64,000 nucleotides of DNA from Mucispirillum schaedleri ASF457 (GCF_000487995.2 NZ_CP097562.1:1-64000); one strand, 5' to 3'. Shown: positions 1-64,000, counted from the stretch's first letter. Numbers and translations: made by a program. The notes: a model not told the origin generated them from the sequence alone.

Positions 1-466
1 AGCAATAATGCGAAATATATAAGATAGTAATATTATATTTTTTAAATATAAAGAATTAATATATTAGATTCTTCGCCAGTGGCTCAGAATAGACAATCGG
101 TAGCTAGTATCTATTGAAAAATTATTTTATAACTATTTTATATTTTTCATATATATTGTAAATTACAAAATAAAATATAATAAAACTTACATAGTTAAGC
201 ATAACTTTATGTTATTTTTTTTAAAAAAATAATCAGTAATTATTTAATGCAGCTAGATATTCAAATCCTATATCTGCATATAATGTTCATTTGATAAAAA
301 GATTAAAATTGTCTTAATTATTGATAATATTAAATAAAAAAACTGTATTTATATTAACAAATATATTAAAAATGTTAAATTTGTATAAATTATGTATTTT
401 TAGATATTGACTAAGTGAAATATTTTTTATAGTTTTAGCTTATAAACTAATTTGGAGGCAAAGAAT
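1..466. other. AT-rich upstream region of the reductase operon
   Basis: No gene is supported here. The stretch is dominated by A/T runs and has stops in all frames. It ends in a good ribosome binding site (GGAGG at 454-458, eight bases before the ATG at 467), so the operon promoter probably lies within it. I could not identify a convincing FNR-type or other palindromic operator by eye. Confidence 0.5.
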
Positions 467-3400
467 ATGGGAAAAGAAACTAATGTTTTAAAATCATTAG
501 AAGAAAGCTCAGTATCAAGGCGTTCCTTTTTAAAAGGCATATCAGCACTTGGTGCAATGGCTGCCATATATGGCTGCTCTAAAGATGGCGGCTCAGATAT
601 TATATACGGGGGGGGGCTGGCACAGTAGGCGGCATCGCATCAGATGACCTATATTATACAGAAAATCCTACATTCCGTTACGGAACATCTACTCACAACT
701 GTGGTGGTCGCTGTATTATCAGAGCACAAGTTACACCAGACGGTCGTATCGTTCGTTTTCTTACTGATGAAACTAAATATGCTTATGATGGCACATCTAT
801 TGATAACAATCATCCAAATACAACTCAGGCTAGAGCATGTGCTAGATGCCGTGCTTATAAAGGCAGATTATACCATCCAGGTCGTTTAAAATATCCACTT
901 AAACAAACAAAAGAACGGGGCGATATATCAGGCTTTCAAAGAATTACTTGGGAGCAGGCTTTATCAGAAATAGCTGCAAGATTAAAAGCTGTTCAAGGCA
1001 AATATGGTGCAGAGGCTTTTCACCCAATTTATGCCTGCGGTAATATTGCTTCATCATTCCAAGGTGGTTCATATACTGGTTTATTTGAAGTTAATGACTT
1101 TGGAACAATTTCTCCAGCACTCCGTTTATTAGGTGGTGCATCTGGTTATACTTCCGATTATTCTTTCCACCAAGGCTCTTATATGGGTGGTTATGGAACA
1201 GCATATTCTGGTATGATAAATATGAGCCCATCTCCAGAATTTCTTGATAGAAAAATGCATTTTGTAATGTGGGGCTCTAATATTCCTACTACTCACAACC
1301 CTAAAGCTTTTTCATGGACAAAAGGTATTGAAAATATGAAAAACCATGGTGGCACTGTTAAATTTATTGGTCCAGAACTTTCAGAAATAGGTATTGCACA
1401 GGCAAATGAATGGATACGAATTAAACCATATACAGATGTAGCTTTAATTTTAGGTATGCTATATCATATGTTAGATTTAACATTTGATGAAAATGGTAAT
1501 ATAAATCAAGATGGTCTTGATGTAAATTATCTTGATAAAATGGTTTATGGTTTCTTTGAAACTCCAGAATATTGGAGAAACAAGACAACTGGTGAAATTT
1601 CATTTGATAATAAATCTGCTGATACAAATTATATATATGTTGCTGCTATTCCTGCTGGTCAGTCATTTTCTGCTTATATTATGGGTGATGATGCTAGACT
1701 TACAAAAGCTAAATATTCTGCAAGTCAAAACTATATGGCTCAGCAGTTTGCCTCAAAAGTAGATAAAAGAAATACATCTGTTGCAAAGTTTAGCTTTGCA
1801 AATATTCAGAATACTAAATATGACTATAAAAAACAGATGAATGTGAAAAAAACTCCAAAATGGGCAGAAAAAATTACTGGAGTTCCTGAAGCAAAAATCA
1901 AAGAGTTAGCAGAATTTTATTTGAAATGTGCAAAAGATAAGGTGCCAGTTTACAATGAATGGGCTGGTGGTCAGTTAAAACAAAATGATGGCACTATCAC
2001 ACTGTATGCTTTACAGGCTCTTTTGATTATATCTAAAAACTGGGGTATTACAGGAACAGGCATTGCTAATAATGCAATAGGTGTCTCTAAAACAACAGAC
2101 CCTAACCAAATTACAGCTTCTTTACTTCGCCCAGCAGCATGGGATGATGGCACAATTGCTAAAATGGGGCCACACCCAAAAATTTCTGTAACTCAGTGGC
2201 ATAATGCAATAAAAATGGCTTTCAGTAAAGAATTAGCTGCTAATGGTTATAAACCAAATATTCCAGACTGGGTAAAAGCAAGTGGCAAAGGCAAACCAAA
2301 ATATATTGCTGGTAAAAAAGGGCAGGTTTATTTTGATGATGGTGGTGTTAAATCTCTTGTAAACCGTCAAGGTATTACAGGTGTAGGTAAAGATTCACCT
2401 GCAACATTTACTGTAAACAATATAGAAGTAACAATGCCTGATGGCACTAAAAGAAGCGTTACTCATGAATATTATGATTTTAAAGATAATAAGGTTTCAA
2501 CTGGCGGAACATTAGTTGACCAAACTGATAATGTTACATTTTCAGGTTTCCGTTTTATATTAAACTCTGCTGGTAATATTCCTATTAACCAGCATGCAAA
2601 TCCAATTGATTCTGCAAGGATGTATAAAGCACTTCCTACTTATGGTTACGGTCCATATCCAACAGGAAATATGGCAGATGCATTCTATCTTGTTACTTTT
2701 GATAACTTTATGTCACCAAGTGCAAGATATTCTGACTATGTATTACCTGCAAAAACTACTTGGGAGCAGGAAGATTTTGTTACAATAGAAAATAGTGGAA
2801 CTCTTTATGTGGATTCTGTTATTCCGGGACCTGGTGAATCAAAATCAAGCTGGGATTTTGTTAGAGAGTTAATTTATCATTACGGTGGTAAAGACAGTGC
2901 TGTTAACTTTACAGGTTTACAGTCTAACAGTTCATTTAGAGATGTAGTTCAAAAACAATATAATGAAAATATTAAAACTAATGCTCAAAGTCCATATTAT
3001 GGTAAAACTTGGGATGAATTTATTAAAAAACCAATAAGTCATGCAAAACCTAAAACAGAAAGAGTTGATATGGTAACACATTCTACAAGAACTGCTTATG
3101 AAAGCAAAGGTGCAATGGACGCATTTTATCCTAATGTTACAACTGCTGACTGGTCAAATGACAGCGGTGTATTTGGATTTGGTAATGATTTATATGATAC
3201 AAAAATACACAGTTTTGCAGAGACAGAAAGCTGTCCAAAACAAACAGGTATGTTTCAGGTTTATTCTGGCACACTTGTATGGCGTTATGAAAACTTATTC
3301 AGTAAATGGCATGGTTATCTGCCAAAAGCAAAACAAGGTCAAATTAATAAAGATGAAGAAGGGGACCCTGTTGCTTATCCAATTCCTGTATATTTTAACT

Positions 3401-3972
3401 ATCAAGACCATTTCAGAGTAGCTTATGGTTTGAACTCTAATGATGACTTAAAGGGCAGATATTTACTTACTACTACACATGACCGTTTCCGTGCTCACTC
3501 ATCGCAGGCAGAAAACCCTTATTTGAGAGAACTTACTCACAGAACAATTGGTGGAGCATTATACTCAGGTAATGATAGTGGAACTTATGCAGTTTCTAAC
3601 GGTGATGATGTATCATTCCCAGCTCTTAACTCACTTATTGGGGAAGATGGTAAACCTGTTGCAGGGGCAGAACAAAGAGCAAGCTATGCTGATATATGGG
3701 TAAACGATGAAGATTTTGCTGATTATAATGATGGCGATTTAGTTAAGGTTTCCAACGAAATAGGTGCAGTATATTGCACAATCAGAAAAACAGCTCGCTG
3801 TGTTCCTGGATATGTTGGCTTACATCAAGGCTGCTGGTATGACCCAAGAGAAATTAATGGGGAGACAGTAGATGTTGGCGGCAACTGTAATACATTAATG
3901 CCATCTACACCATCCCGCTTAGACCATGGTAATGGTGTTCAGTCTGCTATGGTAAAAATTGAAAGAGTATAA
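467..3972 (+). CDS. dmsA: DMSO-reductase-family catalytic subunit, frame broken at a G9 tract (possibly phase variable)
   Basis: Molybdopterin oxidoreductase that would reduce DMSO, TMAO or a related acceptor in the periplasm; the substrate cannot be read from the sequence. The ATG at 467 follows GGAGG and begins a twin-arginine signal (SRRSFLKG) and a Gly-rich stretch. In the sequence as given, nine G at 608-616 shift the frame and translation stops at 626-628 after about 53 residues. From 616 onward the next frame is open to 3972 and carries the N-terminal Fe-S motif (NCGGRC, later ARACARCR) and the DmsA-like GRLYHPGRLKYPLK, then the long molybdopterin domains. Ten or seven G would join the two parts; ten gives about 1168 residues, longer than E. 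coli DmsA. The usual first cluster cysteine appears to be Ser in STHNCGGRC. It is followed by its ferredoxin subunit and chaperone. A sequencing error in the homopolymer is the main alternative. Confidence 0.85.
608..616. repeat. Homopolymeric G9 tract inside the reductase gene
   Basis: Nine consecutive G follow the signal-peptide region of the reductase gene. Such a run stands out in this AT-rich sequence, and its length decides the reading frame: 7 or 10 G gives a full-length enzyme, 8 or 9 does not. Poly-G tracts of this kind are classic slipped-strand contingency sites in host-associated bacteria. Confidence 0.9.
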
Positions 3973-3987
3973 TGGGAGGACTTAATC

Positions 3988-4614
3988 ATGCAATTAGGAT
4001 TTTATTTTGACCAAACAAGATGCATAGGCTGCAATGCCTGCACAGTATCATGCAAAGACTGGAACCAAGTAAACCCTGGTCCTGTCCGTTGGAGAAAGCA
4101 GGAAAATCATGAAAAAAATAATGGTTTATCAGTTTTTGAAAACTTAACTATGAGCTGTAACCATTGTGAAGAACCAGCATGTATGGCTGCATGTGGAGCT
4201 AATGCCATTACAAAAACAGATAAAGGTATTGTTATTGTAGATAGAAATAAATGCCAGCAATTACTGTCATGTATTATAGCATGTCCATTTGCAGCACCTC
4301 ATATTGCTGATAATTTACAGGAACCTAAAAAAGGCGAAAACTGGATTGTTGACCACCCTATGCAAAAATGTAAATTCTGCTGGGAAAGAATTGAAGACGG
4401 CAATGCTCCAGTATGTGTATCAGCATGTCCTGTTAGAGCATTAGATTATGGTGATATTGATGACCTGCAAAGAAAATATCCTGATGCAGTTCGTATGAAT
4501 AAAACAGATTTTCCTTATGCTTACTCGCTAAACTCAATAACTGTTACTGATACTAAACCATCATTTTTTATTAAAAAGCGTGCTAAGCTGCCTTTTAGTG
4601 ATGTAATAAAGTAA
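3988..4614 (+). CDS. dmsB: DmsB-like four-cluster ferredoxin subunit
   Basis: Electron-transfer subunit that carries electrons to the molybdenum subunit. It has 208 residues, the usual DmsB length. Four cysteine groups are visible: CIGCNACTVSC near the N-terminus, CNHCEEPACMAAC, a third group CQQLLSCIIAC, and CKFCWERI with CVSACP. In the third group the second ligand cysteine is absent (CxxLxxCxxxCP instead of CxxCxxCxxxCP). By analogy with NarH-type proteins this may house a [3Fe-4S] centre or a modified cluster. It starts 15 bases after the reductase stop with GGGAGG upstream, so it is surely co-transcribed. There is no signal peptide; DmsB proteins are exported as a complex with the Tat substrate. 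Confidence 0.9.
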   Translation: MQLGFYFDQTRCIGCNACTVSCKDWNQVNPGPVRWRKQENHEKNNGLSVFENLTMSCNHCEEPACMAACGANAITKTDKGIVIVDRNKCQQLLSCIIACPFAAPHIADNLQEPKKGENWIVDHPMQKCKFCWERIEDGNAPVCVSACPVRALDYGDIDDLQRKYPDAVRMNKTDFPYAYSLNSITVTDTKPSFFIKKRAKLPFSDVIK

Positions 4615-4640
4615 CAGGGATAACAAATACAAATAATATA

Positions 4641-4662
4641 AAAGGGGTGTATGCCCCTTTTT
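4641..4662 (+). terminator. Short hairpin with U-run between ferredoxin and chaperone genes
   Basis: AAAGGGG and CCCCTTT pair across a six-base loop and run into TTTTT. The stem is only seven pairs, so it may act as a partial terminator or RNA-stability element that lowers chaperone and downstream expression relative to the enzyme subunits. Confidence 0.45.
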
Positions 4663-4678
4663 ATGAAATGGGGATATA

Positions 4679-5359
4679 ATGAACTTAAAAATAGAAAATA
4701 TAGATATGCATAAAGGCAGGGAAGTTATATATGCTGTGCTTTCTAACATTTTTTTAAATATGCCATCAGATGAGCTTTTTGCAAATGTTGAGGCAGTTTT
4801 TTCATTATTTGAATTAGATGATAATGCTGATAAAATGATGGCAGATAGTTTAAAAGCAGTGCAGGATTTTATTAAAAGCAGAAATACATTAAAAGTTGAA
4901 GAAAAAAAACAGTTTGATGATAAAGTTCTTCATGATTATACAAGGATTTTCTGTTTAAGCGACTCTGTGCCTGTTGCTGAATCTATATATTTATCTCCTT
5001 CACACTTAACTATGCAGGAAGAAACAGGCAAAGTATATTATATATACAAATCCTGTAATTTTGATATGAAGCACACTTCAAATGAACCACATGACCATAT
5101 ATCCTATGAGCTTATGTTTATGTCATATCTTTCAAAAGGCATTGCACAAAATATAGAAAAAGGTGATAAAAAACAGGTAAACAGCCTGCTGCATTTACAA
5201 AAAATGTTTTTAGAAGAACACCTTTTAAAATGGGTTGAAATGTTTAGTAAATCAGTTATCGGTTTTGTTGAAAGTGTCAGTTTCTATGCACCTGCATGCT
5301 ATTTTATGATGGGCTTTCTTAAATATGATTTTGAAATAGTAAATGAAAGTTTATCATAG
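4679..5359 (+). CDS. TorD/DmsD-family molybdoenzyme chaperone
   Basis: Cytoplasmic chaperone that would bind the Tat signal of the reductase and assist cofactor loading. The protein has 226 residues and an all-helical composition typical of TorD-like proteins. It carries the signature region EPHDHISYEL, matching the E-P-x-D-H motif of the family, in the expected central position. It lies directly downstream of the reductase and ferredoxin genes and upstream of the barrel gene, which supports a dedicated role. The start follows GGGG six bases upstream. Confidence 0.8.
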   Translation: MNLKIENIDMHKGREVIYAVLSNIFLNMPSDELFANVEAVFSLFELDDNADKMMADSLKAVQDFIKSRNTLKVEEKKQFDDKVLHDYTRIFCLSDSVPVAESIYLSPSHLTMQEETGKVYYIYKSCNFDMKHTSNEPHDHISYELMFMSYLSKGIAQNIEKGDKKQVNSLLHLQKMFLEEHLLKWVEMFSKSVIGFVESVSFYAPACYFMMGFLKYDFEIVNESLS

Positions 5360-5383
5360 GTTAATATCAAACAAAAGGAGCCA

Positions 5384-6925
5384 ATGCCTATGAAACGGCT
5401 GATGTTAAATACATTATGTATGTTAGCTTTTGTGTTCCCAGCATATTCCTATGTTGGCGATTCTTATGTAACCCCAGACAGCTGGAGCAGACATGTGAAT
5501 GCCAACGGTATCAAAGCAAGCCTTAACGGTCTCAGCTTTGGAGATACAGGCATATTAAAAATAGGGTTAACAACAAGAGCTGCATTTAAATTTGGAGAAG
5601 ATGAAGACTGGTCAATTTATCAGTATGCCCGTCTGAGATTAAGTGAAACGAAACTAGGTCAAGGCACAGTGAATGTAAACTTAAATATTCGTGGAGCTTA
5701 TGACAGTCTTCCAGATATTGGTGGCAGCACAATGGACGGCCAGTCATCAATCTATTCAGGAAGTTCATATAACCAGTTTTATGACGGCTTATATACTTCC
5801 CGCAAATATGATGAATATACCCGCTTAAATGGTAAATATGATGGTAATTTTAGAATATATCAGGCTAATGTAGAGTTTAAAGGAGTAGTGCCGTATACAG
5901 ATATAACAGCAGGCAGAATATATTTAAACAATCTAGATATGTATAAAATAGACGGCGGCAGTTTCCATTTTGATACCTGTGACTATTTTAAGCTTGATAT
6001 ATACGGCGGTCTGCCTGTCAGCTATTACAGCAATTTAAAAACATCTTTAATAGGAGCAGCGATAGAAGTTCCAGTAACGATAAGCGGCACAAAAATCAGA
6101 GCCGAGTATAACTACTTTATACATGAAGATGGCGGAGACTTTAACACCCATACTGCCAGAGGCAGAATAGACCAGAGCTTATCCTTTCCCGATATAATAT
6201 CATCCAATATCTATCTGGAAGGAGCCATAATAGGTAAAGCTATGCTTTATGAAGCAGGTCTGGATGCGAATATAGATATAAGCCGCACAGGCATATCAGC
6301 CTACATAGCAGGTCAGTATGATAAGAATAAAGGCGATATAAACCCGTATATATCCATGTATGAAAATATGTTAGGCGGCAGCAGTGAATATGTAATGGGC
6401 GGAGTAATGGTTACACAGGGAATAACTGACTATTTAATATTAGGAATAGGCTGGGAAACACGATTTAATTTCAGTGAAAGCTATGGCGACAGAGACTACC
6501 AGAGAGTATTCGGTAATATAGACCTTGTGGGTTTACTCCATAAAAACAATTATTTAAGTTTAATAGTAGACTGGTATGATGTAGCAGCATATAAAAGACA
6601 GGACAGCAATTCTAAAGTAATGGGAGGTTTTCGTATAACTCAGGTATTTACAGATAGACTAGAAGCATGGGCAGGAGTAAATGTTCAGAACTATCAGTAT
6701 AGAAACAGCCCGATAAAATCCTACCCGCAGTATGGAGAAGATATGGTTAGTTTACAAGACAGAAATGAAAATACCACAATGGCATATATTGGAGCGATGT
6801 ATCGCCCAATAGACTGGTGTGTGTTACAGGTTGATTATAGTTATGAATATGCAGACCTTTTTAAAAGTGCTGACTTACAGCCAGATATTCATACATTAAG
6901 TATCTGGGCAAACTTTATCTGGTAG
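5384..6925 (+). CDS. Outer-membrane beta-barrel protein of the reductase operon
   Basis: The 513-residue protein begins with a signal peptide (hydrophobic core, cleavage near PAYSYVGDS). It then shows long alternating polar/hydrophobic strands rich in Tyr, Gly and Asn and ends in an aromatic C-terminal residue (SIWANFIW), all typical of outer-membrane barrels. It sits 24 bases after the chaperone gene behind AGGAG and is followed within nine bases by a multiheme cytochrome gene. Extracellular DMSO reductase operons of Shewanella pair an MtrB-type barrel with an MtrA-type cytochrome, so a porin-cytochrome role is plausible. I do not recognise MtrB-specific motifs such as an N-terminal CXXC. 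The start could also be the ATG six bases downstream. Confidence 0.75.
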   Translation: MPMKRLMLNTLCMLAFVFPAYSYVGDSYVTPDSWSRHVNANGIKASLNGLSFGDTGILKIGLTTRAAFKFGEDEDWSIYQYARLRLSETKLGQGTVNVNLNIRGAYDSLPDIGGSTMDGQSSIYSGSSYNQFYDGLYTSRKYDEYTRLNGKYDGNFRIYQANVEFKGVVPYTDITAGRIYLNNLDMYKIDGGSFHFDTCDYFKLDIYGGLPVSYYSNLKTSLIGAAIEVPVTISGTKIRAEYNYFIHEDGGDFNTHTARGRIDQSLSFPDIISSNIYLEGAIIGKAMLYEAGLDANIDISRTGISAYIAGQYDKNKGDINPYISMYENMLGGSSEYVMGGVMVTQGITDYLILGIGWETRFNFSESYGDRDYQRVFGNIDLVGLLHKNNYLSLIVDWYDVAAYKRQDSNSKVMGGFRITQVFTDRLEAWAGVNVQNYQYRNSPIKSYPQYGEDMVSLQDRNENTTMAYIGAMYRPIDWCVLQVDYSYEYADLFKSADLQPDIHTLSIWANFIW

Positions 6926-6934
6926 GTGCAGGAT

Positions 6935-7426
6935 ATGAAAAAGAACTTATTACTAATCATCTTATTATTTCTTTTTACAGCAGGTGTAACATCAGCAGTA
7001 GATTCCACTAAGCCGTCTACCCATAACAGCAGCTGGGAGCAGAAGCATGGTCAGGCAGCCAAAACTAATATGAGCGAATGCATAATGTGCCATGAAGAAC
7101 GAGTAGAATGTATATCCTGTCATGAAGATACTGCTCCAAGAAATCATACAGTAACCTTTGTGAATAAAACACACGGGTTAGAATCCAGATGGAACAGAAC
7201 AACATGTCAGACATGTCATAAAGAAGATTTCTGTGACAGCTGTCATGAGACATCCTATCCAATGAGCCATGCCCGAGCAGGATTTGTATCAGGAGCAGGC
7301 TCCCACTGTGGCACAAGCTGTGTAGTTCCCGTAGGCAGCTGGAATAACACTCCATCTAAAAACTGTCTGGTATGTCACAAAACAAGACCTGTAACAAAAT
7401 CAGGTGCTCTGCATACTGTGAAGTAA
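6935..7426 (+). CDS. Periplasmic pentaheme cytochrome c
   Basis: Small multiheme c-type cytochrome, probably a periplasmic electron carrier for the reductase. I chose the ATG at 6935, which begins a clean signal peptide (MKKNLLLIILLFLF), rather than an in-frame GTG nine bases earlier. The mature part has five CXXCH sites: CIMCH, CISCH, CQTCH, CDSCH and CLVCH. An additional Cys pair (HCGTSC) lacks a heme-binding His. About 163 residues in all, it is far shorter than the decaheme MtrA that spans a barrel, so whether it can form a trans-outer-membrane conduit is open. It is the last gene before a strong hairpin. Confidence 0.85.
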   Translation: MKKNLLLIILLFLFTAGVTSAVDSTKPSTHNSSWEQKHGQAAKTNMSECIMCHEERVECISCHEDTAPRNHTVTFVNKTHGLESRWNRTTCQTCHKEDFCDSCHETSYPMSHARAGFVSGAGSHCGTSCVVPVGSWNNTPSKNCLVCHKTRPVTKSGALHTVK

Positions 7427-7469
7427 TAATAGTATCTATTCCAAATAGATAACTAAATATAATAAACAA

Positions 7470-7492
7470 ACCGCCTTAATATTTAAGGCGGT
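7470..7492. terminator. Hairpin between convergent cytochrome and NlpC genes
   Basis: A perfect 10-bp stem (ACCGCCTTAA / TTAAGGCGGT) with a three-base loop lies between two converging genes. The flanks are A/T rich on both sides, so it can serve both strands. Confidence 0.8.
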
Positions 7493-7522
7493 GTATTCAA
7501 AGTATTTTTTACTGAATATTAA

Positions 7523-8269
7523 TTATATATAGCTTCTTCCACCCATATATACTTTGCTCCAGTATTTATTATTTAATTTATCTGTTCTAACAGTGGTGCC
7601 TTTTCTTGGAGCATGTATAAATTTGCCATCGCCTACATATATACCTACATGACTTACTCTTTTGCCACCACTTGTTGCAAAAAATACTAAATCACCTTTT
7701 TGTAAATCTTTTTTATATACAAATCTTCCTGCTTTAAACTGTTCCCGTGAAACTCTTGGAATAGAAAGTCCATTAAGTCTATATACTGCCCTTGTAAGCC
7801 CGCTGCAGTCAACACCTGAAGCAGTATTGCCTCCCCATACATAAGGTGTGCCTATATATTTATATGCAGTTTTAACAATCTCATTTCTTAAATAATTAGA
7901 GCCTTGTTTTTTTGTTGGTGCTGAGCGTGATTTATGCAGTGCATAACTTTCAGGAATAACAACAAAAAATTCATCAATTCTTCCCTGAGCCTGTAACTGT
8001 TTACCACGGTTTCTAGCTTCTTCTATTGTTCTGTAACTGCCAAATCTTACTTTATAAATATCTCCATCTCTAAACATAAATGCATCAAGACCGCGTTCTA
8101 TTAAAGAGTCTACAAAACGGCCAGCATTATTAGGATTTGTAAATGCTCCAACCTGTATAGAATAGCCTTCCCTGTATATACCAAAATCTGCTGAATTACT
8201 GTTTGATGCTGATGCACAACCAGTTATTAATATTAAAATTAAAGCAAAAATTGTCTTAAAATGCTTCAT
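7523..8269 (-). CDS. SPOR and NlpC/P60 domain lipoprotein (peptidoglycan endopeptidase)
   Basis: Likely murein endopeptidase. The N-terminus is a lipoprotein signal with lipobox LITGC (Cys18). Residues about 35-105 form a SPOR peptidoglycan-binding repeat ([16 protein letters not shown]), and residues about 125-248 form the NlpC/P60 peptidase. The catalytic set is visible: Cys155 in VDCSGL, His207 in SHVGIYVG and His219 in FIHAPR. SPOR domains recognise denuded glycan at division sites, so a role in cell separation is reasonable. It is monocistronic and converges on the respiratory operon. Confidence 0.9.
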
Positions 8270-9049
8270 TATGAAACCCTCTTATATATGAATATATACT
8301 GTATATATAATTATAACAATACAATATATAAAAAATACCTGATAATATTTTTATAACTTTATTCATCTTTTACCTGATATATTATTTATAATCAAATTAT
8401 TTTTGTCAATGACTATCTTTAAAAAGCACTACTGCCATCAAATGATATGCTGTTTATTCCGCATTAAAGTCCACCAGAATAAAAGCCATATTTCATAACT
8501 GCATAAATAGATTTATAATGATTTTGTCAATATGAAAAATAGTTTATAGCATATATTATATTATTGTTATATTGGACTTACACAAAAATTTTGTGCATAA
8601 GTCATTTTGAGCCTGATTTTACATGCGAAAAATCTAAATTATTTATTATTGCAGCAGTATATAAAAAATTTAAATTATTTTTTTTTAGATACTTAGCCTT
8701 TTATGTTCAGTAAGACAGGTAAATGAGCAGGATGCTTCATCTTTAATAAGCGATAGCCTAACTTGTTTCGGCAGAGCGTGATTTAAAAATACAAGTGAAG
8801 CATCTTTTACTAGGCTGCACTCCGAGTATAGAAAACGATTAATATTGGGAAGACACCATTGTTTTTGCGAAGCAAGGACTTTCTGAGCGAGTAGCAATGG
8901 AATTAAAAGTCCGCATCTGGACAGTATTTTTTAATAAAGGATAAATTAAGATACTTCGCTTTATCACTATCAGTATAGCTTAATTATATCTAAAAACAGC
9001 CTGACAGTATACACTATCAGGCTGAATTATCTTAAAATAGTTTTACAAT
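8270..9049. other. 780-bp non-coding gap with inverted repeats
   Basis: No gene is convincing. It contains a near-perfect hairpin at about 8577-8605 (GACTTA...TAAGTC around ACAAAA/TTTTGT). At about 8730-8810 a nested inverted repeat brings GATGCTTCA and ACTTGT opposite ACAAGTGAAGCATC. A 70-codon reading frame on the minus strand spans the second repeat, but it has no ribosome binding site and its composition looks like a dispersed intergenic repeat rather than a protein. Confidence 0.4.
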
Positions 9050-9580
9050 TTACTCTATAACAGCTAACTTATCGCCTATGGCAACTGTCTGGTTAGCTTC
9101 AACATATACATTCTGCACTATACCTGCTTTTGGTGCTTTTATTTGGTTTTCCATTTTCATAGCAACAAGTATAAGTAAAGGTTGACCTTCTTCTACTTCC
9201 TGACCTTCTTTTACCATAACTTGAGTTACAATACCCGGCATTTGTGATGCAATAACCTGTCTGCCTTGCAGACCTTTTGATACTCTGTCCCTTAAAACTT
9301 TTTTAAGTTCATCTAATATATCAATTTTAAAGTAGTCGCCATTAACAAGGACATCATAAGATTCTCTGTCATTATGAATATCAATTTCATAAGATTTATT
9401 ATTAATGATAATAGAGTATAAATTATGTCCTGTTCTTTGGAAATCAACTTCAATATCTTTATCATCTACACTTAAAACAAAAGCATTAACACCTACACAT
9501 TTTATCTGCACAACAGATTCTTTGTCAAATCCTTCTGGTATAGCATAATATTTTGTTGCCGCTATATTACTGCATTTCAT
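9050..9580 (-). CDS. Biotin carboxyl carrier protein of an acyl-CoA carboxylase
   Basis: Carries the biotin that shuttles CO2 between the two other subunits. The C-terminal half is a biotinyl domain with the modification motif VAMKMEN (Lys142), preceded by MPGIVTQVMVKEGQEV and followed by the expected GDKLAVIE end. The N-terminal about 90 residues are a beta-rich region like those of propionyl-CoA and oxaloacetate carboxylase carriers. It is the last gene of a tight three-gene operon with the biotin carboxylase and carboxyltransferase. Confidence 0.9.
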   Translation of the reverse strand: MKCSNIAATKYYAIPEGFDKESVVQIKCVGVNAFVLSVDDKDIEVDFQRTGHNLYSIIINNKSYEIDIHNDRESYDVLVNGDYFKIDILDELKKVLRDRVSKGLQGRQVIASQMPGIVTQVMVKEGQEVEEGQPLLILVAMKMENQIKAPKAGIVQNVYVEANQTVAIGDKLAVIE

Positions 9581-9595
9581 ATAAAATCCCCCTTA

Positions 9596-11113
9596 TTAGA
9601 ATCTGTTGGCAATTTTCTGCATTTTGCCATAGTGTTTCCATAAAGATTCGCCTACTTCTGGCACAGTAGTAGCCTTTGCAGCTGCTTCCTGCTCTGAAAT
9701 ATACTGCATAAGTGCTGCTGCCACGATTGCAACAGTAGGGTCTAACTCTTTACGGCGTTTTAAATCTTCTTTATCAAATTTAGTGTCTATAAATGTTGTA
9801 TCATAAATGCCACTTAAAAATGTAGAGTTTTTCATAACACGCTGATGAAATGGTATTGTTGTTTTAATACCTAATATTTTATATTCCAACAGTGAGCGTT
9901 CCATATTTTGTATTGCTCTTTCACGATTTCTACCCCATGTAGTAAGTTTTGCAATCATTGGGTCATAGAAAAGTGGAACATTATATCCTTCATGAGCTGC
10001 ATGGTCTACACGAACATTTCTTCCAGTAGGTGGTTCATGGACAGTAATAACACCAGGTGATGGAATAAAGCCATTTTCTGGGTCTTCTGCATATATACGA
10101 CATTCAATAGCATGCCCTTGTTTAATAATTTCATCCTGTTTGTATGGCAGCTCATCGCCATTTGCAACAGAAATCATATCACGAACCAAGTCAACACCAG
10201 TAATCATTTCTGTAACTGGGTGTTCTACCTGCAATCTTGTATTCATTTCAAGGAAATAGAAGTTTTGGTCTTTGTCAACCATATATTCAAGTGTTCCTGC
10301 ACTGTAATAGCCTATTTTTTTGCAGGCATTAACACTGACTTCAAGCATTTTCTGCCTTGTTTCAGGGCTGATATATGGTGATGGTGCTTCTTCTATTACT
10401 TTTTGGTGTCTTCTTTGGATAGAACATTCCCTGTCATAGAAATGGATAACATTACCATGTTTATCACCAATTATCTGAACTTCTACATGGTGTGGCTGCT
10501 CTACATATTTTTCAATATATACATCACCATTGCCAAAAGCTCTTTCTGCTTCTGAAACTGCCATATTAAACATATCTTCTAATTCTTCTCTTTTATGGAC
10601 AAGTCTCATGCCTTTTCCACCACCGCCAGCAACTGCTTTAAGCATTACAGGCAAGCCAACATTATCTGCTGTTTTATAAAGGTCATCAATATTTTTAATA
10701 GGGTCTTTTGTGCCGGGCACAATAGGAACTCCAGCATCAGACATAATTTTTCTAGCTCCAGTTTTTGAGCCCATATCTACAATATGCTGTGCAGATGGTC
10801 CAATAAATACAACACCAGCTTTTTCACATTCTTTTACAAAGTCAGCATTTTCTGATAAAAAGCCATATCCTGGGTGGATTGCCGCACCAGTTTTTTTAGC
10901 AATTTCTAATATTTTTTCTGGTTTTAAATAAGATGTATCTTCATCATTATCTGATATGCAGAAAGCTTCATCAGCATATCTAACATGCGGAGCACCTCTA
11001 TCAACATGTGTATAAACAGCAACAGTTTCAAGGCGAAGCATTTTTGCAGCACGGAATATCCTGATTGCTATTTCTCCACGGTTAGCAGCTAATACTTTTG
11101 TTATTTTTGCCAT
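9596..11113 (-). CDS. Biotin carboxylase subunit (AccC/PccA type)
   Basis: ATP-dependent carboxylation of biotin. The 505-residue protein has the full ATP-grasp architecture: an N-terminal AANRGEIA motif, the glycine-rich GGGGKGMR loop near residue 165, the IQRRHQKVIEEAP motif, EMNTRLQVEHPVTE with catalytic Glu/Arg residues, and ECRIYAEDP. The extra C-terminal 40 residues beyond the usual AccC length are characteristic of propionyl/pyruvate carboxylase-type subunits. It lies 15 bases before the carrier gene in the same operon. Confidence 0.92.
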   Translation of the reverse strand: MAKITKVLAANRGEIAIRIFRAAKMLRLETVAVYTHVDRGAPHVRYADEAFCISDNDEDTSYLKPEKILEIAKKTGAAIHPGYGFLSENADFVKECEKAGVVFIGPSAQHIVDMGSKTGARKIMSDAGVPIVPGTKDPIKNIDDLYKTADNVGLPVMLKAVAGGGGKGMRLVHKREELEDMFNMAVSEAERAFGNGDVYIEKYVEQPHHVEVQIIGDKHGNVIHFYDRECSIQRRHQKVIEEAPSPYISPETRQKMLEVSVNACKKIGYYSAGTLEYMVDKDQNFYFLEMNTRLQVEHPVTEMITGVDLVRDMISVANGDELPYKQDEIIKQGHAIECRIYAEDPENGFIPSPGVITVHEPPTGRNVRVDHAAHEGYNVPLFYDPMIAKLTTWGRNRERAIQNMERSLLEYKILGIKTTIPFHQRVMKNSTFLSGIYDTTFIDTKFDKEDLKRRKELDPTVAIVAAALMQYISEQEAAAKATTVPEVGESLWKHYGKMQKIANRF

Positions 11114-11128
11114 ATTTCTCTCCTTAAC

Positions 11129-12673
11129 CTAGAGTGGTATATTACCATGTTTACGAGGCAGGTTGCCTATACGCTTATTAGCAAGCATTTCAAATGCACG
11201 AATAAGTTTTGGTCTTGTAACAGATGGCTCTATAATTTCATCTATATATCCAAGCTCGGCTGCTCTGTATGGGTTTGCAAAAGTATCTCTGTATTCTTGA
11301 ACAAGTTCTTTTTCTTTTGCTGCCTTATCACTTGCTTCTGCAATATCTTTGCGAGAAAGAATTTTAACAGCACCTTCTGGTCCCATAACTGCAACTTCAG
11401 CAGTAGGGTAGGCATAATTAATATCGCCTCTTAAATGTTTAGAACTCATAACACAGTAAGCTCCGCCATATGCTTTTCTAGTAATTAGTGTAACTTTTGG
11501 AACAGTAGCTTCAGCATAAGCATAAAGCAGTTTTGCTCCATGTCGTATGATACCGCCTTTTTCTTCACTTACACCTGGCATAAATCCCGGAACATCCACA
11601 AATGTTAATAGTGGAATATTGAAAGCATCACAAAAACGAACAAATCTGCCTGCTTTAACTGATGCATCAACATTTAAAGCACCAGCTAAAACTTGAGGCT
11701 GGTTAGCTACTATACCTATGGTTTTTCCGTTTAAGCGGGCATATCCTACAACTATATTTTTTGCAAAATCTTCATGAACTTCAAAGAAATGACCATCATC
11801 AACTATTTTCTTAATAACATCTTTCATATCATAAGGCATATTAGGATTATCTGGCACTATTGTTTCAAGATTAGGCTCTATTCTATTTGCATCATCAATA
11901 GTTGCTTTAAATGGTGCTTCTTCCATATTATTCTGCGGTAAATAAGACATTAATTCCCGTATTTTTATAATACAATCAGTATCATTTTCTGTTGCAAAAT
12001 GAGCAACACCGCTAGTGCTGTTATGAACAGAACATCCTCCCAAATCTTCTTTTGTAACATCTTCATTAGTAACTGTTTTGATAACATCTGGTCCAGTTAA
12101 AAACATATAACTTGTATCTTTTACCATAAAAATAAAGTCAGTAAGAGCAGGGGAATAAACAGCGCCACCAGCACATGGTCCCATAATTGCACTTATTTGA
12201 GGAATAACACCTGATGATAGAGTATTTCTTAGGAAAATATCAGTGTATCCAGCCAGTGATTGAATACCTTCTTGAATTCTGGCACCGCCTGAATCATTCA
12301 AGCCGATAACAGGAGCTCCCATATTAACAGCCATATCCATTACTTTGCATATTTTTTCTGCTAAAGTCTTTGATAAAGAGCCACCAAAAACTGTAAAATC
12401 TTGAGCAAATACAAAAACAGTTCTACCATTAATAAGACCTGTTCCTGTAACAACACCATCACCTAAATATTTTTGTTTTTCCATACCAAAATTTGTGCAA
12501 CGGTGAGTAACAAATTTGTCAAACTCCATAAAAGTGCCCTTATCAAGAAGAAGGTCAATTCTTTCTCTGGCAGTAAGTTTACCAGCCTGATGTTGTTTTT
12601 CAATTCTTTGGATACCGCCGCCAAGTTCTGCTTGAGAAGACAGCTCCCTAAGTTTTTCAATTTTTTCCTTCAT
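11129..12673 (-). CDS. pccB: Carboxyltransferase subunit, propionyl-CoA carboxylase beta type
   Basis: Transfers CO2 from carboxybiotin to an acyl-CoA. The 514-residue protein is of the PccB/MmdA crotonase-fold family: [14 protein letters not shown] at the start, [10 protein letters not shown] and the oxyanion segment [16 protein letters not shown] in the first half, then [10 protein letters not shown] and [11 protein letters not shown] in the second. No OadB/MmdB-type sodium-pump subunit accompanies it. A soluble propionyl- or acetyl-CoA carboxylase is therefore more likely than a decarboxylase, though a pump subunit could be encoded elsewhere. It is the first gene of the operon. Confidence 0.88.
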
Positions 12674-13220
12674 AGGCCATTACTCCTTAATGAATTTAGT
12701 ATACATATATTCAACACCATAAAAAATAATATGTCAACCATAAAATAAGATAAAAAAAGTATTTTATAAGATTTGTTTTACTTGAAAATTTAAGGCGGAT
12801 ATATTATATAACATAATTCTAAATAAGTAAATAAAATATTTTGGATATATGTTCAGATGTATTTTAAGAATATGATTTAAAAAAATTTTTTTGTTATATT
12901 ATAAACAGTTATAAGGTTTTTATTTATAATTCATATAAATAAACTGGGATGAAAAATATTTTTTATAAAAATATGACTAATTTTTTTGTATGATGTTATG
13001 TGATAAATATTTATAAATTTTTTATATAAAATATATGAAGTTTATTTTATTCATATTTTTTATATTAGTCTGCTGTCTACTTGTTAGTTATTGATAAGCA
13101 GGTTTTAAAGTATTGTTTTATGCATTTTTAGTAGTTTGTTTTAAATTTGATGTATTTAATTTTACACTGTTTGCAAAAGTTAATATTGATTTTTACATAA
13201 ATATATTATATTTATAATTG
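12674..13220. other. AT-rich intergenic region upstream of rnpB
   Basis: About 550 bases without a supported gene. It contains the promoter region of the carboxylase operon (minus strand, near 12700) and presumably that of rnpB (plus strand, T/A-rich boxes around 13185-13218). Otherwise I see only A/T runs. Confidence 0.5.
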
Positions 13221-13570
13221 GGATTTACGGGCAGTCGCTGGTAATTTATTTTATTACGAGAGGAAAGTCCGGACACTATATGAGCATAATGACTGATAAC
13301 ATCAGTTCGCAGTAATGCGGGGAAAGCGTTACAGAAAATAACCGCTGCATAAGCAGTAAGGGTGAAAAGGTGAGGGTAAGATCCCACCGCTGCTTTTGGT
13401 AACAAAAGTGTGCGAACAAGCCCCATTAAGTGCAAGGCAAATAGGCTGGAACGGGTCGCTCAGCCCATTTTTTCAGCGGGTAAGCTGCTTGAATTATTAA
13501 GCAATTAATAATCTAGAGAAATGACTGCCATCTGTTTTTACAGATACAGAATCCGGCTTATAGTAAATCC
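13221..13570 (+). ncRNA. rnpB: RNase P RNA (class A)
   Basis: Catalytic RNA that removes tRNA 5' leaders. The termini pair exactly as helix P1 (GGATTTAC at 13221-13228 with GTAAATCC at 13563-13570). The universally conserved regions are present in order: GAGGAAAGTCCGGACAC, the ACAGAAAATAACCGC block, AGGGTGAAAAGGTGAGGGTA, and near the end ATGACTGCC and ACAGAATCCGGCTTA. The length of about 350 bases suits class A. A T-rich stretch follows. It converges on the large minus-strand gene whose stop codon is only about 12 bases away. Confidence 0.95.
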
Positions 13571-13581
13571 TGTTTTTATTT

Positions 13582-16188
13582 TTACATAAATCCCTGTCCT
13601 AGTATATCAGTAATATATTGATGTTCATAAGGGTTGCTTAATGTGCTGCCATAAAGCCAGAAATTTGTTCCGTCTGTTGCATATCCGCTGCCTAATACAT
13701 GAAGCATATTTTTTGTGTTTAACTGTTTTGCTTGATAATAAGTATTTTTACCGTCAGAAGCATAGCCGTCACCTAAAAGCATAAAGTATGCAGTATCAGC
13801 ATTTTCAAGTTTAATATTTCCGCAGTATATATTATCTTTATCCTGCAGATAATTATCACCTATCATATTTATTGAGTTTAAGTCAATATCAGATATTTCC
13901 TGCCCTTTAAAATAGATTTTATACCTGTCAAAAGAAAAAGCACTATTTTCAGACAGTATATCAAAGCTGTTAATATGGGGCATAAAAGAGTTGGCTGTTA
14001 AATATCCTTCCCAGTCTTCTTCTAGATAGCAAAGTGCATTGTCATCTTTAATATAGTTGTTAGAAAGAATGACAACTTTTGAAGGGTTAATGTTTTCAAT
14101 AGGCAGTATTTTATAATATACTCGTTTATTATCAGTATAAATATCGCCTTCTATCCTGTGAAAATTATATAAATCTATATTTTTAATAACTTTACCTTTA
14201 TAAATAATATTTGTTTCAGCCTGCCATGCTCTATGGATAGTAAAGGGATAAACTGTTGCAGGGTTAATATCTGGTATAATACTGCCTTTATAATAAGCAT
14301 ATTTACTGTCAACTGCAGTTTTTGGTGTATAATCTACTATTGTATCATAATCTGGGTGCAGTAGTATCGCAAAAGACGATATATCAGCCTGTTGTATAAG
14401 TCTTTCTTTATAATATACATTATTTTTATCTTTTGCATAAAATGTTGCAATGTCTCCTTTTGGAGTATTTACATATATTATTTTAAATGTGTCTGCATCA
14501 GCATTTTCTAATAGAATAGAGCTGTAATATATTTTATTTTTAATCCTTTTATATGAATTACCAAGCTCTATTACATCATCATCTGAAAAAGTATTTGAAG
14601 TATCAGTAATAGAGCTGTCAAAAAGGGAAATTACTGACTGAAAATTGCCCTGTTTCACAATTTTTCCTTTAAAAAATAAACTTTTGCCATCAGAGCCGTA
14701 GCCAAAGTCCAGTGCTTTAAATGTAACAGGGTCTGCATCTACTTTATTAGTATAATAGTAAACAAGGCTGCCATCATTTAAATAACCACTGAAGTTATCA
14801 CTGTGGATATCTACTTTTGCTCCATCTAATCCTTCTATTATACTGCCTTTAAAAAATACATGTGTATTATCTACTGCAAGACGAGAGCGGACTTGAAGCC
14901 CTATAGTATTAACATTTTCTAATAAAACTACACCTTTACTATCACAAAAATATGCTTTTGTTTTATCTGCAATATAGTATTCATTTAAAACTCTTGCTTC
15001 ATCAGGATTAATCATATCCAGTGGAGTAGTCAGATAATAAACATTGTTTTTATCTTTAAAAAAATTTTTACCAATAGAAATGACTGTTTCATTATCAATA
15101 TATTCAATACTTTCTCCATTTATATATGTGTATATATTATCTGCTGCTAAATATTCTGCTTCAGGAAAATTATTATCGCCTGTAAGACGAAAAGCCATTG
15201 GATTACTGTTTTCAAGAAATATGCCTTTATAATATACATTTATATTATCAGTCGCATAGCCATCACCTTGTTTAAATACTCTAAAGTTACAGCTTAGTTT
15301 GCAAATTGGTTCACCATTATAATAAGCATAAGATTTATCTTTTGCATATCCGTAATTTAGAACAAAAAATGTTGCACTATCAGCATTTTCTATTTCCATG
15401 CTTCCATAAAAAACTTTACCATTATCAGCACCATAGCCAACACCAAGAGATGTAAATGTGGCAGGGCTGGCGTTTGGAACAATTTCTCCTTTATCTGTTA
15501 TTACATGTCTGCCGTCAGTTTTATATTTTGCATCAGGCGTAATCACTGCAGGATGCTCTGGAGATGAAAATAAAATAATATCTTCTAAATCTGTTTTAAG
15601 CCTTTTTGTAATGAAATTGTAAAATAAATTATATAAATCTTTCTGCATATAGTTTTGCAGAGTATTTTCTTTATGAAGCATATCATATATAAGGCTGTAT
15701 TTATGTGGAATAACTGCATTTTGGCTGTTTATTTTAATAATTTTAATGCCATTTTTAGTTATTTCTATAGCATAACAAATATTTGCAAACTCTTTACTGC
15801 TTATTAAGCAGAAATCAGCTTTATCATTATTTTTAAATGATGTGATACTTAAAAGAAGTGCTGTATTATAAACAGCAGTATTAAAGCCATTGTATCTGTT
15901 TATTTCAAAAGCAAAATTCAATGTGCTGCTTATATTATTGTAGTATAAAAGCAAAGATTCTCTATCAAAAGAAAGTATCATTTCAGAAAGCTCATTTGCA
16001 AAAAACTTGGCAATAGAGCCGTATGTAGCTTTTATTGAGCCGCCTAATAATATATTGACAAAGGGGTCATCACTGTCACAGTTAAAAAGCTCTGCATGTG
16101 TAGTAAATTTTGCAGATGAAGCAAGCCATAATTTAAAGTCTGCTTCAGAAATATGAATTTTTGCAGTTATTATCCAGTTATTTTCCAT
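13582..16188 (-). CDS. Large DKNYY-repeat protein
   Basis: 868-residue protein made largely of about 20-40-residue repeats of the DKNYY type, with units such as DKNNVYY, DNTHVFFKG and DGKSLFFKG each predicting a short beta meander. The N-terminal about 230 residues have no such repeats and resemble no family I know. There is no signal peptide, so it is probably cytoplasmic despite the repeat type being common in surface proteins. The function is unknown. Imperfect repeats of this kind recombine easily, so length variation between strains is likely. Confidence 0.75.
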   Translation of the reverse strand: MENNWIITAKIHISEADFKLWLASSAKFTTHAELFNCDSDDPFVNILLGGSIKATYGSIAKFFANELSEMILSFDRESLLLYYNNISSTLNFAFEINRYNGFNTAVYNTALLLSITSFKNNDKADFCLISSKEFANICYAIEITKNGIKIIKINSQNAVIPHKYSLIYDMLHKENTLQNYMQKDLYNLFYNFITKRLKTDLEDIILFSSPEHPAVITPDAKYKTDGRHVITDKGEIVPNASPATFTSLGVGYGADNGKVFYGSMEIENADSATFFVLNYGYAKDKSYAYYNGEPICKLSCNFRVFKQGDGYATDNINVYYKGIFLENSNPMAFRLTGDNNFPEAEYLAADNIYTYINGESIEYIDNETVISIGKNFFKDKNNVYYLTTPLDMINPDEARVLNEYYIADKTKAYFCDSKGVVLLENVNTIGLQVRSRLAVDNTHVFFKGSIIEGLDGAKVDIHSDNFSGYLNDGSLVYYYTNKVDADPVTFKALDFGYGSDGKSLFFKGKIVKQGNFQSVISLFDSSITDTSNTFSDDDVIELGNSYKRIKNKIYYSSILLENADADTFKIIYVNTPKGDIATFYAKDKNNVYYKERLIQQADISSFAILLHPDYDTIVDYTPKTAVDSKYAYYKGSIIPDINPATVYPFTIHRAWQAETNIIYKGKVIKNIDLYNFHRIEGDIYTDNKRVYYKILPIENINPSKVVILSNNYIKDDNALCYLEEDWEGYLTANSFMPHINSFDILSENSAFSFDRYKIYFKGQEISDIDLNSINMIGDNYLQDKDNIYCGNIKLENADTAYFMLLGDGYASDGKNTYYQAKQLNTKNMLHVLGSGYATDGTNFWLYGSTLSNPYEHQYITDILGQGFM

Positions 16189-16352
16189 AGCACACCATTT
16201 TTATCCTATTATACTTATATAAAATAATTATAATTATTTCAACTAATTTATGTATGCAATGTGTTTTTTTTTATTTTTAATTTAAAAAAATCTTGAAAGT
16301 ATTAAAATAATAATATACACTCTAACCAATTTAAAAATAAATGAGGTTAACT

Positions 16353-16856
16353 ATGAAAGGCTTAATTGCTTTATTATCAATAACTATACTCATTACTGCA
16401 TGTTCTCAAAACACAAACAGGCAGGAATTTGCTAAGGCTGAAAATGCTTCTCCAGCACCTGCTGTAACTCCTAAACAATCAGCTGCTGGTATGAAACTTA
16501 CAAAACCAACAGAATTACTTCCAGAGATTACTGAAAAATATTCAGGTATTAAAATTGAAGCAGTTAATAAAAACGATGGCAGTAAAATAGAAATAACTGC
16601 TCCTTTTGGTCAAAAAATACCTATTGGCAGCACTGGACTTGAAATCACAACATCTTCTTATTTTACAAGTTTTACAATGGTTGATGGTGGTGTTAAAAAT
16701 GTAAGTATGGAAGAAAGTAACCCTGCTGCAAAAGTGATTATAACAGATAACGGCTCACAGTTATTTGATGGATGGCTTTTTCAAGAGTATCCTGATATGC
16801 ATCCATTTGAACACCCTGTATGGAAAGTTGTATTAGCTGGTGCTGTAAAAAAATAA
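16353..16856 (+). CDS. DUF2155-domain lipoprotein
   Basis: Predicted envelope lipoprotein of unknown function. The start at 16353 is preferred over the in-frame ATG at 16341 because GAGG lies six bases before it. The signal ends in a lipobox (LITAC). After a Pro/Ala-rich linker the C-terminal half matches DUF2155 proteins, with the typical ending WLFQEYPDMHPFEHPVW. The family is usually found near cell-envelope genes. A strong terminator follows. Confidence 0.8.
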   Translation: MKGLIALLSITILITACSQNTNRQEFAKAENASPAPAVTPKQSAAGMKLTKPTELLPEITEKYSGIKIEAVNKNDGSKIEITAPFGQKIPIGSTGLEITTSSYFTSFTMVDGGVKNVSMEESNPAAKVIITDNGSQLFDGWLFQEYPDMHPFEHPVWKVVLAGAVKK

Positions 16857-16885
16857 CATTTTACTAATTATATTATTGTATATAT

Positions 16886-16918
16886 AACCCCGCATATTTA
16901 TTTAAGGCGGGGTTTTTT
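16886..16918 (+). terminator. Rho-independent terminator after the DUF2155 gene
   Basis: An eight-base-pair GC-rich stem (AACCCCGC / GCGGGGTT) is followed directly by a T-run. Confidence 0.9.
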
Positions 16919-17173
16919 GTTTAATTAATATTTTTTTAAAATATATATTTTAATACAATAATATACTAAAAAGTTTGCAACTTTAATTGATAGTTTTCAA
17001 AAACAATATTTCCTGAGCGGAGAGAAATAAAAAATATTGGTTGTGATAGCATTAGATAAAACATATTAACAAATACTGCGAACTTATTAAGACATTATCT
17101 TTAACACTTGACTAAATATGATTTAGGTTTTATCCTATACTATATAGTGGTTATAATTTTTGGGAGTTTTGTG

Positions 17174-17791
17174 ATGGTGCTGGAATTGTGTGAAGATAAT
17201 GCCGGGCTTTTAAGTTCTGTTACAGTCTTATACCTTAATACTGATAAAGATGAACATAAAGAAGAAGAGCTTATATCTATTTTATCTAAATATATCAAAA
17301 ATATCATTGTTACTAATAATCTTGAAAAAGCAAAAGAGAAAGCAGAGGGCAGAGATATTGATATTCTAATTACTGATTTTAATCTAGCAGATGAAGAAAG
17401 TATGAATTTTCCTATGTATATTCGCAGATACAACCCATCATGTTCTATAATTATTTATACAAATAAAAATGACCCAGAACATTTACTTGAAGCACTTAAT
17501 ATGAAAGTTGATAACTATATTATCAAACTTTCCTGCTTTAAAGAACTAATAAAAGCTATTATTAATTTAGCAGAGCATGCTTTTACTTTAAAGGCTCTTT
17601 ATTCTATAGTGCCTGAAAAATCTACTCATTTAGATACAGAAGCTTATGATACAATAAGCCAGACAATAGATGAGCTGCGAACTATAATTGCAAAAATGGC
17701 AGCTCGGCACTGTATAGAGTCTATGCCTATTATCCATTCATTAAAAGGTATTATTGAAAGAATGAAAATACTGCTTAAAAACAGCTATTAA
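17174..17791 (+). CDS. Response-regulator receiver-like protein
   Basis: About 205 residues. The first about 130 fold like a CheY receiver: TVLYLNTDKDE opening strand, DILITDFN with the putative phospho-acceptor Asp, SIIIYTNK as the Thr/Ser strand, and NYIIKLS with the conserved Lys. The last about 70 residues are helical (RTIIAKMAARH) with no recognisable DNA-binding domain. The start at 17174 has GGGAG upstream. An alternative TTG start at 17108 would add a hydrophobic stretch that does not fit the receiver fold. No partner histidine kinase is adjacent. Confidence 0.65.
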   Translation: MVLELCEDNAGLLSSVTVLYLNTDKDEHKEEELISILSKYIKNIIVTNNLEKAKEKAEGRDIDILITDFNLADEESMNFPMYIRRYNPSCSIIIYTNKNDPEHLLEALNMKVDNYIIKLSCFKELIKAIINLAEHAFTLKALYSIVPEKSTHLDTEAYDTISQTIDELRTIIAKMAARHCIESMPIIHSLKGIIERMKILLKNSY

Positions 17792-17792
17792 T

Positions 17793-18533
17793 TTATTCTG
17801 CTGTTTTTGGTGGATATTCCTGTGGCATAAATAAAGTAAGCCATAGATAGTCTTTATAATATGCAGGGTATATTTTTTCTAATGTGGTATAAAAATCTTT
17901 TGAATGGTTTGGCACTAAAATATGAGCAAGTTCATGGTAAATAATACTGTCAATTGTAGTTAATGGTGATAAAATAAGCCGCTCATTTAGTTTAATAATA
18001 CCTGCACCACAGCTGCCCCAGCAGCTTTTGAACACACCTGTTTTTACAGCTTTTACCTCCAGCTTTATTTTCTCAGCACACATATAAGCTCTTGCAGGCA
18101 AAATGTATGAAGCCTGCTGATGATAAAATTTAATCAGATTATCTTTATTTAAAAAATTTCTACCTGCATAAATAATTAAATTGGTTTCATCTATTTTATA
18201 TGTATTATGTATCTCTGGTTTTAGTTTAAAATCATATAATCTGCCTAGATAAAGTATTTTATTATGCAGCATTTCTGCTTTTTTAGGATAAAAGCAGTGG
18301 TAGGCAAGTTTATAAATAATATCTTGATTTTTTAAAAGATAAGCATCTACAGTATTTTCATTAAATGATAGTGATGCATACAAAACTACTGTTTTATATA
18401 TTCTTTTTTGAATAATATATTTTTCTTTTTTTAATTTAAAATTTTTATAACTGCCATATTTTACTGTAACAATATTTTTTAAAAAATTAATGATTTCTTT
18501 TTCTTCTTCTGTAAAAGAATAAATTTTAGCCAT
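17793..18533 (-). CDS. YgjP-type (DUF45) zinc metallopeptidase
   Basis: The 246-residue protein has the family's C-terminal block: KSCWGSCG, then LSPLTTIDSIIYHELAH (zinc-binding HELAH) and NHSKDFY, which supplies the third ligand region. The N-terminal part is more divergent than in typical YgjP. Members are often linked to restriction-modification or housekeeping loci, but no specific role is evident. It ends one base after the receiver-like gene on the opposite strand. Confidence 0.8.
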   Translation of the reverse strand: MAKIYSFTEEEKEIINFLKNIVTVKYGSYKNFKLKKEKYIIQKRIYKTVVLYASLSFNENTVDAYLLKNQDIIYKLAYHCFYPKKAEMLHNKILYLGRLYDFKLKPEIHNTYKIDETNLIIYAGRNFLNKDNLIKFYHQQASYILPARAYMCAEKIKLEVKAVKTGVFKSCWGSCGAGIIKLNERLILSPLTTIDSIIYHELAHILVPNHSKDFYTTLEKIYPAYYKDYLWLTLFMPQEYPPKTAE

Positions 18534-18561
18534 TATTGCACATATATATCAGTATAAACTT

Positions 18562-18963
18562 TTATTTTATATAAATAGATAGTTCCTTCTGTAGTTTATT
18601 TGTATCAAAATTTAATACTGGAAGTGTTTTATAAGTATCATTTTTTAATTTAAGTGTGATAGATATATTATCTATATTATAAGAAGAAATATCTTGCCAC
18701 TTTATTGTGCATGGATTTGTTCCACGATACTGCAGCTCATCAATTGTAAATCTGTATATAATCTTATTACGCATACCTATTATGAATATAGGCAGCACAC
18801 ATACAAAAAATACAAAAGGTAATACTAAAATAATATATTCTGGTTCAATAACTGTAAAAAACAATATTACAGTAATCAAACTTATTAAAAATATAATGCC
18901 TAAACTAATGATTAATTTTTTATTTAAAACTGTAAAAATGATATTATTATTTTCTATTTTCAT
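18562..18963 (-). CDS. Small two-helix membrane protein with PH-like C-terminus
   Basis: 133 residues with two adjacent transmembrane helices (about residues 17-60), then a beta-rich tail (FTIDELQYRG, WQDISSYNI, ITLKLKND) that resembles bacterial PH-like domains. The start at 18963 is favoured by GGAG six bases upstream. Its layout recalls the two genes at 20836-21930, suggesting a small local family. The function is unknown. Confidence 0.6.
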   Translation of the reverse strand: MKIENNNIIFTVLNKKLIISLGIIFLISLITVILFFTVIEPEYIILVLPFVFFVCVLPIFIIGMRNKIIYRFTIDELQYRGTNPCTIKWQDISSYNIDNISITLKLKNDTYKTLPVLNFDTNKLQKELSIYIK

Positions 18964-19071
18964 ATATTTCTCCATTTAACATTATTAATATAATATTTTT
19001 TATTAATAAAAGCTACATTAATAATGAATTTTTTCATAATTTATGCTATATGTTCTAAAATTGAGGTGATT

Positions 19072-20775
19072 ATGTTTTTACCTGTAAGCATGGAAGAAGT
19101 AAAAAAGCTGGGCTGGGATTATATAGATGTTATTATTGTAACAGGTGATGCCTATATTGACAGCCCTTTTTCTGGAACAGCTGTTATTGGAAAATATCTT
19201 TTAAAACATGGGTTTCGTGTTGCAGTTATCAGCCAGCCTGATACTGAAAGTGATAAAGATATAACAATTTTTGGTGAGCCTAGACTTTTCTGGGGGATAA
19301 ATGCAGGGTGTGTTGATTCTTTAATTGCAAATTATACTGCCACAGGAAAACCTAGGAAAATGTGCGATTTTACACCAAATGGTATAAATAATAAAAGACC
19401 AGACAGAGCATTGATTGTGTATACTGGTCTTATTAGAAGATTTTATAAAAATACAAAACCTATTTTGCTTGGTGGAATAGAGGCAAGTTTAAGGCGTATT
19501 GCTCATTATGATTTTAAAACTGATAAGGTTAGAAGAAGTATATTATTTGATTCAAAGGCAGACTATATTATATATGGTATGGGGGAGCTGCCTGTATTAG
19601 AATTTGCTAATGCACTTAAAAATAATGAAAATGTTAAAAATATAAAAGGGCTTTGCTACATATCAAAAGAATTATGTGATAATACAGTTATTCTGCCGCA
19701 TTATGAAGAAGTGTTACAGGATAAAAAATTATTCCATAAAATGTTTAAATTATTTTCAGATAACAGTCAGGCACATTCTGCAAAAACATTAGTGCAGAAA
19801 ACTGGAGACAGGTATCTTATACAAAATCCACCTGTATATTATAATGATGATATATTAGATGAAATAAGTGATATAGAATTTGAAAGGGCAGTGCACCCTA
19901 AAATAGAAGGTAAAGTGAAGGCTTTAGAAACAATAAAAACATCTGTTATAAGCCATAGAGGCTGTTTTGGCGGCTGTTCATTTTGTGCAATAGCTGTGCA
20001 TCAGGGCAGGCAGGTTATTTCAAGAAGCATATCATCTATTGAAAAAGAAGTAAACAGCATAGTTAATATGAAAGGCTTTAATGGAATTATAAGCGATATA
20101 GGCGGTCCTACTGGCAATATGTATATGATGAAGTGTAAAAAAATGGAAAAATCTGGTGCATGTAACCATAAAAGATGCCTCTATCCAGAAGTTTGCAATG
20201 GTATGAATACAGACCATAAACCGCTGCTTAATCTGCTTGAAAAAATCAGAAGTATTAAGGGTATAAAAAAAGTATTTGTAACATCAGGCATCAGGGCAGA
20301 TTTAGCAGTCCATGATAAAATAAATGGTAAAAAATATATTGAAGCAATAGCAAAAAATCATGTTTCAGGGCAGCTTAAAATGGCTCCAGAAAGTGCAGAT
20401 GAAAAAGTATTAAAAGCTATGAAAAAACCTGATAATAAAAGTTTTTTAGAGTTTTGCAGAATTTATAAGGAATATAGCAGAAAATTTCATAAAAACCAGT
20501 TTATTTCATGCTATTTTATAGCAGCTCATCCTGAAGAAAGCGAACAAAAAGCCTTCAATACTCATAATTTTATAGAAAAGTATCTTGATTTTTCACCAGA
20601 ACAGGTGCAGATATTTACCCCAGCCCCGTCTACATGGTCAACATGTGCATATTATACTGGTCTTGATGAAGAAGGGAAAGATATTTATATAGAAAAACAT
20701 CTTAATAGAAAAGAAAAATATAAAGAAATAATTATGGGAAAAGGTAAAATACATAAAAATTATAAAAGAAAATAA
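19072..20775 (+). CDS. ygiQ: YgiQ-family radical SAM protein
   Basis: Radical SAM enzyme of the UPF0313/YgiQ family, whose reaction is unknown. The start at 19072 (FLPVSMEEVKKLGW, GAGGTG upstream) matches the conserved N-terminus of the family; an earlier in-frame ATG adds 16 unrelated residues. The [4Fe-4S] motif is CFGGCSFC (CX3CX2C) in the middle, preceded by KTSVISHRG. A B12-binding-like N-terminal region (DVIIVTGDAYIDSPFSG) and the typical QIFTPAPSTWSTCAYYTG end are present. The length of 567 residues is somewhat below that of E. coli YgiQ. Confidence 0.88.
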   Translation: MFLPVSMEEVKKLGWDYIDVIIVTGDAYIDSPFSGTAVIGKYLLKHGFRVAVISQPDTESDKDITIFGEPRLFWGINAGCVDSLIANYTATGKPRKMCDFTPNGINNKRPDRALIVYTGLIRRFYKNTKPILLGGIEASLRRIAHYDFKTDKVRRSILFDSKADYIIYGMGELPVLEFANALKNNENVKNIKGLCYISKELCDNTVILPHYEEVLQDKKLFHKMFKLFSDNSQAHSAKTLVQKTGDRYLIQNPPVYYNDDILDEISDIEFERAVHPKIEGKVKALETIKTSVISHRGCFGGCSFCAIAVHQGRQVISRSISSIEKEVNSIVNMKGFNGIISDIGGPTGNMYMMKCKKMEKSGACNHKRCLYPEVCNGMNTDHKPLLNLLEKIRSIKGIKKVFVTSGIRADLAVHDKINGKKYIEAIAKNHVSGQLKMAPESADEKVLKAMKKPDNKSFLEFCRIYKEYSRKFHKNQFISCYFIAAHPEESEQKAFNTHNFIEKYLDFSPEQVQIFTPAPSTWSTCAYYTGLDEEGKDIYIEKHLNRKEKYKEIIMGKGKIHKNYKRK

Positions 20776-20835
20776 TTATAAAATATGAAAAGTTGTATCT
20801 TAAAATATAATAAATGCAAATATATTTATAATTTA

Positions 20836-21360
20836 TTACTGTATATTTAGATAATTTTGCAGTTTTTTTGATAGAACAGCATTATTTGCATTTAAGTTTT
20901 CTGTAGATATTATTATATTATTTTCCCTTAGTTTTGAAGTATTTTGTGGACACATTTGAATATGGGAAGGCAGGCGGATATTTTTTAAATATGTTTTATA
21001 ATCTTTTTCAATTGGTTTTAGTGTAATAATCAGGCGTTTATTTGGTGTATTACGCAAAGATACTGCCATAATCATATCTTTTGGTATAAACAGCTTAGCA
21101 TGAGTATAATTAGAGTATAAAAATCCAAATTTATCAAATAATATTATGGGGCGGTTTCTTAAAGCCAGATTAATTATTCCATATACAGCTGTAACAGTGC
21201 CTAAAATAAATGGAATAATTATATAAATAACTTGTTTATTTGTAGAAATAAAAGAAATACTAGTGATAAGCAAAATTAATCCAAAAATTATATAGGAAAA
21301 AGCCCGCAAAACAGAAGGATATACAGCAATAATATCACTACTTTGCTTATTCAATTCCAC
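20836..21360 (-). CDS. Membrane protein with PH-like tail, GTG start
   Basis: 174 residues with two transmembrane helices (about 20-65) and a beta-rich C-terminal part. The GTG start at 21360 immediately follows the stop of the upstream gene, with an AGGAG about nine bases before it, so the two are translationally linked. It appears distantly similar in layout to its neighbour. The function is unknown. Confidence 0.55.
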   Translation of the reverse strand: MELNKQSSDIIAVYPSVLRAFSYIIFGLILLITSISFISTNKQVIYIIIPFILGTVTAVYGIINLALRNRPIILFDKFGFLYSNYTHAKLFIPKDMIMAVSLRNTPNKRLIITLKPIEKDYKTYLKNIRLPSHIQMCPQNTSKLRENNIIISTENLNANNAVLSKKLQNYLNIQ

Positions 21361-21930
21361 TTAAAGCACTCCTTTTTCTAAATATTCTTCCTGAAATTTA
21401 TTAAATAGGTCTAATATTTCACGCCTGTGGGCACTAAGAGTATCTGTTTGAATAATATAAGGGGTGCCGTAAAGTTTAATATTATGCTGCATAAATTTAT
21501 ATATCAGTTTATTAGTTTGTGTTTCTAGAACATTTTCTGGATTGTTTACCATAACAGCTATATAATGGTTTCTTTTTTCTCTGATTTCATTAAATCCTGT
21601 AATATCATCCCATAAAATCTGCTCTGAAGCACCTACTAATGGTGCTATTACTATAAATTTATCATTAATAGTAATAACTGTTTTTTTAAACAATACCATT
21701 TTTAAAGCTATTAATGCAGCACCCGCAAAGCCTGTAAGCAATATATAGCCAACAACTCTATATCCGCTTTTTAGAAAATATATACTCATAAGTGCAAAAA
21801 GAAAAGCAGCTAATACATAATAAAACGACTTCATCTCATTTTTATATATTTCATAAGAGCCATCAGGCAAAGGTTTTATATGAGATTTAATTTTATTTTC
21901 ATTATCATTTTTATTATTGCTGCTTATCAT
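21361..21930 (-). CDS. Membrane protein with PH-like tail
   Basis: 189 residues: a polar N-terminus, two transmembrane helices (about 35-75), then a beta-rich stretch with IVIAPLVGASEQILWDDITG typical of bacterial PH-like domains anchored in the membrane. First of a two-gene unit with 20836-21360. No known function. Confidence 0.55.
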   Translation of the reverse strand: MISSNNKNDNENKIKSHIKPLPDGSYEIYKNEMKSFYYVLAAFLFALMSIYFLKSGYRVVGYILLTGFAGAALIALKMVLFKKTVITINDKFIVIAPLVGASEQILWDDITGFNEIREKRNHYIAVMVNNPENVLETQTNKLIYKFMQHNIKLYGTPYIIQTDTLSAHRREILDLFNKFQEEYLEKGVL

Positions 21931-21940
21931 ATTTATGCCT

Positions 21941-22552
21941 TTATATTATTTCTATATTTTCTATTTGTATTAAATATTTAGGAACATCCTGCATATATCC
22001 AAAAGAACCAGTTGGGACTGTTGCTATTTTATCAACAACATCCATTCCATCAGTAACTTTACCAAAAACAGTATAACCATAACCTGTAACATCAGGTGAG
22101 CGAAAGTTTAAAAAATTGTTATCTACAAGGTTAATAAAAAACTGGCTTGTAGCAGAGTTAGGGTCATTTGTTCTTGCCATAGCAATAGTGCCTCGTGTAT
22201 TTTTTAAACCATTATCACTTTCTATTTTAATAGGTGCTTGCGTTTCTTTTTGATGCATATTTTCATCAAAGCCACCACCCTGTATCATAAAACCATCTAT
22301 AACTCTGTGAAAAATTAGACCATTAAAAAAATTACTTTTTACATACAATATAAAGTTTTCAACAGTAACAGGTGCTTTATCTGGATATAATTCAAGTTTT
22401 ATTTCACCTATATTTGTTTTCATAAGCAGATTAATATTTGTATTATCTTGCTTTTTAGGTGCTGATTTAGCAGTAGTTTTTTTAGCAACGACAGTTTTTT
22501 TCACTGTTGTTTTTTTAGCAGTGTTTTTTTTGTTTGTTTTATTTTCTTTCAT
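21941..22552 (-). CDS. Cyclophilin-type peptidyl-prolyl isomerase, cytoplasmic
   Basis: A Lys/Thr/Ala-rich tail of about 35 residues ([17 protein letters not shown]) precedes a complete small cyclophilin domain: [54 protein letters not shown]. It has no signal peptide. The domain is a close copy of the neighbour at 22552-23130, so the pair arose by tandem duplication with different targeting. The start codon overlaps the upstream stop (TAATG). Confidence 0.9.
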
Positions 22553-23130
22553 TATTTAATAACCTTTATACTTTTTATTATTACAGGAGTAAGTGGAACA
22601 TCTTGATGAAACCCTTTAGAACCAGTTGGGACTGTTGCTATTTTATCAACTACATCCATTCCTTTTGTAACTTTTCCAAATACTGCATACCCATAACCTG
22701 CAGTAGTTTTTGCTTTAAAATCAAGAAATGGATTATTAACTAAATTAATAAAAAACTGGCTTGTAGCAGAATTAGGTTCTTGAGTTCTTGCCATAGCAAG
22801 TGTGCCCCGTGTATTTTTCAAACCATTATCACTTTCTATTTTAATAGGATTTCTAGTTTCTTTTTCTTTCATATCAGATGTCATTCCACCGCCTTGTATC
22901 ATAAAGTTTGGAATTACACGGTGAAATACTAAGCCATCATAAAATTTACTATTTACATATTCTACAAAGTTAGTAACTGTAATAGGTGCTTTATCAGCAT
23001 ATAGTTCAGCTTCTATCTGCCCCATAGATGTATCAATTAAAACTTTTGTAGTTTTTGTTTGAGCCTGTGCTGTATAAACACCAGCTGTCATTATAATAGT
23101 AAATAGAATAAGAGTAATAAATTTTTTCAT
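22552..23130 (-). CDS. Cyclophilin-type peptidyl-prolyl isomerase, periplasmic
   Basis: Same cyclophilin domain as the downstream paralogue ([32 protein letters not shown]) but with an N-terminal signal peptide ending near VYTAQA, so it acts in the periplasm. The two isomerases differ mainly in their N-termini. It lies 15 bases after the Fur-family gene and is probably co-transcribed with it. Confidence 0.9.
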
Positions 23131-23145
23131 ATATGTTTCTCCATA

Positions 23146-23601
23146 TTAACCTTTACCAATAGAACGGCATTTTTCGCATACACCAAATAAATTCATATAA
23201 TGGTTTGTCAGCTTAAATTTATATTTTGCTGCAATCTGCTCTTGCAGTTCTTCTAAGTCTGGGTCATTAAATTCAATATTTTTACCACAAACAACACATA
23301 TTAAATGGTCATGGTGGGTTTTCCCCATAATAGCCTCATAGTAGCTTTTACCATCACCAAAATGCACTTCACGAACAATACCTGCCTCTATAAGCAGCTT
23401 AATAGTGCGATAAATTGTAGCAAGTCCTATATTATTGTCTATTTCTTTTGTAATAGCATACAGTTTATCAATATCAATATGAGAATCATATTTCATAAAT
23501 TCATCAAATATAATCTGTCTTTGATTTGTAAGCCTAAGTTTTTGTGTAGCAAGAAATGTTTTAAAGTATTCTCTATTTTTATCCAGTTTTTTATTCTGCA
23601 T
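23146..23601 (-). CDS. Fur-family metal-dependent regulator
   Basis: 151 residues with the Fur layout: an N-terminal winged helix (KLRLTNQRQIIFDEFMKY, GLATIYRTIKLLIEAGIV) and a C-terminal dimer/metal domain with HHDHLICVVCGK and a second CEKC pair that would form the structural zinc site. Which metal or peroxide it senses cannot be decided from sequence. It heads the operon with the two cyclophilins. Confidence 0.88.
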   Translation of the reverse strand: MQNKKLDKNREYFKTFLATQKLRLTNQRQIIFDEFMKYDSHIDIDKLYAITKEIDNNIGLATIYRTIKLLIEAGIVREVHFGDGKSYYEAIMGKTHHDHLICVVCGKNIEFNDPDLEELQEQIAAKYKFKLTNHYMNLFGVCEKCRSIGKG

Positions 23602-23798
23602 ATATTACTCCAACTTGATTATATAAAATAAACTAAATTATAAATATTTGCAAAAGTTTTTTTATATTTCTACAAAAATAGGTGCTGATATGATAAAATA
23701 TTTATATATGACAGTATATTATGGAAAAGTTTTGAATAATTAAAAAAAATGCTTGCAAAAAATAAAATTATTATATATAAATACATTCTCATATATAA

Positions 23799-23872
23799 GC
23801 GCCCATAGCTCAACTGGATAGAGCGTTTGACTACGGATCAAAAGGTTGTGGGTTCGATTCCTGCTGGGCGCG
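23799..23872 (+). tRNA. tRNA-Arg (anticodon ACG)
   Basis: The acceptor arms GCGCCCA (23799-23805) and TGGGCGC (23865-23871) pair fully. The D arm is GCTC...GAGC, the anticodon stem TTTGA/TCAAA encloses loop CTACGGA (anticodon ACG), and the T loop is TTCGATT. CCA is not encoded. A terminator follows. A gene-rich mobile region begins just downstream, and tRNA genes are frequent integration sites. Confidence 0.95.
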
Positions 23873-23878
23873 TTACTA

Positions 23879-23907
23879 AAAGCCTTGATTATTCAAGGCT
23901 TTTTTTA
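23879..23907 (+). terminator. Terminator after tRNA-Arg
   Basis: AAAGCCTTGA pairs with TCAAGGCTTT across a four-base loop and runs into seven T. Confidence 0.9.
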
Positions 23908-23997
23908 TTTTTAGAATTCTTGTAATTTCTTCTTACATAATTTTTGGTCTTATTTTGGTATAGTTTTTATTTCTGAAATTTTTCCTAGAATATTTTA

Positions 23998-24657
23998 TCA
24001 TATCTCTCTGCCAAAGTTTTTGATTACAGATACTACTTTCCCTATAATAGCAACATTATCAGATGTAAAATTATCTATAGTTAATTCTATCGGTTTATAT
24101 TGAGGATTTTCTGATACTAGAATGACTCCATTAGGTATTTTTTGAAGTTTTTTGACAAGCAGAGTATCATCTATGTGGATAACATATATACCTTCAGTTA
24201 AAAACTGTTTCTGGCTTAAATCTATAATTATAAAATCATTATTATCAATTAATGGATACATTGAATCACCAACAGCATTAATAATTGATACATCATTTGA
24301 ATGTGTTATTTTTATCAGAGTAGAAGGTATTGACATATACTCTACTGTATTTTCATCATATACAAGTGCTCCAGAACCTGCAGCAGCAGATACTTCTTTG
24401 AAGTAAGGAAGCTTAATACATTCTGGTATTATTGTTTTTGATGAACCTAGAAACATACTGCCAGTGCCATTTATAAGCCAGTCAGGATTAACATTATATT
24501 TATTACGAAGTTTTAATAAGGTAGAGTCTGATACTGGATTTTTACCATATTCATAATTTTGGACCATAATATAACTTATGTCTATATCTTCTGCCATTTT
24601 TTTTTGTGATAGATTAAGAGTATATCTTAATTCTTTAAATCTGTTTTTTACACTCAT
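23998..24657 (-). CDS. Phage-type repressor (XRE helix-turn-helix plus S24 peptidase)
   Basis: About 219 residues counted from the Met of MSVKNRFKELRYTLNLSQKK; 30 hydrophobic codons upstream lie in the operator region and are not likely translated. Residues 1-65 are a Cro/CI-type helix-turn-helix. The C-terminal half is a LexA/CI-like S24 domain with the catalytic Ser in GDSMYP and the Lys in LLVKKLQ, and an Ala-Gly cleavage-like site (AAAGSGA). It should repress the divergent early genes at 24908 onward and be relieved by the SOS response. It marks the left side of the mobile region. Confidence 0.85.
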   Translation of the reverse strand: MSVKNRFKELRYTLNLSQKKMAEDIDISYIMVQNYEYGKNPVSDSTLLKLRNKYNVNPDWLINGTGSMFLGSSKTIIPECIKLPYFKEVSAAAGSGALVYDENTVEYMSIPSTLIKITHSNDVSIINAVGDSMYPLIDNNDFIIIDLSQKQFLTEGIYVIHIDDTLLVKKLQKIPNGVILVSENPQYKPIELTIDNFTSDNVAIIGKVVSVIKNFGREI

Positions 24658-24722
24658 TTTTATACTCCATAAAAAATAATAAAAGTTAATAAAATAATAT
24701 AAAACTAAATAAAGAATAATGC

Positions 24723-24810
24723 AACATAAAAATACATAAAAAAACAAACTTGTATTATTTAGTATTATTTTGTATTTTTATGTTGACATACTAAATGGTT
24801 TTCTTATAAT
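24723..24810. promoter_or_regulatory. Divergent control region with paired operators and a sigma70 promoter
   Basis: AACATAAAAATACA (24723-24736) and TGTATTTTTATGTT (24771-24784) form a perfect 14-bp inverted repeat. TTTAGTAT (24758-24765) and ATACTAAA (24788-24795) form a second, interleaved one. A near-consensus rightward promoter, TTGACA (24783-24788) with a 16-base spacer and TATAAT (24805-24810), overlaps the right half-sites. Repressor bound here would block the excisionase/SSB operon. Confidence 0.75.
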
Positions 24811-24907
24811 ATGCTTTATAAAATAAAAGTAATAAAAATTAATCAAGTTTTATAAAAAATGTAACATACAAAGAATATTAAAAAAAAATAATAATGGAGG
24901 AATAATA

Positions 24908-25213
24908 ATGAGTTTTGAGGAAGTTATTGCTGCAAGTGTTAGTAATGCAGTGGAAAAGGCATTATCAGAAAGTGTAAAGCATATTACAAATCTTGCTGGT
25001 GAGAGTGCAAGAAAAAGTAAATATTCACTTGATGATTTACTGACAGAGAAACAAACAGCTGAATATTTGAATGTAGAAGTATCTACCTTACAACAGTGGA
25101 GGTTTTATAAAAAATATTTACCATACTGTGTTTTAGGCAATAAAACTATAAGATATAAGTTTAGTGATATTTTAGAGTTTGCTACATCAAATAAAGTGCT
25201 GGTAACAAAATAA
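24908..25213 (+). CDS. Excisionase-like DNA-binding protein
   Basis: 101 residues. The C-terminal half is a helix-turn-helix of the excisionase/MerR-like HTH_17 class (LTEKQTAEYLNVEVSTLQQW, then a basic wing). The N-terminal 45 residues are an amphipathic helical region. It is first in the rightward operon under the operator region, with a strong GGAGG. Such proteins direct excision or act as early regulators, but no integrase gene is visible in this window. Confidence 0.7.
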   Translation: MSFEEVIAASVSNAVEKALSESVKHITNLAGESARKSKYSLDDLLTEKQTAEYLNVEVSTLQQWRFYKKYLPYCVLGNKTIRYKFSDILEFATSNKVLVTK

Positions 25214-25225
25214 GGGAGAAATAAC

Positions 25226-25645
25226 ATGAATGCATTAAATGAAAAAAACTTGTATTTAATAGAACAGGAAAAAGCTAAATAAGATATTCTTAAAGAAAAA
25301 GCTCTGAAAAAATGCAATTTAGATAATATTATTGAATTAATCCAAAACAATGATGCTTTTATAGATATAGTGGAAATACCAGAGCTGAGTTCAAATACAA
25401 TAAGTGATTATATTGTTATTAAATTTAAAGATTGTAATTACTCATTATATATAACTATGTGTGGTGATATTAAGCTTTGTATGGATATAAATGCAGTAAA
25501 GCATGCAAAATATATAGAAGATTATACTCTAATAGATGTTGAAGAAGGCAATGAAAAATTAGTATTGGAACTTTATGACTATATTTTAACTGTACATACT
25601 AATAGTAAGCTTGAAGAATTCATAAGTGATAAATATTGTGAATAA
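25226..25645 (+). pseudogene. Small mobile-element protein interrupted by an in-frame TAA
   Basis: An ATG at 25226 follows GGGAG and opens a frame that meets TAA at 25280-25282 after 18 codons. The same frame then continues without break to 25645. The joined product would have 139 residues and is acidic in its second half (TLIDVEEGNEKLVLELYDYI). Continuity of frame and spacing to the next gene suggest a nonsense mutation rather than two genes, though reinitiation at 25370 could give a 91-residue protein. Family unknown. Confidence 0.55.
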
Positions 25646-25656
25646 TGGAGGAAATT

Positions 25657-26061
25657 ATGGCAGATTTTAATAAAGTGATTTTGGCAGGACATCTTACAAA
25701 AATTCCAGATGTAAGAACTTTGCAAAATAATATAACAGTTGCATCAAGCGGAATAGCAGTTAATCGTAAATATAAAGATAAAGAAGAAGTTATGTTTATA
25801 GATATCGTTGTATATGGAAAACTGGCAGAAACATTTGGTCAATATACTGCTAAAGGTTCAGCAGTGCTTATTGAAGGCAGATTATCTTTTAGACAATGGG
25901 AGCAGGATGGGCAAAAACGCAGCAAGCATGAAGTTATTGTTGAATCGTTACGGCTACTTGGTAATAAACTTGCTGATAATAATACTACTGCTGATAAAAA
26001 ACAAACAAATACAGCAGAAAAAGAGGAAAGAGTTATTACAGATGAGGATGTTCCATTTTAA
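25657..26061 (+). CDS. ssb: Single-stranded DNA-binding protein
   Basis: 134 residues from the ATG at 25657, six bases after GGAG. It has a typical OB fold (NKVILAGHLTKIPDVR, FIDIVVYGKLAE, GSAVLIEGRLSFRQWEQDGQ), a short disordered linker and the acidic protein-interaction tip DEDVPF. Smaller than chromosomal SSB, it suits a phage or conjugative-element early protein used in replication or transfer. Confidence 0.92.
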   Translation: MADFNKVILAGHLTKIPDVRTLQNNITVASSGIAVNRKYKDKEEVMFIDIVVYGKLAETFGQYTAKGSAVLIEGRLSFRQWEQDGQKRSKHEVIVESLRLLGNKLADNNTTADKKQTNTAEKEERVITDEDVPF

Positions 26062-26123
26062 ATCAGGGTTTAAATAGACCCTGATATGTATCAAGATTAG
26101 GAAAAGAACTGCAAGGTAAATAT

Positions 26124-26267
26124 ATGATTATTGAAATAAAAGATAAAAATAAATCAAGGTCAGAAAGAAATAGTCAAAATGATTTAAAAATATTGAAAAA
26201 ATATAAAACTAGTAAACAAGAAAAAATACATATCAAAGATAATATTCATGTAATAATCTTTAAATAA
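26124..26267 (+). CDS. Small basic hypothetical protein
   Basis: 47 codons, Lys-rich (about one third Lys/Arg), starting at an ATG behind a weak AAGG. It sits between ssb and the next small gene in the same direction, so it may be a minor element protein. No family recognised; it could be non-coding. Confidence 0.4.
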   Translation: MIIEIKDKNKSRSERNSQNDLKILKKYKTSKQEKIHIKDNIHVIIFK

Positions 26268-26282
26268 ACATAAGGTGCAGTT

Positions 26283-26537
26283 ATGACAAAATTATTGGGT
26301 TTTAACAGTAGAATAACTGAGTTTATAGGTCTTATAAATAACAAACGATATAAAGATAAATTGATTGTTGCAACTTATCTTTATCTTTATGAAGATTTAG
26401 AACCAGATTTGAAAGGGACCTATCTTGTATTATGGGATATGATAAAAAACATCATTTTTCAAGACCAGAAAAATAATGAACTTAAAGAAATAAAAGAAGA
26501 TAGTAGTTTAATTGATGGAGAAAATGGTAAAATCTAA
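26283..26537 (+). CDS. Hypothetical protein whose 3' end lies in the IS30 inverted repeat
   Basis: 84 codons with AGGTG upstream. The protein is helical (YKDKLIVATYLYLYEDLEPD) with an acidic tail, and I recognise no family. Its last codons and TAA stop fall inside the left terminal repeat of the insertion sequence, so the native C-terminus was probably cut off by the insertion and the stop is supplied by the element. Confidence 0.55.
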   Translation: MTKLLGFNSRITEFIGLINNKRYKDKLIVATYLYLYEDLEPDLKGTYLVLWDMIKNIIFQDQKNNELKEIKEDSSLIDGENGKI

Positions 26538-27694
26538 AAACGATTGCGAAAAAGTGAATAAATAAAAAAGTGGTTGTTAAAACTCTTTAAATAAAATAAT
26601 ATTTTTTAGCCAAAAAATAGAGTAAGAGAGGTAACAACCACAAATGGATACTACACCAAAAAATCGTAAAAATAAACACTTAAATGCATTTGAGTGTTAT
26701 AAATTAGAAGGTCTGTTGAAATCCAAAGTTAGTGTGTTGGAAATAGCGTAGATATTATGCAGGTCTAAAAGCACGATATACCGAGAAATAAAGCGAGGGA
26801 CAGTGGAATTTCTCAACAGTGACTTGAGTGTAAGGAAAGAATATAGTGCATACTATTCTCTAAATATAAGGCAAGGTTTAATGAGTAAAACAGGTAGGAA
26901 ATTACAATATAACATTGAATATGGCTTATTAGACTATATACAGAGTAAGTTAGATGAGAAGTATTCCCCAGATGTTATATCTGGAGAGTTAAGGCATCAG
27001 TGTATATCAACAATAAGTACCCAAACAATATATAACTATATATCATTAGGACTATTAGAAAGTATAGAATATAGAAAATATACTAAACAATGTAAAAGTA
27101 ATCCACGAACAGCCTATAATAATACACGCGGCAGAAGTATAGACGAACGACCATTTGAACTGAAAGAGCGACTATATGGCAATTGGGAGATGGATACAGT
27201 GGTGGGCAAACAAGGCAGTAAATCAGCCTTACTGGTGCTTACAGAACGAGTATCACGGTTTGAAATAATAATCAAATTAAGAAATAAAACACAGAAAAGT
27301 ATAATAGCAGCATTAGATAAGTTAGAAAGAAAGTATAAAGATAAATTCAGCTTAATATTTAAGAGCATAACAGTAGATAATGGTGTAGAATTTTTAGATA
27401 TGGCAGGTTTAGAAAAATCAGTGTATGATAAAGTATCTAAACGAACAACTATTTATTATGCTCACCCTTATTGCTCTTGGGAGAGGGGAAGTAATGAGAA
27501 TAATAATAAACTTATAAGGAAATTTATTAAAAAGAAAACTGATATTAAAAACTTTTCAGCTGCTTATATTAAAAAAATACAAGACTGGATGAATAATTAT
27601 CCTAGAAAATTATTTAATTATAAATCGGCTAATGATATATTTTATGAGAACTTAAACAACTGCTTAAAATGTTGCAATCGTTTTTAGATTTTAC
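26527..27694 (+). mobile_element. IS30-family insertion sequence
   Basis: A perfect 21-bp terminal inverted repeat starts with GTAAAATCTAAAAACG at 26527 and has its mirror at 27674-27694. It encloses one IS30-type transposase frame. Total length is about 1.17 kb, normal for IS30. I could not define the short target duplication. Confidence 0.88.
26644..27687 (+). pseudogene. IS30 transposase interrupted by an amber codon
   Basis: The frame opens at 26644 behind AGAGAGG and carries a helix-turn-helix region (RSKSTIYREIKRGT). An in-frame TAG at 26749-26751 interrupts it, where the family usually has Lys or a similar residue (EIA-stop-ILCRSKST). From 26803 the remainder is intact and contains the DDE catalytic core: EMDTVVG, TVDNGVEF and YYAHPYCSWERGSNEN. 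The transposase would be about 347 residues. With the stop, the copy is probably immobile unless the amber codon is read through or a second copy acts in trans. Confidence 0.85.
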
Positions 27695-27882
27695 AAATTT
27701 ATTGCATATAGGTATTGATTATTGAATAAAAAATATGTATAAAATAAAATCAGCTTATATTTTACTGATGCTGGAATAATACAAATATCAGATATTTATT
27801 TATATATTCAATTATATTTTATAGTGGAATATATAGATAAAATAAACATTGTATTATAAACGATATTTGTTTAGAGGGAATA

Positions 27883-28992
27883 ATGAATACTGAACAAGCA
27901 TCTTTGGGATTGTTTTTAACTAAATTTAGGAAACAGTGTTTTTTGTCAACTACTGATGTTGCTAATATCTTAGGAGTTAATGAGAAATTAATAAGACAAT
28001 GGGAACATAATAAAAGTAAGCCTTCAGAGTATCAGAAAGATTTCTTATCGTATCTTTATAAAATGCCTACAGAATTTTTTACATGTGATTATAGTGATGT
28101 AACAAAATTTAATGTTAGTGCTAGAATGGCAGTTGCTGATACTGAATGTTTTAGTAATTTGTCAGATGTTGATAAATTTTATTATATGAATAAAGCTTTA
28201 AGTTGTTATTCATTGTTACAGGAAGTATCTTCTAACCAAAGTGAAAAAAAAATAGAAAATGCAGAGAATAATCAAGGAATACCTATTTTCAATCAAGAAT
28301 ATGCCGATATGTTAAATCATGAGTTTTTACCAACTATGGCTAGTCATATTAGAGAAACTTTTTTTGGTAAAAAAACTGGTGTTTTAAGTGATGATTTATT
28401 AGAATTTATCATGGATAAACTAGGTTTTGTTTCTTTTGCAGACTTACCTGAAAATGTAAATGGATTAGCATTTTATTCTATTAATGATGAAAAAATATTT
28501 ATATATATTAATCAAAAAGATAGTTATATCAAACAAACATTTACACTATTACATGAATTGGGTCATATTATATTCCATTCTAATAAAAGTGCAACTTTAC
28601 CAGAAGAAGAAGATCTAGTTAATTATTTTGCTAATTTAATTTTACTTCCACAAGATGATATGCGTGAATATTTTGGTAAAATAGAGAAGAATAACTTTTG
28701 TGTAGAAGATTGGATAGAAACTATCAAACAAGTATCTCAGAAATATAATGCATCATATAAAACTATTTTATACTCATTAAACCATTTGGGTTTAATTAAT
28801 GGTAATAAAATCAATGATTATGCAAATGATATTATTAACAAGCTTTTTTTAGGACACGCTTTTTCTACAAAAGCTGGGTTAGAGGTAAATCAATTATTAA
28901 ATAGTGCAATAGTTGATATGATAAATGATGGTGATATAGCAAAAGATAAAGCTTTAATGCTTATGAATAATAATATAATTTTTGAGCAATAA
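27883..28992 (+). CDS. XRE helix-turn-helix plus ImmA/IrrE metallopeptidase
   Basis: 369 residues. The N-terminal about 60 are an XRE DNA-binding domain (STTDVANILGVNEKLIRQWE). The C-terminal part is an ImmA/IrrE-type zinc peptidase with TLLHELGHIIFHS and a downstream Glu-rich EEEDLVNYFANLILLP segment matching the family's second motif. Such proteins act as antitoxins or as proteases that remove phage-type repressors. The next gene starts four bases after its stop, so the two likely form a toxin-antitoxin or regulatory pair. Confidence 0.85.
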   Translation: MNTEQASLGLFLTKFRKQCFLSTTDVANILGVNEKLIRQWEHNKSKPSEYQKDFLSYLYKMPTEFFTCDYSDVTKFNVSARMAVADTECFSNLSDVDKFYYMNKALSCYSLLQEVSSNQSEKKIENAENNQGIPIFNQEYADMLNHEFLPTMASHIRETFFGKKTGVLSDDLLEFIMDKLGFVSFADLPENVNGLAFYSINDEKIFIYINQKDSYIKQTFTLLHELGHIIFHSNKSATLPEEEDLVNYFANLILLPQDDMREYFGKIEKNNFCVEDWIETIKQVSQKYNASYKTILYSLNHLGLINGNKINDYANDIINKLFLGHAFSTKAGLEVNQLLNSAIVDMINDGDIAKDKALMLMNNNIIFEQ

Positions 28993-28996
28993 ATAC

Positions 28997-29581
28997 ATGA
29001 GATATGTATTTTATTCAGAAACTTTATTGTTTTGTATAGATTTGAGAATACAAAAGTTACTATATTCTCTTTGTAGTCCTTATATTATAAGAGAAACTTT
29101 TTTACGCTTAACAAATAGTGATATACTAAGAATAAATGCTGTTCATTGTAAAATAGGTAAGTTTGATAAATTTGTACTAAACTATTTTGGAGTTAATTCT
29201 AGAAATATTTTGTCTGATAGTGATAAATTGAGTGAAAGATATTATAATGATATAAAGAATGCTATGAATTCAAACTATAAACAAGTATCAAACTCAAAAG
29301 AGTTAGCAACATTACATGTTATTGTGCCTCAATATGAGAACTTAGTGAAAGTAGTTGTTCCGCATAAAAGAGATTTAGGAGCAATTAGTAATTATAGAGT
29401 TACAATATTTGCATTACTTAAACAATTATATCAAGATGGTAAGATAGACATATCTACTCTCACTAGTATTATGAAATGTTTTGTATTTAGTCAGAAGAAA
29501 ATTAACAGTTACTTTGGTGATTTTAATTATGATACAGATTGTAAAGAATTATTAAGCATTACAAAGGTTAGAATTCTCTAA
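28997..29581 (+). CDS. Hypothetical partner of the XRE-ImmA protein
   Basis: 194 residues from the ATG at 28997 (an overlapping in-frame TTG at 28982 is possible). The protein has basic and aromatic patches, a central ELATLHVIVPQYENLV segment and a helical C-terminus. I do not recognise a family. Genes immediately downstream of XRE-ImmA fusions are often the toxin or effector they control, so that is the best guess, resting on context only. Confidence 0.6.
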   Translation: MRYVFYSETLLFCIDLRIQKLLYSLCSPYIIRETFLRLTNSDILRINAVHCKIGKFDKFVLNYFGVNSRNILSDSDKLSERYYNDIKNAMNSNYKQVSNSKELATLHVIVPQYENLVKVVVPHKRDLGAISNYRVTIFALLKQLYQDGKIDISTLTSIMKCFVFSQKKINSYFGDFNYDTDCKELLSITKVRIL

Positions 29582-29642
29582 TATATATGTTTGTATTTTA
29601 TACTACATTCTGAATCACTTTTAGAAATTTAATTACTTCACT

Positions 29643-29683
29643 TAACATTCCATAGTCATTAATAAATAAAATGATTATGGAGG
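29643..29683. repeat. Copy 1 of a direct repeat that forms an RBS-sequestering hairpin
   Basis: About 41 bases repeated at 31085-31125 with about three differences. CCATAGTCATT pairs with AATGATTATGG so that the GGAGG at its 3' end is partly held in the stem. This copy is not followed by a start codon at a useful distance. Confidence 0.7.
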
Positions 29684-29805
29684 ATTAATTATAAGGTAGA
29701 TTAAAATAAATAAAAATAGATAAAAGTTTATAAAAAAATATTTGCAAATAAAATGCTTTTGTGATATTGATATTCAATTATCCTTAATTATATGGGGCAG
29801 TTGTT

Positions 29806-30012
29806 ATGTTAAGACAATCAGATATTGACCCAACTATGTTTGATGAAGCTTTAGAATATTTAAAGTCAGTTGCATCAAATAATGAATAAAGCAACCATCT
29901 TTTAGTTTCAGGCTCTAGTAAAGGTAGTGTTGCTGATTTATACATGTCAACAGATGAAAAGATTGTAAAAATTAATCATGATATTAATAATCATATAGCA
30001 GGTATAAAATAA
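29806..30012 (+). pseudogene. Short ORF split by an in-frame TAA
   Basis: An ATG at 29806 behind GGGG opens a frame stopped by TAA at 29887-29889 after 27 codons. The same frame continues coherently to TAA at 30010-30012, just before the next gene's ribosome binding site. Joined, it would encode 68 residues. The reading could equally be a real 27-residue peptide followed by a leader region. No family recognised. Confidence 0.4.
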
Positions 30013-30031
30013 TTCATATAAGGGGAAATTT

Positions 30032-30235
30032 ATGGAATCTGATGAAAAAAAGAAATTGTTGTTAGAAGCAAGAAAGGCTTTATATGAGATTGCAGATAAC
30101 GAAGATAATACTTGTCTATATGTGTTTAATAGAGGGAAAGGGAGTATTGCTCTTCCTAAAACAAGCATTGATACAAGAATGCTTGAACTTGATAAGGGTA
30201 TTCGTGAGGATATAAAACGAAATCATGCCGTATGA
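30032..30235 (+). CDS. Small hypothetical protein, first of a two-gene cassette
   Basis: 67 residues, acidic and helical N-terminus (ARKALYEIADNEDNT), starting behind AAGGGG. It overlaps the next gene by 11 bases (ATGCCGTATGA), which indicates translational coupling. Such small-then-large overlapping pairs are typical of toxin-antitoxin operons, but I see no diagnostic motif. Confidence 0.6.
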   Translation: MESDEKKKLLLEARKALYEIADNEDNTCLYVFNRGKGSIALPKTSIDTRMLELDKGIREDIKRNHAV

Positions 30236-31043
30236 TAACAATGTAATAGTGTTGACATATTTACTACAAACATACCACAAATTTATATTTTATGATTCTA
30301 TTGTTAGTATCATTAATACTCGTGATTTCCGTAGTATAAAGATGTTGTATTTAAAAATTTCTGATGCTCTATTATATATACTGAATAATGGTAAATTCTG
30401 CGATAGTGTTATTGAAAAATATAAAAATGGTGCAAATGAGATAATTAATGCTTATCTTGAAAATAAGGAAAATTGTTGTGATGATGAATTAAAAAATAGT
30501 ATCCAACATGTTTTCAAAAATAAAGCATTAACAGAAGATAGTATACAATCATTGCTTAAGGAAGATGCATTTTTAGATAATTTTCAAAAGTTTGTTATTG
30601 CATATTGTCAATTACATCGGTATGCAAATGGGATATTAAGTGATTTACTAACAGAGTTTCATAATGCAATGTCACATATTATCACTGCACTTTTACACAA
30701 ACACAATTCTAATAATGAAGTATATGTAAGAAACATTGCAAAAGCTGTTAGTCATTTAAAAAGAGGAAAAAAAGATGCTTATAAAATTATTATAAGATGT
30801 CTTTATCCTGTTATAGAAAAGTATCCTAATATTAAAAAAGAATTTAGAAAAGAATTTATTATAATTCGCTGTAATGAAATAGATTATTTATCTAACATAG
30901 AAAAACATGAAGAAATTGAGAATAGTATCCAAAATATTGCAGAAAAATATTTAGACAAATTAGCAATGGATAGTAATTCGGAAAATAATAAAAATTTTAA
31001 AACAATTCTTAAAGATTTTTTTCTATATAAAGAAAGAATATAA
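30225..31043 (+). CDS. Helical protein with possible HEPN-like segment
   Basis: 272 residues, almost entirely helical. The central EFHNAMSHIITALLHKH and the later AVSHLKRGKKDAYKI recall the conserved helices of small HEPN-like domains in abortive-infection proteins, but the canonical RxxxxH is not clear. It is coupled to the 67-residue gene upstream and lies between two copies of a hairpin repeat, so the cassette may have been inserted as a unit. The function is inferred from context only. Confidence 0.5.
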   Translation: MPYDNNVIVLTYLLQTYHKFIFYDSIVSIINTRDFRSIKMLYLKISDALLYILNNGKFCDSVIEKYKNGANEIINAYLENKENCCDDELKNSIQHVFKNKALTEDSIQSLLKEDAFLDNFQKFVIAYCQLHRYANGILSDLLTEFHNAMSHIITALLHKHNSNNEVYVRNIAKAVSHLKRGKKDAYKIIIRCLYPVIEKYPNIKKEFRKEFIIIRCNEIDYLSNIEKHEEIENSIQNIAEKYLDKLAMDSNSENNKNFKTILKDFFLYKERI

Positions 31044-31084
31044 GTCTATTTTTATTCTATAATACACCATTATATAATAATATG

Positions 31085-31125
31085 TAACACTCCATAATTA
31101 TTAATAAATAAAATGATTATGGAGG
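31085..31125 (+). promoter_or_regulatory. Copy 2 of the repeat: hairpin leader sequestering the traG ribosome binding site
   Basis: CTCCATAATTATT pairs with AATGATTATGGAG (12 of 13), burying the GGAGG that precedes the traG start at 31130. The sequence differs from copy 1 at about three positions while still able to fold. It could repress translation until opened by a factor or temperature. Confidence 0.6.
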
Positions 31126-31129
31126 TTTT

Positions 31130-33988
31130 ATGAAGCGAATATTCATTTCAACACTATTGATAGTATTATCAATACCAGCCTTTTCGTATGCCCAGTATAC
31201 AGTATATACATGGGGCTACCAAGATATTATGGTAAGTATGCTTGAAGCAGTGAAGTATTTTATGGGAACAAAGAGCTTTGGTGATATGTTCAAAATAGCC
31301 ATGCTGCTTAGTATGATTACTGTATTTTTATCCCTTATAAGTGATAAAGGTTTTTCACCAGTGTTAATATTTCAGAAAGTAATACTGGTAATAGCATTAC
31401 AGACATTTTTAATCTCACCATTTTCTCAAATGAATTTAGATGTAGTAGATGTGTCAGGTAATGGAGCATTAACACCAAATGGAGTAGCAGAGCGTGTGGA
31501 AAAAGTGCCGGGAGTAGTTGGTTATCCATTATATGTGCTTTCAAATTTAGAATATGGAGTGAGGGAAGCATTTCGTGCCAGCTTGAATTTCGGCGGTTTA
31601 CGGGCAGGGGCTCAGTATTTAGATGGTATGTCTATTATTACTGCATTAAATTTATACCAGTCAACAACTAATGTCAGGATAAATAATCCAGATTTTACAA
31701 GGTCATACCAGTCTTTTGTAGAGAACTGTGTTCTTCCAGATATGGTTTCAGGGTATTTAGATGTTCGTGCAGTAGCAACAAGCACGAATTTATGGCAGTT
31801 ATTTGGTCAGGACCTGCATAAAGCCAGAATAGGCAGTTTTTATATGGATTATTCTCAAGAATGGGGTCCAGATGGCAAGATATTGACCTGTGATAAGTTG
31901 TATCATGCGATAGATAATCAGTTTGCAACAGTATCAGCAGCGGCAGCAAATCAGTTAAAGGCAGGTTTAGGTTTATCTGCAGGTATCCAGTTAGACAGGA
32001 TGATAGGTGCAGTTAATACTGCAATAGTTGGTTTTCAGCAAAATCAGTCAAATGTATTGACTAATTCTATGGCCATAAATACATTTAATGATTCGTATGA
32101 GAATATAGCAAATGGCATGGGGTTAGATACTACTGGTTTAGCCTATTCAATGGCAAAAGCACAGGAGACAGCCAGAATGAATGCCAGTATGCAGGGTATA
32201 ATGGCAAAGAAATATATGCCGATAGCAAAAGGATATTTGACAGTTATTTTTGTTGCAGTAATTCCATTGATAATAATTATAGCATTAGTAACAAGTAATT
32301 TCCAAAAGCCATTTGCGATGATATTTGGTTTATTGATAGCACTTGCCTTATGGAATGTAGGAGACCAGTTATTAGATTTTATAATAATAGTAAGGACTAA
32401 GGCGTTGTTTGCATTAAGTGGTATGAATGGCTATAATATGGAAAGTCAGCCATTTATAAATTCTGTAATAACTGATACCTTATCGCTGTCTCTTGGTATG
32501 TATTGGATGATACCAACTTTAGCATTCAGTATAGCAACCTTAAGCGGTTATGGAGCAGCAAGTATGATGGGCAGCATAGCAGGCACAGCAACAGCAGGTG
32601 TGTCAAGTGCAACAGCAGAGGCAGCCAGTGGCAGTATGAGTGTTGGTAATATCCGTATGAATAATGTTAATATGAACAAGTATGATGCAGCTCAGACAAT
32701 GAATGCAGGCACATCTAGCAAGTTAAGTATGGACCATCAGCAGACGGCAAGCAACCAAAGCAGTGTGAGAACTGGTACAGAGATTTCAAATAAAGATATA
32801 GATGAGAATGTTCATAAGGGTTCAACCTGGATAACAGACAGCCAGACAGGTAAAACTTATGAAGTTAATGGCACCTTTGACCAGACATCAGGTGGGTGGA
32901 CAGGAAGCGGCACAATAAATGAATATGATAAGAATGGTAATTTTGTAGGCAGTTATAAAGGTGAAATCTCTGGCACAGGTAATATGTCAGATTATCAAAA
33001 AGATGTAGTGCAGGGCGGACAGGGTGGTCGTGAAAATGCCTTTCAAGCATCATCAGTTGTATCAACTAACTTAGATGCCAGCAATGTTAAAACTGAAAAC
33101 ACTAAATACGAAAATATGGATACAGTGAATGTTGGCAATTCTGGTTCAATGTCTGGTGATAATATTATGGTCAATGGAGAAAGTGTCAGTGGTAAAGTAA
33201 GCTGGAATGGAGATACAGCAACTATTGAAGGCACAAAAGATGGTATGAAATATACAGCGACAGTAGAGAATGCATCAATAGGCTTTGGTAAGAATGGTAT
33301 GTCAGTAACAGGTGATATAGTTAAGAGCAATTCAGAAGGTGGAAACAGCACAAATATTAATAATGCTACAACTATTTCTGGAGGCACAAAACTTGCTCTT
33401 GGCGATGAAGTAAATGGCTATACAGGTGGTCTTGAAATAGTTAATCAAGGTTTGTCTAAATTTGGTGCCAATGAAGGATTGATGAAAGAAGCATTTGTGG
33501 ATAATATGACCAAATATCAAGACAGTATATTACAAAGAGGTGGTAAAGACCAAATTTCAGAACAACAAGCACTCGATGCTATGGGTAAATTTGAAGCATC
33601 AGCTGGTTTTAAAGCACTTGGTAATGGAGCTAGTATAGGGTTTAATGCTGCACTAAAAGCATCTGTTGACCACAGCTCTGGTCAGGTTGATACTGCAAAC
33701 CTTAACAGACTTATGAATGAAAATATTATGAACCAGCTTGATGCTGATGCGAAAGCTAATAACTGGACAGCAGAACAGTATGATAAAGCAGCACAAGAAC
33801 GATTTAGAGCATATAATGACTTCTTAAAAAATGAGCTAGGTGGTCAAGTATATGGTCCAGGCAATGCTATGAACGAAGCATTAGACGGAGCTAAAAATAT
33901 GTTTGGCTCTGCAGCTAATGCAGCTGGAAAAGCAGCTGACAAAATAGATGAAATGGGGGAAAAGCATATGAATAAAGTTTTGAAATAA
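31130..33988 (+). CDS. traG: TraG-like conjugation protein
   Basis: 952 residues. After a signal-like N-terminus (TLLIVLSIPAFSYAQ) comes the TraG N-terminal domain (YTWGYQDIMVSMLEAV), then membrane helices around residues 55-110 and 360-420. The rest is a long Gly/Asn/Ser/Thr-rich soluble tail with helical ends. In F-type systems TraG stabilises mating pairs and mediates entry exclusion. No other transfer gene is in this window, so it is either a remnant or part of a dispersed system. Base composition is less AT-rich than its neighbours, suggesting a different history. Confidence 0.8.
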   Translation: MKRIFISTLLIVLSIPAFSYAQYTVYTWGYQDIMVSMLEAVKYFMGTKSFGDMFKIAMLLSMITVFLSLISDKGFSPVLIFQKVILVIALQTFLISPFSQMNLDVVDVSGNGALTPNGVAERVEKVPGVVGYPLYVLSNLEYGVREAFRASLNFGGLRAGAQYLDGMSIITALNLYQSTTNVRINNPDFTRSYQSFVENCVLPDMVSGYLDVRAVATSTNLWQLFGQDLHKARIGSFYMDYSQEWGPDGKILTCDKLYHAIDNQFATVSAAAANQLKAGLGLSAGIQLDRMIGAVNTAIVGFQQNQSNVLTNSMAINTFNDSYENIANGMGLDTTGLAYSMAKAQETARMNASMQGIMAKKYMPIAKGYLTVIFVAVIPLIIIIALVTSNFQKPFAMIFGLLIALALWNVGDQLLDFIIIVRTKALFALSGMNGYNMESQPFINSVITDTLSLSLGMYWMIPTLAFSIATLSGYGAASMMGSIAGTATAGVSSATAEAASGSMSVGNIRMNNVNMNKYDAAQTMNAGTSSKLSMDHQQTASNQSSVRTGTEISNKDIDENVHKGSTWITDSQTGKTYEVNGTFDQTSGGWTGSGTINEYDKNGNFVGSYKGEISGTGNMSDYQKDVVQGGQGGRENAFQASSVVSTNLDASNVKTENTKYENMDTVNVGNSGSMSGDNIMVNGESVSGKVSWNGDTATIEGTKDGMKYTATVENASIGFGKNGMSVTGDIVKSNSEGGNSTNINNATTISGGTKLALGDEVNGYTGGLEIVNQGLSKFGANEGLMKEAFVDNMTKYQDSILQRGGKDQISEQQALDAMGKFEASAGFKALGNGASIGFNAALKASVDHSSGQVDTANLNRLMNENIMNQLDADAKANNWTAEQYDKAAQERFRAYNDFLKNELGGQVYGPGNAMNEALDGAKNMFGSAANAAGKAADKIDEMGEKHMNKVLK

Positions 33989-34008
33989 AATTGCATAACC
34001 TTATAAAT

Positions 34009-34041
34009 AAATAGCCGACTGTAAAAAACTCGGCTATTTTT
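34009..34041 (+). terminator. Terminator after traG
   Basis: A ten-base-pair stem (AAATAGCCGA / TCGGCTATTT) is followed by T-rich sequence. Confidence 0.9.
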
Positions 34042-34120
34042 CTATTGATTTATTACTATTTTTTATTTATATATCTATTATTCTATAAATAGAGTGTTTA
34101 TATGGAAACTAATATTAAAA

Positions 34121-35335
34121 ATGAAACTGGATAGTATGAATAAAAAAAATCAATATAAATTTTTATATGATGTGCTTGGTAATAGTATTATTGTTGAGAA
34201 TTTAATAAATGAAGATTGTTCTGAAAATAATCAAAAAGGTAATATTTTAATTAATCCAAAAAAAGAGCAATATTTAAAGTTTACTTTTTTTAATAATTTT
34301 AGAGATAATAGCAAAGACAATATTGTTACTCTTTATTTTAAATCAAGAATAATAAAAGATGATCCAGAAGGTGATTCAAAAAAAGAAAAAACAAAAATAT
34401 ATATAGATACTGATACACAACATCTTTTAAGGATGTTTAATAAAGATATACAAAATGAAAAAAATAAAAACGATAAAAGTAAAAATAATGGCAGCGAAAC
34501 AAAAGATAATTCAGAAGAAAATAATAATAGTGTTAATAATATTATTGATGAGGAAGATAGAAAATATATTCTATATAATCTATTCTATGGAAATAAAGAT
34601 GTATATCTTAAATATCAAAAATCATCATATAATGAAAATGAAGATGATAATGTTAACATTGAAAATATAGATATTGAGCAAATTTCTAATGATTTAAGAG
34701 GGTATTCTACACTTAAAGCTAGTAATACAAACAGTTATATAGGAAAGAGTTTTTTCTTTATAATATGTGAAAGAGGATTTGCTGTATATGATATATGGAC
34801 TGATGTAAGACGATATCATAACATTGCAATATTATTTTTATTAGCTATTGCTTATAATTTAAAAATGGATGATTTTTTAAAAAATGGAGCAGAACTTTAC
34901 AATAAGCATAGATATGATATTGAAAAAATCATTGAATTACAAGAATCTATTCATGCTTTTAATTTGCAATTCTTTTTTGGAACCCCAGTTAAAATGGATA
35001 GACATAGACTTTGTAGTCTTTGGAATATAATAGCAGAAAATTATAATATTAAAACAAAACATGATGAGGTAAATACTCAGGTATTAGAGCTAACTAAGTT
35101 ATTAGAAAATAGAAAAAGTCAAACATTTAATACCAATATAGCTCTTATTGGTATAATATTGGCTGTTGCACCATTTGTGATAGAAATAACCAAATTCTTT
35201 ATAAAAGAATCTGATATTGCTGGCAAGTTAATAGTATATTTATCAACTATTATTATTGCAATTATTACACTTATGCGTTCATTTATATGGAGAAAAATAA
35301 AAAATATACTAAATATAGTACAAGAGAAGAAATGA
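34121..35335 (+). CDS. Hypothetical protein with two C-terminal transmembrane helices
   Basis: About 404 residues. The N-terminal two thirds are soluble, with a strongly charged Lys/Asp/Glu/Asn-rich insert around residues 105-150. The last about 75 residues contain two membrane helices (TNIALIGIILAVAPFVIEI and a second one) joined by a short loop. The layout of a large cytoplasmic sensor with a C-terminal hairpin in the membrane resembles some abortive-infection effectors and CorA-like proteins, but no GMN motif or other signature is present. The start is uncertain (GTG 34094, ATG 34121 or ATG 34136). Confidence 0.6.
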   Translation: MKLDSMNKKNQYKFLYDVLGNSIIVENLINEDCSENNQKGNILINPKKEQYLKFTFFNNFRDNSKDNIVTLYFKSRIIKDDPEGDSKKEKTKIYIDTDTQHLLRMFNKDIQNEKNKNDKSKNNGSETKDNSEENNNSVNNIIDEEDRKYILYNLFYGNKDVYLKYQKSSYNENEDDNVNIENIDIEQISNDLRGYSTLKASNTNSYIGKSFFFIICERGFAVYDIWTDVRRYHNIAILFLLAIAYNLKMDDFLKNGAELYNKHRYDIEKIIELQESIHAFNLQFFFGTPVKMDRHRLCSLWNIIAENYNIKTKHDEVNTQVLELTKLLENRKSQTFNTNIALIGIILAVAPFVIEITKFFIKESDIAGKLIVYLSTIIIAIITLMRSFIWRKIKNILNIVQEKK

Positions 35336-35339
35336 TATT

Positions 35340-35750
35340 TTATTTATCATCGCTATGATATATGCTACAAGAATTAATTGTCATAAAAGTTTTTTCTTCA
35401 TCAAATTTTTTAAATAATTCTTCTTTTGTCATCATTTCAATAGGGGTTCCACGATACTCCACAGCTCTATACCCATACCTTTTTCTAGCGAATACAAGAA
35501 AACCAACGAATGCTGCCCCAGTAATAATTAATGGCATATAAGAGTTTATAGCCACACATACGAAAGTAGAAAGCAGTGTAATAAGTAAAAGTCTTGAAGC
35601 AATTGTGTTGTATCTATCTTTAGTCATAGCACCACCTTTTTTTACTGCTCTATTTTTCATAACTTTATTAAATATATATATCATAGCAGGTATTACAACT
35701 ATACAACCAAAAATCCATAAAATAAATGATAACATAATATCATCTCCCAT
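35340..35750 (-). CDS. Small membrane protein
   Basis: 136 residues with about three transmembrane helices (residues 6-28, 52-70, 72-88) and a charged C-terminal tail (MMTKEELFKKFDEEKTF). The tail motif KEELFKKFDEE suggests a peripheral helix. An alternative start is the Met at codon 6. Convergent with the preceding gene. No family recognised. Confidence 0.5.
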   Translation of the reverse strand: MGDDIMLSFILWIFGCIVVIPAMIYIFNKVMKNRAVKKGGAMTKDRYNTIASRLLLITLLSTFVCVAINSYMPLIITGAAFVGFLVFARKRYGYRAVEYRGTPIEMMTKEELFKKFDEEKTFMTINSCSIYHSDDK

Positions 35751-35931
35751 AATTTATTTGATGAACCATCTTCATCATAAAAATAATGTATCACAATATT
35801 ATAAAAAAGTCAAGCAAAATTTTAAAATAAAGCCATAAAATATCTTTTATTATTAATAAGTTATAAACTTATTAATAATAACTTTTTTCATTTTCCACTA
35901 TTTTATATAATGGTTATATAGTTTAAATATT

Positions 35932-37134
35932 TTATACAGCCTTATTTCTTTGCCATAAATACTCTACAAATTGTTCGCTCATAATAAATTCAGGCAAACA
36001 ACCAATCGTTGTAATTTTAGCTATAAATTCACGATGTTCTATAGGTATTTTTTCTTGATAATAAATAGTTCCATTTTCTTTTATCATAAGAATATTTTCA
36101 TCAAATAATTTATGATGATTTTCACATAGCCATAAGCCATTATGCCCGTTAATTGCATGATTAAGTTTTTCTTCATAAATCATATTTGCTTCTTTTTTAA
36201 TGCTAGATACAGACCAAATATGAGCACCTTGTATTAGTTCTGGAATACCACACTCGCATAAAACACATTGTTTAGGACCAATTCTATCAAGAAGATTATA
36301 TATGTATCTTGGAGACCGTAAACTATCATTATATTTAAAAATTTGTTTTTCAAGTGTTATATCTGTAGGGATAATCTTTATTACTCCCATTTCTTCTATT
36401 ACTTTTCTACTTATTTCTGGTAATCTTTTTAAATCTTTTTCTATAATTTCATATAAGGTAATTTTCTGATGTTCATGACACAATAAAGATAGTGCATAAC
36501 ATAGCATACTAGATTCGTATTTATTTGCTCCATAAACTTTACCATATATATCAATAGAATTTGCTCCGCTTTTAGTGATATATGTAGAATTATTACCTTT
36601 ATTTCTTTCGGAATTATTTTTTCTATTAAATATAATATCTTCTATAGATGAAAAAGCTTTAATTTTATGAGTAAGAACATTATCAGCATTTAAAAAATTA
36701 AAGCCGATAGTAGCCATCAATCTATACATAAAAATTAAATAATCTGTTTCAAAATTACCAAGTTGAGTATCTAAAAAATAATAATGTAATTTTTTATTTG
36801 GATAAGAATTACAAAAAAATATATTAAAAGCTGTAGGAACACTTTGCACACTTGAATTTCTTCCATTTGCTCTATTTTCTGAAAAAGATATATAATGAAT
36901 TGTGGACTCGTATTGTAATATTGCGAGTCTGCCTTTATTATATGTGTCAGATAAAAATTCGTCTTTATAATCGTTTTCAACAAAATTTAGAGTATAATCA
37001 TGTTTTCCTGTAATTTTATAACAGACATCAGATAAAACATCATCATTGAGTATATCACTAAAATAAATTCCTGTATTTTTTGATTTCTGTAAATTCTTTT
37101 TTATAGTGAAATGTGGTATGTTTCTATATGTCAT
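35932..37134 (-). CDS. HNH endonuclease, likely restriction enzyme
   Basis: 400 residues. The C-terminal region carries an HNH nuclease: CVLC near residue 290, IQGAHIWSV supplying the first His, HNGLWLCENHHKLFD supplying the Asn/His part and second Cys. The N-terminal about 280 residues are unique and probably recognise DNA. Its start overlaps the end of the adjacent methyltransferase gene by 11 bases (ATGACATATAG), a typical restriction-modification arrangement. Because the methyltransferase is frameshifted, survival requires that the nuclease be inactive, silent or still protected against. Confidence 0.75.
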   Translation of the reverse strand: MTYRNIPHFTIKKNLQKSKNTGIYFSDILNDDVLSDVCYKITGKHDYTLNFVENDYKDEFLSDTYNKGRLAILQYESTIHYISFSENRANGRNSSVQSVPTAFNIFFCNSYPNKKLHYYFLDTQLGNFETDYLIFMYRLMATIGFNFLNADNVLTHKIKAFSSIEDIIFNRKNNSERNKGNNSTYITKSGANSIDIYGKVYGANKYESSMLCYALSLLCHEHQKITLYEIIEKDLKRLPEISRKVIEEMGVIKIIPTDITLEKQIFKYNDSLRSPRYIYNLLDRIGPKQCVLCECGIPELIQGAHIWSVSSIKKEANMIYEEKLNHAINGHNGLWLCENHHKLFDENILMIKENGTIYYQEKIPIEHREFIAKITTIGCLPEFIMSEQFVEYLWQRNKAV

Positions 37135-39101
37135 AATTAACTACCAACACTTCTTTTCGTCTACTGCCAGATATTCCGATAATATCTCCTAATTCAATAA
37201 GGTTATAATTATTTTCTTTTATCCATTTTAAAAATTTTTCATTTATATGCCCTTTATGTTGAATGACATATGAAAGCATGAAATAAATATTTCTTTTATT
37301 AAGCCTATTGGCAAATTGAAATAATTCATCTTCCAAAACTTCATTCCAGCCCTTAAAACCTCTTTTCCCATCATTATATGAGCTTGTTGTTAAATTGTAT
37401 GGTGGATCCATATACACAAATGATTGCTTATCAATATGATTTTCTAATTTAATATAATCCTCACTAAAAAATGTAAACTTACCCTCTTTAATCACCCTAG
37501 AAAATGAAATCATTTTTTCTAATACTTTATCATTAAACCATCTCATACCTACTGGATTATTAAATTGATGACTTCCATTAAATCTAATTTGTTGTTGGTA
37601 ACCATAAAGAATAATTGTAAATAATAGTCTAGAGTCGCGTTTATGTTCTGGTAACGAATTATAATAATTCCGTGCTGCAATATATGCTTTGCCGTTCGCT
37701 TTTTCTAATCCAAATTTATCTGTAATTTTTTTTATATATAAGAGATATTGATAAGTATCGTAAGTGTAAAACGATTTTATTAAATCTGTAACAAAAAAAT
37801 TTATATCATTATATATAACATGATTAAATTCACTATTTATCCCCATATTAAAACCGCCACCAAACACATCTATGAATGATGAATTAGCTTTAGATGGTAG
37901 GATGCGTTTAATATCTTTCACTATTTTAGCCTTACTTCCTATATAATTTAGTGGAGATTCGTATATAACCTGAGAATAATCCTTTTTTTCTATAAAATAT
38001 AAATATTCAAAGTGAGAATCTTTATTTTGAGATTTCCAATTTTTATATTGTTTATAAGGTATTTTCTTACAAGTATATGTATCTAGTTTTCCATAACGTT
38101 TTAATACAGCTTCAATATAAGTTTTTGACATTAGACCATCATCATTATAGCTAAATATAACATATTTAGCTTTTGTTTTAGCGATAATATGTTCAAATAA
38201 TATATGAGCTTTATAATTTTTAGACCAATCAGAACGCATTGGGGCAGTGCTTCGAGAGCCTGTAATTTTGCTAATTTCAGGATTATCATTTAAAACAAGT
38301 GTCTCTAATAAGTGGTATTGAGTGCCGTATTGATTTTGAGTATAAGGAGGATCTAAATATATTATATCACACTCAACATATTCAATAATATTCTCAATTT
38401 TATCGTTGTATTGGAAAATTGTTTTAACTTTTTCATTAATAAATGGAACATTTATAAATTCTATTGCCTTTAAAGCTCGTTTATCCCATGATTTTAAGTA
38501 AGCCCCATAAACCCCAGCTGTATTTGATACTTTAGAAACAGACTCTATGAGACTTGCCATTAAATAACAATACTCATCATAAGTTAATAAATTTTGTGTT
38601 TTCCATTGTTCTATTTGAAATCTAAAAAAATCTATTCTTCCTGCATTTTCAGGAGTAAAATACATTCTTTGAGTTCTAGTTGGTGCATAGTTATTATAAA
38701 AATATCCCTCAATCATTCTATTATGTGAATTTAAATAATCAAAAGGATTAAATCCAAGTATATTAAAATTACATTTAGAAGCACAAATACGACCTCTAGA
38801 ATATATGACAGACCAATTTAAATTATCATTAATTATTATATTGTAATACTTTTTAAAATAATCTGAAACAGAGTATATTAAAATTACATTTAGAAGCACA
38901 AATACGACCTCTAGAATATATGACAGACCAATTTAAATTATCATTAATTATTATATTGTAATACTTTTTAAAATAATCTGAAACAGAACCAGAACCAGCA
39001 AAGGCATCAAAAAAAGTTAATTGTTTATAAAGTAATCCTTTATTTTGTAAAAGAGCCTCAATATCATTTAAAATAGACTCTTTATTTCCTAAAAAACGCA
39101 T
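37124..39101 (-). pseudogene. Double D12-class adenine methyltransferase, frameshifted by a 115-bp tandem duplication
   Basis: Two D12-class (Dam-like) N6-adenine methyltransferase domains are fused, as in enzymes that methylate both strands of an asymmetric site. Domain 1 begins MRFLGNKESI with motif I FDAFAGSGSV and has motif IV LDPPYTQNQYG. Domain 2 begins SPLNYIGSKAKIVKDI with motif I FIDVFGGGFN and motif IV MDPPYNL. A 115-bp direct duplication at 38757-38987 shifts the frame between motif I and the rest of domain 1. Removing one unit leaves exactly 1863 bases, or 621 codons. Domain 2 is intact within 37124-38899. The gene is followed by and overlaps the HNH nuclease gene. Confidence 0.85.
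38757..38987. repeat. Perfect 115-bp tandem duplication
   Basis: Two adjacent copies (starting at 38757 and 38872, about 116 identical bases each when the shared junction is counted) lie in the 5' part of the methyltransferase gene. The period of 115 is not a multiple of three, so the duplication alone causes the frameshift. No differences between copies were seen, implying a recent and revertible event. Confidence 0.95.
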
Positions 39102-39199
39102 AATTTAATTTACCTAAACTAATTTTTATAGATAATAAAATACGAATATATATTCTATTAGATTTTTTCAAAAAAGTAAAGCAATATTATCTAACGAAT

Positions 39200-39357
39200 A
39201 AAAAAAGACCACCACTATACATAGCTCACTAGTAAAGCTCAGTAAGGATGGTCAAAATCTATATCTTGAGTTATACCTCATAAGACAAGTTCCAGTATAT
39301 TGACTAGCTCACCCGATACCTTCTTATACAAGTGCAACTACTCCAGTATTTTATAGT
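39200..39357 (-). ncRNA. Candidate small structured RNA upstream of the methyltransferase
   Basis: On the minus strand, GACCATCC (39253-39246) pairs with GGTGGTC (39213-39207), with one bulged base, and a run of seven U follows, giving a strong intrinsic terminator with an inner AGCT-ACT/AGT-AGCT hairpin. No minus-strand gene lies upstream for 350 bases, so the terminator most likely ends a short RNA. A perfect 15-base palindrome (TAGAATG-A-CATTCTA, 39358-39372) and a TTGACA box (39390-39385) lie just upstream; the -10 box is unclear. Confidence 0.5.
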
Positions 39358-39435
39358 TAGAATGACATTCTATAATATAATAATTGTCAAGAAAAATAAT
39401 TTACTTGCAATTAAATATAAACAGTATATATTAAA

Positions 39436-39595
39436 AATATATTCTTTCACTTCTATATGAAGTACCCTGCCAATGCAGGCTCAAGGAACTCTATGGAGTT
39501 ACCACTATTTATTACCTATACATTTAAGTTTCAAATATACAGTCTAAATGTGTTTATACCCACAATATTAAAAAATATAAAACATTAGGAGGTTG
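39436..39595 (+). promoter_or_regulatory. Structured leader RNA, copy 1
   Basis: The leader shares a block with the one at 44333-44500: ATGAAGT-CCC-GC, then ATGCAGGCTCAA and GAA followed by a second hairpin. Here CCTGC and GCAGG form hairpin 1, and GGAACTC and GAGTTACC form hairpin 2. Differences in hairpin 2 between the copies preserve pairing, which supports RNA structure. It ends with TAGGAGG before the start codon at 39600. I could not match it to a riboswitch class I know. Confidence 0.6.
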
Positions 39596-39599
39596 AGTT

Positions 39600-39992
39600 A
39601 TGTATTCACAGGCTCAGTTAGAATCTTTTTTTGGCAGTAATTATGATGCTAGCACATTACCTATAGCATTTACACATAATGGGATAATGGCAATTATTCC
39701 TTTTTTAGTTATTATAGGATTAATGTTTATAATAATTCATTATCAAAATAATAAACAAGCTAGGAAAGAATTATTAACAGTTGTTTCAACTGCAAGCAAT
39801 ATAATTAATACAGACAGCACACCTAATCAGATAGTCAGTAATGCTGTTAATATATCTGAAATTTTAGATATAGAAGAATATGCAGAGCAGTCATTTTATT
39901 CTGCAGAAAATGTTACTGCGATAGATATTAACACAATGAATGATACAGCCATTCAATCATTAATATATGCATTAGAAAATAATGTAAAATAA
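39600..39992 (+). CDS. Small single-pass membrane protein, family member 1
   Basis: 130 residues. The N-terminus (QLESFFGSNYDASTLP) is shared with the 139-residue protein at 44504 (QLQSFFGENVDVSTLP). It is followed by one transmembrane helix (about residues 29-48) and a polar cytoplasmic tail. There is no cleavable signal, so it is likely N-out. It is translated from a strong AGGAGG at the end of the structured leader and co-transcribed with the 175-residue gene 11 bases later. The function is unknown; the shared leader, N-terminus and terminator define a repeated module. Confidence 0.7.
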   Translation: MYSQAQLESFFGSNYDASTLPIAFTHNGIMAIIPFLVIIGLMFIIIHYQNNKQARKELLTVVSTASNIINTDSTPNQIVSNAVNISEILDIEEYAEQSFYSAENVTAIDINTMNDTAIQSLIYALENNVK

Positions 39993-40003
39993 GGAGAAAG
40001 AAA

Positions 40004-40531
40004 ATGCAAGGTCAAATATTAAAAGAAAACTTTAAAATTACAAGAGATAAAATAGAAAAAAGCATATCAGAAAAGAAACAGCTGATAGGTTTATCAGTCA
40101 GCAGCTTAAAGGATATAGCAGCTCTTGTAAAGCATAATATGCAGGCATACAGCACAGTATATCCTGCATTACAGAATATGAAGATAGAGAGATTAGGTCT
40201 CTATTATTCCAAAGAAGATGGCTTAATATGCTATGTATTTTCAATTAAGAATATACTTGATAATACAGAAGATTATTTATTTTTCCATTATGACTGGGAA
40301 GAAAAATTTGATTATAAGTCATACTATCTTACATCAAATACAGATAATGTTAAAAATTTATATCTTACTTATGCAGTATTAAACAGCATAAGTGAAAGAG
40401 AAATTGACGCAATGGGTAAAAATTTAGTAGCTGAGGCAGCGAAAGTAAATCCATTAGTCAGAAAACTTAAAGAGCTGCAGGGACAGCTTGGTGGAAAGAC
40501 TAAAACCACCAGCTATCATAAAACAGCTTAA
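40004..40531 (+). CDS. Hypothetical soluble protein of the leader module
   Basis: 175 residues, starting behind AAGGAG. It has a helical N-terminus (ITRDKIEKSISEKKQLIGLS), a beta-rich middle (RLGLYYSKEDGLICYVFSI) and a helical C-terminus ending in a basic tail. No family recognised. It is co-transcribed with the small membrane protein upstream and followed by a hairpin terminator. The second module at 44.5 kb lacks this gene. Confidence 0.6.
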   Translation: MQGQILKENFKITRDKIEKSISEKKQLIGLSVSSLKDIAALVKHNMQAYSTVYPALQNMKIERLGLYYSKEDGLICYVFSIKNILDNTEDYLFFHYDWEEKFDYKSYYLTSNTDNVKNLYLTYAVLNSISEREIDAMGKNLVAEAAKVNPLVRKLKELQGQLGGKTKTTSYHKTA

Positions 40532-40540
40532 TATTATTTC

Positions 40541-40562
40541 AGCTCCCACTAGGGAGCTTTAT
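40541..40562 (+). terminator. Terminator of leader module 1
   Basis: AGCTCCC and GGGAGCT pair across ACTA and run into TTATTT. The preceding TATTATTTC and the AGCT-based stem recur in module 2. Confidence 0.85.
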
Positions 40563-40623
40563 TTGTGTAATATTATTCATAATGACCTTTGCAACAAATG
40601 ATATATAATTTTTATTTTCAACT

Positions 40624-41499
40624 TTATATATCGTAGTTTAAAAGTATTTCCTGCCAATTAATAGGAAAACCCATAAGACTAATATCTACTGTTGGATATT
40701 TATTTAATAATTTAATAAGTTTTGATATAAATTCTTTATTAGTATAACCAGTTTGTTTTAATAAATAAGCAATAATAACTATAGATACAAACAATTTATT
40801 AGGGATAATATCTATATTATTAAACTTATCTTTAGAAAGTCTAGGAACTGTAATAAATATTTTTGAAAATAATAAACCGTGATGAGCAATAATATTTCGT
40901 AAATATACTAAATGTCTTAATCAGCTTATCAAAACTTTTTCAGAGTTTTTTCTAAATCCAAAGTATTCCGTCATTAATTGTTTGGTATAACAATTTTTAA
41001 TGTTTTCAAAAATTTTTGATCCATTTCCAAATGAAGAAGTTTTAAATATCATCCAGCTTGGAGGATTGCCTTGATATTTATTTTTAAAATGTTGCTTAAA
41101 TTTTTCACTAGAACGATCCCAGTGGTGAAATAATTCATTTTTATCATTTTCATAATGAGTACTGTCATAATATAACTCACTGTTAATATACCATGTTTGT
41201 CCATATTTTAATGAAAAAACATTTATTAAAACAGTTTTTAAAGCAATTTTAATTTTGCCAATTTCTTGAAATAATAACCCTTTTAATTCGGTATCAAAGT
41301 TATAATCATTCCAAATGGTTTCCCAAGTAATATTGTTCTTAATAGTTTTATTATTTTTATAAGAATGAAAATAGGGATAAATATAACCCCTTAATCTGTA
41401 GTAACTTATACTATTTAAAATATTGGAAAGCTCTTGTTTTGAAATGCCTTGTAAACCATTTGCTATTAATTTATCAGCAACTTCTAAAGTTATTGGCAT
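40624..41499 (-). pseudogene. Abi_2-family abortive infection gene interrupted by TGA
   Basis: Abi_2 (AbiD/AbiF-like) protein with signature SYYRLRGYIYPYF and a C-terminal HEPN motif. The first 192 codons end at TGA (40923-40921), but the same frame continues for 98 codons to TAA at 40626-40624, giving 291 residues, normal for the family. The continuation begins LRHLVYLRNIIAHHG, where RNxxxH is the expected HEPN ribonuclease site, and ends MGFPINWQEIL as family members do. The stop falls where Abi_2 proteins normally have Trp (the S-W-L of SWLRHL), so a TGG to TGA change explains it. As read, the truncated protein lacks its catalytic motif. Confidence 0.85.
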
Positions 41500-41615
41500 G
41501 TTATTATCTCCTAATATACATGATAATATATATTTTTTAAGGCTCTGGGATTTCTATGATTTTGAATGATATAATTTTAGATATAAAAAAGCAGGGACTA
41601 GCCCTGCTTGTATTT

Positions 41616-41804
41616 TTATAGCTTGTATATACCATACTCATCTTCTAATAATTCATAAAACTCATCATGTGTTATATAATCCTTACATGTTTCTAAAACA
41701 TGACGAATAGTTGCATGGTCATCTTCATCATACAAACTTAAAATATATCTAATCTCATGTGGTTCATTTTTATTGATGAATTTATCATCTCTTTTTTTAT
41801 TCAT
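41616..41804 (-). CDS. Small acidic hypothetical protein
   Basis: 62 residues, rich in Asp/Glu and His, helical (HDEFYELLEDEYGIYKL at the C-terminus). It has AAGGAG upstream and lies 36 bases after the YjzC-like gene in the same direction, so the two likely share a transcript. No family recognised. Confidence 0.5.
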   Translation of the reverse strand: MNKKRDDKFINKNEPHEIRYILSLYDEDDHATIRHVLETCKDYITHDEFYELLEDEYGIYKL

Positions 41805-41840
41805 AAATTTCTCCTTGCAGGGTATTAGCCCTGCATAATA

Positions 41841-42053
41841 TTACTTGTTAATTTTACCAGACTTATTTTTAGTTCCATCAACAAAAATATAAGACTGACC
41901 TGATTTCTGTGTTGGTGGTAATGTTTTACCCTTCACAGCTGTAATTTCTTTTGATTTGCTACACACTTTACCACTATTACTACAAGGCGAATACTGCCCT
42001 GATGCAGGAGCTTTAGTTCCTGGTTTGTAAGTTGTTGTTTTTTTATTTGCCAT
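41841..42053 (-). CDS. YjzC-like small protein
   Basis: 70 residues. TYKPGTKAPASGQYSP near the N-terminus and a later LPPTQKSGQSYIFVD match the short beta-ribbon pattern of YjzC-type proteins, in which KxGxKAPxSGxY is followed by a PPT-G-W/Y strand. Two Cys (CSNSGKVC) could bind metal. The RBS AAGGAG is good. The function of the family is unknown. Confidence 0.55.
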   Translation of the reverse strand: MANKKTTTYKPGTKAPASGQYSPCSNSGKVCSKSKEITAVKGKTLPPTQKSGQSYIFVDGTKNKSGKINK

Positions 42054-42165
42054 AATTATTTCTCCTTACAATAATATTGTTTATAGCTTTATTATTTAAA
42101 ACTACAATTGTACATCAACTATCTAAATTAGATAATTATTCCAAGTTAAATTAAACCAGAAACTG

Positions 42166-42204
42166 TTAGATAGATAGTCCGGCAGCAATTCTATAAACTT
42201 TCAT
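42166..42204 (-). CDS. Possible 12-residue leader peptide
   Basis: ATG at 42204 follows AGGAGG with nine-base spacing and encodes MKVYRIAAGLSI before a stop. It lies upstream of the YjzC-like gene on the same strand. The strong ribosome binding site is what makes it notable. It may be a leader peptide or the start of a decayed gene. Confidence 0.35.
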   Translation of the reverse strand: MKVYRIAAGLSI

Positions 42205-42265
42205 AATAGATTGCCTCCTATTTACATAAACGGCGTAATTGTCGTAATTATCGTCGGACTCCTTA

Positions 42266-42295
42266 TTGACAAATATAATGAAATTATGATATTAT
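42266..42295 (+). promoter_or_regulatory. Sigma70 promoter driving a short transcript
   Basis: TTGACA (42266-42271) is separated by 18 bases from TATTAT (42290-42295). A plus-strand transcript starting near 42302 would run straight into the hairpin terminator at 42356-42395 with no gene between. Confidence 0.55.
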
Positions 42296-42301
42296 ATTTA
42301 A

Positions 42302-42395
42302 GATGATATGCATAATTGTGTTACATTTGTGTTGCATCAGAGTCTATGCAACTACTAGCCATTAAAATACTGCAATATTTTAATGGCTATTTTTA
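42302..42395 (+). ncRNA. Candidate small RNA of about 93 nt
   Basis: It has a good promoter just upstream, a hairpin GTTGCAT/ATGCAAC (42331-42337 with 42346-42352), and a terminator made of a perfect 14-bp stem (TAGCCATTAAAATA / TATTTTAATGGCTA) followed by five T. It is antisense to the last codons of the XRE gene (which ends at 42380), so it may also act on that mRNA. It contains TGCAACTACT, complementary to a segment of the candidate RNA at 39200-39357. Confidence 0.55.
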
Positions 42396-42769
42396 TTGTT
42401 CACATTGTTATTTTGTATTTCTCTTACAAAAGCAATACAAGCTTTAATAAAGATACCATCATCAACTTTAGATGATATCTTTAAAAGTCTAATAACATTA
42501 TTTTTTCTACGACCAAGCATTTCCATATTATCAGACTCTATTATATTATTTATCCTTGCTTTAAGTGCAAGCTGTTTATAATCAACATCCAATGATTCAG
42601 AAAGTTTCACAAGAAACTTCTCATCATGCGGTGCTTTTTTCTTACCAGTTTCTATCTTTGATAAGTAGCTTGAGCTTATTTCTATCTTTGCAGCTAAATC
42701 CTTAACTGCAATCTCACGCTTGACACGTATAAGCCTTATATACTTACCAAAGTTATATTCATTATCCAT
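42380..42769 (-). CDS. XRE-family transcriptional regulator
   Basis: 129 residues. The N-terminal helix-turn-helix (VKDLAAKIEISSSYLSKIETGKK) is of the XRE class, with a helical C-terminal dimerisation region. It is a stand-alone regulator with its own upstream region. Its 3' end overlaps the terminator of the small RNA on the other strand. Confidence 0.85.
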   Translation of the reverse strand: MDNEYNFGKYIRLIRVKREIAVKDLAAKIEISSSYLSKIETGKKKAPHDEKFLVKLSESLDVDYKQLALKARINNIIESDNMEMLGRRKNNVIRLLKISSKVDDGIFIKACIAFVREIQNNNVNNKNSH

Positions 42770-42920
42770 ATTTACCCTTTATTTCTTTTTATTTTTATAA
42801 CTGAACTAAAAATAGATGTCAATAGAAAAATACCATAAAAGGAAATTTTTTGACTAAATTAGGAAATCTTTTTATTTATAAATATATTATAGATATTAAC
42901 TTGTTATTATTATAATTTTT

Positions 42921-43025
42921 TCATATATTTTTGGCTTTTAAAAATGATTCATTATTATGATGAGGATAAACTTCTTCAGCTACTACTGGAATAGATAAAA
43001 GTAAGAATAAAATTGTAAATAGATT
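42921..43025 (-). pseudogene. Remnant of an endonuclease I-like gene 5' end
   Basis: A start-less frame encodes a signal-peptide-like stretch and then VYPHHNNESFLKAKNI before a stop. This matches the early part of the endonuclease at 56649 (LPHNNESFSKAKKLMKK), and the bases upstream (GTGATAT before an A-run) also resemble that gene's ribosome binding region. The rest of the gene is gone. The surrounding 42770-43101 stretch holds nothing else I can support. Confidence 0.5.
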
Positions 43026-43101
43026 TTTTAAATATCACATCTTCATATATTATAATAAGAGGTGATATATAAAAAGAAAAAGCAGAATTTTTGAACCCTG
43101 C

Positions 43102-43353
43102 TTACCTATCAATTTTACTAGATATCCAATTTGAAATAACAGCCCCTAAAAGAAAAGATGTACATGCTGTAATAAGTTCATAAAAAACTTTTAAATAATT
43201 CATTAATAGACGACCAAAATCAAAAGGTAATTCTATTTTTGATAAAGGATAAACTATGACAGTAACAAAAATTAAACCAATTAATACACAAGGTTTAGTT
43301 AATTTTATTAATGAAGAATATATATTTTTTATAATTTCATGTCTAGCATACAT
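43102..43353 (-). CDS. Small membrane protein of the Panacea cassette
   Basis: 83 residues with two transmembrane helices (about 20-38 and 55-76) and a basic end. It overlaps the preceding 65-residue gene by 25 bases, so the three genes from 43989 down to 43102 form one operon. Small membrane proteins are among the toxins neutralised by Panacea-domain antitoxins, which makes this the likely toxin or its accessory part. Confidence 0.6.
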   Translation of the reverse strand: MYARHEIIKNIYSSLIKLTKPCVLIGLIFVTVIVYPLSKIELPFDFGRLLMNYLKVFYELITACTSFLLGAVISNWISSKIDR

Positions 43354-43526
43354 ATCTTCTTTTTGAGAAAGTGTTCTACTTGATTCAACTCTATTTTACT
43401 ATCAAGAATATTCAAATCATTACTACCAGATGAGTATCCAATATATGAACCAGTTAAGAAGTCAGTACCATTTTTATTAAATTTAAAGCGATCACTATCT
43501 TTACTTACCATAGTATTATACCTCAT
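43329..43526 (-). CDS. Short protein between Panacea antitoxin and membrane protein
   Basis: 65 residues, or 60 from the second Met. It overlaps both neighbours by a few bases, typical of tightly coupled toxin-antitoxin operons. Polar with a Gly/Ser-rich middle (GSYIGYSSGSND) and a helical C-terminus. No known family. It could be part of a split toxin with the membrane protein that follows. Confidence 0.5.
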   Translation of the reverse strand: MRYNTMVSKDSDRFKFNKNGTDFLTGSYIGYSSGSNDLNILDSKIELNQVEHFLKKKICMLDMKL

Positions 43527-43989
43527 TATCTGGAGTTAGTGTTACTATCTTAGCAAATTCCCCTTTTATTAAGTCTTCATCTATATCCACACCCCAAAAG
43601 TCAGACATTTTATCAACTTTTGACCATGCACTACCATCTCTATGGGACCAATTAGATAACTGCTGAGCAGAATATTTACCAAAAGTATCAAGCACTTTAT
43701 CTATCATTATATTTAAGTCATTATCATTAACAACTTCTGCACCAATCTCTCTCTGTCCTTGGAGCACAAACTCATGCTTTTTATAAGCTATCTGCAAGCT
43801 CTTAAATATTGGACCATATTGAAAGTATGCAGGAAGTTCATCAAATAGTTTATTATCATTAACATAAAAATATGCTCCATAAACTATATATAATAACTTA
43901 TGTAATTTTGTAATACTTATATCATTAATTTCTTTTTTATAACATTTTTCAATAATTGCATTTGCTATTTTTAGGGCGTTATAACTCAT
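43516..43989 (-). CDS. Panacea-domain (DUF4065/SocA-like) antitoxin
   Basis: 157 residues matching the Panacea fold: ITKLHKLLYIVYGAYF, FDELPAYFQYGPIFKSL, and the C-terminal SAQQLSNWSHRDGSAW. Panacea proteins are versatile antitoxins paired with many unrelated small toxins. Here the downstream overlapping genes (65 and 83 residues) are the candidate toxic partners. The start follows GGAGGTG. Confidence 0.8.
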   Translation of the reverse strand: MSYNALKIANAIIEKCYKKEINDISITKLHKLLYIVYGAYFYVNDNKLFDELPAYFQYGPIFKSLQIAYKKHEFVLQGQREIGAEVVNDNDLNIMIDKVLDTFGKYSAQQLSNWSHRDGSAWSKVDKMSDFWGVDIDEDLIKGEFAKIVTLTPDNEV

Positions 43990-44162
43990 ACTACACCTCC
44001 ATCAGTATATTATACATATAACACTGCCAATATATTACAACTATAAAACAAAAACTTTTAGATAAACTTTTTACTAAATTTGTTTGTTATTTTTTCATAA
44101 TATAATATTTATTAAAAAATGAAAAACATACAATTATAATTATAACCATATTTATAAGGGGG

Positions 44163-44319
44163 TGAGATAAAAAATAACGGAATAGTGAGATAAGCATGTT
44201 GCAGGACTATGTAACTACTATACAATGACTATGCAATTTTTAAAAACTTAAAATGATTTTAACTTTTTTTCACGATTTTTATTTTTGCTTATCTCATCAT
44301 TCCACTAAAAATTATCTCG
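44163..44319. repeat. Large imperfect inverted repeat with four TGAGATAA boxes
   Basis: Left arm 44163-44195 and right arm 44287-44319 are both 33 bases and match in inverted orientation over GAGATAA, GGAAT and TGAGATAAGC. Each arm carries two copies of TGAGATAA or a one-base variant. The 91-base centre contains GTTGCA-N-CTATG-TAACTACTA, which resembles the small RNA at 42302. It may be an operator, partition or transfer-origin site, or a small non-autonomous transposable element. Confidence 0.6.
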
Positions 44320-44332
44320 CCACGATATATCA

Positions 44333-44500
44333 GAGATGAAGTTCCCGCATTATGCAGGCTCAAAGAAACCTACTGGTTTACTATCAATTAGACCTATTAT
44401 ATACAAATAGGCTTCAATAATTAGGCAGTATTAGTTTGTCTAAAAATATTTAATAAAAAGTAAAAAATATAAAAGCAAGATATGTCTTGCAAAGGAGATT
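44333..44500 (+). promoter_or_regulatory. Structured leader RNA, copy 2
   Basis: Homologous to the leader at 39436-39595: ATGAAGTTCCCGC, then ATGCAGGCTCAAAGAA and a hairpin AAACC/GGTTT where copy 1 has GAACTC/GAGTT. It ends at AAAGGAG before the ATG at 44504. A further short hairpin (GCAAGATATGTCTTGC) lies just before the ribosome binding site. Confidence 0.6.
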
Positions 44501-44503
44501 GGA

Positions 44504-44923
44504 ATGAGATTTACTCAAGAACAATTACAAAGTTTTTTTGGTGAGAATGTTGATGTTTCTACATTACCTGCTGTAATAACAGGCAGTAATACAACAGAAA
44601 CATCAATAATAACTATTTTTTTAATAATGCTTGCAATAATTTTTATGATAAATATTACAAAATTGGCTGTTAAAAAAATAGTAGAATCTAAAGATAGAGA
44701 AAATTTTTCATCTTCAAGAGAGCTTATGATTTATAGTTCAAATCAAAATGAAGATAAGAAAACTAATCATAAGCAAAACATATACAATAAATATTATTTT
44801 AATGTGTATGTAAAACAGCCGTATGATAAAAATGGCAAAACCAATACTAAATCAGGATATAAAAATCAAAAAACTTATAAACAAAGTGATGATGATTTTA
44901 TAGATGCAGAAGTAGTAACCTAA
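44504..44923 (+). CDS. Small single-pass membrane protein, family member 2
   Basis: 139 residues. The N-terminus is homologous to the 130-residue protein at 39600 (EQLQSFFGENVDVSTLPA). One transmembrane helix follows (about residues 32-52), then a Lys/Asn-rich polar tail that is unlike member 1. Preceded by leader copy 2 and followed by a terminator matching that of module 1. No second gene follows. The function is unknown. Confidence 0.7.
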   Translation: MRFTQEQLQSFFGENVDVSTLPAVITGSNTTETSIITIFLIMLAIIFMINITKLAVKKIVESKDRENFSSSRELMIYSSNQNEDKKTNHKQNIYNKYYFNVYVKQPYDKNGKTNTKSGYKNQKTYKQSDDDFIDAEVVT

Positions 44924-44931
44924 ATTATTTC

Positions 44932-44959
44932 AGCTCACCATAATAGGTGAGCTTTTTTA
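44932..44959 (+). terminator. Terminator of leader module 2
   Basis: AGCTCACC and GGTGAGCT pair across a six-base loop and run into six T. The flanking ATTATTTC and the AGCT stem ends are shared with module 1. Confidence 0.9.
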
Positions 44960-45136
44960 TGATTATTATTAAAATAAATGTTAATATGGTTGTATGAAAA
45001 TTTATTTACTATCAGTAAGTTATAATTATTGATAGTTAAAACATAATTTATATAGACTGTTTTTGTTTAAAATAAAGCTATATTCTAAATATGATTAAAA
45101 CTAATTACAACCTTCATATGTATTGTTTTCTTTAAT

Positions 45137-46300
45137 TTACTTGTAGTTAATCATTTTTAGATATAATTTATCTTTAAAGTTCTTTTTTATATTCCAATCA
45201 TTATCTACACATTGGTCATTTTGAATAAACAAAACCACTGATTTACCACTTCCAACAGAACTTTTATATATGATGCCATCTATTGGTTTATTATTTATTG
45301 TATAGTTATAACGCAAATATTCTGTAATAATTTGTGTTGGTATATATTCTAAGTGTTCTTCTTTTCCATCTCTGTCAATTGGTCTAGCAAACCAATCAAT
45401 AAAAGATTGCATAAATATATAGTAAGGTCTTTTATCACCTTTAACTTCATCATATATTGAAGGAATTTCTAACTTTGATGGCAAGGAAATAAGATTTAGT
45501 GGTCTTGAAGCTATAAAAGTAGCTGTATGTATATAAATATTGCAATTATTTTTATTACTATTAAGCACTTCATCAACGGCAGTTTGTTCATCAAATGCAC
45601 CATAGAACATAGCTATCCCAACAGGACTCATTCTATTAGCTTGTAATGCATATTCTATGGGTACTGTTCCCATTTCAGATGCTGAATTTAAATTTTGCTT
45701 GTTATTTGTAATTCTAATTCTATATATTTTATCATTACATATTTGTTCAAATTTTAAATCACTAATAATTTTTGCAACTTGTTCAATTGGATAATATTTA
45801 TTATTGTTATTTTCACTAAAAATAGTAAAACGCAACTTATGTTTAACTCTATATATAAACTTATCCCATTCTTCTAATAAATGTTGTTCTTTGAAAGGCT
45901 CTGCAAAAGGTCTAGCCCACAAGTTAGTATTTATTGTTGAATATATATCTTCAAAAAGAGTTTGAGACACAGCATTTATAGGCTCTTGTTCACTTAATAA
46001 ATCCCATATATCAAATTGATAATTATTTAAATATCCTCCTTCTGCACTTTCATATGGAGAGTTTTCAACCGGATCTTGCCATTCATTGCTTATAGAAGAT
46101 ATAATATGTTTTATTACTATTTCTAAATCTAAAACATCAGTCTTTTTACCACAATAGGAACATAAACCTTGTTTACCATTTTTCTTTATGAAGTTGCTTA
46201 ATCCTTTTTCGTCAAAGCAATGATGACAAACATATTTATTTGGTACTTTGCCATATCCTCTAGCTTCATATTCCATCAAAAGTTTTTTTGCCAAACCCAT
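45137..46300 (-). CDS. RES-domain protein with zinc-binding N-terminus
   Basis: 387 residues. The N-terminal region has two CxxC pairs (CHHCFDEKG and CSYCGKK) like the HEPN/RES N-terminal domain. The C-terminal half is a RES domain with the hallmark run ALQANRMSPVGIAMFYGAF and a nearby Glu (DEVLNS). RES toxins degrade NAD. This long stand-alone form without an adjacent Xre antitoxin belongs to the less studied RES group that may act as a phage-defence effector. The neighbouring coiled-coil gene lies about 190 bases upstream on the same strand. Confidence 0.8.
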   Translation of the reverse strand: MGLAKKLLMEYEARGYGKVPNKYVCHHCFDEKGLSNFIKKNGKQGLCSYCGKKTDVLDLEIVIKHIISSISNEWQDPVENSPYESAEGGYLNNYQFDIWDLLSEQEPINAVSQTLFEDIYSTINTNLWARPFAEPFKEQHLLEEWDKFIYRVKHKLRFTIFSENNNNKYYPIEQVAKIISDLKFEQICNDKIYRIRITNNKQNLNSASEMGTVPIEYALQANRMSPVGIAMFYGAFDEQTAVDEVLNSNKNNCNIYIHTATFIASRPLNLISLPSKLEIPSIYDEVKGDKRPYYIFMQSFIDWFARPIDRDGKEEHLEYIPTQIITEYLRYNYTINNKPIDGIIYKSSVGSGKSVVLFIQNDQCVDNDWNIKKNFKDKLYLKMINYK

Positions 46301-46491
46301 TATAATATCCTCTATTAATATTTATACATTAATTAAATAAAATATTGCTCTTGACTTACAGGCACCTCTGTTGCTCATAGTGCAGTATAAAGATAGTTTA
46401 AAGTTATAAAGTATATATGGAAAACTGCTTTTACAAACTTTTATTATTTTCACAGGCTTTTGATTGTTTACCAATAAAGATACATTATCTT

Positions 46492-47925
46492 TTAAGATTC
46501 TATATTATCTTCTATTGTTTCCTTATTTTTAGATTTAATTTTATTAAGCCGTTTTTGCAATTGCTCTATAATTAAAGCAATACCTGGAATATTTGATAGA
46601 TTATCTAATGATTTTTCTGATTTCATTATATTATTTAAAACTTCAATTAAAGGATGATCTGATTGGTCAAATCCTTTAATTAATTGTCCTGGATTATCTG
46701 ATGTCATATTTATTATATTGTATAATAATTTAAGATTAAGTTCGCGTACATTATCACTATCTATTTGTTCTACTTGTTTAGATAGTCCTTCAAATGTTTT
46801 GCTTATAACTTCTTTGTGAGTATATTCTTCTATAAGTCGCTTAGAAAGCTTTGCTTGTTTATTAAAATTTATGGCAGCCCATAGTAAAGGAATATATAAT
46901 GGAATTATCAAACTTACTAATTTTGGCATATAACCTATTATTTCATACATAATTTTTCCATCTTTGAATATAATATATCCAATAATTATTGGTATAAAAG
47001 AACATAAAGAAAGGAAACATATAGTTATAGAAAAAGATTTATTTGATTTTGCTAAAATTTTTTCTTCTGATTCTCTTTTTTCTGAGTAAGCACTTGCTAA
47101 CCCTGCTGTTAATGCAGAAGGAAGCAGATTTTGTATATCAGCATATAATGATTTATATTTATCACTTTGTCCATCTAAATAATTTTTAATACTATTATTA
47201 GTATCATTAATTATATCATCAATTTTAGTTGATAATAGTTTTGCTTGATTTTCTAATTTATCGTATGTTATTTCCAATTTTTTTTGTAATCCTTCTTCTT
47301 TTTGTAATTGTCCTTGTTTATCTTTATATTCATAACCATATATTTCATCATATAAATCAGATATTTCATTTTTTAGTGTAACAGATTCTTGATGTAATGG
47401 TTTGATTTTTGTGGATAATGTATTTGCTTCATTTAATAATTCTGTTGATATTTCTAGTTGTGAAGTAATATTATCTTTTTGTTTCTGACTTTCATCAATA
47501 GCATTATTAAGCTCATCGATAGTATTATTGAAATCATCAATATATTTTTTTATATCTTGTTGCTTTGTATTTATATTGTTTATAAATTCACTTTGTAGCT
47601 TATCTATTTGCTGTTTCTTTTCTTCTATATTTTGATAGTGTCCATTAACTAATTTATCTTTATTGTTGATTTCATCTATAATGTTCTGTGATTGTTTTAA
47701 TAATTTATTGGTGTTTTGTATATTTTCATTTAATGTTATATTTTCATCTTTTATTTTTTGAATTTGTTCTTGTACATCATTATATATACTTTCCAGTTCA
47801 GATGTGTAATTTAGAATTTTATTTTTATATGTTTCATCAGTCAAAGTGTTTAACTTTTCATATTCATTTGTAAGTTTATCAACCTGCAGTTGTAATTGTT
47901 CTAATTCTTTTTCATCCATAAACAT
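46492..47925 (-). CDS. Long coiled-coil membrane protein
   Basis: About 477 residues (Met1 or Met3). Residues 1-250 form an almost continuous coiled coil rich in Lys/Glu/Asn/Gln. LLPSALTAGLASAYSEKR follows, then two transmembrane helices (about residues 290-315 and 330-352) and a cytoplasmic helical end. Such proteins occur beside defence genes as putative sensors or membrane effectors. It may work with the RES protein downstream, but that rests only on position. Confidence 0.6.
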   Translation of the reverse strand: MFMDEKELEQLQLQVDKLTNEYEKLNTLTDETYKNKILNYTSELESIYNDVQEQIQKIKDENITLNENIQNTNKLLKQSQNIIDEINNKDKLVNGHYQNIEEKKQQIDKLQSEFINNINTKQQDIKKYIDDFNNTIDELNNAIDESQKQKDNITSQLEISTELLNEANTLSTKIKPLHQESVTLKNEISDLYDEIYGYEYKDKQGQLQKEEGLQKKLEITYDKLENQAKLLSTKIDDIINDTNNSIKNYLDGQSDKYKSLYADIQNLLPSALTAGLASAYSEKRESEEKILAKSNKSFSITICFLSLCSFIPIIIGYIIFKDGKIMYEIIGYMPKLVSLIIPLYIPLLWAAINFNKQAKLSKRLIEEYTHKEVISKTFEGLSKQVEQIDSDNVRELNLKLLYNIINMTSDNPGQLIKGFDQSDHPLIEVLNNIMKSEKSLDNLSNIPGIALIIEQLQKRLNKIKSKNKETIEDNIES

Positions 47926-47995
47926 ACCTTATAATGAAATATTTTAATATATGAAAATTTTAAAGTGTAAGATTGTTTGTGTTTAATCATACAAT

Positions 47996-48345
47996 TCATA
48001 GTTGGCTTTTAAAGGCAAGTTTAAATTTGTTACTAAAAGCACCATTATCAAGTAATAAAATATTTTTTTTAAAAAAAGATTTTGTTGTATTATAAATATC
48101 ATCAGAAACATTGTGAACAATATTGAATTTATTTATATCAATTTCTTCATTATTTACATAATTATATTCTATAAACCTTCTGCTATTATTTCCTTGTTTT
48201 AGAAACATATCAAATAAAATTTTAGCATTTTTGTTTATTTTTTTATTACAGGCACAGCTTCAACTACTGTTGTATCGCTCTCGATTGCAATAAAAAGATA
48301 ATCATACTCACTATTTTTTAGTTTAATTTTTTTAAAAGTATTCAT
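47996..48345 (-). pseudogene. rnlB: RnlB-like antitoxin, frameshifted at an A7 run
   Basis: The ATG at 48345 overlaps the stop of the RnlA-like gene (ATGA). The frame encodes 36 residues and stops just after seven A (minus strand; T7 at 48238-48244). One extra A, or a -1 slip on A-AAA-AAA, joins it to the frame ending at 47996, giving 116 residues. The joined protein has the RnlB pattern: a beta strand start, then KILFDMFLKQGNNSRRFIEY. Its position right after the toxin gene fits rnlAB order. It is either inactivated or expressed by ribosomal or transcriptional slippage. Confidence 0.6.
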
Positions 48346-49772
48346 TGTTTTAATCCATTTGAATTATGCAAGTCAAATGCCTCATCTAATAATTCCAAAA
48401 CTTCCCTAATAATTCTTTTAACATCTTCATAGTTTTCTATAATTTTTATATCAAGCAAAGTAGCTGTAGTATGACATAATGGATGTCTATTATCTTTATA
48501 ATACTTATACATCTTTTCTATATGTTCTGCAAGTTTATTATTTTTATTTTGAATTTTGACTCTATATTTGTCGCGTAATTCATACCCATCAAAGCACTTG
48601 AGACCTTTATTATCAATTTCTATGCCATATGATGTTAATAAATATTTAATTGAGCCTTCTAATGTTCTTAATGCTGGAAATGCATACATTGAATAATCTT
48701 GTAATGTATATGTAGGTTGTTCTAATAACGATGGTTGCAATATAGAAAATAACATGTCAGGAAAAATATTGTAAGATTTGGGTAAATAAAATTTTAAGTT
48801 TATATCTTTTGATTGAAAGTTATAAAACTCTTCATTCATTTTCTTTATTGTATTGGAAAAATTTTCTGTGCTTGATAAAAATATAATTATATCATTATAT
48901 ATTCTATAAGGTTTTCCTTGAAAAAGTATTTTTAAATTCTTGTATTTAGTTATAAAAAATTGCTCGTCATTGTTTTTGATGATATACTGTATTCCATTTT
49001 GTACTTCTTTTGTTTCAATTTTACATGTATCCTGCAAAAATGTAATTAAATTATCAAGATTATTGTTGCTATCTATTATAGTAAATTCCTTATTATCTGA
49101 TAGATTATTACTGGTATTGCATGTATGATTTATTTGAGTTTTTTCTAATATTGCATTTTTTGCTAATGTATCTGCTAATTCATTATATTTATTTCCTGAG
49201 TGAGCTTTTACTTTAATAAATATTACATCTATTTTATTTCTAATTTCTTCAATAAATTTTTTATACAATATCGTATTCTCTTTTTTGGTTTTCCACTCAC
49301 CAGTTATCCATTTTTCTATACCTTCATAATCATAAAAAATTATAACTTCTGTTATATCATTATCTTTTGCCCAATTTAAAGCAGATATTACACCTGCTAA
49401 TTCGCCAGCTACATTTCTCATTTCTATTACATTTGGATTGTCTACTATACCGTAATGGCGGTAAATCTCATTATTATCTTTAAGAATTATATAACCGAAA
49501 CTTGCAAGATTACAAGATTCAGAATAACTACCGTCTACATATATTTGAACAGTATGATTGTTTTCTATTGCTTCTGATGTTATATTATTATTATTTGATT
49601 CAGTAGATATAGTTGATATTGTATTATTTACATAATTTTGGGCTTCTTCCTGTGTTAAAAAACTTTTAAACTCTGCACCAGAATAACCCTTTATTTGTTT
49701 TTCACATTCTGACCAATCTGTAAAAATTCCTATTTCTCTGCCTTTTCTTACTGCATAATATTTTTTCGCCAT
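48342..49772 (-). CDS. rnlA: RNase HI-RnlA fusion, toxin of an RNase LS-type system
   Basis: 476 residues with three parts. Residues 1-50 are the viroplasmin-like RNase H-binding domain (YYAVRKGREIGIFTDWSEC). Residues about 73-210 are RNase HI with catalytic Asp80, Glu124, Asp148 and Asp201 and His191 in KAHSGN. Residues about 225-476 resemble the C-terminal part of RnlA, notably YAFPALRTLEGSIKYLLTSYG and the HPLCH region. E. coli RnlA is an mRNA-cleaving toxin used against phage T4 that needs RNase HI for activity, so a natural fusion makes sense. The downstream overlapping gene resembles RnlB. Confidence 0.75.
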   Translation of the reverse strand: MAKKYYAVRKGREIGIFTDWSECEKQIKGYSGAEFKSFLTQEEAQNYVNNTISTISTESNNNNITSEAIENNHTVQIYVDGSYSESCNLASFGYIILKDNNEIYRHYGIVDNPNVIEMRNVAGELAGVISALNWAKDNDITEVIIFYDYEGIEKWITGEWKTKKENTILYKKFIEEIRNKIDVIFIKVKAHSGNKYNELADTLAKNAILEKTQINHTCNTSNNLSDNKEFTIIDSNNNLDNLITFLQDTCKIETKEVQNGIQYIIKNNDEQFFITKYKNLKILFQGKPYRIYNDIIIFLSSTENFSNTIKKMNEEFYNFQSKDINLKFYLPKSYNIFPDMLFSILQPSLLEQPTYTLQDYSMYAFPALRTLEGSIKYLLTSYGIEIDNKGLKCFDGYELRDKYRVKIQNKNNKLAEHIEKMYKYYKDNRHPLCHTTATLLDIKIIENYEDVKRIIREVLELLDEAFDLHNSNGLKQ

Positions 49773-49798
49773 TAAATAAACTCCATATTAGAACTCAT

Positions 49799-49873
49799 AA
49801 AAAAACCTCGCTGGGTGTGCATGTATTACACATATGTGTATCACTAAATAGTGACTACAGAGGCATGCGAGGT
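49799..49873 (-). ncRNA. Highly structured RNA or attenuator before the RNase HI-RnlA gene
   Basis: On the minus strand ACCTCGC and GCGAGGT close a multibranched structure followed by seven U, ending 26 bases before the toxin start codon. Inside are two perfect hairpins (TACACATATGTGTA and TCACTAAATAGTGA) and a possible GCATG/CATGC helix. It may be the terminator of the CoiA-like gene, an attenuator of the toxin operon, or a separate RNA. GTTGCAC lies about 40 bases upstream, as in the candidate RNA at 39.3 kb. Confidence 0.55.
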
Positions 49874-49965
49874 CTAGTTATCTACTTCATATCATAGTTT
49901 TTATGATAGTGCAACTGCTTTTACCGGGGATTATGTGATAAAATATTGAGTGTAGATATATCAAG

Positions 49966-51039
49966 TTATTTTAATAATAATTTATGTTCTATCCAAATAT
50001 CTGTCCAATTATCTTCTTTGTATTGTTTAAATTCAGATACTGCTTTATTAATTTCATTTGTATTTTCTTTAAACATGGAACATTTTGCAGATTCATTATC
50101 CATACAATATTTTGGATTGCCACATTTTTTATATAGCTTACATATCGCTGGTTCATCTGTCATATCATTGACAGCTTGCCATCTACAAAGAGTACAGCTT
50201 TTTTTCAAATACCCTGCACTATAAGCCATAGATTGACCAACCATATAGAAAAAACCACAATCTATGAATAACGGAATACAATCATCATATGGAATACTAA
50301 TTTCATATATTCCTTTTCTGATTTTATCATAGTTTTTACATGTATATAAATTTTTATCAACATAACTTTTTAATGAATGATATAATATATATTTTTGAAT
50401 GTATTGTTTAGTATCATATGTCATATCTTCTGGTCTTTTAAAGTTGTATAGTTTAATATTTGGATTTTCAATTAAGTCTGATGAATTTATAATATTCATT
50501 ATATCTTCTTCTGATTTTATTTGAAGTTCTATAATACGGATTCCAGAATTTTTCTTTTCAAAAGAGCATTCATGAGTTACATATATCTCTATAAAAATTG
50601 GTGCAGTTTTATGTTCACAATATATATCTGCAATAAAATTATTATATTTATGTTCAATTATACATTTATGATAGAATTTTTTTAAATCAAATGATTTTGT
50701 TATTGGAATACTGCAGTAATCTTCATTATATATCTTACATTTTTTATATTGACTGCATTTATTTTTAACATTTAAGGTTAATTTAATAGACTTGCTTTTA
50801 TTAAACCAGTCAGCAATCATTCTTGTTGCAATAGAATGTAAATATTTATCATATGAACATTTATCTGTTTTATGGGCAAAATGCCACTGGCGTATTTGTC
50901 CTCGTTTTAATATCATTTCTGTATTACAAGAAGGGCAGAAATATTTATTATTATCAACTGTATTTTTTATATCAACAATATTATTATTTTGGTCAAGTGC
51001 AAAATGCTGATATTTATGAGAATGTTTTACCATAATCAA
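49966..51039 (-). CDS. CoiA-like protein
   Basis: 357 residues. The N-terminus has the CoiA-type zinc/DNA segment (KYFCPSCNTEMILKRGQIRQWHFAHK), then DKYLHSIATRMI and a nuclease-like core (FIADIYCEHKTAPIFIEIYVTHE), resembling the PD-(D/E)XK pattern of CoiA-like proteins. The Cys-rich C-terminal third (CTLCRW, CKLYKKCGNPKYC) may bind metal. CoiA helps natural transformation in Gram-positives; related genes on mobile elements are of unknown role. Confidence 0.7.
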   Translation of the reverse strand: MIMVKHSHKYQHFALDQNNNIVDIKNTVDNNKYFCPSCNTEMILKRGQIRQWHFAHKTDKCSYDKYLHSIATRMIADWFNKSKSIKLTLNVKNKCSQYKKCKIYNEDYCSIPITKSFDLKKFYHKCIIEHKYNNFIADIYCEHKTAPIFIEIYVTHECSFEKKNSGIRIIELQIKSEEDIMNIINSSDLIENPNIKLYNFKRPEDMTYDTKQYIQKYILYHSLKSYVDKNLYTCKNYDKIRKGIYEISIPYDDCIPLFIDCGFFYMVGQSMAYSAGYLKKSCTLCRWQAVNDMTDEPAICKLYKKCGNPKYCMDNESAKCSMFKENTNEINKAVSEFKQYKEDNWTDIWIEHKLLLK

Positions 51040-51316
51040 CTTCTATTCTGCTAAATCATTTGATTTATATATCATAATAAAAAGTATAAAAATCTTACTA
51101 TCTCTGAAACTATTATAAACATATTTATATAAAACTTAATTATTTTATTATGTATAGAACAATATAAAAGTCAATATTTATCTTTAAGATTTTTATTTTT
51201 CTATTGTAGTACAATGTGTTTTTATATCAAATTCATATTAAAAATAAAGTAAATTTATATAATAATTATTGATATTTTATATATTTTCTATTATTTTATT
51301 AATAGAGAGGTGTAAT

Positions 51317-51577
51317 ATGGCACAAACAGTTAGTGTTAATTTTAAGTTAGATGCAGAAGTAAAGAAAGCTATGGAAAAAGTATGTAAAGAGATGGGACTT
51401 TCTATGAGTGCAGCATTTACAATTTTTGCAAAAAAAGTTGGCAGGGAACATCGTATTCCTTTTGAAATATCTGCAGACCCATTTTATTCTGAACAGAATA
51501 TTGCAAGATTAAAAAAATCAATAGAGCAAATGGAAACAACAGGAGGCACTGTTCATGAGGTAGATTACAATGATTAA
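51317..51577 (+). CDS. RelB/DinJ-family antitoxin
   Basis: 86 residues from the ATG at 51317 behind GAGAGGTG; an upstream in-frame start would add hydrophobic, unrelated residues. The N-terminal ribbon-helix-helix (VSVNFKLDAEVKKAMEKVCK, MGLSMSAAFTIFAKKV) is typical of RelB/DinJ. It overlaps the YoeB gene by eight bases, the standard antitoxin-first order, and probably represses its own promoter. Confidence 0.9.
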   Translation: MAQTVSVNFKLDAEVKKAMEKVCKEMGLSMSAAFTIFAKKVGREHRIPFEISADPFYSEQNIARLKKSIEQMETTGGTVHEVDYND

Positions 51578-51830
51578 AGCTTGGACAGATGAAGCATGGG
51601 AAGATTTTGAATACTGGACTAAGCAGGATAGAAAAACATTAAAAAGAATTTTAACACTTATAAAAGATATAGAACGAAACGGTTATGGTGGAATAGGTAA
51701 ACCAGAGCAGCTAAAGGGTGATTTATCAAAATACTGGAGTCGTCGTATAGATGATTATAACCGTATTGTCTATTGCATAGAAGATGATATAATAAAAATT
51801 GTTCAATGTGGTTCTCATTACAGAGATTAA
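51570..51830 (+). CDS. yoeB: YoeB-family mRNA interferase toxin
   Basis: 86 residues of the Txe/YoeB family: MIKAWTDEAWEDFEYW, GIGKPEQLKGDLSKYWSRRI, DDYNRIVYCIEDD and the C-terminal GSHYRD. Catalytic residues expected in YoeB (Glu in KPEQLK, the Arg of NRIVY, His and Tyr at the end) are all visible. It cleaves mRNA in the ribosomal A site. It appears intact and coupled to its antitoxin. Confidence 0.93.
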   Translation: MIKAWTDEAWEDFEYWTKQDRKTLKRILTLIKDIERNGYGGIGKPEQLKGDLSKYWSRRIDDYNRIVYCIEDDIIKIVQCGSHYRD

Positions 51831-51956
51831 TAATAAATCATTCAAGTCTGCTATTATGCATGCTTTTTGATGTTGAAAATATTTTAAAGTGTATTAATTA
51901 TCTTGCATATTTTATTCTTTTTAATTATAATTTAATGAAAAGAAGGAGTTAAAAAT

Positions 51957-52130
51957 ATGTCTAGTAATCAGCAAAATTTTAGTGATAAGGGAATAGCTAT
52001 GGATGGTGCTCCATTAAAACCATTAAATGAAAGTGCACCACAACCAGCTTTAAGGACCCCAAAAACACCACAAAATAATAAAAGTAATTCTACAAAATTT
52101 CAAACAGAACATCCAAAGCCTAAAAAATAA
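51957..52130 (+). CDS. Small disordered protein, first gene of the KAP cassette
   Basis: 57 residues, rich in Pro/Asn/Ser/Lys (PLKPLNESAPQPALRTPK) and probably unstructured. It has a strong AAGGAG and lies 15 bases before the membrane-protein gene, in line with the next three genes. No family recognised. The good initiation site argues that it is translated. Confidence 0.55.
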   Translation: MSSNQQNFSDKGIAMDGAPLKPLNESAPQPALRTPKTPQNNKSNSTKFQTEHPKPKK

Positions 52131-52145
52131 TGGTTGATAATTATT

Positions 52146-52577
52146 ATGAGTAATGACGAGTTATCAGATTTTGATAAAAAATCTATACAAGATGCATGGA
52201 TTGCAGCAGAAACGAGACATAGAGAGAATGAATATACTTTTATAAAGTATGTGTTTACATTTTCTTCTGCATTTTTGGGTTTTTCCATTGCATTGGTAAC
52301 TTCTATATCAGGAAAAACTGATGTTAATATAAATAAAGCATTTCTTATATCATGTTGGATAACAATTGTATTGACTATGATGATTGGTTTGTTATCTTTA
52401 TTAATAAGTAAAAAAGCAAATGTCAGATATATGGAGAATTTACAAAGAAGATTAAATAGAGAATCTGAATATCCTAACGGTTATGATAAAGCATGTGTTA
52501 TATTAGAGTGGATTTTATTTGTCTTATTGTGCATTAGTATAGTATTTAATCTGCTGTTTATACATAGCTATATTTGA
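52146..52577 (+). CDS. Three-helix membrane protein of the KAP cassette
   Basis: 143 residues from the ATG at 52146. An N-terminal amphipathic helix (SIQDAWIAAETRHRENEYT) leads into three transmembrane helices (about residues 36-55, 66-88, 117-138). The layout recalls SLATT-type effectors that form membrane pores in defence systems, but the match is by shape only. It is followed 48 bases later by a phosphatase gene and then a KAP NTPase. Confidence 0.6.
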   Translation: MSNDELSDFDKKSIQDAWIAAETRHRENEYTFIKYVFTFSSAFLGFSIALVTSISGKTDVNINKAFLISCWITIVLTMMIGLLSLLISKKANVRYMENLQRRLNRESEYPNGYDKACVILEWILFVLLCISIVFNLLFIHSYI

Positions 52578-52625
52578 TGAATATTTTTTTGTATAATTAC
52601 AATAATATATAGGTGAAGTAATCTT

Positions 52626-53111
52626 ATGTATGAAATTTTTGAAGGTCTTTTTATTGGAAATGATATTGATTGTAATATTTATAGCAAAAATAATGATTTT
52701 GCAATAATACATGCATGTAAAACTTGTCACCAAAGAGTTTTGAGATATAACAAATCATTATCTCAATTAGATCCTAATTATCTCATCTATGAGATGGATA
52801 ATCATCTATTTTTAAATTTGGTTGACATGCCTCAGGAATTATTGCCAAAATATACAAATCCAATAATGATGAAAGCAATGTCTTTTATTGATGATTATAT
52901 TTCCAATAAAAATATATTAATACATTGTAATCAAGGTCAATCTCGCTCTCCATCTTTAGCTTTGATATATTTGGCAAGACAAAATGTTATATCTAATGTT
53001 TCTTACCAATCTGCACTAAAAGATTTTATTAAATTATATCCTATATATAATGCTGGTACTGGAATTGCTTTGTATCTAAATCATAATTGGATAGATTTAA
53101 TTAATTTGTAG
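52626..53111 (+). CDS. Dual-specificity protein phosphatase
   Basis: 161 residues. The active-site loop is HCNQGQSRSP (CX5R: Cys101, Arg107), with a likely general-acid Asp67 in LVDMPQ, both at the expected spacing for DSP-type phosphatases. The N-terminal IFEGLFIGND strand also fits. It starts behind AGGTGAAG and is ten bases from the NTPase gene. In this setting it may regulate, or be regulated by, the NTPase rather than serve metabolism. Confidence 0.85.
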   Translation: MYEIFEGLFIGNDIDCNIYSKNNDFAIIHACKTCHQRVLRYNKSLSQLDPNYLIYEMDNHLFLNLVDMPQELLPKYTNPIMMKAMSFIDDYISNKNILIHCNQGQSRSPSLALIYLARQNVISNVSYQSALKDFIKLYPIYNAGTGIALYLNHNWIDLINL

Positions 53112-53120
53112 AGAATAAAT

Positions 53121-54509
53121 ATGGATAATATTGTAGCTTTTCAAAATGATTATTTAAATAGGTTTGAACTTGTTAAAGAATGGACAGACGCGTTATTACC
53201 ATTAAAGTTAAACCATAATTTAGTTATATCCATATCAGGTGATTGGGGAACCGGTAAAACATATCTTTCACAAAATTGGTGTAAGTATTTATTAGAGAAT
53301 AATTATTTTTCCTGTTATATTGATGCTCATAAACAAGATTATGCAGAAGATCCGCTGCTTGTCATAATGAATGAAATAGAAAATAATTTAAAGCTGTATA
53401 AGAAAGATAAAAACTCCAAAACTAAGAGCTCTTTAACAAGAAAAATGAATATGGTCAAGAAAAAATTGCATATTATAAATAAATGTACACTAAAAACAGC
53501 AACATCCATAGCATTACCTGAAATTTTATCCTATGTAGTAAAAGAGCTATTTGAACAAGTAGATAAGCAAAATATAAAGTCATTCATTTATCAATTTTTA
53601 GAAGAATACGAAAATCAAAAGGATAAATATATTAAAAATCAATACAGCATTATGAGTAGTTATTCATCATATATTAAGGCTTTTAAAGATGCAGTTGAAA
53701 ACTTTACTTTGGATTTTAATAAACCTGTTGTGATATTTATAGATGAGCTGGATAGAAGCAATCCAACATTTGTAATAAAGTTAATAGAGCAGTTGAAGCA
53801 TATATTTGATATAAATAATCTTGTTTTTATTTTAACGGTAAATAAACATGAGCTATCAAATACTATTAAAAGTTTGTATGGCAGTGAAATGGATGGATAT
53901 GCTTATTATAAAAAGTTCATTACTCATGATTTCACACTTTATCCTATAGAGTATATAGATAAAAACAATATTGTTTTGTTTATTAATGAATATGTTAGAT
54001 TAAAGGAAAGTTTTGATTTAAGTAACGAATTTATTGTAATAATGGCAGATATTATTGAAATACTGAATTTATCTTTAAGAGACATTGAACAAATATTAGA
54101 CCATATTTATTATATTAGAGACAAAGTTCAAGAAGACTATCACAAGGAATATCTTATAATATGTTTGTTTTACAGAGCAATATATATGAAAGATTACAAA
54201 GCATTTATAGAAGAAAGAGAGAATATGGAAATGTTAGATTGTAATATTATATATGAAGTACATAATAATATACAAATAAACAAATTATTTAAATTAATTG
54301 CTAATAATTTTAATACTTCAAATCATATATTTAATATTTTATCTATTATTGTAAGTATTCCAAAAAAGGAAGATTTATTGATTTTAGAAAGAAACTTTAA
54401 GCCACCATACATATATCCTCCATTTAGGGGTACTGACAGTTTTCATATAGATATTAAGTATATATATTACCCTATATTTACATACATAAATTTATTCAAC
54501 TATCAATAA
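53121..54509 (+). CDS. KAP-family P-loop NTPase
   Basis: 462 residues. Walker A is GDWGTGKT (residues 40-47) and Walker B is VVIFIDELDRSNP (about 203-215), followed by a sensor-like FILTVNKHEL. These match the KAP family, which includes F-plasmid PifA that excludes phage T7. The membrane insert typical of many KAP proteins is absent or weak here (about 124-142), and a separate three-helix membrane protein is encoded upstream. It is the last gene of the cassette. Confidence 0.85.
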   Translation: MDNIVAFQNDYLNRFELVKEWTDALLPLKLNHNLVISISGDWGTGKTYLSQNWCKYLLENNYFSCYIDAHKQDYAEDPLLVIMNEIENNLKLYKKDKNSKTKSSLTRKMNMVKKKLHIINKCTLKTATSIALPEILSYVVKELFEQVDKQNIKSFIYQFLEEYENQKDKYIKNQYSIMSSYSSYIKAFKDAVENFTLDFNKPVVIFIDELDRSNPTFVIKLIEQLKHIFDINNLVFILTVNKHELSNTIKSLYGSEMDGYAYYKKFITHDFTLYPIEYIDKNNIVLFINEYVRLKESFDLSNEFIVIMADIIEILNLSLRDIEQILDHIYYIRDKVQEDYHKEYLIICLFYRAIYMKDYKAFIEERENMEMLDCNIIYEVHNNIQINKLFKLIANNFNTSNHIFNILSIIVSIPKKEDLLILERNFKPPYIYPPFRGTDSFHIDIKYIYYPIFTYINLFNYQ

Positions 54510-54639
54510 TAGGGGCTACAATAGACAAATAATTATGAGAATGTAAGAGTTTTATTTAACCCTTACATATCTATTTATTATAATACTGTAAAATATCCTG
54601 CCAATAAAAAAGTATGCTAAAATACATTACTCTTATAAA

Positions 54640-55117
54640 TCATTGTGGACCTAAAAATCTGTCTCCATTAAAATGAAGCATATGCTCAGGCATATTTGCT
54701 ATCCAAATTTCTGTTTCCCATGCAATAATATCAGCAAAGTTTTTAAATGTTTTAAAATCTAGAAATGCTGTAATATAGATTTTTCCTGCAGTTACATTTT
54801 TAGTCATTGATTCTATTTCTTTTATTCTTTTAGGTTCTATTGGACCTACAGAAGTAACCGATTCAATAAAGTAAATCCGATTTTTTTCTTCAGAATATAA
54901 AATAATATCTGGTATCTTATCATGTAAAGAAATAGAAAACCTTAATAAATTAAGTTTTTCTGTATTTTTTATTAAATCTTTTTTTATTGTATCTCCTGCA
55001 TAAATACATTCTGAGTTAGGTGCAAATCTTGGAGCAAATTATTCAATAATAGCTTTCTGTAATCGGTTATGTTCTCCTGATGAAAAACTAAAGTTAAATC
55101 CATTTATTTTTATTTGT
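54640..55117 (-). pseudogene. Truncated BsuBI/PstI-type restriction endonuclease with an internal stop
   Basis: The minus-strand frame reads GEHNRLQKAIIE, then TAA (55041-55039), then FAPRFAPNSECIYAGDTIKK. It continues through HDKIPDIILYSEE, FIESVTSVGP and AWETEIWIANMPEHMLHFNG to FLGPQ and a stop at 54642. This is the C-terminal catalytic part of BsuBI/PstI family nucleases, in which the stop replaces a Glu. The N-terminal domain is missing upstream of about 55117, and no cognate methyltransferase is adjacent. A dead restriction gene. Confidence 0.85.
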
Positions 55118-55269
55118 ATCTTTCTTATAATAATTTTGGAGGAGTATTATGGGTTTCATATGTCATTTATTATTGGGATAATAGGATAATATATACAATA
55201 ATGTGAGGGTGCATTATGAGATATAAACATAGTGTAATAGATGCTGCATGTTGCAGATATTTTTTCCAT

Positions 55270-56133
55270 TTATAATACAAGATATTGTTTACAAGCATTT
55301 CTAAACATCTCAATATAGCGAATATCATTATCGGTTTTAGCAGTTTTTCTATTAAGAATACTACTAAACTGAGATAAATCAATTTTGATTTCTTGTTCAA
55401 ATATATTATGTTCATTAATATCAATATAGTAGTTTATATATTCTGATTTAATATTTTGTTTTTGTTGTGTTCTGTGCAGCAGAAAGTAAAATTCAGGTTT
55501 GATAAACTCATTATTTGTTACCAGTCTATTATTTTCAATTTTCACACAAGGATGACTTGTTAAAGCATTATATATCGGGTGGGTGTTATCAATAATCATT
55601 CCATAAAATCTTACTCTCCACTGCATATATCCAAATATCCATGCACTATTCATTACATACGCATTATGATAAGCATATCCTTTGACAGAAAGAAAGTGCT
55701 GTATCATCTGTTCAATTAACTTATCATTGAATACTATTCCTGTTATCTGTCTTAATAACCTAATAACACTATCAAAATTTTCCTGCATAAATTCTATAAC
55801 TTCTTTTGCAACGCCATCTATTTTTGATTTAACATTTTTAGTTGTATCTTTCCATACATGGCTTGCATAGGGGCAGGCTTCATATCTATATCTATCATAT
55901 ACTGCCAGTTTTTCAACTGTTTTAGGATAGTGTTTACCATATGGTCTGATTTTTGTATTAGGGTTATATAATCCTATGATACTGATAGGGTTATCACAGG
56001 CAGGACATACAGCATACTGACTGTCTCTATCAACTTGATAATAAGGTTCAAGTTTGCCAGTATCTTTTTCAAAATTTTCTTTTGAGATAGTATTTATTTT
56101 TGTCCATTTTGGTCTTAATTTATATGTATCCAT
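55270..56133 (-). CDS. Mobile-element protein with zinc-ribbon-like N-terminus
   Basis: 287 residues. It has a Cys pair in YAVCPACDNPISIIGLY, then IRPYGKHY and a third Cys in RYEACPYA, which together look like a metal-binding module. Helical middle and C-terminal parts follow. I have no family name for it, but the zinc-ribbon start suits proteins of plasmids and conjugative elements. It may share a transcript with the 111-residue gene upstream. The function is unknown. Confidence 0.6.
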   Translation of the reverse strand: MDTYKLRPKWTKINTISKENFEKDTGKLEPYYQVDRDSQYAVCPACDNPISIIGLYNPNTKIRPYGKHYPKTVEKLAVYDRYRYEACPYASHVWKDTTKNVKSKIDGVAKEVIEFMQENFDSVIRLLRQITGIVFNDKLIEQMIQHFLSVKGYAYHNAYVMNSAWIFGYMQWRVRFYGMIIDNTHPIYNALTSHPCVKIENNRLVTNNEFIKPEFYFLLHRTQQKQNIKSEYINYYIDINEHNIFEQEIKIDLSQFSSILNRKTAKTDNDIRYIEMFRNACKQYLVL

Positions 56134-56190
56134 ATTCTACCAGTTTTATTTTTTAATAATATATCAGTAAAAAATAAAATAATCTATATT

Positions 56191-56526
56191 TTAATTATTA
56201 CATTTAGAAATTTTATTATCTGAAATAAGTTTATATCTTCCGTTCACTAGACGCCAAAATTTTTCATCTATTTCAGGCACCCAGTATTTCTTTTCTGCAA
56301 TTTGCAGGCATTGAAGGATAGTAGAGATTGATACATTAAAATCTCTTCCTTTGCTGTCTCTTAAATGGAAAAATCCGTCATCTTGACAGACTTCCCAGTT
56401 AGTATTTTTTACAACACTTTTTAATTCTGCACCATCAAAAAATTCATATACTGGGTCTGAATAAATTAAACCTTTTCTTTTTGGTTTTCTAAAAAAATCT
56501 TTAACTAATGATATTAATTTTATCAT
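56191..56526 (-). CDS. Hypothetical protein
   Basis: 111 residues: a basic amphipathic N-terminus (LVKDFFRKPKRKG), a beta-rich middle (WEVCQDDGFFHLRDSKGRDF) and a short helical end. Behind AAGGAG, divergent from the endonuclease gene. No family recognised. Confidence 0.55.
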   Translation of the reverse strand: MIKLISLVKDFFRKPKRKGLIYSDPVYEFFDGAELKSVVKNTNWEVCQDDGFFHLRDSKGRDFNVSISTILQCLQIAEKKYWVPEIDEKFWRLVNGRYKLISDNKISKCNN

Positions 56527-56648
56527 AATTATAACTCCTTTTATTTCTTTATATTAATTATTTAATCAATGTTACATATTTCATAAGTTACTAGATACAA
56601 TGACATAAATGTAACTATTGTTACCTATTATGTAGTAAGAGGTGATAT

Positions 56649-57410
56649 ATGAAAAAATTTTTAATAATAGCATTTTTGTTTATAGCAATTCATACTAATA
56701 CTCTGTATGCACAGGACTTTCTAACTTCTCAACTAATGCAATATTTCATGTATGCATCAACACTGAATGAAGACAATCTGCCACATAATAACGAATCTTT
56801 TTCAAAGGCAAAAAAGCTAATGAAGAAGGTATATTATGATAACCAATATTCATTCTACTGTGGCTGCAAGTATGATTATAAACAAATTAAAGGTAAGGAG
56901 AAAACGGTGGTAGATGCCTCATCATGTGGATATAAACCAAGAAAGAATGAGCAGAGAGGACAGATTATAGAGTGGGAGCATGTAGTGCCTGCTCATGCAT
57001 TTGGCAATACCCTACAGTGCTGGAGAGAACCGATATGCACAGATAAAAATGGTAAATCGTTTAAGGGCAGGAAATGCTGCGAAAATATAGACCCAGTATT
57101 TAGAGTTATGCAGGCAGATATGTATAATCTTCAGCCTGCTGTGGGTGAGTTAAATGCTGATAGAAGCAATTATCATTATGGAATAATCGCAGGTGAGCCA
57201 CGAGAATATGGAGCATGCGATTTTGAGATAGAAGGTAAGCTGGCAGAACCAAAAGAGGACATTCGTGGAGATATTGCAAGAACATATTTTTATATGGAAG
57301 ACACCTATGGAGTAAGGATATCAGATAAGCAGCGTAAATTGTTTCAGGTGTGGGATAATCAGGACCCAGTATCAGAATGGGAGCGAATAAGAGCTGACAG
57401 AATATGGTGA
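56649..57410 (+). CDS. Periplasmic endonuclease I family nuclease
   Basis: 253 residues. A signal peptide ends near TLYAQD. The catalytic region IEWEHVVPAHAFG holds the metal-binding His of the beta-beta-alpha fold. DMYNLQPAVGELNADRSNYHYG is the second signature of EndA/Vvn-type nucleases. Several Cys would form disulfides in the periplasm. Such secreted nucleases are common on conjugative elements, where they may remove incoming or surface DNA. The stop overlaps the frame of a downstream polyvalent-protein fragment. Confidence 0.88.
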   Translation: MKKFLIIAFLFIAIHTNTLYAQDFLTSQLMQYFMYASTLNEDNLPHNNESFSKAKKLMKKVYYDNQYSFYCGCKYDYKQIKGKEKTVVDASSCGYKPRKNEQRGQIIEWEHVVPAHAFGNTLQCWREPICTDKNGKSFKGRKCCENIDPVFRVMQADMYNLQPAVGELNADRSNYHYGIIAGEPREYGACDFEIEGKLAEPKEDIRGDIARTYFYMEDTYGVRISDKQRKLFQVWDNQDPVSEWERIRADRIW

Positions 57411-57786
57411 AGCCTTTTCCCAATTTAAAGGCAAACCAAAACAGGCAATAGAGCATTTATTAAAAGTTCGCAGGGGATATGTGCCGGGGGCATTCCATAG
57501 AGATGATATTGGCGATATAGATTTAGTTTGGGGAAATAAGCATTATGGACTTAAGCATATAGAAAAACAAAGAAATAAAAAAGGACAAGATTTTAATAAG
57601 TTAATGGAAGAAATAACTGATGTAATAGAACATGGAAAAATTATAGATGATGAATGGGATGAAAATATGAAAGTAATAGTAGATGAAACTAAAAAAATTT
57701 TAATAAAGCTTACATGGGATGATGAAAAAGTTGAAAATAAAAATAGAAACTGGCTGTTTAATGGATATTTTAAATATGAGCTGTAA
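57391..57786 (+). pseudogene. 5'-truncated polyvalent-protein fragment (PBECR-like domain)
   Basis: An open stretch without a proper start reads EYGEAFSQFKGKPKQAIEHL, then VPGAFHRDDIGDIDLVWG and GLKHIEKQR, the pattern of barnase/EndoU/colicin-like (PBECR) domains at the ends of phage and element polyvalent proteins. Upstream the frame hits TAA at 57388 and lies within the nuclease gene. It is therefore a C-terminal remnant. Translation from an internal GTG (57469) would give only part of the domain. Confidence 0.65.
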
Positions 57787-57885
57787 GGGACATCTCCCAC
57801 CAACCATTTCTTGATGCTTACGCTTGTTGTGGTCATTACACCCCACTATATAAGTGTGATAATATCCCAACAAGCCCTTACAGCT
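57779..57885. repeat. Nested inverted repeats after the polyvalent fragment
   Basis: AGCTGTAAGGG (57779-57789) and CCCTTACAGCT (57875-57885) are perfect mirror arms. Inside, GCTTGTTG (57822-57829) pairs with CAACAAGC (57868-57875). The hairpins share a base at 57875 and so may be alternative or stacked folds. No T-run follows, so it is not a simple terminator. Confidence 0.6.
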
Positions 57886-57947
57886 TATGCATATAAATAT
57901 TGATAGGTATAATATACTAACTTATTAAAAAATAATCAAGGAAAAAA

Positions 57948-58148
57948 ATGACTAACAGAGTAAAAAGACATTTATTAAAAATCAGGCATAGACACGAGCA
58001 GCGAGAAAGAGATAAGGAACTGGAAGGATTAAAGTATTGCCTAGAAGTTCGCAGCGGCATGTATTGTGACTCACCAGATTATATAATGGTGGTGAGTATA
58101 GGAATATGTATATTTAGTTTAGTTATGCTGCTTTATTTTGCTTTATAA
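57948..58148 (+). CDS. Small membrane protein
   Basis: 66 residues: a basic N-terminal half (KRHLLKIRHRHEQRERDKEL) and one C-terminal transmembrane helix (about residues 46-66). It starts behind AAGGAA and lies 12 bases before the methylase-like gene, so the two are probably one operon. No family recognised. Confidence 0.55.
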   Translation: MTNRVKRHLLKIRHRHEQRERDKELEGLKYCLEVRSGMYCDSPDYIMVVSIGICIFSLVMLLYFAL

Positions 58149-58160
58149 TCAGGTAAAGAA

Positions 58161-59030
58161 ATGCTGACAGTATCTGCTAAGCAGTTAAAGAAAGAAAATC
58201 AGAAAAAGGGGATATTCCATACAAATGAGAAGCTGGCATTGTATTTAAAGACGAGGATGCTGGATTATGTATATGAGTTTAAATATGGAAAAATAACAGA
58301 GATAGCGGACTTATGCTGCGGAGCAGGCAGCCTTTTAAAAGTATTTAATGATGATGCAGTTAAATATGGCTGTGACATAGAGGCATCATTTATTAAGGAA
58401 GCGGATAAGAATATAAAAGGCACATTTAAATGTGACAGTATATTTAATGAGCCTTTTGGGAATAAGAGATTTAAATATATTACAGGCAACTACCCTTTTT
58501 CCATTCGTGGTGACGGCAAGGCAGTTACTCAGCAGTTATCATCACCAGTAGAGTTTTCAAATATATTAGACAGTGCCTTTATATATGCTAATTTAAAAGC
58601 ATTAACGGAAGACGGACTATGTTTACTTTTAGGGTTTCCGGGAATATTATACCGCAGTGGTAAAGAGAAAGTATTTAGAAAATATTTGATTGATAATAAT
58701 TATCTTGAAGCAATAGAAGAGATACCAGCTGATAAAGAATTTTTTGATGATACAGTAATTCAAACAGTATTAATGGTATTAAGAAAAAATAAGACAGATG
58801 ATAAGATAACTTTTATTAATCAGCATGGAGAAAAAAGAGCTGTATTAAAAAAAGAGATAATAGAAAATGATTACAGCTTAACAGTAAATAGTTATATAGA
58901 ACATTTGACACAAAAAGAAGAAATAGATATATGGGCTAATACATACAGCCTTATAGCCAGTTCAATACACAATATAGTTCGCAATACAGAATTTATAATC
59001 TGTATTGATGAATGTATTGATTATCTATAA
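58161..59030 (+). CDS. N6-adenine methyltransferase-like protein
   Basis: 289 residues. Motif I is ADLCCGAGSLL, and a later CDIEASFI matches the acidic SAM-binding strand. Motif IV appears as GNYPFS instead of the usual NPPF/NPPY, which may alter or abolish catalysis. LLGFPGILYRSGKEK and IPADKEFFDDTVIQTVLMV resemble the later parts of type I-like N6 methylases. No specificity or nuclease subunit is adjacent. Such solitary methylases on mobile elements may protect them from host restriction. Confidence 0.7.
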   Translation: MLTVSAKQLKKENQKKGIFHTNEKLALYLKTRMLDYVYEFKYGKITEIADLCCGAGSLLKVFNDDAVKYGCDIEASFIKEADKNIKGTFKCDSIFNEPFGNKRFKYITGNYPFSIRGDGKAVTQQLSSPVEFSNILDSAFIYANLKALTEDGLCLLLGFPGILYRSGKEKVFRKYLIDNNYLEAIEEIPADKEFFDDTVIQTVLMVLRKNKTDDKITFINQHGEKRAVLKKEIIENDYSLTVNSYIEHLTQKEEIDIWANTYSLIASSIHNIVRNTEFIICIDECIDYL

Positions 59031-59517
59031 TAAATTATTTTAATATTTATATCATGATAATATAATTTTTAACCAAATGATGAAATGATGAAAAATAAAA
59101 ATTGCAAAAAAAAGTTTCAGGCAATATATTTCTGTTGCATTTTTTATTAAACTCTTTATCAAGTTAAGCGAAACGAAATAAAAATCTACTGGCTATGCCA
59201 TTAGATGACAAAGTCTTATAGAAAAAATCTTTTTATATAGTTAAGATGAATTGTTCAAGTAAAATCAAACTATAATAACAAGGAGATTTTATGTTACACA
59301 GTTTATTACTAAGTAAATGGTTATGCCAAGTATCATATAATCTTTACATTTAAGTATAGAAGAAAAAAAATATAATAAATATCAAGGAACCATAAGAGGT
59401 ATTATAACAAGTTTATATTATTATATTTTTAGATTTTACAAAAAGTCTTTATTTTTTATAAAAATACTTGTAATATTAATATAATTATGCTATATACTTA
59501 AATTTTGGAGGTGCCAG
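59031..59517. other. Gap at the right side of the mobile region, promoter of rpsO
   Basis: About 490 bases with no solid gene. An ATG at 59291 behind a strong AAGGAG encodes only 20 residues before a stop at 59351-59353, perhaps a leader peptide or a decayed gene. I looked for a copy of the tRNA-Arg 3' end as a right attachment site and saw none. The rpsO promoter probably lies in the last 100 bases. Confidence 0.4.
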
Positions 59518-59787
59518 ATGGCAATAGATAAAGAAAAGAAACAGTCAGTCATTGACAGTTACAAACAACATGAAGGAGATACAGGTTCTCCAGAAGTGCA
59601 GGTTGCATTACTTACTGCTCGTATTGAATATCTAAATGAGCATTTTCAAACTCATCCTAAAGACCACCATTCACGCCGTGGTTTACTTATGCTTGTTGGT
59701 AAAAGACGCAAACTTTTAGACTATCTTAAAAAGAAAAGTTTTCCTCGTTACCGTGCATTAATTGAGTCATTAGGCATAAGGAAGTAA
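59518..59787 (+). CDS. rpsO: 30S ribosomal protein S15
   Basis: 89 residues, the exact usual length. Signature segments [41 protein letters not shown] and the basic end are all present. It binds 16S rRNA and bridges the subunits. It lies four bases before pnp, the classic rpsO-pnp operon order. Confidence 0.98.
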
Positions 59788-59791
59788 TTAA

Positions 59792-61921
59792 ATGGAAAAA
59801 AATATTCATTCCTATGAAATAAGCTTGCCAGGTTGTGCTGAGCCTATTATTTTTGAAACAGGTTGGAAAGCAAAACAGGCTAACGGAAGTATTTGGATAA
59901 AACAAGGTGGAACAGTAGTTTTAGTTACTGCTGTTGCAGGTAAGGCACCTGAAGCTTATCAAGATTTTTTCCCACTTACTGTTAACTATATTGAAAAAAT
60001 GTATTCTGTTGGGAAAATTCCAGGTGGATATGTTAAAAGAGAAACTAAACCAAGCGATAGGGAAACTCTTATCTCTCGCTTAATTGACCGTCCTTTACGC
60101 CCATTATTTGATGACGGTTTTCGTAATGAGACTCAGGTGGTGGCTACAGTTTTGTCGGCTGATAGTATTGGTCTGCCTGATATTCTGGCTTTAAATGCTG
60201 CTAGTGCTGCATTGATGATTTCCGACATACCTTTTAGTATGGCAGTTGGCGGAGTTCGTATTGGTAAGCTGAATGGGGAATTAATTATAAACCCACCAGT
60301 TAAACTGCACGAAAAACTTTCTATGAATATAGTAGTTGCAGGAACGAAAGATGCTATTGCAATGGTGGAAGCCGGTATGAACGGCGTCACTGAAGATGAA
60401 GTTATTGAAGCTCTTGAATATGGTCATGAGCAGATAAAAAAACTTGTTGAAGTTCAGGAAAGAATGGCTGCAGAAATTGGTAAACCAAAAATGGAATACC
60501 CTGATTTCTCATTACCAAAAGATTTAGTTCAGGAAGCCTATGAAAAATTTAGTGCGGCTTTTAAAGATGCTTTTGATGTAAAAGGTAAGCTTGAATCTTA
60601 TGAAGCTATTGACAAGGTTAAAGAAGAATATTTGGCCTATGTTTTAGAAACTCGTGGTGAAGACGAGTTTGAAGCAAACAAAGGAATTTATAAAGATATA
60701 GCAAAAGAAGTTGAAAAAATAGTATTCAGAAACTCACTTGTGAAAACTCATAAAAGAGCAGACGGCAGGGCACTTGATGAAATCCGTCCTATTGATATTG
60801 AAGTAGGTGTGCTTCCTATGGCTCACGGTTCAGCTCTTTTTACAAGGGGTGAAACTCAGGCATTAGTTGTAGCAACTCTTGGCTCAAAAAATGACAGCCA
60901 GACACTTGAAAGTATTGAAGGTGTAAGCAATAAATCTTTTATGCTGCAATATAACTTTCCGCCATTTTCTGTTGGTGAAGTTGGTAGAATTGGTGCTCCT
61001 GGCAGGCGTGAAATCGGCCATGGTGCATTAGCTGAGCGTGCTTTATCAGCTGTTGTTCCTAATGACAGCAGTTTTCCTTATTCAGTAAGGGTTGTTTCTG
61101 AAATATTAGAATCAAATGGTTCTTCATCTATGGCAACAGTTTGTGGTGGTGCATTATCTATGATGGATGCTGGTTTGCAGATTACGGCGCCTGTTGCAGG
61201 TGTTGCTATGGGTTTAGTAATGGAAGAAGATGGCGACTATGTTGTCTTAACAGATATTATGGGGCTTGAAGACCACCTTGGTGATATGGACTTTAAGGTA
61301 GCAGGAACAGAAACTGGTATTACTGCACTGCAAATGGATATTAAAATCAAAGGCTTATCTAAAGAAATTTTAACAAAAGCTTTAGCTCAGGCAAAAGAAG
61401 GCAGATTATTTATTTTAAATAAATATAAAGAAGTTCTTCCAGAGCCTAGAAAAGATTTAAATCCTAATGCTCCAAGAGTGTTTACAATGAATATTAATCC
61501 TGATAAAACAGGTGCTTTAATTGGTCCGCAGGGCAAAAACATTAAAGCTATTGTAGAAGCAACAGGAGCGAGCATTGATATATTAGATGGCGGTATTGTT
61601 AATATATTTGGCAAAAATCAGGCAACTATTGATAATGCTGTTAATATGATTGAGGCAACTATTGCAGAAGCTGTTGTTGGTAAAACTTATACTGCAAAAG
61701 TCAAAAAAGTTATGGAATATGGTGCATTTGTAGAAATACTTCCAGGGCTTGAAGGTTTGCTGCATGTATCTCAGTATGCTCATGAAAGAATACCATCCAT
61801 TGCAGACTATTTAAAAGTAGGCGATAAAGTAGATGTTATGTATATGGGTAAAGATAGAAACGGCAGAATGGAGCTTTCTAGAAAAGCACTTTTGCCAAAA
61901 CCAGAAAAAGCAGAAAAGTAA
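59792..61921 (+). CDS. pnp: Polynucleotide phosphorylase
   Basis: 709 residues with the complete PNPase layout. There are two RNase PH-like domains (the second with GEVGRIGAPGRREIGHGALAERAL), the helical linker, a KH domain (NPDKTGALIGPQGKNIKAI) and a C-terminal S1 domain (VMEYGAFVEILPGLEGLLHVS). A phosphorolytic 3'-5' exoribonuclease of mRNA decay. Co-transcribed with rpsO and followed by a strong terminator. Confidence 0.98.
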   Translation: MEKNIHSYEISLPGCAEPIIFETGWKAKQANGSIWIKQGGTVVLVTAVAGKAPEAYQDFFPLTVNYIEKMYSVGKIPGGYVKRETKPSDRETLISRLIDRPLRPLFDDGFRNETQVVATVLSADSIGLPDILALNAASAALMISDIPFSMAVGGVRIGKLNGELIINPPVKLHEKLSMNIVVAGTKDAIAMVEAGMNGVTEDEVIEALEYGHEQIKKLVEVQERMAAEIGKPKMEYPDFSLPKDLVQEAYEKFSAAFKDAFDVKGKLESYEAIDKVKEEYLAYVLETRGEDEFEANKGIYKDIAKEVEKIVFRNSLVKTHKRADGRALDEIRPIDIEVGVLPMAHGSALFTRGETQALVVATLGSKNDSQTLESIEGVSNKSFMLQYNFPPFSVGEVGRIGAPGRREIGHGALAERALSAVVPNDSSFPYSVRVVSEILESNGSSSMATVCGGALSMMDAGLQITAPVAGVAMGLVMEEDGDYVVLTDIMGLEDHLGDMDFKVAGTETGITALQMDIKIKGLSKEILTKALAQAKEGRLFILNKYKEVLPEPRKDLNPNAPRVFTMNINPDKTGALIGPQGKNIKAIVEATGASIDILDGGIVNIFGKNQATIDNAVNMIEATIAEAVVGKTYTAKVKKVMEYGAFVEILPGLEGLLHVSQYAHERIPSIADYLKVGDKVDVMYMGKDRNGRMELSRKALLPKPEKAEK

Positions 61922-61950
61922 TAAACACTAAAAATGCTTAAATAAATTAA

Positions 61951-61978
61951 TCCCTGTTTGGAAAAACAGGGATTTTTT
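61951..61978 (+). terminator. Terminator after pnp
   Basis: A nine-base-pair stem (TCCCTGTTT / AAACAGGGA) with a four-base loop is followed by six T. Confidence 0.93.
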
Positions 61979-62069
61979 GCTTATTATTCATTTAAAAAAG
62001 GCTGTAAATTAAATTATTTTAAGTTATATATAATTCATATTTTTAATCAGTTTTGTAAAATAAACAGTC

Positions 62070-62447
62070 TTACTTTTCAATAAATTTTAAATCACCTATT
62101 CTTAATTCTTTATTACTTACACTTAATTTGTTAGAAGCCTGCAGGCTTTTAATATAATCTTCTTCTATTTTCATAATATTTGCAGGTCCGCCCATACGAG
62201 TTCTACCAATATCTGTAATAACAATTTTGTTGTCATTTATTTCTATATTACCAAAATAATTATTAACTCCAGCAAATCCGCTGAATCTGTTTCCGGAGAA
62301 AGTAATTGTTATTTCAGTATTTTTGTATGGTGCAGTTAAGTGATATATTTTGCCGTCAGTCTTTTTTAATTCATCTGTAACATCCATTCTGCTTTGGCAG
62401 GCTGATACAGTAAACAGTATAAGTATTAATAAAATTATTTTTTTCAT
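62070..62447 (-). CDS. META-domain (HslJ-like) lipoprotein
   Basis: 125 residues. The lipobox is SAC at about residue 17. The rest matches the META fold: a strand ITITFSGNRFSGFAGVNNYFGNI with the family's G-x-x-N-N/C-Y region, then RMGGPANIMKIEEDYIKSL and a final LKFIEK. The conserved Met of the usual T-x-M-A-C is replaced by a GRTRMGGP-type loop. An envelope or stress role is likely, function unproven. Confidence 0.8.
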   Translation of the reverse strand: MKKIILLILILFTVSACQSRMDVTDELKKTDGKIYHLTAPYKNTEITITFSGNRFSGFAGVNNYFGNIEINDNKIVITDIGRTRMGGPANIMKIEEDYIKSLQASNKLSVSNKELRIGDLKFIEK

Positions 62448-62622
62448 TTTTTTACCTCATTGTAATAATACTTAATTATAACCTATGTTTTTTTAAATAC
62501 AATATTTTTATTGATAAATTTTATGACAATAAGAAATATATAATTGTTATATTAATTTACTTGATTTTTTTATAATTATACTAGATAATAATTTTGCATA
62601 ATTTAAAAATAATGGTTAATTA

Positions 62623-63057
62623 ATGGATATTATAAATATCAATATAATTGCAGAAGAAGACTGTTTAATACCATCTTATGAAACTGCAGGAGCAAGTGGT
62701 GCTGATTTAAAATCAAAAGAAGATGGTATATTAAAGTCTGGTGAAAGAAGGCTTGTAAAAACAGGTGTTTTTATAGAGCTGCCTGCAGGGTATGAAGCTC
62801 AGGTTAGACCAAGAAGCGGTTTGGCTTTAAAACACGGTATAACTATGCTTAACAGTCCTGGCACAATTGACAGTGACTATCGCGGGGAAATTGGTGTTAT
62901 AATGATAAATCATGGCAGTGAGCCTTTTGTATATAAGAAAGGGGATAGAATAGCTCAGCTTGTAATATCAAAATACAGCAGAGTAGAATTCAAAAACACT
63001 TTATCTTTGACAGAAACTGTCAGAGGTGCTGGTGGTTTTGGTCATACAGGTAAATAA
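62623..63057 (+). CDS. dut: dUTP diphosphatase
   Basis: 144 residues. All five trimeric dUTPase motifs are present in order: [35 protein letters not shown] with the catalytic Asp, RIAQLVI, and [10 protein letters not shown] as the flexible C-terminal lid. Converts dUTP to dUMP. Usual length. Confidence 0.97.
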
Positions 63058-63088
63058 AATAATATAAATTGCGAAATATGGAGGAATA

Positions 63089-64000
63089 ATGAATATTCGT
63101 GAGTATGAAGTGAAAGTGCAGCTCCCTGCAGAGCTGAAACCGTTGGAAACAATGGCTTATAATCTTTGGTTTGCATGGAACTCTCCTGCAACAGCTATTT
63201 ATAAAAATATTAATGAAAAACTTTGGGAAGAATCTGAACATAATCCACTTGCTGTTATTTCAGCACTTACTATGGACGACTGTAAACGCTTGATGGATGA
63301 TGATGTATTTATGGCAAGTTTAAATGATGTGTATGAAGATTTTCAGCAGTATATGTCTTTACCTCGCTGGTTTAATAAAGCTCATAAAAATGCTTCAGAT
63401 ATGCTTGTTGCTTATTTTTCTGCAGAGTATGGTATACATGAATCTGTTCAGCTTTACTCTGGCGGCTTAGGTATTTTATCTGGCGACCATTGTAAATCAA
63501 CTTCTGATATGGGTATACCACTTGTAGCAGTTGGTTTACTTTATAGAAACGGTTATTTTCACCAGTATATGAGCTCAGATGGCTGGCAGCAGGAACGCTA
63601 TCCATATAATGAATTTTATCTTATGCCTCTTAAAAGAGCAGAAGATAAAAATGGCAAAGAAATTACTCTTGAGATGAAAATAGGCGAAAGAAATATTAAA
63701 ATCAGAGTATGGAAATTAAAGGTAGGTTTAATGGAAATTGTTCTTTTAGATACAGATGTTCCTGAAAACCATCCAGATGATAGAATTATTACTGGTAAAC
63801 TTTATGATGGTGACAGTAATATGCGTATCCGTCAGGAAATTGTTCTTGGTGTTGCTGGTGTTAGAGCATTAGCTGCAATGGGTTTACATCCAACAGTTTA
63901 TCATTTAAATGAAGGTCATCCTGCATTTGTTTCTATTGAGCGTTTAAAACAGCTTATAGAGCAGGGTATAGATATGCGTCTTGCAACAGAAATTGTTCGT
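63089..64000 (+). CDS. glgP: Alpha-glucan phosphorylase, 5' part
   Basis: The gene starts at 63089 behind GGAGGAA and runs off the window. The N-terminus begins with the DUF3417 segment (LKPLETMAYNLWFAWNSPAT) typical of the short alpha-glucan phosphorylase class. YFSAEYGIHESVQLYSGGLGILSGDH and HLNEGHPAF of the catalytic fold follow. It would release glucose-1-phosphate from glycogen or maltodextrins. The pyridoxal-phosphate lysine lies beyond the window. Confidence 0.93.
   Translation, partial: MNIREYEVKVQLPAELKPLETMAYNLWFAWNSPATAIYKNINEKLWEESEHNPLAVISALTMDDCKRLMDDDVFMASLNDVYEDFQQYMSLPRWFNKAHKNASDMLVAYFSAEYGIHESVQLYSGGLGILSGDHCKSTSDMGIPLVAVGLLYRNGYFHQYMSSDGWQQERYPYNEFYLMPLKRAEDKNGKEITLEMKIGERNIKIRVWKLKVGLMEIVLLDTDVPENHPDDRIITGKLYDGDSNMRIRQEIVLGVAGVRALAAMGLHPTVYHLNEGHPAFVSIERLKQLIEQGIDMRLATEIVR

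Follow-up and report, generated by a model that had tools for sequence, protein, structure and literature searches.

A family of covarying leader RNAs in Mucispirillum conjugative elements, putatively acting as processive antiterminators

The two leader RNAs found in a 64,000-nt stretch of the Mucispirillum schaedleri ASF457 genome (NZ_CP097562.1:1-64000, hereafter the window) belong to an RNA family without known relative that is larger than the pair first noticed. The covariance-model search proposed with the original prediction recovered 13 leader copies, in 3 of the 51 genomes of the phylum, and the leader looks to be a component common to operons of one F-type integrative and conjugative element (ICE). 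Judging from sequence context, we give about an even chance to the proposal that this Mucispirillum ICE family uses it as a processive antiterminator RNA acting in cis, with read-through of terminators as its predicted effect. We hold with moderate confidence that the RNA family is new and that its function is most likely a variant of that of processive antiterminators.

Distribution and fold of the leader RNA

The two window leaders, which had been described as homologous, aligned over 49 columns, 32 of them invariant (39452-39500 and 44331-44379). A model of four leaders from the window and from two further genomes, G002 and G008 (model R1), yielded further copies in G002 and G008, and a refined model of helices P0-P2 (R2) raised the total to two copies in the window genome, seven in G002, and four in G008, all of them Mucispirillum. 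With R2, the window copies scored 59.7 and 48.2 bits, the rest of the window did not rise above noise, and the last copy to be added, on L069, scored 29.5 bits. The 12-nt leader core occurred seven times in the 2.35-Mb genome, the five sites outside the pair being without the rest of the leader, and a weak R1 match in genome G012 (E=0.8) was not recovered by R2. Over 3 kb, one G002 contig matched the window at 97% identity, with the leader sequence largely rewritten and its helices kept.

A match to an already described riboswitch family had been raised as a possibility, and the leaders had no Rfam match. Specifically, the whole window returned no family from Rfam 15 at gathering thresholds, nor did the leaders alone at E-values up to 10, where sub-threshold matches were at chance level. 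Protein queries found no relative in viral contigs; pattern scans of these contigs gave five matches that were rejected for surroundings unlike the leader and two more that were rejected as unrecognised by R2, and another scan was empty. In a plasmid collection, the 130-aa and 175-aa window proteins (see below) had no homologues and two ICE proteins had distant ones only. When the ArdC neighbour was scanned against genome contigs, only the assemblies of G002 and G008, both fragmented, matched.

The leader (~110 nt) comprised a row of hairpins, P0 to P4, with linkers UYC, YYCAARGA, and ACU; between copies, the stems changed with compensation and the linkers were nearly constant. P0 had the form ACUNN/NNAGU, P1 occurred as CCUGC/GCAGG, CUGCC/GGCAG, UUGCC/GGCAA, and CUACC/GGUAG, and P2 was five base pairs long, capped in most copies by a UAY-type loop. 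The earlier observation that the second stem differs between the window leaders yet still pairs was borne out, with AACUC/GAGUU and AAACC/GGUUU paired in their respective copies. In fixed registers, 96.6% of P0-P2 cells were paired with 21 double-sided changes, which none of 500 shuffles equalled, and slid partner registers were at most 44% paired; the alignment used (A7) keeps register through N padding in the loops and omits rows with unusual loops. When 3′ arms were swapped between copies in 20000 shuffles, the true arrangement was equalled once for P1, never for P2, and 15 times for P0. P4 paired in every copy examined, its register being chosen per copy, and P3, though plausible, failed the arm-swap test; registers of P3, P4, and P5 (a further pairing described below) were picked copy by copy, so that the pairing counts of these helices err on the high side. 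Single-sequence folding of six copies returned mostly the same hairpins, with z from -0.7 (degraded window copy 2) to -5.7. A long-range helix contained in R1, GAAGU/UUUC, was dropped, since in further copies GAAGU covaries with upstream ACUUC as P0.

The two leader units of the window

Leader copy 1 (39449-39556, + strand), delimited by both models, the arm-swap test, and the fold, consisted of P0 (39449-39463), P1 (39466-39479), the linker CTCAAGG, P2 (39487-39500), a weak P3, and P4 extending to ~39556. Its weak promoter (39405-39432, +; TTGCAA-16-TATATT, 9/12 consensus bases) occupied the site where nine other copies have a near-consensus one. Copy 2 (44338-44444, +; models and fold) had a bulged P1, an intact P2, and both P3 and P4; it is probably a remnant, because the P0 5′ arm and the upstream promoter have been lost (best promoter candidate 7/12).

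The proteins following the leaders had been called related, and they shared 40% identity over 47 residues (E=1e-9); the layout ascribed to them also held, with a Q-x-QLxSFFGxNxDxSTLP start, a single hydrophobic helix, and unrelated tails. These single-helix membrane proteins are of 130 aa (39600-39992, +; N-terminus QLESFFGSNYDASTLP), without family match above cut-off, and 139 aa (44504-44923, +; N-terminus QLQSFFGENVDVSTLP). Directly 5′ of the unit 2 Shine-Dalgarno sequence lay the inverted repeat of a hairpin, GCAAGAUAUGUCUUGC (44475-44490, +). The additional 175-residue gene reported for one unit was located at 40004-40531 (+); its product, of unassigned function, had homologues 89-95% identical behind a leader in G002 and G008, and its predicted structure was of low confidence (pLDDT 56.6) with no structural match. 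Both units closed on the + strand with intrinsic terminators of the AGCT type, as similar as originally predicted, AGCTCCC-ACTA-GGGAGCT (40541-40558) in unit 1 and AGCTCACC-ATAATA-GGTGAGCT (44932-44953) in unit 2.

Among 40 related genomes searched for the shared N-terminus, one more such protein was found, in the same-genus G002. The protein behind a G008 leader had a different N-terminus and helix and the same C-terminal part. The membrane protein at 39600-39992 and that at L045 6222-6686 had the C-terminal half in common and differed in N-terminus and helix; leader-proximal parts thus appear to have been exchanged by recombination.

The host element of these units is a partial ICE (23799-59600, boundaries approximate) that adjoins tRNA-Arg (23799-23872) and contains an S24 repressor, SSB, TraG_N, and restriction and defence cargo. 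This island looks decayed, and both window leaders are leftovers in the decayed element, heading short one- or two-gene units. Each unit has one terminator with opposite-strand genes beyond, so that antitermination would have no obvious target there; such units would no longer need read-through.

Leader-headed operons of the element

In G002 and G008, the leaders headed operons of the F-type ICE, the contigs of which carried, by Pfam, TraU, TraK, TrbC, a TraD/TraG-type coupling protein, and an S26 peptidase, alongside a TraC-like ATPase assigned by sequence and position. The leader-headed operons contained ArdC, an SSB-like gene, an ERF recombinase, a DUF3799 nuclease, an AAA ATPase, and an RNase H-like gene. 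Nine of the 13 copies stood behind a TTGACA-17-TATATT promoter (11/12 consensus bases) and three, including window copy 1, behind a weaker one (9/12). P0 started 13-16 nt after the -10 box in 12/13 copies, and from this fixed spacing the leader RNA is predicted to start within ~10 bases of the first base of the transcript. A structured RNA at or near the operon start, which is one trait of the antiterminator class, was therefore found by covariation and promoter spacing, given these predicted start sites. As a separate observation, four leader promoters (L064, L065, L066) had an AACAWWTGTT dyad resembling a repressor site in the spacer from the -35 to the -10 box, and the genes of the window island include one for an S24-type repressor (23998-24747).

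The original prediction envisaged a dedicated pair of leader and membrane protein. Of that reading, a conserved, covarying leader RNA without Rfam match in a mobile element stood, and the dedicated pairing did not: a leader was in front of 3/3 QLxSFFG proteins (two in the window, one in G002), and the ten other leaders had different first genes. Seven operons began with a ~50-aa basic hydrophobic peptide (seven members aligned) that no family model matched; besides the three QLxSFFG proteins, the remaining leaders preceded one mosaic membrane protein and one SSB-like operon, and one ran towards a contig end. With first genes so varied, the leader RNA has no single protein as its partner. In eight operons, the sequence just after P4 paired with the region around the first gene's start codon (P5; CAUAACA/UGUUAUG, CAUGACA/UGUCAUG, UGUCA/UGACA), and 1/5000 shuffles were as good in a swap test that freely searched for the best run; in the ~50-aa-peptide operons, this suggests a separate translation control. 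Other ~50-aa single-helix proteins in leader operons (L064 1964-2122, -; L069 ~4157-4309, -) had polar N-termini (MNLTNLITTISKGANNNTF... and MELLIGTTSAISAGARNDSF...) that recall the QLxSFFG N-terminus.

If the leader were an antiterminator RNA, the genes behind it should carry terminators that leave no space for a new promoter. We scored co-directional neighbours for a strong intrinsic terminator ending <45 nt before the next start codon, applying the same gene caller and terminator definition throughout. Such promoter-less internal terminators were present in 9/36 leader-downstream pairs versus 0/31 other pairs from the element contigs and window island, and in 3/194 pairs across ~320 kb of chromosome. 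The excess had a Fisher P of 1e-6 (1e-4 to 3e-6 under three other definitions), a value that is somewhat flattering because the analysis was planned after a few cases had been seen, and the G002 and G008 operons tested are related to each other. Examples included L065 3094-3115, before a gene at 3139, and L083 2064-2040, before a gene at 2016, and the ERF/DUF3799 terminator kept its position, 20-22 nt before the next gene, in both G002 and G008, its stem differing between the two. Intrinsic terminators inside the operon, another trait of the antiterminator class, were thus found in the leader operons and not in the two short window units.

Candidate mechanisms and known relatives in function

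In the antiterminator reading, nascent leader RNA would bind the polymerase during elongation, or else a host elongation factor, the polymerase would then ignore the intrinsic terminators between operon genes, and transcripts begun elsewhere would stop at them. Against it, the internal terminators might do no more than attenuate, or a following gene might be expressed from cryptic promoters within upstream genes; the lack of an obvious target in the window units and of any Rfam match also counts against it. The genomes searched contained neither a NusG paralogue nor a ProQ/FinO homologue, the remaining candidates being the polymerase itself as direct target, a host factor, or an element protein that escaped recognition. 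More tentatively, and with a little less confidence than in antitermination itself, the leaders may form a multi-copy RNA antiterminator layer over a whole Gram-negative F-type ICE, with operon-specific copies of rewritten stems and fixed linkers, often joined by a start-sequestered membrane-peptide partner.

The same RNA at many promoters, its conserved single-stranded linkers, which could form a protein-binding surface, and the P5 start-codon pairing would also suit a shared 5′ regulatory RNA that lets a ligand, or a protein of the element or the host, set translation or stability across all the ICE operons together, with terminators unaffected. We consider this rather unlikely: it leaves unexplained why promoter-less internal terminators are confined to leader-headed operons, the varied first genes and leader distances are awkward for a translation switch, and no ProQ/FinO homologue or second NusG was present in the genomes searched. 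The idea that leader and small membrane protein form a defence or toxin-antitoxin module, raised originally, recalls type I toxins in that small hydrophobic proteins have structured, start-sequestering leaders, and AbiD-like, HEPN/RES, and RnlA-like genes are in the neighbourhood. We consider it improbable, given that none of the three module proteins matched a defence or toxin model, the same leader precedes other genes, heading ArdC, SSB-like, and AAA-ATPase operons, and no antisense RNA candidate was identified.

Two further alternatives concern transfer itself and its inhibition. ArdC, SSB-like, ERF, and nuclease genes, which stand behind several leaders, are typical of a leading region, where the hairpins could act in the transferred DNA strand as a zygotic (Frpo-like) promoter or loading site. 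A single-strand DNA promoter is nevertheless very improbable, because the promoter part folded as single-stranded DNA no better than shuffles (z -0.2 to -1.0); moreover, the -35 box was unpaired in most of the four promoters folded, so that the boxes did not become double-stranded, and ordinary double-stranded promoters lie ahead of the hairpins. Stems that vary between copies and alleles with structure kept might instead reflect antisense RNA pairing, as in FinP/traJ fertility inhibition, but conservation sits in the linkers between hairpins and a FinO/ProQ protein was not found in the genomes searched, rendering this the most improbable reading of all.

RNA-only or RNA-plus-protein antiterminators are established for phage HK022 (PMC9378689), Tn916 (PMC11658703), and pLS20 (PMC8955417). 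The latter two are conjugative elements, in which internal terminators guard against stray transcription (PMC11658703, PMC8955417). By analogy, and with no detected homology, our best reading is that the leader would work like HK022 put, Tn916 canT, or pLS20 conAn2. The put RNA is likewise a cis-acting hairpin RNA, with putL just downstream of an early promoter and two similar copies in different operons that read through terminators (PMC9378689), and its fold binds the zinc-binding domain of the β′ subunit. However, put is a ~70-nt RNA built of two long stem-loops and a triplex, whereas the Mucispirillum leader is predicted to form about five short hairpins, reaches seven copies per genome, and belongs to an ICE of a phylum other than that of put. 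canT has been studied as a single region of 452 bp in a Gram-positive ICE, unlike the compact, repeated, covarying hairpins of this Gram-negative F-type ICE. The conAn system (ConAn1 protein and conAn2 RNA) resembles the leader as an antiterminator at the start of a terminator-rich conjugation operon (PMC8955417), and the small protein after many Mucispirillum leaders could be a comparable partner; compared by description rather than sequence, conAn differs in heading the sole conjugation operon of Gram-positive plasmids. The EAR RNA of Bacillales exopolysaccharide operons, as cited in PMC8955417, is also an RNA-based processive antiterminator, but it is chromosomal rather than a mobile-element RNA, and the leader had no Rfam match of any kind.

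Few RNAs with the ability to carry polymerase past terminators have been described (put, EAR, conAn2, and canT), and in the literature consulted those of conjugative elements, canT and conAn2, are Gram-positive. If the antiterminator reading is true, it would suggest that in Gram-negative ICEs, too, internal terminators are coupled to an antiterminator, as they are in phages and Gram-positive plasmids, and that such coupling keeps stray transcription from switching on element genes. The 13 natural variants, compact and strongly covarying, would reveal important bases and make the mechanism testable.

Finally, several other features of the window island were noted. By Pfam, a 476-aa protein (48342-49772, -) had HEPN toxin domains of the RnlA/RNase LS type together with an RNase H1 N-terminal domain and an RNase H domain, making it a natural fusion between RNase H and an RNase LS-like toxin. 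Beside an HTH gene and upstream of an AbiD-like gene, the region 42266-42395 (+) had a near-consensus promoter (TTGACA-18-TATTAT), ~90 nt without obvious gene, and a 14-bp terminator, and is a candidate small RNA with a stable fold (z -3.9). The AbiD/Abi_2-like gene appeared truncated in both genomes in which it was seen (window 40921-41499, -; L044 617-1138), with a leftover 56-aa ORF downstream. Inside a methyltransferase gene, a 115-bp unit was in exact tandem duplication (38757-38987), and the reading frame was split into ORFs at 37124-38899 and 38853-39101.
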